Under the pieces are notes generated by a model. It made no database searches. It had not been told where the DNA came from and was given only the letters and a program-made list of their open reading frames with translations. Below, one piece after another: positions 1 to 39,437 of a DNA stretch of 39,437 bases. Made by a program: the position numbers and the translations under genes. The stretch spans positions 1 through 39,437 of the forward strand of contig NZ_POQU01000028.1 of the NCBI RefSeq assembly GCF_002938425.1, written 5' to 3'. This stretch comes from Blastococcus atacamensis. Lineage in GTDB: Bacteria > Actinomycetota > Actinomycetes > Mycobacteriales > Geodermatophilaceae. Every line of letters begins with the position of its first letter. Positions within the stretch are counted from its first letter, which is position 1.

Positions 1-168
1 GACGCCGGCCGTGCCCGGCAGCTGGGCGCGCAGCAGCGGGCCCAGCGGAGCCGAGGGGGTGGCGAGCAGGGCGTGCGCGAGGCGGTCGAAGGCGGCGGTG
101 TCGGCCTCCGGCAGCGTGGCGCGCGCGTCGGCGGCCGGGCCGGAGTCGATCGGGGACGGGCGTGACAT
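1..168 (-). CDS. Unknown protein, N-terminal fragment (cut by window edge)
   Basis: An open frame runs from an ATG at 168-166 to the left edge of the window, giving the first 56 residues only. A strong Shine-Dalgarno sequence (GGAGG, read on the minus strand inside 169-180) lies just upstream and decides the start. The visible part begins with a Pro/Ser/Ala-rich stretch and continues as a probably helical Ala/Leu-rich segment. No family motif is recognisable, so no function is proposed. Upstream, on the same strand, lie a hairpin (240-260) and a possible short leader ORF (301-333), which might make this gene attenuation-controlled. Confidence 0.6.
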   Translation of the reverse strand, partial: MSRPSPIDSGPAADARATLPEADTAAFDRLAHALLATPSAPLGPLLRAQLPGTAGV

Positions 169-239
169 GGGGATACCTCCGCGGGGGAGCGGTGCGGGGC
201 GTCCGCGGGCACGAGGGCCGGCGGGACGCGAGGGAGAGC

Positions 240-260
240 GCGCCCGGGAGGACCGGGCGC
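240..260 (-). terminator. Hairpin, candidate terminator or attenuator
   Basis: GCGCCCGG and CCGGGCGC pair perfectly (8 bp) around a 5-base loop. The hairpin lies downstream of the small membrane protein gene (ends 387) and upstream of the cut-off gene (starts 168), both on the minus strand. It could end the first transcript or attenuate the second. There is no U-tract, which is common for hairpins in such GC-rich genomes. Confidence 0.4.
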
Positions 261-300
261 GGACGGCGGGCGGAGGAGATCCGGCCCGCGGCACGTCAGC

Positions 301-333
301 TCAGGAGGTGCGCATCCGCACGGAGTTCCGCAT
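301..333 (-). CDS. Possible 10-residue leader peptide (uORF)
   Basis: On the minus strand an ATG at 333-331 opens a frame encoding MRNSVRMRTS and stopping at TGA (303-301). A TACGGT hexamer (346-341) sits 7 bases before the ATG, the spacing of leaderless actinobacterial transcripts. The reading frame is too short for coding statistics. The case rests on promoter spacing, the downstream hairpin and the position before a gene with a strong ribosome binding site. It is not one of the Cys-rich leader peptides known from sulfur genes. Confidence 0.25.
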   Translation of the reverse strand: MRNSVRMRTS

Positions 334-340
334 GGGGTCG

Positions 341-370
341 ACCGTAGGGGAGGTGGGCAGGGGCGTCGAG
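341..370 (-). promoter_or_regulatory. Candidate promoter of leader ORF / cut-off gene
   Basis: Read on the minus strand, CTCGAC (a TTGACA-like -35) is followed after 18 bases by TACGGT (-10) at 346-341. The hexamer ends 7 bases before the ATG of the short leader ORF, so the transcript would be leaderless for that ORF. Confidence 0.3.
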
Positions 371-386
371 GGGATATCGGGCCGGG

Positions 387-710
387 TCAGCGCGAGCCGT
401 CCCGGTCGGCCTTGCGCGCCTGGTGGGCCTCCCAGCGGGCGCGGTCCCGGGCGCGGGCACCGGCGTTGCGCTCCCACTTCTCCTTGCGCCTGAGGGCCCG
501 GGCCTGCTCGCGCTCCTCGTAGCTGTCGTGGCGGTCCCAGTCGCGCGCCATGACGACCATCGCCACCGCCACGAGCACGACGATCGCCACGAACGCGGCG
601 AGGACCCAGTCCAGCACCGCGAAGGACCCGACGGCGACGGCGATGCCGACTCCGACGACCGCCATGAGGAAGGGGGAGACGCGGCGGGTCGACGGGCTGC
701 CCTCGGTCAC
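387..710 (-). CDS. Small two-helix membrane protein with charged tail
   Basis: Predicted protein of 107 residues from a GTG at 710-708. Longer in-frame extension to 956 is possible but is Arg/Pro-rich and looks non-coding. After a short N-terminus, two adjacent hydrophobic segments (about residues 11-31 and 34-54) form a hairpin in the membrane. They are followed by a 50-residue, highly charged Arg/Glu/Ala-rich helix that probably lies in the cytoplasm and may form a coiled coil. No known domain is recognised and no clear Shine-Dalgarno sequence precedes the start. It is divergent from the STAS gene. Function unknown. Confidence 0.6.
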   Translation of the reverse strand: MTEGSPSTRRVSPFLMAVVGVGIAVAVGSFAVLDWVLAAFVAIVVLVAVAMVVMARDWDRHDSYEEREQARALRRKEKWERNAGARARDRARWEAHQARKADRDGSR

Positions 711-811
711 CGGCCCAGTATCCGCCGCGGGCCGCTCCGAGCCGGTGGTGGGCCGCCGTAACACTGGTCTCACCTGGGCTGTTCCCCGTCCGGATCGGAA
801 CCCTGCCGCGC

Positions 812-841
812 TTGCGCCGGGCCTCCCCGGGGGCCTACGGT
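812..841 (+). promoter_or_regulatory. Candidate promoter for the STAS gene
   Basis: TTGCGC (812-817) and TACGGT (836-841) are separated by 18 bases, a plausible housekeeping -35/-10 pair about 105 bases before the GTG at 947. No convincing stress-sigma-factor promoter was seen in the same interval. The rest of 711-946 holds nothing else recognisable. Confidence 0.3.
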
Positions 842-946
842 CGGCTCGACGGTTCAACAGCAGCCGTGTTCTGCCAGTGCTGTTCGTCGTGTCGTTCGCG
901 CCTCGCAGGCTCACTGGTCCGGTACACGCCCGAGAGGGGCACATCC

Positions 947-1342
947 GTGACCGCAACCTCGCTCGACCCCGCCACCACCTCGTCCGCCGGTGCGCCCAGC
1001 GTCCTCGACCTGGGCCTGGTCACCCTGGTGGTCTCCGGCCCCGCGGCCCGTCCGCGACTCCTCGCCACCGGGGAGATCGACTGCACCACCGCCCCGCAGG
1101 TCCACGCCCGCATCGAGCAGCTGCTCGACGGCGGCGCCCGTGACCTCACCCTCGACCTGACCGCCGTCACGTTCCTGGACTCCGCCGGGCTCTGCGCCCT
1201 CGCGACGCTGCACCGCCGCACCACCGCCGAGTCCGTCCGGCTGCGCGTCCTCGCCGCCACCCGCGCCGTGATCCGCCCGATGGAGATCACCGGTCTGTGG
1301 ACCCTGCTGGGCGGCCAACGGGTGGAGCCGCTCGCCTCCTGA
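947..1342 (+). CDS. STAS-domain anti-sigma-factor antagonist
   Basis: 131-residue protein starting at GTG 947 with GAGAGG about 10 bases upstream. An in-frame extension to 812 is open but begins with a Cys/Arg-rich stretch unlike the family. The core from about residue 35 is a single STAS domain. It has a beta strand ending RLLATGEID, then a helix, then DLTLDLTAVTFLDSAGLCAL, in which the serine of the FLDSAG motif is the usual phosphorylation site in SpoIIAA/RsbV proteins. Such proteins bind anti-sigma kinases when dephosphorylated and so free a sigma factor. No partner kinase is adjacent. The PP2C phosphatase at 13802-16054 is of the class that dephosphorylates such proteins, but a link between the two is inference. 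Confidence 0.88.
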   Translation: MTATSLDPATTSSAGAPSVLDLGLVTLVVSGPAARPRLLATGEIDCTTAPQVHARIEQLLDGGARDLTLDLTAVTFLDSAGLCALATLHRRTTAESVRLRVLAATRAVIRPMEITGLWTLLGGQRVEPLAS

Positions 1343-1353
1343 GGCCACGTCGG

Positions 1354-1382
1354 CCCCGCGCGGGGGACCACTGCGCGCGGGG
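1354..1382 (+). terminator. Hairpin terminator after the STAS gene
   Basis: CCCCGCGCG (1354-1362) pairs perfectly with CGCGCGGGG (1374-1382) across an 11-base loop, starting 11 bases after the STAS stop codon. A short TT follows but there is no true U-tract. Confidence 0.5.
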
Positions 1383-1459
1383 TTCCCGGCCGCGGGGCAC
1401 ACTCGCACCCGCAGTCCGGCCCGTCCGGGGCCGAAGGCGGACCTAGAAGGAGGACTCCC

Positions 1460-2677
1460 GTGCGGGATGCGGTCATCTGCGAGCCACTGCGGACGCCGGT
1501 CGGCGGATTCGGGGGATCGCTGCGCGACGTTCCCGCGCAGGAGCTCGCCGCCACGGTGATCCGGGCGCTCATGGAGCGCACCGGGCTGCCGCCCGAGTCG
1601 GTCGACGACGTGCTGCTCGGCCACTGCTATCCCACGATGGACGCCCCGGCCATCGGCCGCGTGGCTGCCCTGGACGCGGGCCTGCCCGTGACGGCGTCGG
1701 GCCTGCAGATCGACCGCCGGTGCGGTTCGGGGCTGCAGGCCGTCGTCTACGCGGCGATGCAGGTGCAGTCGGGCACCTCCGACGTCGTCCTGGCCGGCGG
1801 TGCCGAGTCGATGAGCAACGCGCCCTTCTACTCGACCGCCATGCGCTGGGGCGTCAAGGCCGGCCCCGGCGTGCTGCTGCAGGACGGCCTGGCCCGCGGC
1901 CGGGTCACCGCCGGTGGTCAGAACCACCCGGTGCCCGGCGGCATGCTGGAGACGGCGGAGAACCTGCGCCGGGAGTACAAGGTCTCGCGGGAGGCGCAGG
2001 ACGAGTACGCCGTCCGCAGCCACCAGCGCGCGGCGGCGGCCACCGAGGCCGGCCGGTTCGCCGACGAGATCGTCCCGGTGACGGTCAAGCAGCGGAAGAG
2101 CGAGGTCGTGGTCGACCGCGACGAGCACATCCGCCCCGACTCGAACGTCGAGACGCTGGCCAAGCTGCGCCCGATCATGGGCAGGGACGACGACGGGGCC
2201 ACGGTCACCGCCGGCAACGCCTCGGGCCAGAACGACGGCGCCGCGGTGGCGATCGTCACCACCCCGGAGAAGGCCGCCGAGCTGGGCCTGCGCCCGCTGG
2301 CCCGCCTCGTCTCCTGGGGCGTGGGCGGCGTGCCGCCGAAGACCATGGGCATCGGCCCGGTCCCGGCCACGGCCAAGGCGCTCGAGCTCGCCGGCATCAC
2401 GCTCGCCGACGTCGACCTCATCGAGCTCAACGAGGCCTTCGCCAGCCAGGTCCTCGCCGTCGCCCAGGAGTGGGGCTTCACCGACTCCGACTGGGAGCGC
2501 ACCAACGTCAACGGCTCCGGCATCTCGCTCGGCCACCCGGTCGGCGCCACCGGTGGCCGCATCCTCGCCACCCTGCTGCGCGAGATGGACCGCCGCGAGG
2601 TCCGCTACGGTCTCGAGACCATGTGCATCGGCGGCGGTCAGGGCCTGGCCGCGGTCTTCGAGCGGGTGGCCTCGTGA
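1460..2677 (+). CDS. Acetyl-CoA acetyltransferase (thiolase)
   Basis: 405-residue thiolase, the normal length for the family. It starts at GTG 1460 behind AGAAGGAGG (1445-1453). The nucleophilic cysteine is in RRCGSG (Cys88). The GHPVGATGG motif near residue 358 carries the catalytic His359, and Cys389 in MCIGGGQG is the acid/base residue. NEAFA is present in the C-terminal half. Thiolases either cleave 3-ketoacyl-CoA in beta-oxidation or condense two acetyl-CoA. The direction cannot be told from sequence. The stop codon overlaps the GTG of the following reductase gene, so the two are translated together; this pairing occurs in both beta-oxidation and polyhydroxybutyrate-type loci. No PHB synthase is present here. 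Confidence 0.93.
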   Translation: MRDAVICEPLRTPVGGFGGSLRDVPAQELAATVIRALMERTGLPPESVDDVLLGHCYPTMDAPAIGRVAALDAGLPVTASGLQIDRRCGSGLQAVVYAAMQVQSGTSDVVLAGGAESMSNAPFYSTAMRWGVKAGPGVLLQDGLARGRVTAGGQNHPVPGGMLETAENLRREYKVSREAQDEYAVRSHQRAAAATEAGRFADEIVPVTVKQRKSEVVVDRDEHIRPDSNVETLAKLRPIMGRDDDGATVTAGNASGQNDGAAVAIVTTPEKAAELGLRPLARLVSWGVGGVPPKTMGIGPVPATAKALELAGITLADVDLIELNEAFASQVLAVAQEWGFTDSDWERTNVNGSGISLGHPVGATGGRILATLLREMDRREVRYGLETMCIGGGQGLAAVFERVAS

Positions 2678-3426
2678 GCGCCCGGGTCGCGATCGTGACC
2701 GGTGCCGCCCGCGGCATCGGCGCCGCCACCGCGCTGCGGCTGGCCGCCGACGGCTTCGCCGTCGCGGTCATCGACCTCAGGGAGGACGACGCCCGCGGCA
2801 CCGTCGCGGCGATCGAGGCGGCCGGTGGCCGGGGCCTGGCGGTCGGTGCCGACGTCGGCGACGCCGAGCAGGTGCAGGCCGCGGTCGACCGGATCGCCGC
2901 CGAGCTCGGCCCGCCGGTGGTGCTGGTGAACAACGCCGGCGTCACCCGCGACAACATGCTGTTCAAGATGAGCGACGCCGACTGGGACGTCGTCATGCAC
3001 GTGCACCTGCGCGGCTCGTTCCTCATGACCCGCGCGGCGCAGAAGCACATGATCGACCAGAAGTTCGGCCGGATCGTGAACCTGTCGTCGACCTCGGCGC
3101 TGGGCAACCGCGGGCAGGCCAACTACGCGACGGCGAAGGCGGGTCTGCAGGGCTTCACCAAGACCCTCGCCATCGAGCTGGGCAAGTTCGGCGTCACGGC
3201 CAACTCCATCGCCCCGGGCTTCATCCAGACGGAGATGACCAAGGCCACCGCCGAGCGCATCGGTGAGGACTGGGAGGCCTACGTGGCCAAGCGTGCGGCG
3301 GCGATCCCGGTCGCCCGCGCCGGTGTGCCCGAGGACATCGCGCACACCGTCTCGTTCCTGGTGAGCGAGGGCGCCGGGTTCATCTCCGGGCAGGTCATCT
3401 ACGTGGCGGGTGGTCCGCGGAACTAG
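2674..3426 (+). CDS. FabG-like 3-oxoacyl-CoA/ACP reductase (SDR)
   Basis: 250-residue short-chain dehydrogenase starting at GTG 2674, which overlaps the thiolase stop (GTGA). It shows the Rossmann glycine motif TGAARGIG near residue 9, NNAG after the fourth strand, a serine in NLSSTSA, and the YATAK catalytic Tyr/Lys pair. The C-terminus has the usual SDR substrate-loop segment and the ISGQVIYVAGG strand. It probably interconverts 3-ketoacyl and 3-hydroxyacyl thioesters using NAD(P)H, in concert with the upstream thiolase. Acetoacetyl-CoA reductase (PhaB-like) is an alternative. Substrate chain length is not predictable. Confidence 0.9.
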   Translation: MSARVAIVTGAARGIGAATALRLAADGFAVAVIDLREDDARGTVAAIEAAGGRGLAVGADVGDAEQVQAAVDRIAAELGPPVVLVNNAGVTRDNMLFKMSDADWDVVMHVHLRGSFLMTRAAQKHMIDQKFGRIVNLSSTSALGNRGQANYATAKAGLQGFTKTLAIELGKFGVTANSIAPGFIQTEMTKATAERIGEDWEAYVAKRAAAIPVARAGVPEDIAHTVSFLVSEGAGFISGQVIYVAGGPRN

Positions 3427-3431
3427 AAGGA

Positions 3432-3480
3432 CCCCCGTGCCCCCCGCCTCGCACGCTCGGCGCGGGTCCCTGCACGGGGG
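3432..3480. terminator. Bidirectional hairpin between convergent genes
   Basis: CCCCCGTGC (3432-3440) and GCACGGGGG (3472-3480) form perfect 9-bp arms around a 31-base GC-rich loop. They lie between the end of the reductase gene (3426) and the end of the leftward DUF1206 gene (3494). Confidence 0.5.
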
Positions 3481-3493
3481 CCGTTCCAGCACG

Positions 3494-4396
3494 TCACTGG
3501 CTGGGGTCGCGGTCGGGGTACCGCGCGCGGGCGAGGGCGTAGGCCCCGAACGCGGCGAACCCGACCGCGACCCCGGCCAGCAGCCACGGTCCGGCGGACA
3601 GCCCGGCGATCGCCGTCATGGCGCCGTCCAGACCGGTGGCGCTGGTGACGTCGGCCGAGGTGGCGGCCCGCCAGAGCAGGACGCCGACCAGCCCGAACGC
3701 GATGCCCTTGGCGACGTACCCGACCCGGCCGATGCCTTCGATCAGCGGCTCCCACCGGTCGGGGGCGGCGGGCAGGTCGATGTCCTTCATGAAGCCGCCG
3801 GTGATGCCCCGGCCCAGCGTGTAGAGCCCGACGGCGACGATCCCGGCGGCGACCAGGCACACGGCCACCACGCCACCGGGGATCTCCAGCACCTCGTCGG
3901 TGAGCTCGGGCAGCCGCTCGTCGGCCTCGTACTCCAGGCCGAGCGCGAACAGCAGCGCGGTGATGCCGAGCAAGCCGTACACACCGCCCTTGGCCAGGCA
4001 CTTCGCGCAGACGATGGCGGTGCGCCGGCGCCGCGCCGGCTCGAGCAGGCCCCGCCACCAGAGCAGGATCTCGGCGGCCTGCCAGAGCCCCAGGCAGATC
4101 AGCCCCAGGCCGATGGCCCAGAGCAGCATGCGGCCGCCGGGGCCGTGGCCGACCGTCTGCAGCGCGCCGGTCTGGTCGGCGTCGGCCCCGCGCAGTCCCA
4201 GGGCCATCCGGGCGGCCAGGAACGCGATGAGCAGGTGCATGACGCCGTAGGCGATCAGGCCGACGCGGGCCAGGTGGGTGAGCACCGGGTGATCGGTGAC
4301 CTCACGGGCCCGCTGGACGGCGGAGTGCAGCCGGTCGAGGACTCCGCCTTTCCCCACCACTCGCGAGCTCGTGTCGGGACCCTGGAGCGGGGCCAT
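3494..4396 (-). CDS. DUF1206 membrane protein (second of tandem pair)
   Basis: 300-residue integral membrane protein with about six hydrophobic segments in three repeated helical pairs, the layout of DUF1206 proteins. Repeats of the pattern 'HLARVGLIAYGVMHLLI', 'GRVGYVAKGIAFGLVGVLL' and 'FAAFGAYALARARYPDR' are visible. Its ATG (4396-4394) overlaps the TGA of the upstream paralogue by one base (TGATG), so it is probably translated by re-initiation. The family is widespread in actinobacteria; its function is not established. The two tandem copies are clearly homologous but diverged, with this copy carrying a longer loop between the second and third helical pairs. Confidence 0.85.
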   Translation of the reverse strand: MAPLQGPDTSSRVVGKGGVLDRLHSAVQRAREVTDHPVLTHLARVGLIAYGVMHLLIAFLAARMALGLRGADADQTGALQTVGHGPGGRMLLWAIGLGLICLGLWQAAEILLWWRGLLEPARRRRTAIVCAKCLAKGGVYGLLGITALLFALGLEYEADERLPELTDEVLEIPGGVVAVCLVAAGIVAVGLYTLGRGITGGFMKDIDLPAAPDRWEPLIEGIGRVGYVAKGIAFGLVGVLLWRAATSADVTSATGLDGAMTAIAGLSAGPWLLAGVAVGFAAFGAYALARARYPDRDPSQ

Positions 4397-5235
4397 CAGG
4401 TGCGCTCGGGGTAGCGGGCGCGGACGAGGCAGAAGGCTCCGAACGCGGCGATCCCCAGCGCGACGAGCGTGAGCAGGATCGGCCCGGCGGGGGCGAGGAG
4501 CACCGTGTGCAGGGCGCCGTCCAGCCCGGAGGCCTTGGCCGGGTCGAAGGTGACCGCCGCCCATCCGAGCAGTCCGCCCACGAGCGCCAGTGCCACGCCC
4601 TTGCCGGGGAAGCCGACCTGTCCCAGCGTGGTGACCAGCCGGGTCGCCGTCGGCGGGCAGTCGCTGAGGTCGATCTCCTCGAGGAAGTGCTTCGTGACGC
4701 CCTTGTAGACGTGGTAGGCGCCGACGCCGAGGAGGACCAGCCCTGCCGCCGCGACGAGCCAGCGTCCCGCCGGCCAGCCGAACACGCCGGCGGCGGTCTG
4801 CTGCTGGGTGGACGAGCTGTTCTGCCCGCCGCCGGTGGCGAACCGGATCGCGAGCACCGCCAACGCCAGGTGGACGGTGGCCTTGACGACGGCCTTGCCG
4901 CTCTTCCGCAGCGCCTTCGTGCGCGCCGTGCCCGAGGCCGACCAGCCGTGCCGCCAGCGCAGGATCTCCGCGGCCTGCCAGAAGGCCAGCGCGATCAGGC
5001 CCACGGCCAGCACCCACAGCAACGGCGTACCCAGGGGCTGCTGCGCGAGGGTGGCCAGTGCCCCGGACTGGTCGGCGGGCCGGCTGTCGCCACCCCACGC
5101 CAGCTGGACTGCCAGCCACCCGACCAGCAGGTGCACCAGGCCGTAGGCGATCAGCCCGATGCGGGCGAGGTGCTCGAGGGCGTCGCTGCTGCCGGCCCGG
5201 CCCACGGCCGTTCCCGCGCTGCCCTGCACGCTCAT
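4396..5235 (-). CDS. DUF1206 membrane protein (first of tandem pair)
   Basis: 279-residue membrane protein of the same DUF1206 family as its downstream neighbour, starting at ATG 5235-5233 with AGGAGAG about 5 bases upstream. It shows the repeated signatures 'HLARIGLIAYGLVHLLVGW', 'KALRKSGKAVVKATVHLAL' and 'GQVGFPGKGVALALVGGLL' at the start of successive helical pairs. It ends in 'AFGAFCLVRARYPERT', matching the end of the second copy. It has a Gln/Ser-rich linker near residue 140 that the paralogue lacks. It forms a two-gene operon with that paralogue and is divergent from the membrane-protein/SIR2 pair. No biochemical role is known. Confidence 0.87.
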   Translation of the reverse strand: MSVQGSAGTAVGRAGSSDALEHLARIGLIAYGLVHLLVGWLAVQLAWGGDSRPADQSGALATLAQQPLGTPLLWVLAVGLIALAFWQAAEILRWRHGWSASGTARTKALRKSGKAVVKATVHLALAVLAIRFATGGGQNSSSTQQQTAAGVFGWPAGRWLVAAAGLVLLGVGAYHVYKGVTKHFLEEIDLSDCPPTATRLVTTLGQVGFPGKGVALALVGGLLGWAAVTFDPAKASGLDGALHTVLLAPAGPILLTLVALGIAAFGAFCLVRARYPERT

Positions 5236-5335
5236 GGTCTCTCCTGGTCTGGTGTCCGGCGCCGACGGTCAGCGTGGCACGGAGCACGGTGCGGTGCCTG
5301 CCCGGTCACCGGCGCGGGTGAGGGACACTGGGCCC

Positions 5336-5992
5336 GTGGCGAACGCAACCGGAATCCTGTCGGCGACCACCGCGGGGATGGCGACCCCCGCCGTCGCGCG
5401 GCGCACCTGGCCCCGCTGGCTCGCGCTTGGCCTCGCCATGGTGGCGGTCGCAGTCGTGGCGGTCGCCTGGGACGCCGCCGGTGCGCGCCTGCTGCTGGGC
5501 GCGCTCGGACTCGTCCTCGCCGTCCGGGGCGGGCAGCTGATCGGTGCGGCACGGGCCGCCGACGACGGGCCCGGAGCACCGGCGCGGTCGCTGGGTGCGG
5601 TGGCCGTCGTCGCAGGCCTCGCCGGGCTGGGCGTCGCCGTCGTCTCCGCCTCGCTGTCGGCCACCGTGCTCCTCGTGGGCGTGCCCCTGGCGCTGCTGCT
5701 CGGTTCGGCCGCCCTGCTGGTGCGCGGCGGGACCTCGGGGCGCGGCGGGCTGGCCCTGCTGGTGTGGTCGCTGCTGGTCACCGCGCTGCTGGTCGTCACC
5801 GGCGTCGCGCAGGACTGGGACCGCGCCGCGGGCCTGGCCACCGTCGTCGCGGCGCTCGGCGTCGCCGTGCTGGCCCTGCCGCTGCTCATCGGAGCGGCCA
5901 ACCTGCGCACTCTCGGTGCTCAGCCCGACCCGGCTCCGGTGCGCTCCGGGTGCGGCGGCTGCGCGTGCGGAGCCGGCGGTTGCGGGTCCTGA
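5336..5992 (+). CDS. Polytopic membrane protein with Cys-rich C-terminal tail
   Basis: 218 residues from GTG 5336. A GACACT hexamer 6 bases upstream suggests a leaderless start. The ATG giving MATPAV about 15 residues later is an alternative. About six hydrophobic segments fill residues 25-200. The protein ends in a striking Gly/Cys tail, SGCGGCACGAGGCGS, with four cysteines in 11 residues; this could bind a metal, form disulfides or be acylated. No family is recognised. The SIR2-fusion gene begins 20 bases after its stop with no terminator between, so the two are probably co-transcribed. The pairing of membrane protein and NAD-handling enzyme is discussed in the findings. Confidence 0.75.
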   Translation: MANATGILSATTAGMATPAVARRTWPRWLALGLAMVAVAVVAVAWDAAGARLLLGALGLVLAVRGGQLIGAARAADDGPGAPARSLGAVAVVAGLAGLGVAVVSASLSATVLLVGVPLALLLGSAALLVRGGTSGRGGLALLVWSLLVTALLVVTGVAQDWDRAAGLATVVAALGVAVLALPLLIGAANLRTLGAQPDPAPVRSGCGGCACGAGGCGS

Positions 5993-6011
5993 CCCGCGAA
6001 CAGGTGACGTC

Positions 6012-7619
6012 GTGAGCGGACACGTCTTCGTCGTCGGCGCGGACCTCACCCGGCTGTCGTGCGACGACGTCCTGGTGCCCACCGACCGGTCCCTTCGGGT
6101 CGCCCGTAGCTGGCGGCCCTTGCTGCCCCCGGAGCTGATCACCGAGGAGCGGGACGACGGCGACTGCCTCGGCCTGTCCTGGTCGGGGGACGAGCGGGTG
6201 CTCGAGGTCCCCGGCGACGGGCCGCGCCGGGCCTGGCTGGTGGACACCGTCGACGACCGCGGCCGCGGGTTGCCGTGGCTGCTGGACGGCGCCCGCCAGG
6301 CGCTGGCGGCCGTCGCCCGCCGCGAGGTGCCCGAGCCGGTGCACGGCCGGGCCCGCCGGTTGGTCGGTCTGCCGGCGCTGGGCACCGGCTGGGGAGGTGC
6401 GGCGGGGAAGCGTGGCGCGCTCCTGCAGGAGCTCATGCCGGTGCTGTGCGAGGCGGCGCAGGAGCACGGCTTCGACGTCGCCCTGGTGCTGCGCGGACCG
6501 AGCGACCTGGCCGCCGCCCAGCGGGTGCGGCGCGGGCGCGACGGTGACTGGGAGCTGCCCGGGCACCTGCGCCGGCTCGCCGAGCAGATGGGGGAGCGGG
6601 CCCGGCGCGGGCAGCTGGCGGTGTTCATCGGGGCCGGCGTCAGCGCGGCGGCGGGCCTGCCGACCTGGGAGCAGCTGGTCGACGAGCTGGCCGCGCGGTC
6701 CGGTCTGGACGACGCCCTGCGCGAAGGGCTGTCCCGGCTCCCGGCGCAGGATTCCGCGGCGTTGCTGGCCCGGCAGCTGGGCACGGCGGAACTGGAGGCA
6801 TTCGTCGCGCGGCGGTTCGGGCCCGGCCCCTACGCGCTGGCGCACGCGCTGATCGCCGACCTGCCGGTGCAGGAGTTCGTGACCACCAACTACGACCCGC
6901 TGGTCGAGGTCGCCGCCGGCGACATCGGTCGGGAGGTCCGGGTGCTGCCCTACGACGAGGCGGAGCCGGGCGCGCCGTGGCTGCTGAAGCTGCACGGCGA
7001 CGCCGCGCACCCGGAGAGCGTGGTGCTGACCCGCGAGGAGTACCTGCAGTTCGGCAACACCGGGGCGGCCCTCGCCGGGGTGCTGCACTCGCTGCTGCTC
7101 ACCCGGCACGTGCTGTTCGTCGGCACCTCCATGCTCGACGACGACCTGATCCGCATCGCCCACCAGGTGCGCATCGCGCTGCAGACGCAGGGGTCGGGCA
7201 CCGCGCGGCGCACCGGCACGGTCCTGGCGCTGCGGGAGGACCCGGCGCGCGCCCTCCTGTGGGAGCGCGACGTGGAGACGGTCGCGATGGGCGCCGCGGA
7301 CACCTCGCCCGCCGAGGCGGCCCGTCGGCTGGAGGTGCTCCTGGACCTGATCGGCTGCCTGTCCACGCCGCCGACCGGCTACCTGCTCGACCCGGCGTAC
7401 CGGGGGATGCTGAGCGAGGAGGAGCAGGCGCTGGCCGAGGCGCTGCGCGGGGTCGCCGAGGTGCTGCCCGAGGGGACGGTGACCAGTGCCGCGCGCGAGG
7501 TCGCCGGACTGCTCCGTCGTCTCGGGCACGGCGGCACCGCGGCCGACGGCGACGACGCGCCCGTCGACGGTGCCACCCGCCGGCGTGACGACCGCCCGCA
7601 GGAGCAGCGGCCCGGCTGA
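6012..7619 (+). CDS. SIR2-domain NAD-consuming enzyme with N-terminal macro-like domain
   Basis: 535 residues from GTG 6012 (weak AGGTGA upstream). Residues 1-165 look like a divergent macro domain. The segment VVGADLTRLSCDDVLVPTD matches the first strands of macro domains (the 'GDIT...DAIVN' pattern), and LVGLPALGTGWGGAAGKRG (118-136) matches their glycine-rich 'PAIGTG-GG' loop. Residues about 195-440 form a SIR2 fold of the defence-associated type: IGAGVS at 206-211, TTNYD with catalytic-type Asn293, KLHGD with His328, and GTS at 371-373. These Asn and His residues are the ones needed for NAD hydrolysis in ThsA-like proteins. The C-terminal 95 residues form a helical tail. The likely activity is NAD hydrolysis or deacylation; the macro-like part may sense an ADP-ribose-type nucleotide. 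The macro assignment is inference; the SIR2 assignment is firm. Confidence 0.85.
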   Translation: MSGHVFVVGADLTRLSCDDVLVPTDRSLRVARSWRPLLPPELITEERDDGDCLGLSWSGDERVLEVPGDGPRRAWLVDTVDDRGRGLPWLLDGARQALAAVARREVPEPVHGRARRLVGLPALGTGWGGAAGKRGALLQELMPVLCEAAQEHGFDVALVLRGPSDLAAAQRVRRGRDGDWELPGHLRRLAEQMGERARRGQLAVFIGAGVSAAAGLPTWEQLVDELAARSGLDDALREGLSRLPAQDSAALLARQLGTAELEAFVARRFGPGPYALAHALIADLPVQEFVTTNYDPLVEVAAGDIGREVRVLPYDEAEPGAPWLLKLHGDAAHPESVVLTREEYLQFGNTGAALAGVLHSLLLTRHVLFVGTSMLDDDLIRIAHQVRIALQTQGSGTARRTGTVLALREDPARALLWERDVETVAMGAADTSPAEAARRLEVLLDLIGCLSTPPTGYLLDPAYRGMLSEEEQALAEALRGVAEVLPEGTVTSAAREVAGLLRRLGHGGTAADGDDAPVDGATRRRDDRPQEQRPG

Positions 7620-7659
7620 GCGGGATTACCCGTCTCGACCGCTGGGCACGGCAGCGTGC

Positions 7660-8889
7660 ATGCCACGTCTGGAGAACGGCCTGAAACTGCTGGCCAAGGG
7701 CTATGCCTGGCTGCCCGACGAGCGCCGCCGGACCGGGAATCGGGCCGTCGGCGTCCGGCTGGGCGGTCTGCCGGCGGTGGGCATCGAGGGTCCCGACGCC
7801 GCGCGGTTCCTCTACGACGAGGACCACGTGCGCCGCTCGCACGCCATTCCGGAGCCGGTGCAGGGAACGCTGTTCGGCAAGGGTGCGGTGCACACCCTCG
7901 ACGGCGAGATGCACCGGGTGCGCAAGGCCATGTTCGTGGCGCTGCTCATGCGCGAGGACGGCATCGCCTTGCTCGTCGAACGCACGACCGCCGCCTGGGA
8001 CGCGGCCGTGCCCACGTGGTCGGACCGCCCGGAGATCGTGCTGTTCGACGAGGCCAGCCGGGTGCTGGCCGGCTCGGTGGCCCGCTGGACCGGGGTGCCG
8101 CTGCGCGACGACGAGGTGCCCGGCCTGGCCCGCGACCTGGTGGCGATGGTCGACGGGTTCGCGACCGGCGGGCCTCGGCACTTCCGGGCGCGACGGGCCC
8201 GCGGCCGCCGGGAGAAGTGGCTGGCCCAGCTGGTCCAGGACGTGCGCAGCGGGGTGACTCCGGTGGAGGAGGGCTCGGCGGTCGACGTCGTCTCCCGCCA
8301 TCGGGACGCCGACGGGACGCAGCTCCCCCCGCGGGTGGCGGCCGTGGAGCTGCTCAACATCATCCGGCCGACGACGGCGGTCGCCTGGTTCATGGCCTTC
8401 TCGGGGCACGCGCTGATCCGCTGGCCGGCGGAGCGGCCCCGACTGGCGAGCGGGGAACCGGCGTTCGCTGAGGCGTGGGCGCACGAGGTGCGCCGCTTCT
8501 ACCCGTTCGCCCCGTTCATCGGTGGGCGGGCGCCGCAGAAGCTGGAGTTCGGCGGCGAGACGATCCCGAAGAACGCGATGGTGCTGCTGGACCTGTACGG
8601 GCAGAACCACGACCCGCAGCTCTGGGACACCCCCTACGCCTTCCGGCCCCAGCGCTTCCTCGACCGGGAGATCGGCGCGTTCGACCTGGTGCCCCAGGGC
8701 GGCGGGGACCCGCGCACCAACCACCGCTGCCCGGGTGAGCAGATCACCGTCGCACTGCTGTCGGCGCTGGCCGTCCGGCTGGCCCGGCTGCCGTACGAGG
8801 TGCCGGACCAGGACCTGACGATCGCGCTGCACCGCATCCCGGCGAGGCCGAGGAGCGGCGTCGTCCTGCGGGTGGGTAGCTCCGCCTGA
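7660..8889 (+). CDS. CYP152-family P450 peroxygenase (fatty acid hydroxylase/decarboxylase type)
   Basis: 409 residues from ATG 7660 (no clear ribosome binding site). The heme-ligand region is QGGGDPRTNHRCPGE with Cys357. This is the CYP152 form of the motif, which lacks the usual P450 FxxGxxxC spacing. The I-helix has NIIRPTTA with Arg236-Pro237 in place of the acid-alcohol pair; in CYP152 enzymes this Arg binds the fatty acid carboxylate. HEVRRFYPFAPF is the ExxR helix. Such enzymes use hydrogen peroxide directly and need no reductase, and none is nearby. The segment LFGKGAVHTLDG places His78 where OleT-type decarboxylases have His and BS-beta-type hydroxylases have Gln, by recalled alignment. 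Substrate is probably a free fatty acid. Confidence 0.9.
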   Translation: MPRLENGLKLLAKGYAWLPDERRRTGNRAVGVRLGGLPAVGIEGPDAARFLYDEDHVRRSHAIPEPVQGTLFGKGAVHTLDGEMHRVRKAMFVALLMREDGIALLVERTTAAWDAAVPTWSDRPEIVLFDEASRVLAGSVARWTGVPLRDDEVPGLARDLVAMVDGFATGGPRHFRARRARGRREKWLAQLVQDVRSGVTPVEEGSAVDVVSRHRDADGTQLPPRVAAVELLNIIRPTTAVAWFMAFSGHALIRWPAERPRLASGEPAFAEAWAHEVRRFYPFAPFIGGRAPQKLEFGGETIPKNAMVLLDLYGQNHDPQLWDTPYAFRPQRFLDREIGAFDLVPQGGGDPRTNHRCPGEQITVALLSALAVRLARLPYEVPDQDLTIALHRIPARPRSGVVLRVGSSA

Positions 8890-8905
8890 CCGGCATGCTG
8901 ACCAC

Positions 8906-9313
8906 ATGACGAGCCGACGGTCGCGCAAGAGGCACGGCGGCCTCCGCGTGCCCGAGCCACGCGAGGGGCCGCCGACCGTCGTCTCCCTGGACTGGGACTA
9001 CGCGTACCCGTCGGTGCTCGTCGACCGCTCACCCGGCGTGCCCGCCATCGACTTCGTGGACCCGGCCGAGCTGGGCCTCCCGCCGGAGCTGGCAGAGCGT
9101 CTGGAGGAGTGGCGGGACCGGCAGGAGGCGCTGTCCGGTGCCTTCCACCGGTACCAGCCGCCGCAGACCGAGGAGGAGCGGCGCCTGGGCCGGCAGCAGG
9201 ACCGGGAGCTCCTCACCCTGGCCTGCGACGTGCGGCAGGCGCTCGCCCCCGACGTCGAGGTGCTCCTGTGGGGGCGCCCGGTCGAGGAACGGTGCCCCTC
9301 CTGGTGGATCTGA
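8906..9313 (+). CDS. Small protein of unknown function
   Basis: 135 residues from ATG 8906; a CATGCT hexamer ends 6 bases before it, consistent with a leaderless start. The protein begins with a basic stretch (TSRRSRKRHGG). It then has WDYAYPSVLVD, a predicted helix rich in Glu/Arg (residues about 60-75) and a long helical segment (about 85-110), and ends in CPSWWI. It is soluble and acidic overall after the N-terminus. No family recognised. It ends one base before the stop codon of the convergent helicase gene, with no terminator between. Confidence 0.6.
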   Translation: MTSRRSRKRHGGLRVPEPREGPPTVVSLDWDYAYPSVLVDRSPGVPAIDFVDPAELGLPPELAERLEEWRDRQEALSGAFHRYQPPQTEEERRLGRQQDRELLTLACDVRQALAPDVEVLLWGRPVEERCPSWWI

Positions 9314-9314
9314 G

Positions 9315-11624
9315 TCAGCGCGGGTCGAGGCCCTTGAGCTCCGGGGGCAGCTCGCCGGCGTGCACGACGCCGAGCCGCTGCGTGGCGCGGGTGAGCGCCA
9401 CGTAGAGGTCGTTGTGCCCGCGCACGCCCTCGGCGATGATCCCGACCGGATCGGCGACCAGGACCGAGTCGAACTCCAGCCCCTTGCTGCCCTCGGGCGT
9501 GAGCACCACGGCGCCGTCGGTCAGGTCGCCGTCCGCCGACGCGCTCGGCACGATCGCCCGCACGACGGCGGTGACCTCCTCCAGGCGGCTGAACGGCACG
9601 ATGACGGCGAGGGTGCCCGCCTCGGCGTCGAGCTCCGCGGCCGCCTCGGCGACCGCCGACGGGAGGTTCGCCTCGGGCACCTGCCACGACCACGGCAGCT
9701 CGCCGGTGGAGCGCACCGATTCCGCGGCCGAGGTGACCGCACCGCCGGCGGCGAGCACGTCGGCGGCCACGGCCATGATCTCGGCGGGCGTCCGGTAGTT
9801 GACGGTCAGCTCCTCGAGGCGCCACGAGCTGCCCAGATGCGGCTCCAGCACCTCCTTCCAGCTGGAGGCACCGGCCAGGGTGGAGGTCTGGGCGACGTCG
9901 CCGACCAGCGTCATCGACCGGGTGGGGATGCGGCGCAGCAGCACCCGCCAGGCCATCGACGACAGCTCCTGGGCCTCGTCGACGATGACGTGCCCGTAGG
10001 TCCAGGTGCGGTCAGCAGCGGCGCGCTGGGCGGTGGAGCGGCTGTCGCGCTCCTCGTGCCGTCCGGCGAGTCCCTCGGCGTCGAGCAGGTCGCCGGCGGA
10101 GAGCTCCTCGGACTCGTCCTCGGTCTCCCAGTCGGTGGAGCGGGAGCCGTGCAGCAGGTCGAGGGTCTCCTGGGCGTGCCGGAGCCGGCGCTCCCGCTCG
10201 CGGCGCTCGCGGGTGCGCTCGGCGGAGTCGTCGACGCCGAGCAGTTCGTCGGCCTCCTCCAGCAGCGGGACGTCGGCGGGGGTCCAGGGCGCCGACGGCG
10301 GGCGGAGCAGCAGCTCGCGCTCGGCGTCGTTCCACCCACGGGTGGCCGACTCCAGCCTGCGCGGGTTGGAGAACAGCTCGCCGATCAGCCGCTCGGCGGT
10401 CAGCCGCGGCCAGAGCCGGTCGGCCAGCGCGTGTACGGCGGGTTCCTGGGCGACCTCCCGGCGCAGCGCCGCGACGTCGCCCTCGCCGAGCAGGTTGGCA
10501 CCGCCCAGGACGTTCTCGCCGAGCTTGTCGGCGTACTTGCGCGCCACGATGTCGATGACCGCGCGGACGGCGGCCGGACGGGCCTCGTTGTGCATCCTCG
10601 ACGCCGCTCGGGCGCGGCTGCGGACCTGGGCGGCGTCGCCCTTGGCGAAGCGCACCGGGGTGCCGTCGATGGTGAGCGTGACCGGCTTGTCGAGCACGGC
10701 CTGCCGGTCGCGGACGGCGGTGGTGACGACGCGGACCATCGCCGCCCGCCCCTTGACCTCCGCGACCCTGGGCGCCTCCTGGGCGTGCGCCTCGAGTCCG
10801 GGCCGCAGGCCGCCGAGGTCGGTGAGCACGACGCCGGTCTCCCCGAGGGAGGGCAGCACGTCGGCGATGTAGCCGAGGAACGTGGGGGAGGGGCCGACGA
10901 TGAGCAGCCCGCTGCGGGCCAGCCGCTCGCGGTGGGTGTAGAGCAGGTAGGCGGCGCGGTGCAGGGCGACGGCGGTCTTGCCGGTGCCGGGGCCGCCCTG
11001 GACGACGAGCACCCCGCGGTGGTCGGCGCGGATGATCCGGTCCTGCTCGGCCTGGATGGTGCGGACGATGTCGCTCATCCGGCCGGTGCGGGTCGCGTTC
11101 AGCGCGGCGAGCAGCACCGACTCGCCGGCCAGGCCGGAGCGCTGGGCGAGGTCGGGATCGGTGAGGTCGAGGGTCTCGTCGGTGACCGCGACGACCGTGC
11201 GGCCCCGGGTGCGCAGGTGCCGGCGACGGCGGACGCCCAGGTCGTGGAGCGGGGTGGCGGTGTAGAACGGCTGGGCCGCGGGGGCGCGCCAGTCGACCAG
11301 CAGCGGCTCCTCGCGACCGTCCTCGGCGTTGAGCCCGATGCGGCCGATGTAGCGGGGCGTGGTGGCCTCGTGCCGGTCGAGGCGGCCGAAGCACAGCCCG
11401 TGGTCGGCGGCGTCGAGGGCGACGATCCGCTGCGAGTGCAGCTCGACGGCGGCCTCGCGCTCGCCGACCGCCTGCGGGTTGTGCGGAACGAGGGCCAGCG
11501 CGTCGGCGAGGCGGGTGACCGTCCGGGCGCGCACCTCGTCGAGCCGGCGGTAGAGCTTCCCGACGTAGTCCTGCTCTGCGGCCAGCTCGGGATCGTGCCC
11601 GTCCGGGTTCTGCACTGTCGACAA
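9315..11624 (-). CDS. helR: HelR/HelD-type UvrD-like ATPase acting on RNA polymerase
   Basis: 769 residues if started at TTG 11624; a GTG three codons later (11615) is almost equally likely. No strong ribosome binding site supports either. The N-terminus (about 11-70) is a charged helical hairpin of the kind that HelD proteins insert into the RNA polymerase secondary channel. It is followed by 'DWRAPAAQPFYTATP', typical of HelD-like proteins. Walker A is GGPGTGKT (about 210-217), preceded by the Q motif QAEQDRIIR. VDEAQELS (Walker B), GDVAQTS, VNYRTPAEI, EGSKGLEFD and YVALTRA are the remaining SF1 motifs. Known HelR proteins detach stalled or rifamycin-bound RNA polymerase and confer rifamycin tolerance. 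Function here is by homology. No rifamycin-associated element was recognised upstream. Confidence 0.85.
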   Translation of the reverse strand: MSTVQNPDGHDPELAAEQDYVGKLYRRLDEVRARTVTRLADALALVPHNPQAVGEREAAVELHSQRIVALDAADHGLCFGRLDRHEATTPRYIGRIGLNAEDGREEPLLVDWRAPAAQPFYTATPLHDLGVRRRRHLRTRGRTVVAVTDETLDLTDPDLAQRSGLAGESVLLAALNATRTGRMSDIVRTIQAEQDRIIRADHRGVLVVQGGPGTGKTAVALHRAAYLLYTHRERLARSGLLIVGPSPTFLGYIADVLPSLGETGVVLTDLGGLRPGLEAHAQEAPRVAEVKGRAAMVRVVTTAVRDRQAVLDKPVTLTIDGTPVRFAKGDAAQVRSRARAASRMHNEARPAAVRAVIDIVARKYADKLGENVLGGANLLGEGDVAALRREVAQEPAVHALADRLWPRLTAERLIGELFSNPRRLESATRGWNDAERELLLRPPSAPWTPADVPLLEEADELLGVDDSAERTRERRERERRLRHAQETLDLLHGSRSTDWETEDESEELSAGDLLDAEGLAGRHEERDSRSTAQRAAADRTWTYGHVIVDEAQELSSMAWRVLLRRIPTRSMTLVGDVAQTSTLAGASSWKEVLEPHLGSSWRLEELTVNYRTPAEIMAVAADVLAAGGAVTSAAESVRSTGELPWSWQVPEANLPSAVAEAAAELDAEAGTLAVIVPFSRLEEVTAVVRAIVPSASADGDLTDGAVVLTPEGSKGLEFDSVLVADPVGIIAEGVRGHNDLYVALTRATQRLGVVHAGELPPELKGLDPR

Positions 11625-11651
11625 CGGCCATCGCTTTCGGTGAGTCCCGGG

Positions 11652-11665
11652 GGAGCGCGTGCTCC
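11652..11665. repeat. Short inverted repeat in the helR leader
   Basis: GGAGC and GCTCC separated by four bases, 28 bases upstream of the TTG start of the helicase gene. It could be an operator or a small leader hairpin. A chance occurrence in this GC-rich sequence cannot be excluded. The remainder of 11625-11879 holds a possible TACCGT -10 hexamer (11839-11844) for the small zinc ribbon gene. Confidence 0.25.
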
Positions 11666-11879
11666 GCGCCTGCGGCGCAACCGCCCATCCTGCGCTGATC
11701 TTCCCGGTCCTGTCATGCGCGACGCCGGTGGTCCCGGCCACGTCATCGGTCGCCGGGCGGCGAGGGGCGGCGCGAGCTCATCGGGAAACCGGCCCGGAAG
11801 TGCAACTCCGACGTCACCCCGCGGACACATCCGCTCCCTACCGTTCCGGAGAAGGCAAGCGACGAGGGGAGCAGCAGCC

Positions 11880-11987
11880 ATGAGCACCGCCACGAAGGAA
11901 CGGACCACCTGGGTCTGCGACAACTGCGCGCAGGAGGTGTCCGCGGCACGCAAGCGCTGCGGCGGATGCGGGACGTCGCGCTACTGA
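11880..11987 (+). CDS. 35-residue zinc-ribbon miniprotein
   Basis: A short frame from ATG 11880 to TGA 11987 with GAGGGGA well placed upstream. The protein contains two CxxC knuckles, CDNC (residues 14-17) and CGGC (27-30), 9 residues apart, the arrangement of a minimal zinc ribbon. The rest is basic and polar. Such miniproteins may bind nucleic acid or a larger partner. It is divergent from the helicase gene and convergent with the hemerythrin-like gene. The coding call rests on the ribosome binding site, the paired cysteines and the fit between two neighbours. Confidence 0.65.
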   Translation: MSTATKERTTWVCDNCAQEVSAARKRCGGCGTSRY

Positions 11988-11994
11988 CGGCGTC

Positions 11995-12744
11995 TCAGGC
12001 GGCCGGCGGGGCGCCGCGCAGCCGGACCACGGCGGCGCGGTAACGGCCACCGCCGTAGAGCCGCCAGGCCAGCCGCGTCGAGCGGGGCAGGCCTCCGAGC
12101 AGTCGGGCCCGGTCATCCGCGCAGCAGTCCTCGAGGGCGAGTCCGAGGACGATGAGCCGCTGCCGGGCCGGGAGCCCGCATCGTGCGCCGCGGCTGATCC
12201 TGGCCCACTCGGCGTCGGTCAGGTGCGCGTCCAGCAGGGGGAGCAGGATCGCCTCCTCCTCGGTGGTCTGCGCCTCGACGTCGTCGGCCAGCGTCCGGCA
12301 GAGCCGGGCGAATCCCTCCCGAGCGGCCGGGCTGCCGGCGACGGCCCACTGCCGCGCGGCCGTGTCCAGGTCGCGCAGCTGGGCGTCGATGCCCGAGGTC
12401 GCCGCGGTCCAGGCGGCGACGGCGGCCGCGGCGTCGTCCCGGATGCCGGCGGGGACGGCGCGCAGCAGGGCCGGCCACACCGCTTCCCGCTCGACCGCGT
12501 GGTGGTGCAGCAGCACGCGGGCGATCAGCCCGGCGTGGCAGGTGAGCGTGCCGGTGCGCGCGCACTCGCCGTCGGGCGCCCAGGTGGCGACCTCGGCCAG
12601 GATCGCCAGCTCGCGGCGCACCAGCTGGTGCAGCACCCGTTCGGAGCGGCCGGCCCGTCCGTGAGGCGGCGCGGCGAGCGCCTCGTCGTCGGCGGGGCGG
12701 CGGGGTACGGGGAGGGTGACCGTGCGGAGCGCGGCGGCGGTCAT
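11995..12744 (-). CDS. Hemerythrin-like (HHE) domain protein with degraded second motif
   Basis: 249 residues from ATG 12744-12742 behind GAGGTG. The N-terminal 170 residues form a hemerythrin-type four-helix bundle: His39 in VLHQLVRREL, then CHAGLIARVLLHHHAVEREAVWPAL with His80-82 and acidic partners, then DDVEAQTTEEEAILLPLLDAHL. In the last segment a Gln/Thr stretch stands where the second HxxxE-type motif normally has its histidine, so one iron ligand seems missing. The C-terminal 70 residues carry a double cysteine (EDCC) and a basic YGGGRYR segment seen in some actinobacterial hemerythrin proteins. Oxygen, nitric oxide or iron sensing is possible, but metal binding is uncertain. Confidence 0.7.
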   Translation of the reverse strand: MTAAALRTVTLPVPRRPADDEALAAPPHGRAGRSERVLHQLVRRELAILAEVATWAPDGECARTGTLTCHAGLIARVLLHHHAVEREAVWPALLRAVPAGIRDDAAAAVAAWTAATSGIDAQLRDLDTAARQWAVAGSPAAREGFARLCRTLADDVEAQTTEEEAILLPLLDAHLTDAEWARISRGARCGLPARQRLIVLGLALEDCCADDRARLLGGLPRSTRLAWRLYGGGRYRAAVVRLRGAPPAA

Positions 12745-12803
12745 GGGGCACCTCGTTCGGCGTCCGGAGCTCCTCGGGGAGCGTGGATGCGGCGCAGGCT
12801 AGG

Positions 12804-12821
12804 GCCCGGGCGCGCCCGGGC
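12804..12821. repeat. Perfect 18-bp palindrome
   Basis: GCCCGGGCGCGCCCGGGC equals its own reverse complement. It lies 60 bases upstream of the hemerythrin-like start and 170 bases upstream of rsbQ, in the divergent interval 12745-12990. It is made of G and C only, so it may be a chance product of composition or a real operator. Confidence 0.35.
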
Positions 12822-12863
12822 GACAGCCGTCTCAGGACCCGGTCGAGCGGGTTCGCAGAATAC

Positions 12864-12882
12864 GGCGGCGGTCCGCGCCGCC
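12864..12882. repeat. Inverted repeat upstream of rsbQ
   Basis: GGCGGCG (12864-12870) and CGCCGCC (12876-12882) pair perfectly around a 5-base loop. It sits between two other symmetric elements (12804-12821 and 12896-12910) in the same divergent intergenic region. Confidence 0.3.
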
Positions 12883-12895
12883 CCGTCGAGCGGGG

Positions 12896-12910
12896 GTGAC
12901 CGTGGGTCAC
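12896..12910. promoter_or_regulatory. Candidate operator GTGACC-N3-GGTCAC
   Basis: Perfect 6-bp inverted arms with a 3-base spacer, about 80 bases upstream of the rsbQ GTG and about 150 bases upstream of the hemerythrin-like start. Its mixed base composition and size fit a dimeric repressor or activator site better than the neighbouring G/C-only palindromes do. Confidence 0.4.
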
Positions 12911-12977
12911 GCGGCGGCCGCCTCCGCCTCGTCCCGTCGCCGTTCCGGATAGCGGCGACACAGGCGTCCGGGTCCAC

Positions 12978-12983
12978 TACGGT
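12978..12983 (+). promoter_or_regulatory. -10 hexamer of a leaderless rsbQ transcript
   Basis: TACGGT ends 7 bases before the GTG at 12991. This TANNNT-to-start spacing is typical of leaderless actinobacterial genes, and there is no Shine-Dalgarno sequence in between. Confidence 0.5.
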
Positions 12984-12990
12984 CGGCCAC

Positions 12991-13791
12991 GTGGGCAGCG
13001 TCGTGACGCGCAACCGGGTGTGCACCAGCGGCGTCCCGTCGGGACGCCCGCTGGTCTTCGTGCACGGTTTCGGCTGCGACCAGACCATGTGGCGATTCGT
13101 CGCCCCCGCGTTCGAGCGCGACCACAGGGTGGTGCTGTTCGACCACGTCGGCTCCGGCCGGTCGGACCTGTCGGCCTACGACCCCGAGAAGTACGGCTCG
13201 CTGGAGGGCTACGCCGACGACATCGTGGAGATCTGCCGCGAGCTGGGGCTGCGCGACGTCGTCCTCGTCGGACACTCGGTCGCCGCGATGATGGGGGTGC
13301 TGGCCTTCCGCCGGGCGCCGGACCTGTTCGGCGCCCTGGTGCTGGTCGGGCCCAGCCCCCGGTACGTCGACGACGGCGACTACGTGGGCGGGTTCAGCCG
13401 TACCGACATCGCCGGCCTGCTCGACGCCTTGGACAGCAACCACCTGGGCTGGTCGGCGGAGATGGCGCCGGTGATCATGGGCAACGCGGACCGGCCCGAT
13501 CTCGCGGCGGAGCTGACCAACAGCTTCTGCCGCACGGCGCCCGACATCGCCCGCCAGTTCGCCCGCGTGACGTTCCTGTCCGACAACCGCGCCGACCTGG
13601 CCGACGTGTCCGTGCCGACGCTGATCCTCCAGTGCACCGATGACGCCATCGCCCCGGACGCCGTCGGGGAGTACGTGCACCGCCAGATCCCCGGCAGCGA
13701 GCTCGTGCGCCTGGCCGCCACCGGGCACGTGCCGCAGCTCTCCGCGCCGGAGGAGACGAGCGCCGCCATCCGGGCCTTCCTCGACCGGTGA
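12991..13791 (+). CDS. rsbQ: RsbQ-type alpha/beta hydrolase, stress-response sensor partner
   Basis: 266 residues from GTG 12991, close to the length of Bacillus RsbQ. The start RNRVCTSG, the oxyanion region FVHGFGCDQTMWR, DHVGSGRSDLSAYD and the nucleophile elbow GHSVAAMMG with Ser96 follow the RsbQ/KAI2/D14 family closely. Asp218 (CTDDAI) and His246 (TGHVPQ) complete the triad. In Bacillus, RsbQ binds or hydrolyses an unidentified small molecule and is required for the phosphatase RsbP to activate sigma-B under energy stress. Plant homologues are the karrikin and strigolactone receptors. The RsbP-like gene begins 10 bases downstream, so the two form an operon and probably act together. Confidence 0.88.
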   Translation: MGSVVTRNRVCTSGVPSGRPLVFVHGFGCDQTMWRFVAPAFERDHRVVLFDHVGSGRSDLSAYDPEKYGSLEGYADDIVEICRELGLRDVVLVGHSVAAMMGVLAFRRAPDLFGALVLVGPSPRYVDDGDYVGGFSRTDIAGLLDALDSNHLGWSAEMAPVIMGNADRPDLAAELTNSFCRTAPDIARQFARVTFLSDNRADLADVSVPTLILQCTDDAIAPDAVGEYVHRQIPGSELVRLAATGHVPQLSAPEETSAAIRAFLDR

Positions 13792-13801
13792 TCGGGCTTC
13801 C

Positions 13802-16054
13802 ATGAGCGACCCGGACGCAGTGGACCCGTCGGTGCAGCTGGACCGCCTGCTGGAGGACGACCCGGCCGACCTCTACGAGAACGCGCCCATGGGGTACCTC
13901 TCCACGCTGCCCGACGGGCGGATCGTGAAGGTGAACCGGACCTTCTGCGCGTGGACCGGGCGGTCGCCCGAGGACCTGATCGGCAGCCGCTTCCAGGACC
14001 TGCTCAGCGTCGGGGGCAGGGTCTTCCACGAGACGCACCTGATGCCGCTGCTGCGCATGCAGGGGGCGGTGCGGGAGATCGCGATCGACGTCCAGCGGCT
14101 GGACGGCTCGCTGCTGCCCTGCCTGCTGAACGCCGTCGAGCTGCGGGGGGCCGACGGTGCGCCGCAGCTGGTGCGGGCGACGCTGTTCGAGGCGACCGCG
14201 CGCCGGCGCTACGAGCGGGAGCTGCTGGCGGCCCAGCGACAGGCGGAGGAGTCGGAGGCGCGGTCGCGGACGGTGCAGCGCGTCGTGTTCGACCTGGCCG
14301 CGGCGACCACGGAGGAGGACGTCGCCTCGGTGATCGTGCAGCGCAGCCGGGCCGGGATGAAGGCGCGCGGCGCGGCGCTCGTGCTCGTGCAGGGCAAGGC
14401 CGACGATCCCGAGCTGCCGGCGCTGCGGCCGGTCCACGCGGAAGGGCTGTCGCGGGAGCTGCTGCGGCGGCTGCGCGAGGCAGCCGGCAGCCGGCTGGCG
14501 CTGGAGCTGGCGCAGGGCGTGCGGTCCATCGTGCTCGAGGAGCGGCTGCGCCGGGACCAGCCGGAGCTGGCGGCGGCGATGGCGACGACCGGGCTGACCG
14601 AGCTGGTGATCGTGCCGGTGTCGGCGGACAGCAAACGGCTCGGCGTCCTGGTGCTCGCGCTCGGTGACGCGGCGCCGGGGCAGCTGATCAGCCTCGTCGA
14701 GCCGGGGGAGCGGCGGGCGATCCCCGCCTCGGAGATCGACCTGCTGTACACGCTGGGACGGCAGGCCGGGCAGGCGCTGGAGCGGGTGCGGCTGCACCAG
14801 GAGACGGTGCGGCAGGCGGAGCGGGCGGCGTTCCTTCTGGAGGCCGCGCGCCTGGTGGCGGACGCGGTCGACGTCCAGGACATGGTGACCCGGCTGGCCG
14901 AGCTCGCGGTGGCCCGGCTGGCCGACATCTGCGTGATCGACCTGGTCACCGAGAAGGGCACGACGCGGGAGGCGGCCCGCCACCGGGACCCCGCGCGGCA
15001 GGAGGTGCTGGACCGGGCGCGCAGCGCACAGCAGCTGACGGTGCAGGCCGGAGGTCACCCGGGGCTCCGGGCGCTGCGCGAAGGCCGGACCCAGTGGACG
15101 AGGGACGTCGACGACTCGCGACTGGCCGCGATGACTCTCGAGGGGGCGCAGCGGGAGTCGGTGCGCGCGCTGGAGCTGGCCGCCGTCGTCAGCGTCCCCC
15201 TGGCGATCGAGGGCCGGCGGCTCGGCGTCATCACCCTCGCCGCGGACCGGCACCGGGCGCCCTTCACCGCCGCCGACGTCGAGGTGGCCGAGCAGCTGGC
15301 GCTGCAGGTGGCACAGGTCGTGGACAAGGCGCAGCGGTTCGAGCTGGAGTCGCAGACGTCGCACACGCTGCAGGAGAGCCTGCTGCCCACGGACCCGCCG
15401 CCGGTCCCGGGTCTGCGGACGGCGGTGCGGTACGTGGCGGCGACGCAGGGCGTGTCCGTGGGCGGCGACTTCTACGACGTCGTCGCCCTGCCCGGCGGTC
15501 TGCTCGGGCTGGCGGTGGGTGACGTGGTGGGGCACGACATCACCGCGGCGGCGACCATGGGCCAGCTGCGCAGCGTCTACCGGGCGTACCTGGCCGGCCA
15601 GCCCTCGCCGAGCGCGCTGATCGAGCGGCTGCAGGGGAGCTGGTCGCTGCTCGGGGTGCAGCGGATGGCGACGGCGCTGTTCGGAACCCTGGACCCGGTG
15701 TCCGGTGAGCTGCGGGTGGCGTCGGCCGGTCACCTGCCGCCGTTGCTGTGCTCGAACGGGACGGCGTCGTTCCTGCCGGTGCGGCCGACCCGCATGCTGG
15801 GTGCGCCACCGGCCGACGAGCCCGCGGAGGAGTGGGCCGGTGAGCTGCGCGCAGGGTCGACCCTGGTGCTGTACACCGACGGGCTTGTGGAGAGCCGGTC
15901 GGCCGACATCGACGAGGGGCTCGACCGGCTGCTCGAGGTGGCGGCGCGGGCGTGCTCGGCCGACCCGGACGCCCTGTGCGACCGGCTGCTGGCTGAGATG
16001 GCGGGCGAGCACCGGCCCGACGACATCGCGCTGCTCGCGCTCACCCGCGTCTGA
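13802..16054 (+). CDS. rsbP: RsbP-like PAS-GAF-GAF-PP2C (SpoIIE) phosphatase
   Basis: 750 residues from ATG 13802. Domains in order: PAS (about 20-130, with NAPMGYLSTLPDGRIVKVN), a helical linker (131-160), two GAF-like regions (about 165-340 and 350-510) and a SpoIIE-type PP2C phosphatase (about 525-748). The phosphatase shows GGDFYDV, GDVVGHD, SAGHLPPLL, YTDGLVE and a final HRPDDIALLALTR, so the metal-binding aspartates are present. Bacillus RsbP is PAS-PP2C only; the added GAF domains would give extra sensory input. Its expected substrate is a phosphorylated STAS protein, releasing a stress sigma factor. It directly follows the RsbQ-type hydrolase. No anti-sigma kinase or sigma gene is adjacent. 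Confidence 0.9.
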   Translation: MSDPDAVDPSVQLDRLLEDDPADLYENAPMGYLSTLPDGRIVKVNRTFCAWTGRSPEDLIGSRFQDLLSVGGRVFHETHLMPLLRMQGAVREIAIDVQRLDGSLLPCLLNAVELRGADGAPQLVRATLFEATARRRYERELLAAQRQAEESEARSRTVQRVVFDLAAATTEEDVASVIVQRSRAGMKARGAALVLVQGKADDPELPALRPVHAEGLSRELLRRLREAAGSRLALELAQGVRSIVLEERLRRDQPELAAAMATTGLTELVIVPVSADSKRLGVLVLALGDAAPGQLISLVEPGERRAIPASEIDLLYTLGRQAGQALERVRLHQETVRQAERAAFLLEAARLVADAVDVQDMVTRLAELAVARLADICVIDLVTEKGTTREAARHRDPARQEVLDRARSAQQLTVQAGGHPGLRALREGRTQWTRDVDDSRLAAMTLEGAQRESVRALELAAVVSVPLAIEGRRLGVITLAADRHRAPFTAADVEVAEQLALQVAQVVDKAQRFELESQTSHTLQESLLPTDPPPVPGLRTAVRYVAATQGVSVGGDFYDVVALPGGLLGLAVGDVVGHDITAAATMGQLRSVYRAYLAGQPSPSALIERLQGSWSLLGVQRMATALFGTLDPVSGELRVASAGHLPPLLCSNGTASFLPVRPTRMLGAPPADEPAEEWAGELRAGSTLVLYTDGLVESRSADIDEGLDRLLEVAARACSADPDALCDRLLAEMAGEHRPDDIALLALTRV

Positions 16055-16121
16055 GCGGTTCCCGCCTTCCCCGACGCCCGTTCCGGGGTCACCATGGAGG
16101 CGACTCCGGCAGGGGGCGGTC

Positions 16122-16433
16122 ATGGACTCTTCGGCTCACGTGAATCCCGTCGCCGACGCGATCGACGGCGCCACCGGTGACTGGTCGATGTCCGGTGATG
16201 CGATGCGCTGGTCACCGGAGCTGGCCGAGCGGGCGCCCGCCTCCGGTGAGCTGGGCGAACTGGAGGCCGGGTCCGGCGTCGGGCCGGCGCTCGGGCTGGA
16301 GGTGTCCGGGATGCGGCGGCTGGTCACCGAGGCGCTGACCTCGCTGGGCACCGTCGCCACCGACGTCGTCACAGACCTGCGTGCACTCAGCCGGGGCTCG
16401 TCGTCGTCGGATGACGACCAGCCGCCGAACTGA
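16122..16433 (+). CDS. Small protein of unknown function
   Basis: 103 residues from ATG 16122 with AGGGGGC about 5 bases upstream. The protein is polar and Ser/Gly/Ala-rich, with a predicted amphipathic helix near residues 64-92 (GMRRLVTEALTSLG onward). It ends in an acidic, Ser-rich tail (GSSSSDDDQPPN). No domain recognised. It follows rsbP on the same strand after 67 bases and precedes the GIY-YIG gene by 22, but that gene has its own promoter. Confidence 0.6.
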   Translation: MDSSAHVNPVADAIDGATGDWSMSGDAMRWSPELAERAPASGELGELEAGSGVGPALGLEVSGMRRLVTEALTSLGTVATDVVTDLRALSRGSSSSDDDQPPN

Positions 16434-16442
16434 CCGGCTGAA

Positions 16443-16448
16443 TAAGGT
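16443..16448 (+). promoter_or_regulatory. -10 hexamer of a leaderless GIY-YIG transcript
   Basis: TAAGGT ends 7 bases before the ATG at 16456, with no ribosome binding site between. It is the same arrangement as at 12978-12983. Confidence 0.5.
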
Positions 16449-16455
16449 CGGCCGC

Positions 16456-17010
16456 ATGGACGACGTGATCAGGCGGCTGGTCGAGGCCCCGGTGGGGCTG
16501 CCGTCGGCGGCACTGGCGCCGGACGTCGGAGGTGTTCCGGCCGAGCCCGGCCTCTACGCCTGGTGGGCACCCGCCGGTGCGGTGCCGGGCGTTCCCGGAC
16601 CGGCGCATCCGACGGCGCCGCTCGAGCTGCTGTACGTCGGGATCGCGCCGAGCCGGACGACGTCGCGGGCCACCGTGCGCAGCCGCGTGCTGGGCAACCA
16701 TGCCGGCGGCAACACCGGCAGCTCGACCCTGCGGAGGTCGCTGGCGGCGCTGCTGACGGAGAGCCAGGGCTACCGGACCCGGTGGACCAGCCGGACGGTG
16801 CTGGAACCGGCCGACGAGCAGCGGCTGACCGCGTGGATGCGCGGGCAGCTGGCGCTGACCTGGGCGGTGCACCCGGCGCCGTGGGACGTCGAGGCCGCCG
16901 TCATCGAGCGCCTGACCCCGCCGCTGAACCAGGCGGACAACAGGCAGCACCCGCTGTACGCCGTCGTCCGGGAGGCGCGGGCGCGCTGGACGGCGTCGGC
17001 CCGACCCTGA
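16456..17010 (+). CDS. GIY-YIG nuclease-fold protein
   Basis: 184 residues from ATG 16456. The GIY half of the signature is PGLYAWWAPAG (near residue 30) and the YIG half is LELLYVGIAPS (near 58). They are followed by RSRVLGNHAGGNTGSSTLRRSL, which carries the arginine region, and a conserved glutamate in AAVIERLTPPLNQ. The stretch ending 'PPLN...HPLY' is shared by stand-alone bacterial GIY-YIG proteins. These are nuclease-fold proteins of DNA repair, restriction or homing, but stand-alone forms are mostly uncharacterised. It is not fused to a DNA-binding or helicase domain. No restriction or methylase gene is adjacent. Nuclease activity is likely but the target is unknown. Confidence 0.75.
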   Translation: MDDVIRRLVEAPVGLPSAALAPDVGGVPAEPGLYAWWAPAGAVPGVPGPAHPTAPLELLYVGIAPSRTTSRATVRSRVLGNHAGGNTGSSTLRRSLAALLTESQGYRTRWTSRTVLEPADEQRLTAWMRGQLALTWAVHPAPWDVEAAVIERLTPPLNQADNRQHPLYAVVREARARWTASARP

Positions 17011-17078
17011 CGGATGACCGCCCGGATGCGTCCGTGTACAACGGCGGGGAGCACAGCCACACCGATGGTGGGAGTCGC

Positions 17079-18239
17079 ATGAGCAACTCGTTGGTCCTGG
17101 CGCCCGCGCCGCGGTCGGAGGCCGCCGAGCAGGTGCGGGCGGAGGTGCGCGAGTTCCTCGCCGCCGAACTGGCCGCGGGCACGTTCCGGACGCACGTCGA
17201 CACCTGGCTGTCCGGCGTCGACCCGGAGTTCTCCCGCAAGCTGGGTGAGCGCGGCTGGCTCGGCATGACGTGGCCGAAGGAGTACGGCGGGCACGAGCGG
17301 ACGGCGATGGAGCGCTACGCCGTCACCGAGGAGCTGCTGGCCGCCGGCGCGCCGGTCGCCGCGCACTGGATCGCCGACCGGCAGTCCGGGCCGAACCTGC
17401 TGCGCTACGGCACCGAGAAGCAGCGGCAGGAGATCCTGCCGCGCATCGCCCGCGGCGAGTGCTACTTCGTGATCGGGATGAGCGAGCCGGACTCCGGCTC
17501 CGACCTGGCCTCGATCCGCACCAGGGCCAGCCGCACCGAGAGCGGCGACTGGGTGGTCAACGGCGCCAAGGTGTGGACGTCGAACGCGCACGCCTCGCAC
17601 TACGGGATCGTGCTGGTGCGCACCTCGCCGGCCGATCCGTCGAACCGGCACGCGGGGCTGTCGCAGCTGCTGATCGACCTGTCGCTGCCGGGCATCACCG
17701 TGAACCCGATCCGCATCCTCGACGGCGGGCACCACTTCAACGAGGTGGTGTTCGAGGACGTCGTCGTCCCCGGCGACATGCTGCTGGGCACCGAGGGCGA
17801 CGGCTGGCACCAGGTCACCGCGGAGCTGGCGTTCGAGCGGTCCGGGCCGGAGCGGTTCCTGTCGACATATCCGCTTCTCGCCGAGTTCGGACGTCGAGTC
17901 GTCGACACCGGTGACGCGGCGCAGCTGGTCGCGCTGGGCCGGCTGTCGGCGCGGGCGCTGGCGCTGCGGCAGATGTCGCTGCGGATCGCGGCGGCGCTGG
18001 ACCGGGGGGAGCTGCCGAACATCCCGGCGGCGCTGGTCAAGGACGTGGGGACGACGTTCGAGGCGGACGTCATCGACGAGATCCGGCGCGTGGTCGACGT
18101 GACGCCGTCGCTGGACTCACCGGACCCGCTGGCCCGGGCGCTGGCCGAGGCGCAGCTGCACCAGCCCGGCTTCACGCTGCGGGGCGGGACCAACGAGATC
18201 CTTCGCGGGATCGTGGCGCGTGGACTGGGGCTGCGATGA
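17079..18239 (+). CDS. Acyl-CoA dehydrogenase, large subunit of a heteromeric pair
   Basis: 386 residues from ATG 17079 with GGGAG upstream. Full-length acyl-CoA dehydrogenase: helical N-terminal domain, beta domain with FVIGMSEPDSGSDLASIRTRA (FAD/substrate loop), NGAKVWTSNA, and a C-terminal helical domain ending in the LRGGTNEILRG motif that binds FAD across the dimer. Its TGA overlaps the ATG of the next gene (ATGA), so the two subunits are made together. Such pairs in actinobacteria form alpha2-beta2 enzymes used in degradation of sterol side chains and other bulky or branched acyl-CoAs, with FAD bound at subunit interfaces. Substrate cannot be read from sequence. Confidence 0.9.
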   Translation: MSNSLVLAPAPRSEAAEQVRAEVREFLAAELAAGTFRTHVDTWLSGVDPEFSRKLGERGWLGMTWPKEYGGHERTAMERYAVTEELLAAGAPVAAHWIADRQSGPNLLRYGTEKQRQEILPRIARGECYFVIGMSEPDSGSDLASIRTRASRTESGDWVVNGAKVWTSNAHASHYGIVLVRTSPADPSNRHAGLSQLLIDLSLPGITVNPIRILDGGHHFNEVVFEDVVVPGDMLLGTEGDGWHQVTAELAFERSGPERFLSTYPLLAEFGRRVVDTGDAAQLVALGRLSARALALRQMSLRIAAALDRGELPNIPAALVKDVGTTFEADVIDEIRRVVDVTPSLDSPDPLARALAEAQLHQPGFTLRGGTNEILRGIVARGLGLR

Positions 18240-19276
18240 GTGATCAGGACCTGGTGGTCGAGACCGTCCGGGACATCCTGACCGGCTTCGAGCCGTTCGT
18301 GCTGACGGCGGAGCGCCGCTGGGACTCCGGGCTGTGGTCGGCGCTGGCCGACTCCGGGCTGACCGGTGTCGGGCTGCCCGAGTCGGCGGGCGGCTCCGAC
18401 GGCGAGCTGGCCGACGCCGTGGCGATCGTGCGGACCCTGGCCGCGGATGCGGCGGCGGTGCCGGTGGCCGAGCAGCTGCTGGTGGCCGGCCCGGCGGTGC
18501 TCGCGGCCGGCCTGCCGCTGCCGCCGGTCGAGGAGCCGCTGACGTTCGCCGTCGCGGACTCGGTGACGGCGTCCCCGGACGGGGACGGGTTCACGCTCAG
18601 CGGGACGGTGCTCGACGTGCCGTGGGCGGGGGCGGCGCGACACGCGGCGCTGCTGCTGCCGGGGCCCGCGCTGGCGCTGGTGTCGCTGGACGGCGTCGCT
18701 GCCGGCTCGGCCTACAACCTGGCGGGGGAGCCGCGCGGCTCGCTGACGCTGGACGGCGTGCGGGCTCTGGTGCAGCCGCTGACCGAGGGGCAGGCGCACG
18801 AGCTGCGGGCGGGGTACGCGCTGGCGCGGTCAGTACAGATCGCTGCGGCGCTGGAGCGGGTGCTCGCCTGGACGGTGCAGTACGCCGGGGAGCGGCACCA
18901 GTTCGGACGGCCGCTGGGGAAGTTCCAGGCCATCCAGATGGAGCTGGCCGAGATGGCCGGCGAGGTGGTGGCGGTGACCGCCCTGGTCGACGCCGCTGTC
19001 CAGGCGCTCGCGCACGGTTCGGCGGACGTGGTGCTGGCGGCCGCGGCGGCGAAGGTGCGGGCCGGAGCTGCGGTCGAGGTGGTCGCGCGTCTGGCGCACC
19101 AGGTGCACGGCGCGATCGGGTTCACGCAGGAGCACAAACTGCACCACCTGACGCGGCGGCTGTGGTCGTGGCGGGACGAGGCGGGCAGCGAGCTGGTCTG
19201 GTCGCGGGTGCTGGCGTCCGGTCTGCTGGCCGACGGCGGCGACGGTCTCTGGCCGGCGCTCACCCGGGTGGTCTGA
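18236..19276 (+). CDS. Acyl-CoA dehydrogenase, small partner subunit
   Basis: 346 residues from ATG 18236, four bases inside the previous gene. The N-terminal domain is present (GLWSALADSGLTGVGLPESAGGS), but the beta domain is shortened and lacks the usual 'EPxAGSD' loop found in the partner. The C-terminal domain keeps RHQFGRPLGKFQAIQ and QVHGAIGFTQEHKLHHL. This asymmetry is typical of heteromeric acyl-CoA dehydrogenases, where active-site residues are divided between subunits. Probable role: partner of the preceding subunit in oxidising an acyl-CoA to the 2-enoyl-CoA, passing electrons to electron-transfer flavoprotein. Substrate unknown; a sterol-type or branched acyl chain is a guess from the family. 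Confidence 0.88.
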   Translation: MSDQDLVVETVRDILTGFEPFVLTAERRWDSGLWSALADSGLTGVGLPESAGGSDGELADAVAIVRTLAADAAAVPVAEQLLVAGPAVLAAGLPLPPVEEPLTFAVADSVTASPDGDGFTLSGTVLDVPWAGAARHAALLLPGPALALVSLDGVAAGSAYNLAGEPRGSLTLDGVRALVQPLTEGQAHELRAGYALARSVQIAAALERVLAWTVQYAGERHQFGRPLGKFQAIQMELAEMAGEVVAVTALVDAAVQALAHGSADVVLAAAAAKVRAGAAVEVVARLAHQVHGAIGFTQEHKLHHLTRRLWSWRDEAGSELVWSRVLASGLLADGGDGLWPALTRVV

Positions 19277-19344
19277 CGGCCTCGCCGTCGTCGGCCGGCC
19301 CCGGCGCGCATGGATCGGCGCCGGGGCGGGCAGCGGGTGCCTGA

Positions 19345-19361
19345 GGATCGACGGTCGATCC
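19345..19361. promoter_or_regulatory. Perfect palindrome just before a lipoprotein ribosome binding site
   Basis: GGATCGAC and GTCGATCC are perfect 8-bp arms around a single central G. The right arm ends immediately before GAGGAGAGG, the ribosome binding site of the mini-lipoprotein gene. It could be an operator or an mRNA hairpin affecting translation. Confidence 0.5.
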
Positions 19362-19376
19362 GAGGAGAGGGACGTC

Positions 19377-19631
19377 GTGCGACGACACCGCAGCAAGCTG
19401 GCCGCGCTCGGGCTCGCGATCGGGCTGGGGCTGACCGGCTGTGCCGGTGGAGGCGAGGACGGCGGCGACTCGGGTGATGACAACCCGGGCGTCTCGGAGA
19501 ACGAGAACGAGCAGAACGAGAACGAGGGCGGCGACTCGGGCGACGACGACTCGGGCGGATCCGGCGAGAACGAGCAGGACGAGAACGAGCCCGACGAGAA
19601 CGAACCCGACGAGGACGACAACGGCAGCTGA
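19377..19631 (+). CDS. Acidic mini-lipoprotein with Glu-Asn repeats
   Basis: 84 residues from GTG 19377 behind GAGGAGAGG. A short basic N-terminus and a hydrophobic stretch lead to the lipobox GLTGC (Cys22), so signal peptidase II should cleave and the protein be lipid-anchored outside the membrane. The mature part is almost only Gly, Asp, Ser, Glu and Asn, with repeated ENE and DENEPDENE units and no hydrophobic core; it must be disordered and strongly negative. Cation or surface binding is conceivable, function unknown. A second gene at 26023-26232 shares the same signal peptide and an acidic tail. The stop codon lies at the tip of a long hairpin. Confidence 0.8.
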   Translation: MRRHRSKLAALGLAIGLGLTGCAGGGEDGGDSGDDNPGVSENENEQNENEGGDSGDDDSGGSGENEQDENEPDENEPDEDDNGS

Positions 19632-19649
19632 GCTGCCGCTGTCGTCCTC
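19611..19649. terminator. 39-base near-perfect hairpin spanning a stop codon
   Basis: Arms 19611-19629 and 19631-19649 are complementary over 19 bp with one mismatch and only one base between them. The TGA stop of the mini-lipoprotein gene (19629-19631) is at the centre. It lies between convergent genes and probably terminates transcription in both directions. Confidence 0.7.
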
Positions 19650-19652
19650 GCC

Positions 19653-20273
19653 TCAGACGGTCTCGGGGACCCGGAGCTGCGCGAGGACGAGCTCGAACGT
19701 GGCCACCTCGACGAGCTCGGCCCCCATGGCGCGGGTGAAGTCGCGTCGGAGTTCGGTGGCCCGGTCGAGGGAGGCCTGCATGGCGTCGCGGCTGTCGTAG
19801 GTGACGGCGGTGGTGCTGCGTCCGTCGTCGTGGTTGGTGAGCATGCTGACCGAGCAGAAGCCGGGCAGGTCCTCGAGCCGCGGGACGATGCTCATGCCGA
19901 AGGCGTCCACCATGCCGTCGAGGTGCTGGGGGCGGTTGCGCATCCAGGTGACGCGGGTGCAGGCGCCGGGGTGGGTCGGGTGCAGCCGGTGGAGGACGTC
20001 GATGGTCCAGGCGTCGACGGTGGCCGGTCCGCCGAGGACGTCGGCGGCGCGGGCGCGCATGGCCTTCACCTCGGCGGCGCTGCGCTGGAGGGCCGTCGTG
20101 TCCTCCCAGGCGCTGGTGACGATGCACCGTCCGGAGTGCCGGTCGGCGAGCATCGACAGGCCGATGAAGCCGTCCATGCCCATGACGGCGGGCAGCACCC
20201 GGTCGCTGACGTAGTGGATGCCCTTGTCCAGGTTCTGCGGATTCCCCTGGATGGTGGTGGAGCGCGCGCGCAT
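19653..20273 (-). CDS. Two-repeat dimeric alpha-beta barrel (ABM-like) protein
   Basis: 206 residues from ATG 20273-20271, chosen because GAGGGGGA lies 7 bases upstream; an ATG 6 codons earlier lacks this. The protein looks like two ferredoxin-like halves. In the first, GFIGLSMLADRHSGRCIVTSAWEDTTALQRS is followed by a helix. In the second, GFCSVSMLTNHDDGRSTTAVTYDSRDAMQAS repeats the same pattern. This resembles the antibiotic biosynthesis monooxygenase fold in a tandem arrangement. No heme or quinone partner is adjacent. Role may be a small monooxygenase, heme-related or a structural relative without catalysis. Confidence 0.65.
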   Translation of the reverse strand: MRARSTTIQGNPQNLDKGIHYVSDRVLPAVMGMDGFIGLSMLADRHSGRCIVTSAWEDTTALQRSAAEVKAMRARAADVLGGPATVDAWTIDVLHRLHPTHPGACTRVTWMRNRPQHLDGMVDAFGMSIVPRLEDLPGFCSVSMLTNHDDGRSTTAVTYDSRDAMQASLDRATELRRDFTRAMGAELVEVATFELVLAQLRVPETV

Positions 20274-20378
20274 ACCGAGTCCCCCTCGCAAGCGGGCGAG
20301 CCACGGACGGCGTCGCCGCAGACATGACTGTCCTCGCCGACGGGCAGTTTGGGAACTGATCCGGTCGCGGCGGTCGGC

Positions 20379-21815
20379 TCAGCAGCGCATCGGGTCCGGC
20401 GGCGCCATGTCGTCGAGCCAAGGCGGTTCGGGTTCCGCCCCGCACCATAAGCCGGGCGGATCGGTGGTGCGGGACACCCCCGACGGCGTGCGGACGACGA
20501 GTCGTCCGTCGTCGAGCATCTCGAGGTGCCAGCCGGGGGCGAAGGTCTTGATCCGGTGGTGCCTGCGGCACAGGCAGCAGAGGTTCTCGCACGTCGTGGC
20601 CCCGCCTTCGGAGTGGGCGACGACGTGGTCGAGGTCGAGCCGCCCGGGCCGACGCCGGCATCCGGGCATCCGGCAGTGCCGGTCACGCACCTCGACGAAT
20701 CGCCGCTGCGCCCCCGTTGGCTGGTAACCGGCGGTGGCCGCAGGCGGGCACAGGCCACGGGCTCGCCCGCCTCGTTCGAGTTCCTGTTCGGTCGCGACGG
20801 CGATGAGCCGGCCGGTCGCCGGGTCGCCGACAGCGATCCGGATCGAGCCACCGGCGGGGGCGGATTCGATGCCGAGGATGTCCAGGTGGCGGAGTAGTTC
20901 GCGGCACTGGGCGGCGGTGACCACCTCACCGGCGACCTCCGCTGCGGACTGCGGGCCGTCCGCAGCGTCGTTCAGGGACGACAGCGGTGCGTGGATGACG
21001 AGCTGCGCGGTGACCGGCGGTCGGGACGTGTCCCACGGGCGGAGGATCAGGTCGGCTGCGACGGCGGCTCGAATGACGCCGATCGGTCGCACATCGCCGT
21101 CGGCCCGGAGCAGCTGGGCGTACTGGTCGATGGCATCGACGCAGGCGGCTGCCTGGGGGAGCGGCAGGTCGATGAGGACGCGGCTCATGCCGTCGCCGGT
21201 CGGCTGGGAGACGACGTCGGAGCGTCGAACGGCTTCCTTGCGCCGCTGATCGAGGGCTGCGGCGTCGAGTTTGGCGAGGAGTCGGCGCACCCGCTGCCGC
21301 AGGAGGGGGACGGTGAGCTTCTCGGCGGCCGGGAGGATCAGCTGCTCGATCTGCTGCACGACGGCCAGCCGCACCGGTCCGAGGAGGTCGAGGAGGGCAC
21401 GCGCCTTGGGCACGTCGAGCCGGCCCGCGTACAGCTCACTCCAGGTGCCGCGCAGCTTCGTCGTCAGCTGGATCGACTCGACGGCAAGAATCTCGGCTTC
21501 GGCCTCCGAGCAGTTCCGGAGGAGCGCGAGTTCGGGGACGAAGGTCTCCGACACCTCGGCGAGTGCGGGGTGGCGGCGCAGGCGCGAGTCGTGCCCCGGT
21601 CCGCCGCGCTTGCCGAACGCCGCGTCACGCTGGATGTGGCGCCGACGGGCCAGTGCGGCGATGGCGGCGGCACGCTCGGCGGCGTACCGCGCGGCGCGGG
21701 CGTCGGCGGCCCAGATGTCGGCGATCAGTTCGATGTCGCTGGCCGAAGGCTCCAGGTCCTCGGGCGTGACGAGGATCAGCACGCCGTCGTCCGGCGGTAG
21801 CTCCCCGATGTCCAT
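20379..21815 (-). CDS. DUF222 / HNH endonuclease protein (13E12 repeat family)
   Basis: 478 residues from ATG 21815-21813, preceded by TAGCCT 6 bases upstream (leaderless). Residues about 25-330 are the helical DUF222 region. The C-terminus has CRMPGCRRRPGRLDLDHV followed by HSEGGATTCENLCCLCRRHHR, the zinc-binding HNH nuclease motif with its paired cysteines and catalytic His. The family is highly multiplied in actinobacterial genomes (the REP13E12 type in Mycobacterium) and is thought to be mobile or phage-linked, though its function is unproven. No flanking repeats or att sites were recognised here. The two genes to its right have unusually low GC. Confidence 0.85.
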   Translation of the reverse strand: MDIGELPPDDGVLILVTPEDLEPSASDIELIADIWAADARAARYAAERAAAIAALARRRHIQRDAAFGKRGGPGHDSRLRRHPALAEVSETFVPELALLRNCSEAEAEILAVESIQLTTKLRGTWSELYAGRLDVPKARALLDLLGPVRLAVVQQIEQLILPAAEKLTVPLLRQRVRRLLAKLDAAALDQRRKEAVRRSDVVSQPTGDGMSRVLIDLPLPQAAACVDAIDQYAQLLRADGDVRPIGVIRAAVAADLILRPWDTSRPPVTAQLVIHAPLSSLNDAADGPQSAAEVAGEVVTAAQCRELLRHLDILGIESAPAGGSIRIAVGDPATGRLIAVATEQELERGGRARGLCPPAATAGYQPTGAQRRFVEVRDRHCRMPGCRRRPGRLDLDHVVAHSEGGATTCENLCCLCRRHHRIKTFAPGWHLEMLDDGRLVVRTPSGVSRTTDPPGLWCGAEPEPPWLDDMAPPDPMRC

Positions 21816-21821
21816 AACCGC

Positions 21822-21827
21822 AGGCTA
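21822..21827 (-). promoter_or_regulatory. -10 hexamer of a leaderless DUF222/HNH transcript
   Basis: Read on the minus strand, TAGCCT ends 6 bases before the ATG at 21815. The following bases GCGGTT resemble those after the TAGTCT of the DUF6318 gene (GCGGCG). Confidence 0.45.
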
Positions 21828-21854
21828 GAGGCGGGGTACGACAGTTCTGGGGCG

Positions 21855-22736
21855 TCAGTCGAACGGGTTGGTGAGGACCGATCGTGCTTGGAGGACGTCG
21901 AAGGTGACGGGTGGTCCGTCGGTGGTGGTGGTGCCGGGGACGTCGGCTGGTGCGCTGCCGTTGACGGTGAAGGTGGCGCCCCAGGTGACGGTGAGGTGCG
22001 CGGTGTAGGTGCCTGATCGGTAGTCGTGCTCGATGGTGTGGTCGGGGTACGGGCGCCCGGGGTCGGTGGTGACGATCTGGCCGGTGGCGTCGCCGGTGTG
22101 CCAGGTGAACTGTTCGGCGGCGGCGACGATGGTGACGGTGAAGCCGCGGATGTCGAGCGTGAAGGTCTGAGTGGTGGGGGAGTCGGTGTAGAAGATCACC
22201 GGCAGCCCCGCGAGGCCATCACCCGGCGGCTGGTGCTGAGTGACCAGCGTCGGCAGGGGTAGCCGCTGGAAGTAGGTGAAGACCTCTTCCCCCGACGGCG
22301 GCGGGTTCAACGGTGTGATGTCGATGCACCCTTGACGCACGTCTTCCCAAGTCCCGACCGGCGTTCCCGGTGCGAGTCCAGGAACCACCTCTATAACGGC
22401 CGTCCCGTCGATGCGAACCACGGGCCGTCGTTGGACGACCAAGTATTCAACAACTTGACCGGGTTGTTCCGGACACTGACGGAAATCGCTCGGAGAGCAG
22501 GCGCCCTCTCGCTCGTCCGACAGGACGCAGAGGTGACGTAGGCGCCACATGTAATCGCTGGCTTCGCTAGGGCTCTGCGCCACAAGGCCCGTCACCGCCG
22601 GGCCTGTGTAGCCGACCGATGCTGCACCGTTGCCGAGGTTGGTGTCCGGGCAGCGGTCGTAGCCGCAGGCTTCCGCCGGGGAGAAGTGGCCCAGGGTGAG
22701 ACCGACGAGCGTGGCAACTAAAAGTAGGCGTCTCAT
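21855..22736 (-). CDS. Secreted protein with PKD-like C-terminal domain
   Basis: 293 residues from ATG 22736-22734. A classical signal peptide (RRLLLVATLVGLTLG...PAEA) ends before Cys24. The mature part has several cysteines in the first 90 residues (CGYDRC, CVL, ACS, QCPEQ) and proline-rich linkers. A C-terminal beta-sandwich region (about 180-270) has TFTLDIRGFTVTIVAAAEQFTWHTGDA and EHDYRSGTYTAHLTVTW; the latter is typical of PKD-type domains. It follows the DUF6318 lipoprotein in a two-gene operon with ATGA overlap; the pair recurs in actinobacteria as far as I know. The base composition is visibly poorer in GC than the surroundings. Role unknown; surface or cell-envelope interaction likely. 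Confidence 0.75.
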   Translation of the reverse strand: MRRLLLVATLVGLTLGHFSPAEACGYDRCPDTNLGNGAASVGYTGPAVTGLVAQSPSEASDYMWRLRHLCVLSDEREGACSPSDFRQCPEQPGQVVEYLVVQRRPVVRIDGTAVIEVVPGLAPGTPVGTWEDVRQGCIDITPLNPPPSGEEVFTYFQRLPLPTLVTQHQPPGDGLAGLPVIFYTDSPTTQTFTLDIRGFTVTIVAAAEQFTWHTGDATGQIVTTDPGRPYPDHTIEHDYRSGTYTAHLTVTWGATFTVNGSAPADVPGTTTTDGPPVTFDVLQARSVLTNPFD

Positions 22737-23308
22737 CCCAGGTCAAATCCCTGGATCAGCCACGTCTGATCCTCGCCCGACCAGCGCATGGTGATACCGG
22801 AACTCAACTTCGTCGCGGCGGGCTGACCGGAGTCGACGGGCACCCCGGACGCGTCCAAGCGCCGTACCGCGGACTGGCTAGCGAGAAAGCTGATAGTGAC
22901 TTCGTCTCCGACCAGCGTGGGCTGAGCCATGTCATCGATAGTTATGGCGCCACCGTCATATTGGATGCCGGCCGCCGCCGCCTCGTCATAGTTCTGCGCG
23001 ATTCGTTGACAGTTCTGACACTCCGGGCCCAGGTCGCGCAGTGATCGACCGTCGGGAACTGACCGCTGGCGGTTCAGCAGGTCGATCCAGTACTGCAGAA
23101 AGGCCTCGGCGCCGGCAGCATCCTTGGTCCGCGCCTCGTCAGGGACGGGGAAGTCGGCCGGGCCGACGAGCGGCAGGGACTCCGTCGTCTCGGCGGCCGT
23201 CGTCGGGAGCGTGTCGCTGGCTTCCTGCTTCTCCGAGCAGCCGCTCAGCACCGCCGTCGCGACGAGGGCAGCGAGCACGGTGCGGCGAAGTCCCCGAAGA
23301 TCACGCAC
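22733..23308 (-). CDS. DUF6318 lipoprotein
   Basis: 191 residues from GTG 23308-23306. A basic N-terminus and hydrophobic stretch end in the lipobox VLSGC (Cys24). The mature region has a Thr-rich linker, then FPVPDEARTKDAAGAEAFLQYWIDLLNRQRSVPDG and LRDLGPECQNCQRIAQNYDEA, which are the signature segments of DUF6318. A beta-rich C-terminus ends in WLIQGFDLG, giving an NTF2-like shape. The start is leaderless, with TAGTCT 6 bases upstream. Its last four bases overlap the ATG of the secreted PKD-like protein, suggesting a functional unit on the cell surface. Biochemical function unknown. Confidence 0.85.
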   Translation of the reverse strand: MRDLRGLRRTVLAALVATAVLSGCSEKQEASDTLPTTAAETTESLPLVGPADFPVPDEARTKDAAGAEAFLQYWIDLLNRQRSVPDGRSLRDLGPECQNCQRIAQNYDEAAAAGIQYDGGAITIDDMAQPTLVGDEVTISFLASQSAVRRLDASGVPVDSGQPAATKLSSGITMRWSGEDQTWLIQGFDLG

Positions 23309-23314
23309 CGCCGC

Positions 23315-23320
23315 AGACTA
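23315..23320 (-). promoter_or_regulatory. -10 hexamer of a leaderless DUF6318 transcript
   Basis: Read on the minus strand, TAGTCT ends 6 bases before the GTG at 23308, with no ribosome binding site between. Confidence 0.5.
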
Positions 23321-23458
23321 CGCAGCCACCGGCATCGACGGTTCCGTATCTGTGGACAGCGAGCCGCCTCCCGCCGGATCGGGTGAACGCCCACAGATAC
23401 CCCGGGCGCAGAATGCGGTGGAGGCGACCGCATCCGGGACGCCGGGACGGGGGAGTAC

Positions 23459-24982
23459 GTGACCGCGGTCGAGCAGAGTCCTTTCGACACCAGCGGCATC
23501 GAGGTCGGCGCGGACGGCATCAAGCGCTACACGGGCCTGACGGCGAACGTCGTCACGCTGCTGCAGGAGACCGTCGAGCGCCACGGTGACCGGACGGCGA
23601 TCATCGAGCTCGGCGGCCCGTCCATCACCTACGCCGACCTCTGGCACCGCGCCCGCCGCGTCGCCGGAGGCCTTCGCGCAGCAGGCGTCAACCCCGGCGA
23701 CCGCGTCGCGATCAGCCTCGGCAACGGGCTGGACTGGGTGCTCGCCTTCTGGGGCGGCCACCTCGCCGGCGCCGTCGTCGTCCCGATGAACACGCGCCTC
23801 TCCGCGACCGAGGTCGACTACATACTCACCGACTGCGGAGCCGCGTACGTCGTCAAGCCGGGCGAGCCGCTGCCCGACGGCGAGCCGGTCGACCTGCCGG
23901 AACCGCAGCGCAGCGACGTCGCCGGGCTCTTCTACACGAGCGGCACCACCGGCCGGCCCAAGGGCGCGATGGTCACCCACGAGAACTTCGTGACCACCGT
24001 CGAGAGCGTCGTCCGCTGCCGAGAGCTGCCCCGCCACCCCGACCAGGCCACGCTCATCTCGGTGCCGCTGTTCCACGTCACCGGCTGCTGCTCCCAGTTC
24101 ATGACGCAGATCGCGCTCGGCGGCACGTCGGTGGTCATGCCGCGGTTCGAGCCGGCCGCCTTCCTCGCCGCCATCCCCGAGCACCGCATCACGCTGGTCA
24201 CCACCGTCCCGACCATCTACGAGCTGGCCCTGCGGCACCCGTCCTTCGCCACCACCGACGTCTCCTCCGTCCGCACCCTCAGCTACGGCGGCGCCCCGAT
24301 GGCGCCGGAGCTGGTGCACCGGCTGCTCGAGGCCTTCCCGACGGCGCGGCTCGGCAACGGGTTCGGGCTGTCGGAGACGACGGCGATGGCCACCTTCCTG
24401 CCGCACGAGTACGCGGCGACGCACGCCGACGCGGTCGGCTTCCCGACCCCGGTGAACGACGTGAAGCTGCACCGCCCCGACCCGGTCACCGGGGTGGGGG
24501 AGCTGCTGGTGCGCGGACCGAACGTCGTCGCCGGCTACTGGGGCGCCCCGGAGAAGACGGCGGAGACGATCGTCGACGGGTGGCTGCACACCGGCGACCT
24601 GGCGACCATCACCGACGGCATCGTGCGCATCGTCGACCGGGCCAAGGACATGATCAACCGCGGCGGCGAGAACGTGTACTCGGTCGAGGTCGAGAACGCC
24701 CTCGCCGAGCACCCGGACATCGTCGAGGTCGCGGTGGTCGGCGTCCCCGACCCGGTGATGGGGGAGAAGGTCGGCGCCGTCGTCCTTCCCCGGCCCGGTG
24801 CCGACGTCGACGGGCTCATCCCGTCGATGTGCTCGTTCGCCCGCGAGCGGCTGGCCGACTTCAAGACCCCGCAGTTCATCCGCGTCATCGACGGGCCGCT
24901 GCCGCGCAACGCCGGTGGCAAGGTCCTGAAGACGGCGCTGCGCGACGCCGGCGGCTGGACCGAGGTGCCCCGGCTCCGCTAG
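23459..24982 (+). CDS. AMP-forming acyl-CoA synthetase
   Basis: 507 residues from GTG 23459 (GGGGGAG close upstream). All main adenylate-forming motifs are visible: YTSGTTGRPKGAM (about 159-171, phosphate loop), the aromatic-rich region GFGLSETT, HTGDL, and the final lysine motif NAGGKVLKTAL. The segment between the N-terminal fold and the phosphate loop is shorter than in many fatty acyl-CoA synthetases. It activates a carboxylic acid to the acyl-CoA through an acyl-adenylate; the acid (fatty, aromatic or other) is not predictable. It stands alone on the plus strand; its last four bases CTAG also contain the stop codon of the convergent gene. Confidence 0.9.
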   Translation: MTAVEQSPFDTSGIEVGADGIKRYTGLTANVVTLLQETVERHGDRTAIIELGGPSITYADLWHRARRVAGGLRAAGVNPGDRVAISLGNGLDWVLAFWGGHLAGAVVVPMNTRLSATEVDYILTDCGAAYVVKPGEPLPDGEPVDLPEPQRSDVAGLFYTSGTTGRPKGAMVTHENFVTTVESVVRCRELPRHPDQATLISVPLFHVTGCCSQFMTQIALGGTSVVMPRFEPAAFLAAIPEHRITLVTTVPTIYELALRHPSFATTDVSSVRTLSYGGAPMAPELVHRLLEAFPTARLGNGFGLSETTAMATFLPHEYAATHADAVGFPTPVNDVKLHRPDPVTGVGELLVRGPNVVAGYWGAPEKTAETIVDGWLHTGDLATITDGIVRIVDRAKDMINRGGENVYSVEVENALAEHPDIVEVAVVGVPDPVMGEKVGAVVLPRPGADVDGLIPSMCSFARERLADFKTPQFIRVIDGPLPRNAGGKVLKTALRDAGGWTEVPRLR

Positions 24983-25386
24983 GGAACGTCGACCAGCGGG
25001 ACGACGCTGCCCGCGGCGGCCAGGTGCAGGCTCCACGCGCCGTCGTCCAGGAGTTCGCGCAGTGCCTCGACCCAGGCCTCGTCGTCCGGCGTCGGGGAAC
25101 CGGAGCCCGGCCGGCACAGGGCCAGCGCGAGGTGGCCGCGGCCGCCGAGCTGGCCGGTGAGGACCGACTCGTGCAGCTGGCGCACGTCGACCAGCAGCGC
25201 CACGTCGGGCACGCGGGGGACGTCCTCGACCGGGATGACCATCGGCTCCTGACGACCGTCGGAGGCGAACCAGGTCAGCACCAGGCTGCGGGCCGCGAAT
25301 TCCGGCGGATCGAGCAGCGCGGACCAGCGCGAGGTGAGCTCGGCTGCGGAGCGGACGGGGACTTCGGCGAGGGCAGGCGTCGTCAT
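24979..25386 (-). CDS. Small protein of unknown function
   Basis: 135 residues from ATG 25386-25384. The frame extends further upstream but that part is Arg/Ser/Cys-rich and lacks support. The protein looks soluble and alpha/beta: a beta strand LVLTWFASDG, another PDVALLVDVRQLHESV, then LALALCRPG, and a C-terminal strand-rich end. No family recognised. Its stop shares CTAG with the acyl-CoA synthetase stop, a tail-to-tail overlap of four bases. Confidence 0.6.
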   Translation of the reverse strand: MTTPALAEVPVRSAAELTSRWSALLDPPEFAARSLVLTWFASDGRQEPMVIPVEDVPRVPDVALLVDVRQLHESVLTGQLGGRGHLALALCRPGSGSPTPDDEAWVEALRELLDDGAWSLHLAAAGSVVPLVDVP

Positions 25387-25468
25387 GGCGGTCACCGTGT
25401 CAGCTCGCGGGGACGGCCGTGGGCGTTGTCCACAGGCGTGGCAGCCGCAGGTGCGCGGGGGGCGGACC

Positions 25469-25879
25469 TCAGAGCCGGCTGATCGTGGCGTCGTCCTCGG
25501 CGCCGCCGAAGTAGTGGTCGAGCACCTCGCGGAAGACCGGCTCATCGGACGCGCGCGCGAACAGCGTCATCGACGAGCGCAGCTTCACGGCGTCGATCGA
25601 CCCCATCACGGCGACCGGGTCGTCGACGTCCAGGGCGGTGAGCGCACGCGCGCACTCGACGAGCCGCCGGCCGAGCACCGGGTGCGCCAGGTAGGCGCGG
25701 GCCTCGTCGAGGTCGGCGATCGCGAACCGCTGCGCCATGCCGCTGCGGCCGAGCCCGGCGATCTGCGGGAAGACGAACCACATCCAGTGCGTGCGCTTGC
25801 TCCCCGCGCGCAGCTCGGCGAGGGCCTGGTCGTAGGTGTCGCGCTGGGCGTCGACGAATCGCTGCAGGGGATCGGTCAC
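25469..25879 (-). CDS. DUF1810 family protein
   Basis: 136 residues from GTG 25879-25877, which gives the usual length for the family and begins DPLQRFVDAQRDTYDQAL, as family members do. The signature THWMWFVFPQIAGLG is complete, followed by AYLAHPVLGRRL and a conserved DDPVAVMGSIDAVKLRSSMTLF segment. DUF1810 proteins are common single-domain bacterial proteins without established function. It is probably a separate transcription unit from the gene to its left. Confidence 0.88.
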   Translation of the reverse strand: MTDPLQRFVDAQRDTYDQALAELRAGSKRTHWMWFVFPQIAGLGRSGMAQRFAIADLDEARAYLAHPVLGRRLVECARALTALDVDDPVAVMGSIDAVKLRSSMTLFARASDEPVFREVLDHYFGGAEDDATISRL

Positions 25880-26022
25880 CCCGCCAGCGTGCCGCACGCC
25901 CGAGGGCGCGGCCGACCCCGGCCAGGCACATGACGGAGCTGTGTCATCTGCCGCCGGAGCGGCGTGACGGCGACCGCGGCGGGCAGGGGAGCGGTGCAGG
26001 TGCACCGACCCGAGGAGAACTC

Positions 26023-26232
26023 ATGCGCACGACCACCCGGCTGCTCGCCGGCACCGCTCTCGCCGTCGGGCTCGGGCTCACCGGCTGCGGCGCCGAGGGC
26101 CCGACCGACACCACCAAGAGCCAGGTCGGTGAGGAGGAGGTCGGCGGACCCGACCACGTCGACGGCGGTGAGGAGGATCCCGACGGCGTCGACCCCGGCA
26201 CCGGCGGCATCGACGACGACGACACCGGCTGA
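26023..26232 (+). CDS. Acidic mini-lipoprotein (paralogue of the one at 19377)
   Basis: 69 residues from ATG 26023 behind GAGGAGAAC. The signal peptide ends in a lipobox GLTGC (Cys23). Its AVGLGLTGC segment is almost identical to that of the protein at 19377-19631. The mature 46 residues are rich in Asp, Glu and Gly, with a final DDDDTG, and have no hydrophobic core. It should be lipid-anchored outside the membrane and disordered. Function unknown. It precedes the DUF4407 gene by 105 bases, which hold only that gene's ribosome binding site. Confidence 0.78.
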   Translation: MRTTTRLLAGTALAVGLGLTGCGAEGPTDTTKSQVGEEEVGGPDHVDGGEEDPDGVDPGTGGIDDDDTG

Positions 26233-26337
26233 GCCGTGTGAGATCCCCGACTGCCCCGATCGGGCCGACGACTGCCGATGGGGGAAGGGAGGCGGCGGAT
26301 CCTTCGCTACTCCCGTCGCCGGGGGGATCGGAACGGC

Positions 26338-27735
26338 ATGGCTCGACATCAGCGGATCGGCAACGCCCTGGCGGTGCTCGGCGGCGCTCGCCCCGACCTC
26401 CTGGCGGCCACGCCGGGAGCGCGTCCCAAGTTCGTGGCGCTGGGCGGCGTCCTGCTGAGCACCGGCGGCCTCGCCGTCCTGTCCGCGGCGTTCGCCGTGC
26501 ACATGGCGATCGGCGTCTGGTGGCCGTTCGCGCTGCTGCTGGGCATCGGCTGGGGCGCGGTCATCGTGAACCTGGACCGGATGCTGCTGGTCGGGATGGC
26601 GCACGACGCCTCGCTCAAGCGGAACGTGGCGCTGGCCGTGCCGCGGGTGGGGCTGGCCCTGATCCTCGGCGTCGTCGTCGCGACGCCCCTGACGCTGCAG
26701 ATCTTCCACAAGGAGATCGACACCGAGATCGTGATGATGCAGGCCGAGGCGGCGGACACCTACCGCCAGGGCCTGGCATCGGACGCCCGCTTCGCCGGGC
26801 TGCCGGAGCTCGAGGAGAAGATCGCCACAGAGCGGTCGATCGTGGCCAGTGGTGGCCGCACCGACCCGCAGCTGTCCGTCGTCCAGGGCACGGTGGCGGC
26901 CAAGCAGGCCGCCTACGAGCAGGCGGCGTCGACCTCGCGGGACCTCGAGACGCGCGCCCAGTGCGAGCTGGACGGCACCTGCGGCACCGGTGAGGCCGGC
27001 ACCGGGACGGCGTACCAGTCGGCCCGCGCCAACGCCGACGCGCAGTCCGCGGCGGTCGCCGCGGCCAAGGCGGAGCTGGAGACGGCGTTGGCGGCGGCAT
27101 CGGACGCGCAGGAGCGCAGCGCCGCCCAGGCCGCCGCTTCCCTGGTCGCCGACGAGGCCGACTTCGAGCGGCTGACGGCGGAGCAGGACCGGCTGCAGGC
27201 CGCGTTCGACTCGGCCAACGAGGGCTCGGGCGGCATCCTGCTGCGCCTGGAGGCCCTGGACCGGCTGAGCGACGAGAACGCCACGCTGTGGGCGGCGAAG
27301 ACGATGCTCTCGCTGCTGTTCATGTGCATCGAGCTGCTGCCGGTGATCATGAAGCTGCTGCTGAACTTCGGCCCGCCGAGCGCCTACGACAAGCTCGCCG
27401 CGATCCGGGACGACAGCGACGTCGTGGTGGAGGAGCTGCAGCAGGAGTCGCGCCGGATCGTCGCCGAGGCGCAGGAGGAGCTGCTGGTCCTGGCCGAGAA
27501 GGAGCGGGTCGACCGGCAGAAGGAGGCCATCCTGGCGCGTCGCCGGGCGACGCTGGCGGCGGCTGCCGCGCAGACCGTGGCCGTGCCGTCCGAGGCACCG
27601 GCCGCCGAGCCGGTCGTCGAGCGCCGTCCGGTCTGGGACACCGGCCCGATCATCGGCCTGGCGCGCGAGGCCGCGGCCCGCACCGTGCGCACCGTCCGCC
27701 GGAAGCCGTCGGACCGGGTCCCGACGTCGGTCTGA
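26338..27735 (+). CDS. DUF4407 membrane protein with coiled-coil domain
   Basis: 465 residues from ATG 26338, preceded by GGGGGGAT; a start at 26278 is open but unsupported. Three hydrophobic segments lie at about 30-55, 58-78 and 100-120 and a fourth near 325-345. Between the third and fourth is a roughly 180-residue Ala/Glu/Gln-rich coiled coil with a short disulfide-capable loop (CELDGTC). After the last helix comes a second charged coiled coil (VEELQQESRRIVAEAQEELL onward) and a basic C-terminus. This is the layout of DUF4407 proteins. One coil is probably outside and the other inside the cell. Function of the family is not established. Confidence 0.85.
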   Translation: MARHQRIGNALAVLGGARPDLLAATPGARPKFVALGGVLLSTGGLAVLSAAFAVHMAIGVWWPFALLLGIGWGAVIVNLDRMLLVGMAHDASLKRNVALAVPRVGLALILGVVVATPLTLQIFHKEIDTEIVMMQAEAADTYRQGLASDARFAGLPELEEKIATERSIVASGGRTDPQLSVVQGTVAAKQAAYEQAASTSRDLETRAQCELDGTCGTGEAGTGTAYQSARANADAQSAAVAAAKAELETALAAASDAQERSAAQAAASLVADEADFERLTAEQDRLQAAFDSANEGSGGILLRLEALDRLSDENATLWAAKTMLSLLFMCIELLPVIMKLLLNFGPPSAYDKLAAIRDDSDVVVEELQQESRRIVAEAQEELLVLAEKERVDRQKEAILARRRATLAAAAAQTVAVPSEAPAAEPVVERRPVWDTGPIIGLAREAAARTVRTVRRKPSDRVPTSV

Positions 27736-27775
27736 CGGCACGGGCACAGTCCCTCCAACGGGGGTGACCGTGCCG
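27736..27775 (+). terminator. Hairpin terminator after the DUF4407 gene
   Basis: CGGCACGGGCAC (27736-27747) pairs with GTGACCGTGCCG (27764-27775) with one mismatch around a 16-base loop, starting right after the stop codon. Confidence 0.5.
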
Positions 27776-27821
27776 CACGACGCCGCGGGCGCTGAAGTTC
27801 GGCAGGCGACGAGCCGACGTC

Positions 27822-29633
27822 ATGCCCATGCGGATCAGTCGGATGGCCCCCGAGCTGGCCACCCCTCGGATGGCCGCCCGCACGGCCGGACTGCTCACCG
27901 CACTGGGTGGCGTCGCCGGTGTCGGGTTGCTCCTCGGCACGCCCGGTGGGCTGGACCAGCTGCACCCGGCCGTCGCCGCCCTCGGGCCGGTCACCACCGC
28001 GGTGGGGCTGGCCGTCATGCGCTGGGGCCACCGGGTGCCCCGCGGCTTCTTCCAGGCGCTGCTCGCCGTCGGTCCGGCCGGCCTCGGCGTGTTCGCGCAC
28101 AGCGCGCCGACGGTGAGCGGCGCGGTGGCCGTGCTGTCACTGATGGCCTTCGCCTCGATGAACTCCTTCCTGCTCTTCCCGCTCCTGTGGGCCTTCGGCT
28201 ACCTCGTCGAGCTGCTGGCCATCGGCGCCGCGGTCGTCGTCCTGCGGGGTGACGTGGCCGCCGGGACGGCCCTCGTGGTCGCCGTCCTCGTCGTCGGCTC
28301 GGCGGGCGCCGTCGCCGTGCTCGCGCGGCGCGCGGCCAGCGCCGGCGAGGACGCGCTGACCGACCTGGTGAACCGACGCGGGTTCGACGAGGCGCTGGAC
28401 GCCGCGGTACGGATCGCCCTGCGCAGCGGCGAACCGCTGTCCGCAGCCCTGTTCGACCTGGACCACTTCAAGGCCGTCAACGACGCCTTGGGGCACGCCG
28501 CGGGCGACGAGATGCTGCGAAGGGTGGCGCGCACCCTCGTGCCGCTGCTGCCGCGTGCCGCCGTCCTCGCCCGGCACGGTGGCGACGAGTTCTCCCTGCT
28601 CCTGCCCGGTTACGACGGCGAGCGGGCACTGCGCTGCGCCGAGCGGCTGCGTGCGGCCCTGCCGGGGATCGGCACGTCCGTCGGGGTCGCGGAGTACGAG
28701 CTGGGCGACTCGCCCTCGGACCTCATGCGGCGGGCCGACGCCGCGCTGTACCGCGTGAAGTCGTTCGGCCGCGGGCGCACCGAGCTCGATGCCGGTGGGC
28801 ACAGCCCGCTGGCCCGGGACTTCGCCGCCGCTCTCGCCGGTGGCGACGCGGGAGGGCTCTCGGTGCACTTGCAGCCGATCGTGACCCCGGCCGACGGCGC
28901 CGTCGTGGGCGTCGAGGCGCTCGTGCGCTGGAACCACGCCGTCCGCGGCCCGGTGTCGCCGGGGGAGTTCGTGCCGGTCGCCGAGCGAGAGGGCCTGATC
29001 GGCGGGCTCGGCGCCTTCGTGTGGGCGGCCGCCTGCCGGGACGCCCGGACCCTGTGCGAGGCGACGGGACGCACGCTGTTCCTGACCGTCAACGCGTCGG
29101 GGCTGGAGCTGGACGACCCGGGGTTCCCCGACCGGGTGCTGGCTGTGCTGGCAGAAACCGGCTGGCCGGCGGAGCGGACCGTCGTCGAGGTGACCGAGAG
29201 CCTCGTGGAGGCGGAGACGGCGCGGTCGGTCGAGGCGCTGCACGTGCTGCGGGCGCACGGCCTGCGGGTGGCGATCGACGACTTCGGCACCGGCTACTCG
29301 GCGCTGGCCAGGCTGGACACCCTGCCGACGGACTACCTGAAGCTCGACAACTCCTTCGTCTCGGCGATCACGACCTCGAGCCGGCGGGCCCGACTGCTGC
29401 GCAGCGTCATGGCGCTGGCCGACGCGCTGGACCTGATCCTGATCGCCGAGGGCGTGGAGACCGAGGACCAGGCGCGGGCGCTGAGCACGCTGGGCTGCCC
29501 GCTCGCGCAGGGCTACCTCTTCGGCCGGCCGCAGCCGGTGGGCGAGCTGGTGACGGAGCTCACGCCGGTGGCCGGCGTCGTTCCCTCGCTGTCCTGTCCT
29601 GCGACGGCGGCATCGGCTAGACAGTTCTCATGA
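27822..29633 (+). CDS. Membrane-bound GGDEF-EAL cyclic-di-GMP enzyme
   Basis: 603 residues from ATG 27822; a second ATG two codons later is possible and no clear ribosome binding site separates them. Five or six membrane helices fill residues 20-165, without a recognised sensor domain. The GGDEF domain (about 178-325) has an intact GGDEF (253-257), so diguanylate cyclase activity is possible. The inhibitory RxxD site is absent (PRAA in its place). The EAL domain (about 345-590) keeps E365, N424, E456 or E459, DD486-487, K507, E543 and AQGYLFG, so phosphodiesterase activity is also possible. Which activity dominates cannot be told. Its TGA overlaps the next start (ATGA). Confidence 0.92.
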   Translation: MPMRISRMAPELATPRMAARTAGLLTALGGVAGVGLLLGTPGGLDQLHPAVAALGPVTTAVGLAVMRWGHRVPRGFFQALLAVGPAGLGVFAHSAPTVSGAVAVLSLMAFASMNSFLLFPLLWAFGYLVELLAIGAAVVVLRGDVAAGTALVVAVLVVGSAGAVAVLARRAASAGEDALTDLVNRRGFDEALDAAVRIALRSGEPLSAALFDLDHFKAVNDALGHAAGDEMLRRVARTLVPLLPRAAVLARHGGDEFSLLLPGYDGERALRCAERLRAALPGIGTSVGVAEYELGDSPSDLMRRADAALYRVKSFGRGRTELDAGGHSPLARDFAAALAGGDAGGLSVHLQPIVTPADGAVVGVEALVRWNHAVRGPVSPGEFVPVAEREGLIGGLGAFVWAAACRDARTLCEATGRTLFLTVNASGLELDDPGFPDRVLAVLAETGWPAERTVVEVTESLVEAETARSVEALHVLRAHGLRVAIDDFGTGYSALARLDTLPTDYLKLDNSFVSAITTSSRRARLLRSVMALADALDLILIAEGVETEDQARALSTLGCPLAQGYLFGRPQPVGELVTELTPVAGVVPSLSCPATAASARQFS

Positions 29634-30163
29634 CCGAGGTGACGACGGCGACCGGTGGCGGCATGCTCTCCCGCGAGGACATGGACGCCGCCCGCGAGCG
29701 GCTGCCCATCGTGTACGTCGACGTGATCCCGGTGCGGGTGGACGAGCACGGCGCCGTCACCGCCGTCGGACTGCTGCTGCGGGCCGGCGAGGACGGGCAG
29801 ATCAAGCGGGCCCTGGTCTCGGGTCGGGTGCTGTACCACGAGCGGGTGCGCGCGGCGCTGCTGCGGCACATGGAGAAGGACCTCGGCCCGCTGGCGCTGC
29901 CGCGGATCCCGCCGGCGCCGCAGCCGTTCACCGTCGCCGAGTACTTCCCGACGCCAGGCGTGACGCCGTTCCACGACCCGCGGCAGCACGCGGTGTCGCT
30001 GGCCTACGTCGTGCCGGTGGAGGGTGATTGCGCTCCGCAGCAGGACGCGCTGGAACTCACCTGGTTCTCGCCGGACGAGGCGCGGGACCCCGCCGTGCTC
30101 GCGGAGCTGATGAACGGGCAGAGCACCCTGCTGCTGCAGGCCCTGGCCCACCTCGGCGTCTGA
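29630..30163 (+). CDS. NUDIX-fold protein with degenerate Nudix box (DUF4916-like)
   Basis: 177 residues from ATG 29630, which overlaps the stop of the GGDEF-EAL gene by four bases. The segment GRVLYHERVRAALLRHMEKDLG aligns with the Nudix box (Gx5Ex7REUxEExGU): the leading Gly, first Glu, Arg and last Gly are kept. The metal-binding REUxEE residues have become R-H-M-E-K-D. VSLAYVVPVEG and ALELTWFSPDEA are the usual later strands. Hydrolase activity on a nucleoside diphosphate derivative is therefore doubtful; a binding or regulatory role is possible. The family name DUF4916 is given from memory of similar actinobacterial proteins. Confidence 0.75.
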   Translation: MTEVTTATGGGMLSREDMDAARERLPIVYVDVIPVRVDEHGAVTAVGLLLRAGEDGQIKRALVSGRVLYHERVRAALLRHMEKDLGPLALPRIPPAPQPFTVAEYFPTPGVTPFHDPRQHAVSLAYVVPVEGDCAPQQDALELTWFSPDEARDPAVLAELMNGQSTLLLQALAHLGV

Positions 30164-30170
30164 CGGGCCG

Positions 30171-30194
30171 CTGACCGCCCGCCACCGCGGTCAG
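30171..30194. terminator. Bidirectional hairpin between convergent genes
   Basis: CTGACCGC (30171-30178) and GCGGTCAG (30187-30194) are perfect 8-bp arms around an 8-base loop. The right arm includes the stop codon of the leftward regulator gene (30191-30193). Confidence 0.5.
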
Positions 30195-30943
30195 GTCAGG
30201 AAGCCGCGCAGCAGCGCCGCCGTACCGGCCAGGTGCTCGGCCATGGTCGTGCGGGCGCCGGCCGGGTCGCCGGCGAGGATGGCGCCGACGATCGCCGCGT
30301 GCTGGCGGTCGGAGTGCTCGATGTTGGGGGCGAGCAGCGGGATCGCGTCGAGCAGCTCGTTGACCCGCGACCGGATGTCGACGACCGCCGTCGTCAGGGA
30401 CGGGGAGCCGGCCACCTCCGCGATGGCCAGGTGCAGCCGGGAGTCCAGGCGCCGGTAGTCCGCCGGTCCGGCGCCGGTGCACTCGGCCAGCCGGGTGGCG
30501 AGGTGCTCCCGGTCGGCGCGGGTCAGCGACCGGGCGGCGGCGGCCTCGGCCGCGCCGCACTCGAGCACCGAGCGGAAGGCCAGGACGTCGTCGAGATCGG
30601 CGGCGGACCGGCCACCGGCAGCGGGCCCGGAGCCCGGCGGCGGGGCGGCCACGACGAACGTGCCGCCGTAGCGGCCGCGCCGGGACTCCAGGTACCCGGC
30701 GGTCTGCAGGGTGGCCAGCGCCTCGCGCAGCGTCGCCCGGCTCACCCCGAGGCGGGCGGCGAGCTCGCGCCCCGGAGGAAGCCGCCCGCCGGGGGCGACG
30801 ACGCCGAGCCGGAGGGTGGACAGCAGCCGCTCCACGGTCTCCTCGAAGGCGTTGCCACCGCGGATCGGGCGGAACAGCGCCTCGTCCGCGCCGTGCAGGG
30901 CCGGCTCTCGATCTACAGGGCCGTGCACCGCCAGGGTCCGCAC
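30191..30943 (-). CDS. GntR/FadR-family transcriptional regulator
   Basis: 250 residues from GTG 30943-30941, five bases after the permease stop and therefore co-transcribed with it. An N-terminal winged helix (about 30-100) shows LPPGRELAARLGVSRATLREALATLQTAGYLE, the classic GntR helix-turn-helix. A linker leads to a C-terminal FCD ligand-binding domain of six or seven helices. In it, DYRRLDSRLHLAIAEVAGSP and EHSDRQHAAIVGAILAGD carry the Asp/His residues that usually bind a metal and a carboxylate effector. Probable role: ligand-responsive control of the permease and the divergent catabolic operon, perhaps through the palindrome at 32510-32519. Repressor or activator cannot be decided. Confidence 0.9.
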   Translation of the reverse strand: MRTLAVHGPVDREPALHGADEALFRPIRGGNAFEETVERLLSTLRLGVVAPGGRLPPGRELAARLGVSRATLREALATLQTAGYLESRRGRYGGTFVVAAPPPGSGPAAGGRSAADLDDVLAFRSVLECGAAEAAAARSLTRADREHLATRLAECTGAGPADYRRLDSRLHLAIAEVAGSPSLTTAVVDIRSRVNELLDAIPLLAPNIEHSDRQHAAIVGAILAGDPAGARTTMAEHLAGTAALLRGFLT

Positions 30944-30947
30944 GAAA

Positions 30948-32399
30948 TCAGTCGCCGGCGAGCTCGGCCTCCGCCCTTCCGACCGCCTCGAACTCCTCCT
31001 CCGGGGCGTTGGCCACCAGGCGGTGCCGGCTGTAGAACCAGAAGTAGGCCAGCGCCGCCACGAAGATCGCCGCGGTGATGCCGGCCGCCTGCACGTCGAC
31101 GAAGAACGTCGCCACGACGGCGGCCGCGGCGAGCACGAGCGCGGTGCCGGTGGTGACGATCCCGCCGGGCGTGCGGTACGGCCGGGGGAGGTCGGGCTCC
31201 CGCCGCCGCAGCACGATGTGCGCCAGCGTCATGAGCACGTAGGACACCGTCGCGCCGAACACCGCGATGTTGATCAGCAGGGCGCCGTCCTGGGTGATCG
31301 CGGCGAGCAGGAAGCCGATCGTCCCGGGCACGATCAGCGCCAGGTACGGCGTCCGGCGGGAGCCGGTGCGGGACAGCCAGCGCGGCAGGTAGCCGGCCCG
31401 CGACAGCGCGAACAGCTGGCGGGAGTAGGCGAAGACGATGGAGAAGAAGCTCGCCACCAGCCCGGCCAGGCCCGCGTAGTTGACGACGTCGGCCATCCAC
31501 GTGTTGCCGCCGTAGGCGGCGCGCAGGGCCTCGGGCAGCGGGTTGTCGGACTCGGCGATCGCCGAGGCGCCCGCGCCGCCGGGCGCAGTGAGCAGCATGA
31601 GTGCCGCGAAGACCAGCAGCACCATCATCGCCGCGATGATCCCGCGGGGCATGTCCCGCTTCGGGTCGCGCGACTCCTCGGCGGCCAGCGGCACGCCCTC
31701 GACGGCCAGGAAGAACCAGATGCCGTAGACGAAGGCGGCGATCACGCCGGCGAAGCCGAAGGGGAGGAAGTCGCTGGCGCCGGCGGCGGTGGTCGGCTCG
31801 ATGTCGAAGAGGTTCGACGGGCTGAACTGCGGGATCATCCCGACGACGAACACCGCCAGCGCGACGACGGCGATGGCGGTGATGCCGAACATGAGCTTCA
31901 GTGCCTCGCCGACGCCGTACAGGTGCACGCCGACGAAGAGCGCGTAGCAGACGAGGTAGACCGGCCAGCTGTTGGTCAGCCCGAAGAGGCCCAGCGCCTC
32001 GACGTAGCCACCGATGAACGTGACGATCGCGGCCGGGGCGATGACGTACTCGATGAGGATCGCCGTGCCGGTGGCGAAGCCGGCGAGCGGGCCCATGGCC
32101 CGGCGGGCGAACCCGTAGCCGGCGCCGGCGACCGGCAGCGCCGAGGCGAGCTCGGCCAGGCCGAACACCATGGCCGTGTACATGATCGCCATCAGCACGG
32201 TGGCGATGAGCAGGCCGCCCCACCCGCCCTCGGCGAGGCCGAAGTTCCAGCCCGCGAAGTCACCGGAGATGACGTAGGCGACCCCGAGCCCGGCGAGCAG
32301 CACCCACCCGGCGGCACCGGTCTTGAGCTGGCGCTGCCGCAGGTAGTCCGCGCCCATCTGCTCGTACTCGGCACCGTGCACGTGGCGGCGATCGGCCAT
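30948..32399 (-). CDS. eat: Ethanolamine-type APC permease
   Basis: 483 residues from ATG 32399-32397 with GGGAGAG upstream. About 12 membrane helices in the amino acid-polyamine-organocation fold. The N-terminus YLRQRQLKTGAAGWVLLAG and GVAYVISGDFAGWNFGLAEGGWGG match the ethanolamine permease subfamily as I recall it. ARRAMGPLAGFATGTAILIEYVIAP and EESRDPKRDMPRGI are further APC landmarks. Expected role: uptake of ethanolamine, or a related amine, by proton symport. It is divergent from a gamma-glutamyl ligase operon that would use the substrate, and is followed by a FadR-type regulator. Substrate specificity is inferred from family resemblance and context. Confidence 0.85.
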   Translation of the reverse strand: MADRRHVHGAEYEQMGADYLRQRQLKTGAAGWVLLAGLGVAYVISGDFAGWNFGLAEGGWGGLLIATVLMAIMYTAMVFGLAELASALPVAGAGYGFARRAMGPLAGFATGTAILIEYVIAPAAIVTFIGGYVEALGLFGLTNSWPVYLVCYALFVGVHLYGVGEALKLMFGITAIAVVALAVFVVGMIPQFSPSNLFDIEPTTAAGASDFLPFGFAGVIAAFVYGIWFFLAVEGVPLAAEESRDPKRDMPRGIIAAMMVLLVFAALMLLTAPGGAGASAIAESDNPLPEALRAAYGGNTWMADVVNYAGLAGLVASFFSIVFAYSRQLFALSRAGYLPRWLSRTGSRRTPYLALIVPGTIGFLLAAITQDGALLINIAVFGATVSYVLMTLAHIVLRRREPDLPRPYRTPGGIVTTGTALVLAAAAVVATFFVDVQAAGITAAIFVAALAYFWFYSRHRLVANAPEEEFEAVGRAEAELAGD

Positions 32400-32476
32400 G
32401 GACTCTCCCGGCTGCAGGCCCGCCGGCGGCGGGCAATGGGGCTCGAGTGGACCTTTGGAGCGGATGCGTGGCCGGA

Positions 32477-32505
32477 AGCGTGGTGGGCGGCCCCGTCGCT
32501 GTCAA
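32477..32505 (-). promoter_or_regulatory. Candidate promoter of the permease-regulator operon
   Basis: Read on the minus strand, a perfect TTGACA (32505-32500) is followed after 17 bases by CACGCT (32482-32477), a fair match to TANNNT. The transcript would have a leader of about 70 bases. Confidence 0.45.
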
Positions 32506-32529
32506 GGGCCGTCGCGACGAGCGTTGACG
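32500..32529. promoter_or_regulatory. Symmetric divergent promoter/operator
   Basis: The layout is TGTCAA - 4 bases - CGTCGCGACG - 4 bases - TTGACG. The central 10-mer is a perfect palindrome at 32510-32519, and the outer hexamers are the -35 boxes of the two divergent promoters. All share one centre at 32514.5. A dimer bound here would touch both -35 boxes. The inner GT...AC spacing is compatible with GntR-family half-sites. Confidence 0.55.
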
Positions 32530-32631
32530 CCGGACCCACCCGCGCTGTTCCATGCACTCCTATTGGGCTGCTACTGGCCCGTTGCAGGCTGCCGCCGTTC
32601 CCGTGACGGCGACACCTCCCGAGGAGGCGAC

Positions 32632-33996
32632 GTGGAGCGACCCCCGGCACCGCTGACGGTCGAGGAGCTGACCGGACTGATCGAGCGCGGAGACATCGAC
32701 ACCGTGCTCGTGGCCATGACCGACATGCAGGGGCGGCTCCAGGGCAAGCGCTGCGGCGCCCGGTTCTTCCTGGAGGAGGTGCTGGCGCACGGCGCCGAGG
32801 CGTGCAACTACCTGCTCGCCGTGGACGTCGAGATGAACACCGTCGAGGGCTACGCCATGACCTCCTGGGAGACCGGGTACGGCGACTTCGCCCTGCGCCC
32901 GGACCTCAGCACGCTGCGGCTGGTGCCGTGGCACCCCGGGACGGCGCTGGTCCTGTGCGACGTCCTGTGGCTCGACGACCGGCCGGTCGATCCCTCGCCC
33001 CGCCAGGTGCTGCAGCGGCAGCTGGACCGGCTGGCCGAGCGCGGCCTGACCGCCCACGTCGGCACGGAGCTGGAGTTCTTCGCCTTCGCCACGACCTACG
33101 AGGAGGCGTGGCGGCGTGGCTACCGCGACCTGGAGCCGGCGAACCAGTACAACGTCGACTACTCGTTGATCGGCACCGGCCGGATCGACGGGCTGCTGCG
33201 CGGCATCGCCCGCGGGATGACCGGCGCGGGGCTCTACGTCGAGTCGGTCAAGGGCGAGTGCAACCTCGGCCAGCACGAGATCGCCTTCCGCTACAGCGAC
33301 GCCCTCTCCACCTGCGACAACCACGTCGTCTACAAGACCGGCGCCAAGGAGATCGCGGCGCAGCAGGGCATGAGCCTGAGCTTCATGGCGAAGTACGACC
33401 AGCGGGAGGGCAACTCCTGCCACATCCACCTGAGCCTGCGCGGCGAGGACGGCCGGTCGGCGATGGCCGGCGACGGGCCGCACGGGTTCAGCCCGCTGAT
33501 GGAGCACTTCCTGGCCGGCCAGCTGGCCTGCCTGGCGGAGATGACGGCGTTCCTCGCGCCCAACATCAACTCCTACAAGCGGTTCGCCGAGGGCAGCTTC
33601 GCGCCGACCGCGGTGGCCTGGGGCGTGGACAACCGGACCTGCGCGTTGCGCGTCGTCGGGCACGGCGAGTCGCTGCGGTTCGAGAACCGGCTGCCCGGCG
33701 GCGACGTCAACCCCTACCTGGCCGTGGCGGCGCTGATCGCCGCCGGACTGCACGGGGTGGACCACGAGCTGCCGCTGGAGGAGCCGGTGACCGGCAACGC
33801 CTACACCTCGGGCAAGCCGCGGGTCCCCTCGACGCTGCGCGACGCGGCCGACCTGCTCGAGCGCAGCGAGGTGGCCCGCACGGCGTTCGGCGCGGAGGTC
33901 GTGGACCACTACGTCAACGCCGCTCGGGTCGAGGTCACCGCCTTCGACGCCGCCGTGACCGACTGGGAGCGGGTGCGTGGCTTCGAACGTCTCTGA
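32632..33996 (+). CDS. Glutamine-synthetase-like gamma-glutamyl ligase (GlnA4/PuuA type)
   Basis: 454 residues from GTG 32632 behind a perfect GAGGAGG (32621-32627). It is a class I glutamine synthetase fold. TELEFF (E146, E148) and VKGECNLGQHE (E210, E217) are the metal ligands, NSCHIHLSL carries the ATP/ammonium-site His, and LRFENRLPGGDVNPYL carries the glutamate/phosphate residues. It lacks an obvious adenylylation Tyr region. Members of this branch join glutamate to amines: putrescine in PuuA, ethanolamine in the Streptomyces enzyme GlnA4. Context with an ethanolamine-type permease favours ethanolamine or a related amino alcohol. It starts an operon with a deglutamylase, an aldehyde dehydrogenase and an SDR. 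True glutamine synthesis is unlikely. Confidence 0.87.
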   Translation: MERPPAPLTVEELTGLIERGDIDTVLVAMTDMQGRLQGKRCGARFFLEEVLAHGAEACNYLLAVDVEMNTVEGYAMTSWETGYGDFALRPDLSTLRLVPWHPGTALVLCDVLWLDDRPVDPSPRQVLQRQLDRLAERGLTAHVGTELEFFAFATTYEEAWRRGYRDLEPANQYNVDYSLIGTGRIDGLLRGIARGMTGAGLYVESVKGECNLGQHEIAFRYSDALSTCDNHVVYKTGAKEIAAQQGMSLSFMAKYDQREGNSCHIHLSLRGEDGRSAMAGDGPHGFSPLMEHFLAGQLACLAEMTAFLAPNINSYKRFAEGSFAPTAVAWGVDNRTCALRVVGHGESLRFENRLPGGDVNPYLAVAALIAAGLHGVDHELPLEEPVTGNAYTSGKPRVPSTLRDAADLLERSEVARTAFGAEVVDHYVNAARVEVTAFDAAVTDWERVRGFERL

Positions 33997-34702
33997 GCCC
34001 CGGAGCCGCCGGCCGCGGATCGGGGTGACCACCTACCTCGTGCCCGCCCGGCACGGGGTGTGGGACCACGAGGCGGCGCTCGTCCCACGGACCTACGTCG
34101 ACGTCGTCGTCCGGGCCGGCGGCACCCCGCTGCTGCTGCCACCGCTGCCGGAGGTGGACCCCGACGTGCTGGCGGTGCTCGACGGGCTGGTGCTCAGCGG
34201 CGGGGGCGACGTCGACCCGGCGCGCTACGGCGCCGAACCGCACCCGCGGACCGGCGGCACCTCCGCCGTCCGGGACACCGCCGAGGAGACGCTGCTGCAC
34301 GCGGCGCTGGCCGCCGACGTGCCGGTGCTCGGGGTGTGCCGCGGCATGCAGGTGCTCAACGTGGCGCTGGGCGGCACGCTGGTGCAGCACCTGCCGGAGG
34401 TGACCGGGCACGAGGGGCACCGGCCGGCGCCGGCGACGTTCGGGCGCACCCGGGTGCGGCTCGACCCCGGCAGCCTGATCGGCGGCCTGCTCGGCGACGA
34501 CGTCGAGGTGGAGTGCTACCACCACCAGGCGGTGGGGGAGCTCGCACCGGACCTGGTGCCCGTCGGTCGCGCCGAGGACGGCACAGTGGAGGCCGTGGAG
34601 CTGCGCGGGCCGCGCTTCGCCGTCGGGGTGCAGTGGCATCCCGAGCAGACCGGCGACGACCTGCGCCTGTTCCGCAGCCTGGTCGACGCCGCTTACGCCT
34701 GA
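33977..34702 (+). CDS. Gamma-glutamyl amide hydrolase (class I GATase-like, PuuD type)
   Basis: 241 residues from GTG 33977, overlapping the ligase gene by 20 bases; GGGAGCGG in the ligase end serves as ribosome binding site. It is a peptidase C26-type fold. The nucleophile is Cys121 in GVCRGMQVLN, and His221 and Glu223 in VQWHPEQ complete the triad. SGGGDVDPARYG and YHHQAV are further family landmarks. PuuD releases 4-aminobutyrate from gamma-glutamyl-GABA; here the likely role is to remove glutamate after the carbon skeleton has been oxidised. It lies immediately behind the ligase, so glutamylation and deglutamylation are made together. Confidence 0.9.
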   Translation: MASNVSEPRSRRPRIGVTTYLVPARHGVWDHEAALVPRTYVDVVVRAGGTPLLLPPLPEVDPDVLAVLDGLVLSGGGDVDPARYGAEPHPRTGGTSAVRDTAEETLLHAALAADVPVLGVCRGMQVLNVALGGTLVQHLPEVTGHEGHRPAPATFGRTRVRLDPGSLIGGLLGDDVEVECYHHQAVGELAPDLVPVGRAEDGTVEAVELRGPRFAVGVQWHPEQTGDDLRLFRSLVDAAYA

Positions 34703-34724
34703 TCCCGTACCGAGGAGCGACCGC

Positions 34725-36092
34725 GTGACGAGCACGATCCAGCTGGTGAACCCGGCCGACGAGCAGCCGCTGCAGGAGGTGGAGCTGACCTCGGCGGAGG
34801 GCGCCGACGCGGCGATCGCCCGGGCGTCGGCCGCGCACGCCGCGTGGCGGGCGGTGGCGCCGGCCGACCGGGCGCGGCTGCTGCGCCGCTTCGCGGCCGC
34901 GGTGGACGCCGACGTCGAGCACCTCGCGTCGCTGGAGGTGCGCAACAGCGGGCACCCGATCGGCGCCGCCCGGTGGGAGGCCGGGCACGTGCGGGACGTG
35001 CTCCAGTACTACGCCGCGGCGCCGGAGCGGCTGTTCGGCCGGCAGATCCCGGTGGCCGGCGGGGTCGACGTGACCTTCCAGGAGCCGCTGGGCGTGGTGG
35101 GCGTCATCGCGCCGTGGAACTTCCCGATGCCGATCTCGGTGTGGGGCTTCGCGCCGGCGCTGGCCGCGGGCAACTGCGTGCTGCTCAAGCCGGCCGAGGC
35201 GACCCCGCTGACCGCGCTCCGCCTCGGGGAGCTCGCCGTGGAGGCCGGGCTGCCCGAGGGCGCGTTCACGGTGCTGCCGGGCAGGGGGTCGGTGGTGGGG
35301 CAGCGGTTCGTCGACCACCCCGCAGTGCGCAAGGTGACCTTCACCGGGTCGACGGCGGTGGGCAAGCAGGTGATGGCCGGCTGCGCGGCGCAGGTGAAGC
35401 GGGTGACGCTGGAGCTCGGCGGCAAGAGCGCCAACATCGTGTTCGCCGACGCGGATCTCGAGAAGGCGGCGGCGACCGCGCCGTCCGGGGTGTTCGACAA
35501 CGCGGGGCAGGACTGCTGTGCGCGGTCGCGGATCCTGGTGCAGCGGTCGGTGTTCGACCGGTTCCTGGAGCTGATGGAGCCGGCGGTGACCGGTCTGCGC
35601 GTGGGGGACCCGGCCGACCCGGCGACGGAGATGGGGCCGCTGATCTCGGCGGCGCACCGCGAGAAGGTCGCGTCCTACGTGCCCGACGACGCGCGCGTCG
35701 CCTACCGGGGGAGCGCGCCGTCCGGCCCGGGTTTCTGGTTCCCGCCGACGGTGCTGACCCCCGATCCCGGTGACCGGGTGCTGCGGGAGGAGGTGTTCGG
35801 CCCGGTGGTCGCCGTCGTGCCCTTCGACGACGAGGACGACGCCGTGCGGATGGCCAACGACTCCGAGTACGGGCTGTCGGGGTCGATCTGGACGCGGGAT
35901 GTCGGCCGGGCCTTCCGGGTGTCGCGCGGGGTGGAGGCCGGGAACCTGTCGGTCAACTCGCACTCGTCGGTGCGCTACGCGACGCCGTTCGGCGGCTTCA
36001 AGCAGTCGGGTCTGGGCCGGGAGCTCGGCCCCGACGCGCTGGCCGCGTTCACCGAGACCAAGAACGTCTTTCTCAGCACGGAGGAGTCCTGA
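34725..36092 (+). CDS. NAD(P)-dependent aldehyde dehydrogenase
   Basis: 455 residues from GTG 34725 behind GAGGAGCG. Standard aldehyde dehydrogenase: APWNFP (Asn132), FTGSTAVGK (cofactor loop), LELGGKS with Glu230, and the catalytic Cys264 in GQDCCARSR, followed by EVFGPVV and NDSEYGLSGSIW. It is PuuC/GabD-like in size and motif set. In this operon it would oxidise the aldehyde formed from the glutamylated amine, for example gamma-glutamyl-aminoacetaldehyde to gamma-glutamylglycine if the amine is ethanolamine. Its stop and the next start overlap by one base (TGATG). Confidence 0.92.
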   Translation: MTSTIQLVNPADEQPLQEVELTSAEGADAAIARASAAHAAWRAVAPADRARLLRRFAAAVDADVEHLASLEVRNSGHPIGAARWEAGHVRDVLQYYAAAPERLFGRQIPVAGGVDVTFQEPLGVVGVIAPWNFPMPISVWGFAPALAAGNCVLLKPAEATPLTALRLGELAVEAGLPEGAFTVLPGRGSVVGQRFVDHPAVRKVTFTGSTAVGKQVMAGCAAQVKRVTLELGGKSANIVFADADLEKAAATAPSGVFDNAGQDCCARSRILVQRSVFDRFLELMEPAVTGLRVGDPADPATEMGPLISAAHREKVASYVPDDARVAYRGSAPSGPGFWFPPTVLTPDPGDRVLREEVFGPVVAVVPFDDEDDAVRMANDSEYGLSGSIWTRDVGRAFRVSRGVEAGNLSVNSHSSVRYATPFGGFKQSGLGRELGPDALAAFTETKNVFLSTEES

Positions 36093-36856
36093 TGCAGCGT
36101 CTGGAAGGCCGGGTCGCGGTGATCACCGGCGGCGGGAGCGGGATCGGGCTCGCCTCGGCGCGCAGGCTGGCGTCGGAGGGGGCGCGGGTCGTCGTCGGTG
36201 ACGTCGACGAGGCGGCCGGCACGGCCGCGGCCGAGGAGGTCGGCGGCCTGTTCGTGCGCACCGACGTGACCAGCGAGGCCGAGGTCGCGGCGCTGTTCGC
36301 CGCGGCGCACGACACCTATGGCTCGGTGGACGTCGCGTTCAACAACGCCGGCATCTCGCCGCCGGACGACGACTCGATCCTGGAGACCGGGTTGGACGCC
36401 TGGTGGCGGGTGCAGCAGGTGAACCTGACCTCGGTGTTCCTGTGCTGCCGGACGGCGATCCCGTACATGCAGCGCCAGGGCAAGGGCTCGATCATCAACA
36501 CCGCGTCGTTCGTGGCCGTGATGGGCGCGGCGACGTCGCAGATCTCCTACAGCGCCTCCAAGGGCGGGGTGCTGTCGATGAGCCGGGAGCTCGGCGTGCA
36601 GTTCGCCCGCGAGGGCATCCGGGTCAACGCGCTGTGCCCGGGGCCGGTGAACACCCCGCTGCTGCAGGAGCTGTTCGCCTCCGACCCGGCCCGGGCCGCC
36701 CGCCGCCTGGTGCACGTGCCGCTGGGCCGCTTCGCCGAGCCGGAGGAGATCGCCGCGGCGGTCGCGTTCCTCGCCAGCGACGACTCGTCGTTCATAACCG
36801 CGTCGACGTTCCTCGTGGACGGCGGGATCTCCGGCGCCTACGTCACGCCGGAGTAG
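36092..36856 (+). CDS. Short-chain dehydrogenase/reductase
   Basis: 254 residues from ATG 36092. GGGSGIG is the cofactor motif, NNAG the structural motif, and NTASF...YSASKGG holds the catalytic Ser, Tyr and Lys. The sequence AGARVVVGDVD with an Asp after the second strand suggests NAD preference. Its place at the end of the ligase-hydrolase-aldehyde dehydrogenase operon suggests an alcohol oxidation: turning the hydroxyl of a glutamylated amino alcohol into the aldehyde used by the preceding enzyme. This step is not needed for polyamines, so the gene's presence supports ethanolamine or another amino alcohol as substrate. That reading is inference. Confidence 0.85.
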   Translation: MQRLEGRVAVITGGGSGIGLASARRLASEGARVVVGDVDEAAGTAAAEEVGGLFVRTDVTSEAEVAALFAAAHDTYGSVDVAFNNAGISPPDDDSILETGLDAWWRVQQVNLTSVFLCCRTAIPYMQRQGKGSIINTASFVAVMGAATSQISYSASKGGVLSMSRELGVQFAREGIRVNALCPGPVNTPLLQELFASDPARAARRLVHVPLGRFAEPEEIAAAVAFLASDDSSFITASTFLVDGGISGAYVTPE

Positions 36857-36894
36857 TCGCGGCCGCCCCGGACCTCCCGTGATCGGTGCCCGGC

Positions 36895-39422
36895 TCAGGA
36901 CGGCGCGGCCGCGGCCGGCCGGGCCTGCCACCGGGTGACCAGTGGCGGCACCAGCTCGGCACCGGCGGCGCCGATCGCGGCGGAGCCGAGCACCACCGAC
37001 CACGACAGCGGGTCCAGCGGGGTGCAGCCGAAGAACTGGCTGAGCCCGGGGGTCTGCACGATGGCGACCAGGATGGCGAGCGAGCCGGCCACGGTGACCA
37101 GCACCAGCGGGCTGCGGCGCCCCATCCAGGCGGTCTGCGCCAGCTGGGTGGCGATCAGCGCGGCCAGGCCCATGGTGCTCGCCCGTCCGGGCAGGATCGG
37201 GCTGGCCAAGCCGGCGGCCCAACCGACCGTCGCACCGGCCGCCGTCGCCGCCCCCCGCACCACCACCATCCGGCGGACGGCGTCGGTGAAACCGCGGTGC
37301 GGGCCGGCCCGCAGCACGGCCGCGAGCGGGTGCCCGGCGAGCGGCCCGTCGTCCTCGGGGTCCTGTACCCGCCGGGGCGCGGCCACCGCGACGGCCAGGG
37401 CCGGGAACATGTCGGTGAGCAGGTTCACCAGCAGCAGCTGGCGGGTGCCCAGCGGTGCGCGGCCGCCGACGGCCGTGCCGAGCACGGTGAAGGCCACCTC
37501 ACCCGCGTTGCCGCCGACCAGGATCGACACGGCGTCGCGGACGCGCGACCACATGGCCCGGCCCTCGGCGATCGCGTCGACCAGGCGGGTGAGGTCCAGG
37601 TCGGTGAGCACCAGGTCGGCCGCGGTGCGCGCGGCCGGCGACTCGGCCCCCTCGACCCCCACGCCGACGTCGGCCAGCCGGATCGCCGCGGCGTCGTTCA
37701 CCCCGTCGCCGGTCATGGCGAGCGTCGCGCCGGCCTTGCGCAGCGCCGACACGAGCAGAACCTTCTGCTCGGGGGAGAGCCGCGCGAACACGGCGGTGTC
37801 GGCGACCATCCGGGCCCGCTCGGCGTCCGAGGCCTTGGCCAGCTTGGCGCCGGTGACCACCCGGTCGGCGTCGGGGATCCCGGCCTCGGCGGCTATCGCG
37901 CGCGCCGTCTCGGGGTGGTCGCCGGTGGCCACGACCACCCGGACGCCGGCGGCCCGCAGCTGCTCGACGGCGCGCACCGTGGACTCGCGCAGCGTGTCGG
38001 CCAGCCCGACGAGCCCGCGGAAGGTCAGCCCGTCGGCCGCCTCGTCGAGCACCTCGGGCACGCCGTCGACTCCTCGGTCGGCGACGGCGAGCACCCGCAG
38101 CCCGGTGCCGGCCAGTTCCTTCACGCGGTCGCGCACGTCGGGGGCGTCGGCGCAGCGGCGGAGCACGACCTCGGGCGCGCCCTTGACCAGCAGGCGGCCG
38201 TCGCGGACGGCGACGGAGAAGCCACGGCCCGCCGCGAACGCCAGGCTCGCGTCCGGTGGGCCGTCCCAGGCGTCGCCGGCCGCGTCGAGGACGGCGCGGT
38301 CGGTCTCGTGCGACCGGTCGTCGCCGTTGCCCATGCCGGCGGCGGCCAGGCGGAGCAGCTCGTCCTCGCCGGTGTCGCCGTCAGGAAGCAGCCGGGCGAC
38401 GCGCAGCCGGTTCTCCGTGAGCGTGCCGGTCTTGTCGAAGCAGACGGTGTCGACCCGGCCGAGCGCCTCGAGCACCCGTGCGCTGCGCACCACCGCGCCC
38501 CGGCGCGACAGCCGGCGGGCCGCGGCCTGCTGGGCGACGGTCGCGACCAGCGGCAGCCCCTCGGGGACGGCGGCGACCGCGATGGCCACCCCGGAGGCCA
38601 CCGACTCCCGCAGCGGTCGGCGCCACAGCACGCTCAGCGCGGTGACGGCCGCGCCGCCGGCGAGGGTGACCGGCAGGACGGACCGGGTGAGCTCGCCCAG
38701 CCGGGCCTGCACGCCGGCCGGGGGAGCCGCGCCCCCGGCGGCGCGTGCGGCGCGCCCGGCCTGGGTCGCCTGGCCGACCGCGACGACCACGGCCCGGCCG
38801 CGGCCGGCCACCACCGTGGTGCCGTCGAAGAGCATGCAGGTGCGGTCGGCGACCTCGGCTCCGGGCGTCGCGGGCAGCGACTTGGCGACCGACAGCGACT
38901 CGCCGGTGAGGCCGGACTCGTCGACCTCCAGGTCCTCGGCCTCCAGCAGCCGGGCGTCGGCGGCCACGACGTCCCCGGCCTCCACGAGGACGACGTCGCC
39001 GAGCCGGATCGCGGTCGCGGGCACCTCCTCGGAGCCGCCGTCGGTCTCGCGGCGCACGCAGCTGTCCTGCTCGAGCAGCAGCTCCTCCAGCGCCGTCTCC
39101 GCGCGCAGCCGCTGCAGCCCGCTGACGAGCGCGTTGATGATCGTGACGCTGCCGACCAGGATCGCGTCGGTGGCGTCGCCGAGCACGGCGGTCGCCGCCG
39201 CTCCGGTGGCGAGGACGGGGGTCAGGGGGTCGGCGAGCTCGGCGGCGACCGTGCGGGCGAACCGGACCGGGCCGGAGACGACGGGGAGTTGCCCGACCCG
39301 GTGCGCCGCGGCGGTCAGGCGGGTGGGCGGCTGCTCGTCCTCGCCGGGCAGGTCGGCCAGCCGGCGCAGGACGTCGTCGGGTTCGAGCGCATGCCAGGGG
39401 GTGTGCACGGTGGGGGCGATGG
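36895..39422 (-). CDS. P-type cation-transporting ATPase, C-terminal part (cut by contig end)
   Basis: About 842 residues remain, reading leftward; the true start lies beyond the contig end. The first five residues of the raw translation (MCIRA) come wholly or largely from adapter. The part seen includes the actuator TGES, the transmembrane PEGLP motif (Ca-type/P2-like), the phosphorylation motif DKTGTLTE, KGAPE, TGDHPETA, TGDGVND and six C-terminal hydrophobic helices. The organisation resembles the C-terminal halves of mycobacterial CtpI/CtpH-type pumps, which have long N-terminal extensions, so the full protein may be much longer. Ion specificity is unresolved. The stretch between it and the SDR gene (36857-36894) holds no clear terminator. 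Confidence 0.88.
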
Positions 39423-39437
39423 CTCTTATACACATCT
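39423..39437. other. Sequencing adapter residue (Nextera mosaic end)
   Basis: The final 15 bases, CTCTTATACACATCT, are identical to the end of the Nextera/Tn5 mosaic-end sequence CTGTCTCTTATACACATCT. Counting the four preceding bases (ATGG for CTGT), 17 of 19 match. The AT-rich tail is out of character with this GC-rich genome. It is a library artefact left on the contig end. Confidence 0.95.

Follow-up and report, generated by a model that had tools for sequence, protein, structure and literature searches.

The window (the whole stretch of DNA analysed, 39,437 nucleotides) encodes a 535-aa protein with a GTG start (6012..7619; all features described here lie on the forward strand), which by computation combines an N-terminal macro domain with a C-terminal SIR2 domain of the immune type and has its catalytic-type Asn and His intact. 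By analogy with ThsA proteins, we predict with slightly better than even confidence that this fusion functions as a single-chain, ligand-gated NADase. An earlier note on this DNA had described a macro-like/SIR2 fusion in one chain and had paired it with an upstream membrane protein as a candidate immune or NAD-signalling module. The fusion is confirmed here, while the interpretation as a whole is supported in part.

Domain architecture and active site

The macro domain comprises residues 1-180 (6012..6551) and is followed by a SIR2 domain of the ThsA/KomC/DSR2 type (residues 181-460; 6552..7391) and by C-terminal helices with a low-confidence tail (residues 461-535; 7392..7616). In the predicted model, the C-terminal region consists of helices at 461-466, 469-484 and 492-503 with pLDDT <50 at 510-523, and judged from this model it is too short for a SLOG domain. 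The start of the protein (MSGHVFVVGADL) is shared by 12 of 16 aligned close sequences, and its nearest named relatives are Blastococcus (Geodermatophilaceae) proteins; the source genome measures 3.89 Mb. The only hydrophobic stretch spans residues 352-370 and belongs to the SIR2 fold; no transmembrane region is present.

The single Pfam match of the 535-aa protein is SIR2_2 (PF13289), which scores 93 bits versus a Pfam cut-off of 24.5. ThsA is the best PADLOC match (E 4.2e-30, residues 188-393), and the best sequence matches among solved structures are ThsA, KomC and DSR2 chains, the first being 7uxt (SeThsA). Furthermore, the best 50 Foldseek matches listed for the whole-fusion model are all SIR2 proteins, and fold comparison places the SIR2 part closest to the ThsA/KomC/DSR2 immune NADases. 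The assignment to defence-type SIR2 proteins made in the earlier note therefore agrees with profile, sequence and fold comparison alike.

Conservation was assessed in 262 homologues, comprising 141 close (class A; best match at least 67% identity, a cut-off of our own) and 121 distant (class B) sequences. Asn293 (6888..6890, in T-T-N-Y-D), His328 (6993..6995, in K-L-H-G-D) and both glycines, G207 and G209, of the GAGVS NAD-binding loop (residues 207-211; 6630..6644) are invariant in all 262, in line with the retention of these elements claimed previously, and so is D295. Cysteines occur only at positions 17, 52, 146 and 449, and no Zn-binding Cys set was identified in the fusion.

Structure comparison of the N-terminal model using VIA-align, with the ranking being Foldseek's own, identified a macro domain and not an unrelated fold, as the earlier note had anticipated. 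A glycine-rich loop, P121-x-x-G124-T-G-W-G128-G129...G135 (6372..6416), is highly conserved among the homologues (G128 in 260/262, G129 in 255/262, G135 in 262/262), and D155 and R173 are invariant as well. In profile comparison this loop aligns with the FPAISTG.YG loop of macro domains, making it the putative equivalent of the macro-domain phosphate-binding loop. The comparison of the N-terminus with 25 MacroD proteins was colinear, albeit not clearly above shuffles, and both models have their lowest confidence at the conserved loop (pLDDT 72 in the whole model), which counts against the ligand-gated reading. The catalytic segments NAAN and GGGVD of MacroD are absent from the fusion, where PTD (residues 23-25) is followed by a short linker lacking a glycine-rich loop. 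As the phosphate loop is retained but these catalytic segments are missing, we infer that the macro domain acts as a reader and not as a hydrolase. The Asp of the GDIT-type motif (D11) is retained in 140/141 class A sequences, whereas 89/121 class B sequences have Arg there; this suggests a distinct ligand in class B, so that ligands may differ between the clades. Neither the canonical macro family (PF01661) nor ThsA_Macro (PF20016) was found elsewhere in the source genome.

In the Blastococcus saxobsidens homologue (L004, 8001-8567), the macro domain has an in-frame duplication of nine residues within its conserved glycine loop.

Distant relatives and their ARG gene context

Class B fusions are patchily distributed, being present in 7/112 Geodermatophilaceae genomes (three as second copies), 7/149 genomes of the G446 family and 11/201 of the G214 family. 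In a class-wide sample, full or near-full-length fusions were found in 13/394 genomes, two of which are class A. A separate search with a profile of the macro part matched in 11/246 genomes; eight of these have SIR2 fusions, two gave weak matches and in one the match is truncated by the contig end. Searched with one class B query, 50,697 phage records yielded nothing and plasmids gave partial SIR2 matches in 8 records, none covering more than 45% of the query; a viral-contig scan added, among the matches listed, four partial SIR2 matches with 25-26% identity. Carriage of the fusion by phages or plasmids was rejected on these grounds. In locus L167, a large SMC-like ATPase gene (3522-6866), which we take to resemble Wadjet JetC, is found two genes upstream of a class B fusion. 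A 706-aa class B relative from Gordonia (P0234) additionally contains PF21790, whose annotation is an 8-oxoguanine DNA glycosylase fold.

We compared 31 class B loci (18 first seen and 13 fetched later), mostly of about 17.5 kb, in which our own gene calls cut or miss some genes. An ADP-ribosylglycohydrolase (ARG) homologue is present in 15/31, often together with ARPP-1, NUDIX, HD_4, TY-Chap or REase-ARP homologues. The seeds for this count, identified mostly by Pfam but by BLAST clustering only for the second ARG and ARPP seeds, were drawn from seven of the first 18 loci (six for the core families). Consequently, the 12/18 obtained in the first set is a discovery count, which becomes 6/12 without the six seed loci; the later set contributed 3/13. 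No ARG-cluster core gene was found in 16/31 loci, including all nine later ones from the G214 family, nor was a partner common across genera identified among the ARG-less loci inspected. ARG genes were absent from 27 random control regions (all drawn from ten large-contig genomes of the same set), from 20 loci of other SIR2 genes and from 19 class A loci; several class B loci belong to one genus, and the Fisher tests treat loci as independent.

These neighbours are components of the ARG-centred systems that are described, in the text available, by Iyer et al. (2022; PMC9503650), where they are predicted to counter viral ADP-ribosylation. The search criterion given there included no coupled ARTs or sirtuins, with Macro and NADAR genes listed as accessory. 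In the neighbourhood survey that the earlier note had proposed as a check, the predicted anti-viral context is found in 15/31 class B and 0/19 class A loci, and the membrane gene as a partner was not supported. Support for a defence or NAD-signalling role is indirect, its one source being the context of distant relatives, and this ARG context is a useful surprise.

Inheritance of the window-type fusion

A cytochrome P450 gene (7660..8889; Pfam p450, 3.8e-16) starts 40 bp downstream of the fusion gene and follows it in most class A loci. Among the ten neighbours at 387-12744, PADLOC (E <= 0.001) detected only partial helicase-model matches of a UvrD-like protein (best E 2.9e-11). Pairwise distances of the fusion correlate with those of UvrD (r 0.93), P450 (0.92), DUF1206 (0.81), FabG (0.79) and thiolase (0.77) over 22 loci, and with those of the membrane gene over 11 loci (0.88); control correlations among the neighbours range from 0.64 (P450-thiolase) to 0.92 (P450-UvrD). 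The median distance of the fusion is 0.22; P450, UvrD, DUF1206 and the membrane gene have slightly larger medians (0.23-0.28), thiolase and FabG smaller ones (0.09-0.10). The window clade's fusion shows no rate above that of the genes directly beside it, which sets it apart from typical arms-race genes. The 16 class A rows analysed form one clade (SH-aLRT 100).

The window-type fusion is encoded in 64/112 Geodermatophilaceae genomes, with any fusion match in 69. Three of the 64 copies are split over two frames (G005, G007 and G018) and two others contain one in-frame stop inside the match (G090 and G093), which could reflect decay or assembly errors. The data point to a single ancient gene that was passed on mainly by vertical descent and was lost or damaged on several occasions, though it may also have been gained repeatedly. 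Class A is a dispensable chromosomal gene that keeps the same neighbourhood, with neighbours that are probably incidental, and the window copy is the least defence-like member of the fusion family.

These features bear on the possibility that, in Geodermatophilaceae, the protein is a housekeeping NAD/ADP-ribose stress regulator (e.g. for desiccation or DNA damage) and not a phage defence. Vertical inheritance without an excess rate, a single fully supported clade, a constant chromosomal neighbourhood free of ARG genes, and ten neighbours whose only PADLOC matches are the partial UvrD-helicase ones all speak for such a regulator. However, the gene is dispensable, with 38 of the 102 genomes carrying the membrane gene lacking the fusion (20 such loci were inspected and none contained it), three copies are split, and the active-site residues are those of NADases. 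We consider a housekeeping role unlikely.

Proposed mechanism

If the fusion is a ligand-gated NADase, its macro domain would bind an ADP-ribose-type nucleotide and this binding would cause the SIR2 domain to assemble or open, as a nucleotide does in ThsA. The active SIR2 domain would then hydrolyse NAD+, and the infected or stressed cell would stop growing. Gating of the SIR2 NADase by the macro domain is suggested by analogy with two proteins described in the accessible part of PMC11204291, namely SIR2-SLOG ThsA, an NADase activated by cyclic ADP-ribose isomers via SLOG, and TM-macro ThsA, whose macro domains bind ADP-ribose and IAD. For class B, the frequent proximity to ARG-centred genes points to ADP-ribose, or a derivative of it, as a possible signal that would come from modified macromolecules, and its release by the neighbouring glycohydrolase is the boldest idea that the data allow. 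Against the ligand-gated reading stand the lack of ARG genes in the window clade (0/19 loci) and its vertical inheritance, with correlations of 0.93 (UvrD) and 0.92 (P450), as well as the failure to find a signal-making enzyme.

A more far-reaching and rather unlikely version would make the macro-SIR2 fusions a third type of nucleotide-gated SIR2 effector without a dedicated synthase, in which phage enzymes ADP-ribosylate host macromolecules, a neighbouring glycohydrolase cleans these, and the macro domain responds to the ADP-ribose (or derivative) set free, whereupon SIR2 drains NAD+. If so, ARG-centred clusters would act as guard systems that carry their own suicide switch, with the Geodermatophilaceae clade as a stand-alone version that is stably inherited.

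Should the prediction of a ligand-gated NADase be right, the macro domain would be an added sensor type for immune SIR2 NADases, and these enzymes would be tied to ARG clusters, which are proposed to be anti-viral and were by search design delineated without sirtuins. The fusion, as a small and soluble single-gene protein, would then also lend itself to asking whether ADP-ribose itself is a bacterial immune signal.

The two domains could instead form a self-contained writer/eraser or metabolite enzyme like fungal Mfs1, with SIR2 transferring ADP-ribose or deacylating and the macro domain removing or processing the product. We regard this as improbable: Mfs1 shares the single-chain combination of macro and sirtuin domains according to the accessible text of PMC4518038 and PMC11490716, and both domains of the fusion are conserved together in the 262 homologues, but the fusion retains the His for which SirTMs, as described there, have Gln, lacks the Zn-binding Cys set, carries PTD and a short linker in place of NAAN and GGGVD, and has a SIR2 part closest to immune NADases.

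The adjacent membrane protein

The gene 19 bp upstream of the fusion (5336..5992) encodes a 218-aa six-helix membrane protein that ends in a Cys tail, C-x2-C-x-C-x4-C (residues 206-217; 5951..5986). C206, C209, C211 and C216 are invariant in seven aligned orthologues, one of which has two extra residues in the last spacing, and the tail resembles a metal or redox site. Searches of Pfam, PADLOC and NCBIfam (E <= 1) found no family for this protein. A consensus scan for a terminator-like site or operon signals between the two genes gave nothing either way.

The membrane gene is present in 102/112 Geodermatophilaceae genomes (92/96 good ones), including all 64 with the fusion, a co-presence that is expected from its near-universal occurrence; the remaining 38 encode it without the fusion. 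The match-to-match gap was determined in 52 of the 64 fusion genomes; the window, genomes with split or partial matches, and G046 and G060, in which the genes are also close, were left out. The gap does not exceed 120 bp in 39 genomes, measures 328 bp in another and is >1 kb in 12. Nine of these 12 are from a single genus (g9), which resembles L015 and L016 and was on that basis taken as Modestobacter. In four loci of this kind (L015, 7318-8004; L016, 7318-8004; L076; L077) the fusion start is overlapped by 4 bp by a different gene, which encodes 228 aa (218 in L076); its L015 copy has no Pfam match, and in some genomes it persists without the fusion (L218, L222 and L226). No fusion match was found in the 20 inspected of the 38 loci with the membrane gene alone, of which 15 keep the P450 gene near the membrane gene (three with the 228-aa gene between) and five have no P450 match; at one of them (L209), tblastn missed the membrane gene although the genome survey had found it there. 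No membrane gene match occurs near the fusion in the first 18 class B loci, and two of the ten later loci (out of 13) inspected by eye have a small two-helix protein upstream.

The membrane gene, which stays without the fusion and in some genomes lies apart from it, is thus a near-universal neighbour and not an obligate partner, contrary to the pairing proposed in the earlier note. Joint action of the Cys-tailed membrane protein and the fusion as an immune module of two genes is very improbable and was rejected as the main reading. In its favour are the 19-bp spacing on one strand without a terminator-like site in the consensus scan, the presence of the membrane gene in all 64 fusion genomes and the short gap in 39/52. 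Against it are 38 genomes with the membrane gene alone, a co-presence expected at 102/112, distances >1 kb in 12/52, another gene overlapping the fusion start in four loci and the lack of a membrane gene match around the fusion in the first 18 class B loci.

Comparison with known systems

Type I Thoeris ThsA is a SIR2-SLOG protein, whereas the fusion has an N-terminal macro domain and no C-terminal SLOG domain. With type II ThsA (TM-macro) it shares a macro domain as the presumed reader of an ADP-ribose-type nucleotide, but type II ThsA is a transmembrane chain, while the fusion lacks a transmembrane region and its effector is SIR2. Moreover, PF20016 (ThsA_Macro) does not match the fusion at E <= 1. 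No ThsB was found in the source genome using PF08937, the sole TIR family searched, and this family shows no association with the fusion (11/64 genomes with it versus 7/48 without). The poor fit to known Thoeris types noted earlier is therefore upheld, and membership in Thoeris was rejected in view of the missing SLOG domain, TM helices, PF20016 match and linked ThsB (PF08937).

Other immune SIR2 proteins, as portrayed in the excerpts available, rely on different partners or triggers: KomC/HAM-SIR2 has KomB and dITP as partner and sensor and differs from the fusion by the latter's macro domain, and DSR2, which recognizes the phage tail tube, contains no macro domain. In SirTMs, Gln replaces the catalytic His and a structural Zn is present, and their Zn-Macro counterparts contain a Zn loop, following the available portions of PMC4518038 and PMC11490716. 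Like the fungal macro-SirTM Mfs1, the fusion joins macro and sirtuin domains in one polypeptide; unlike class M sirtuins and Mfs1, it keeps the His (262/262) and has no Zn-binding Cys set, and membership in the SirTM/Mfs1 group was rejected for these two reasons. Class B fusions lie near the same kinds of genes as the ARG-centred systems in 15/31 loci, while the window copy has none of them nearby; in the 19 class A loci, no ARG, phosphatase, ARPP, chaperone or regulator gene of this set accompanies the fusion.

Within the open-access text available to us, the literature on macro-SIR2 combinations covers bacterial SirTM/macro pairs, fungal Mfs1 and phage sirtuin-Macro two-gene systems. In addition, the legend of Extended Data Fig. 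2 in PMC12700824 lists 'Macro' among the extra domains of SIR2_2 proteins, which indicates that the architecture has already been seen by others. Overall, the fusion would resemble ThsA in its working, yet by the tests that define them it falls outside both Thoeris and the class M sirtuins.
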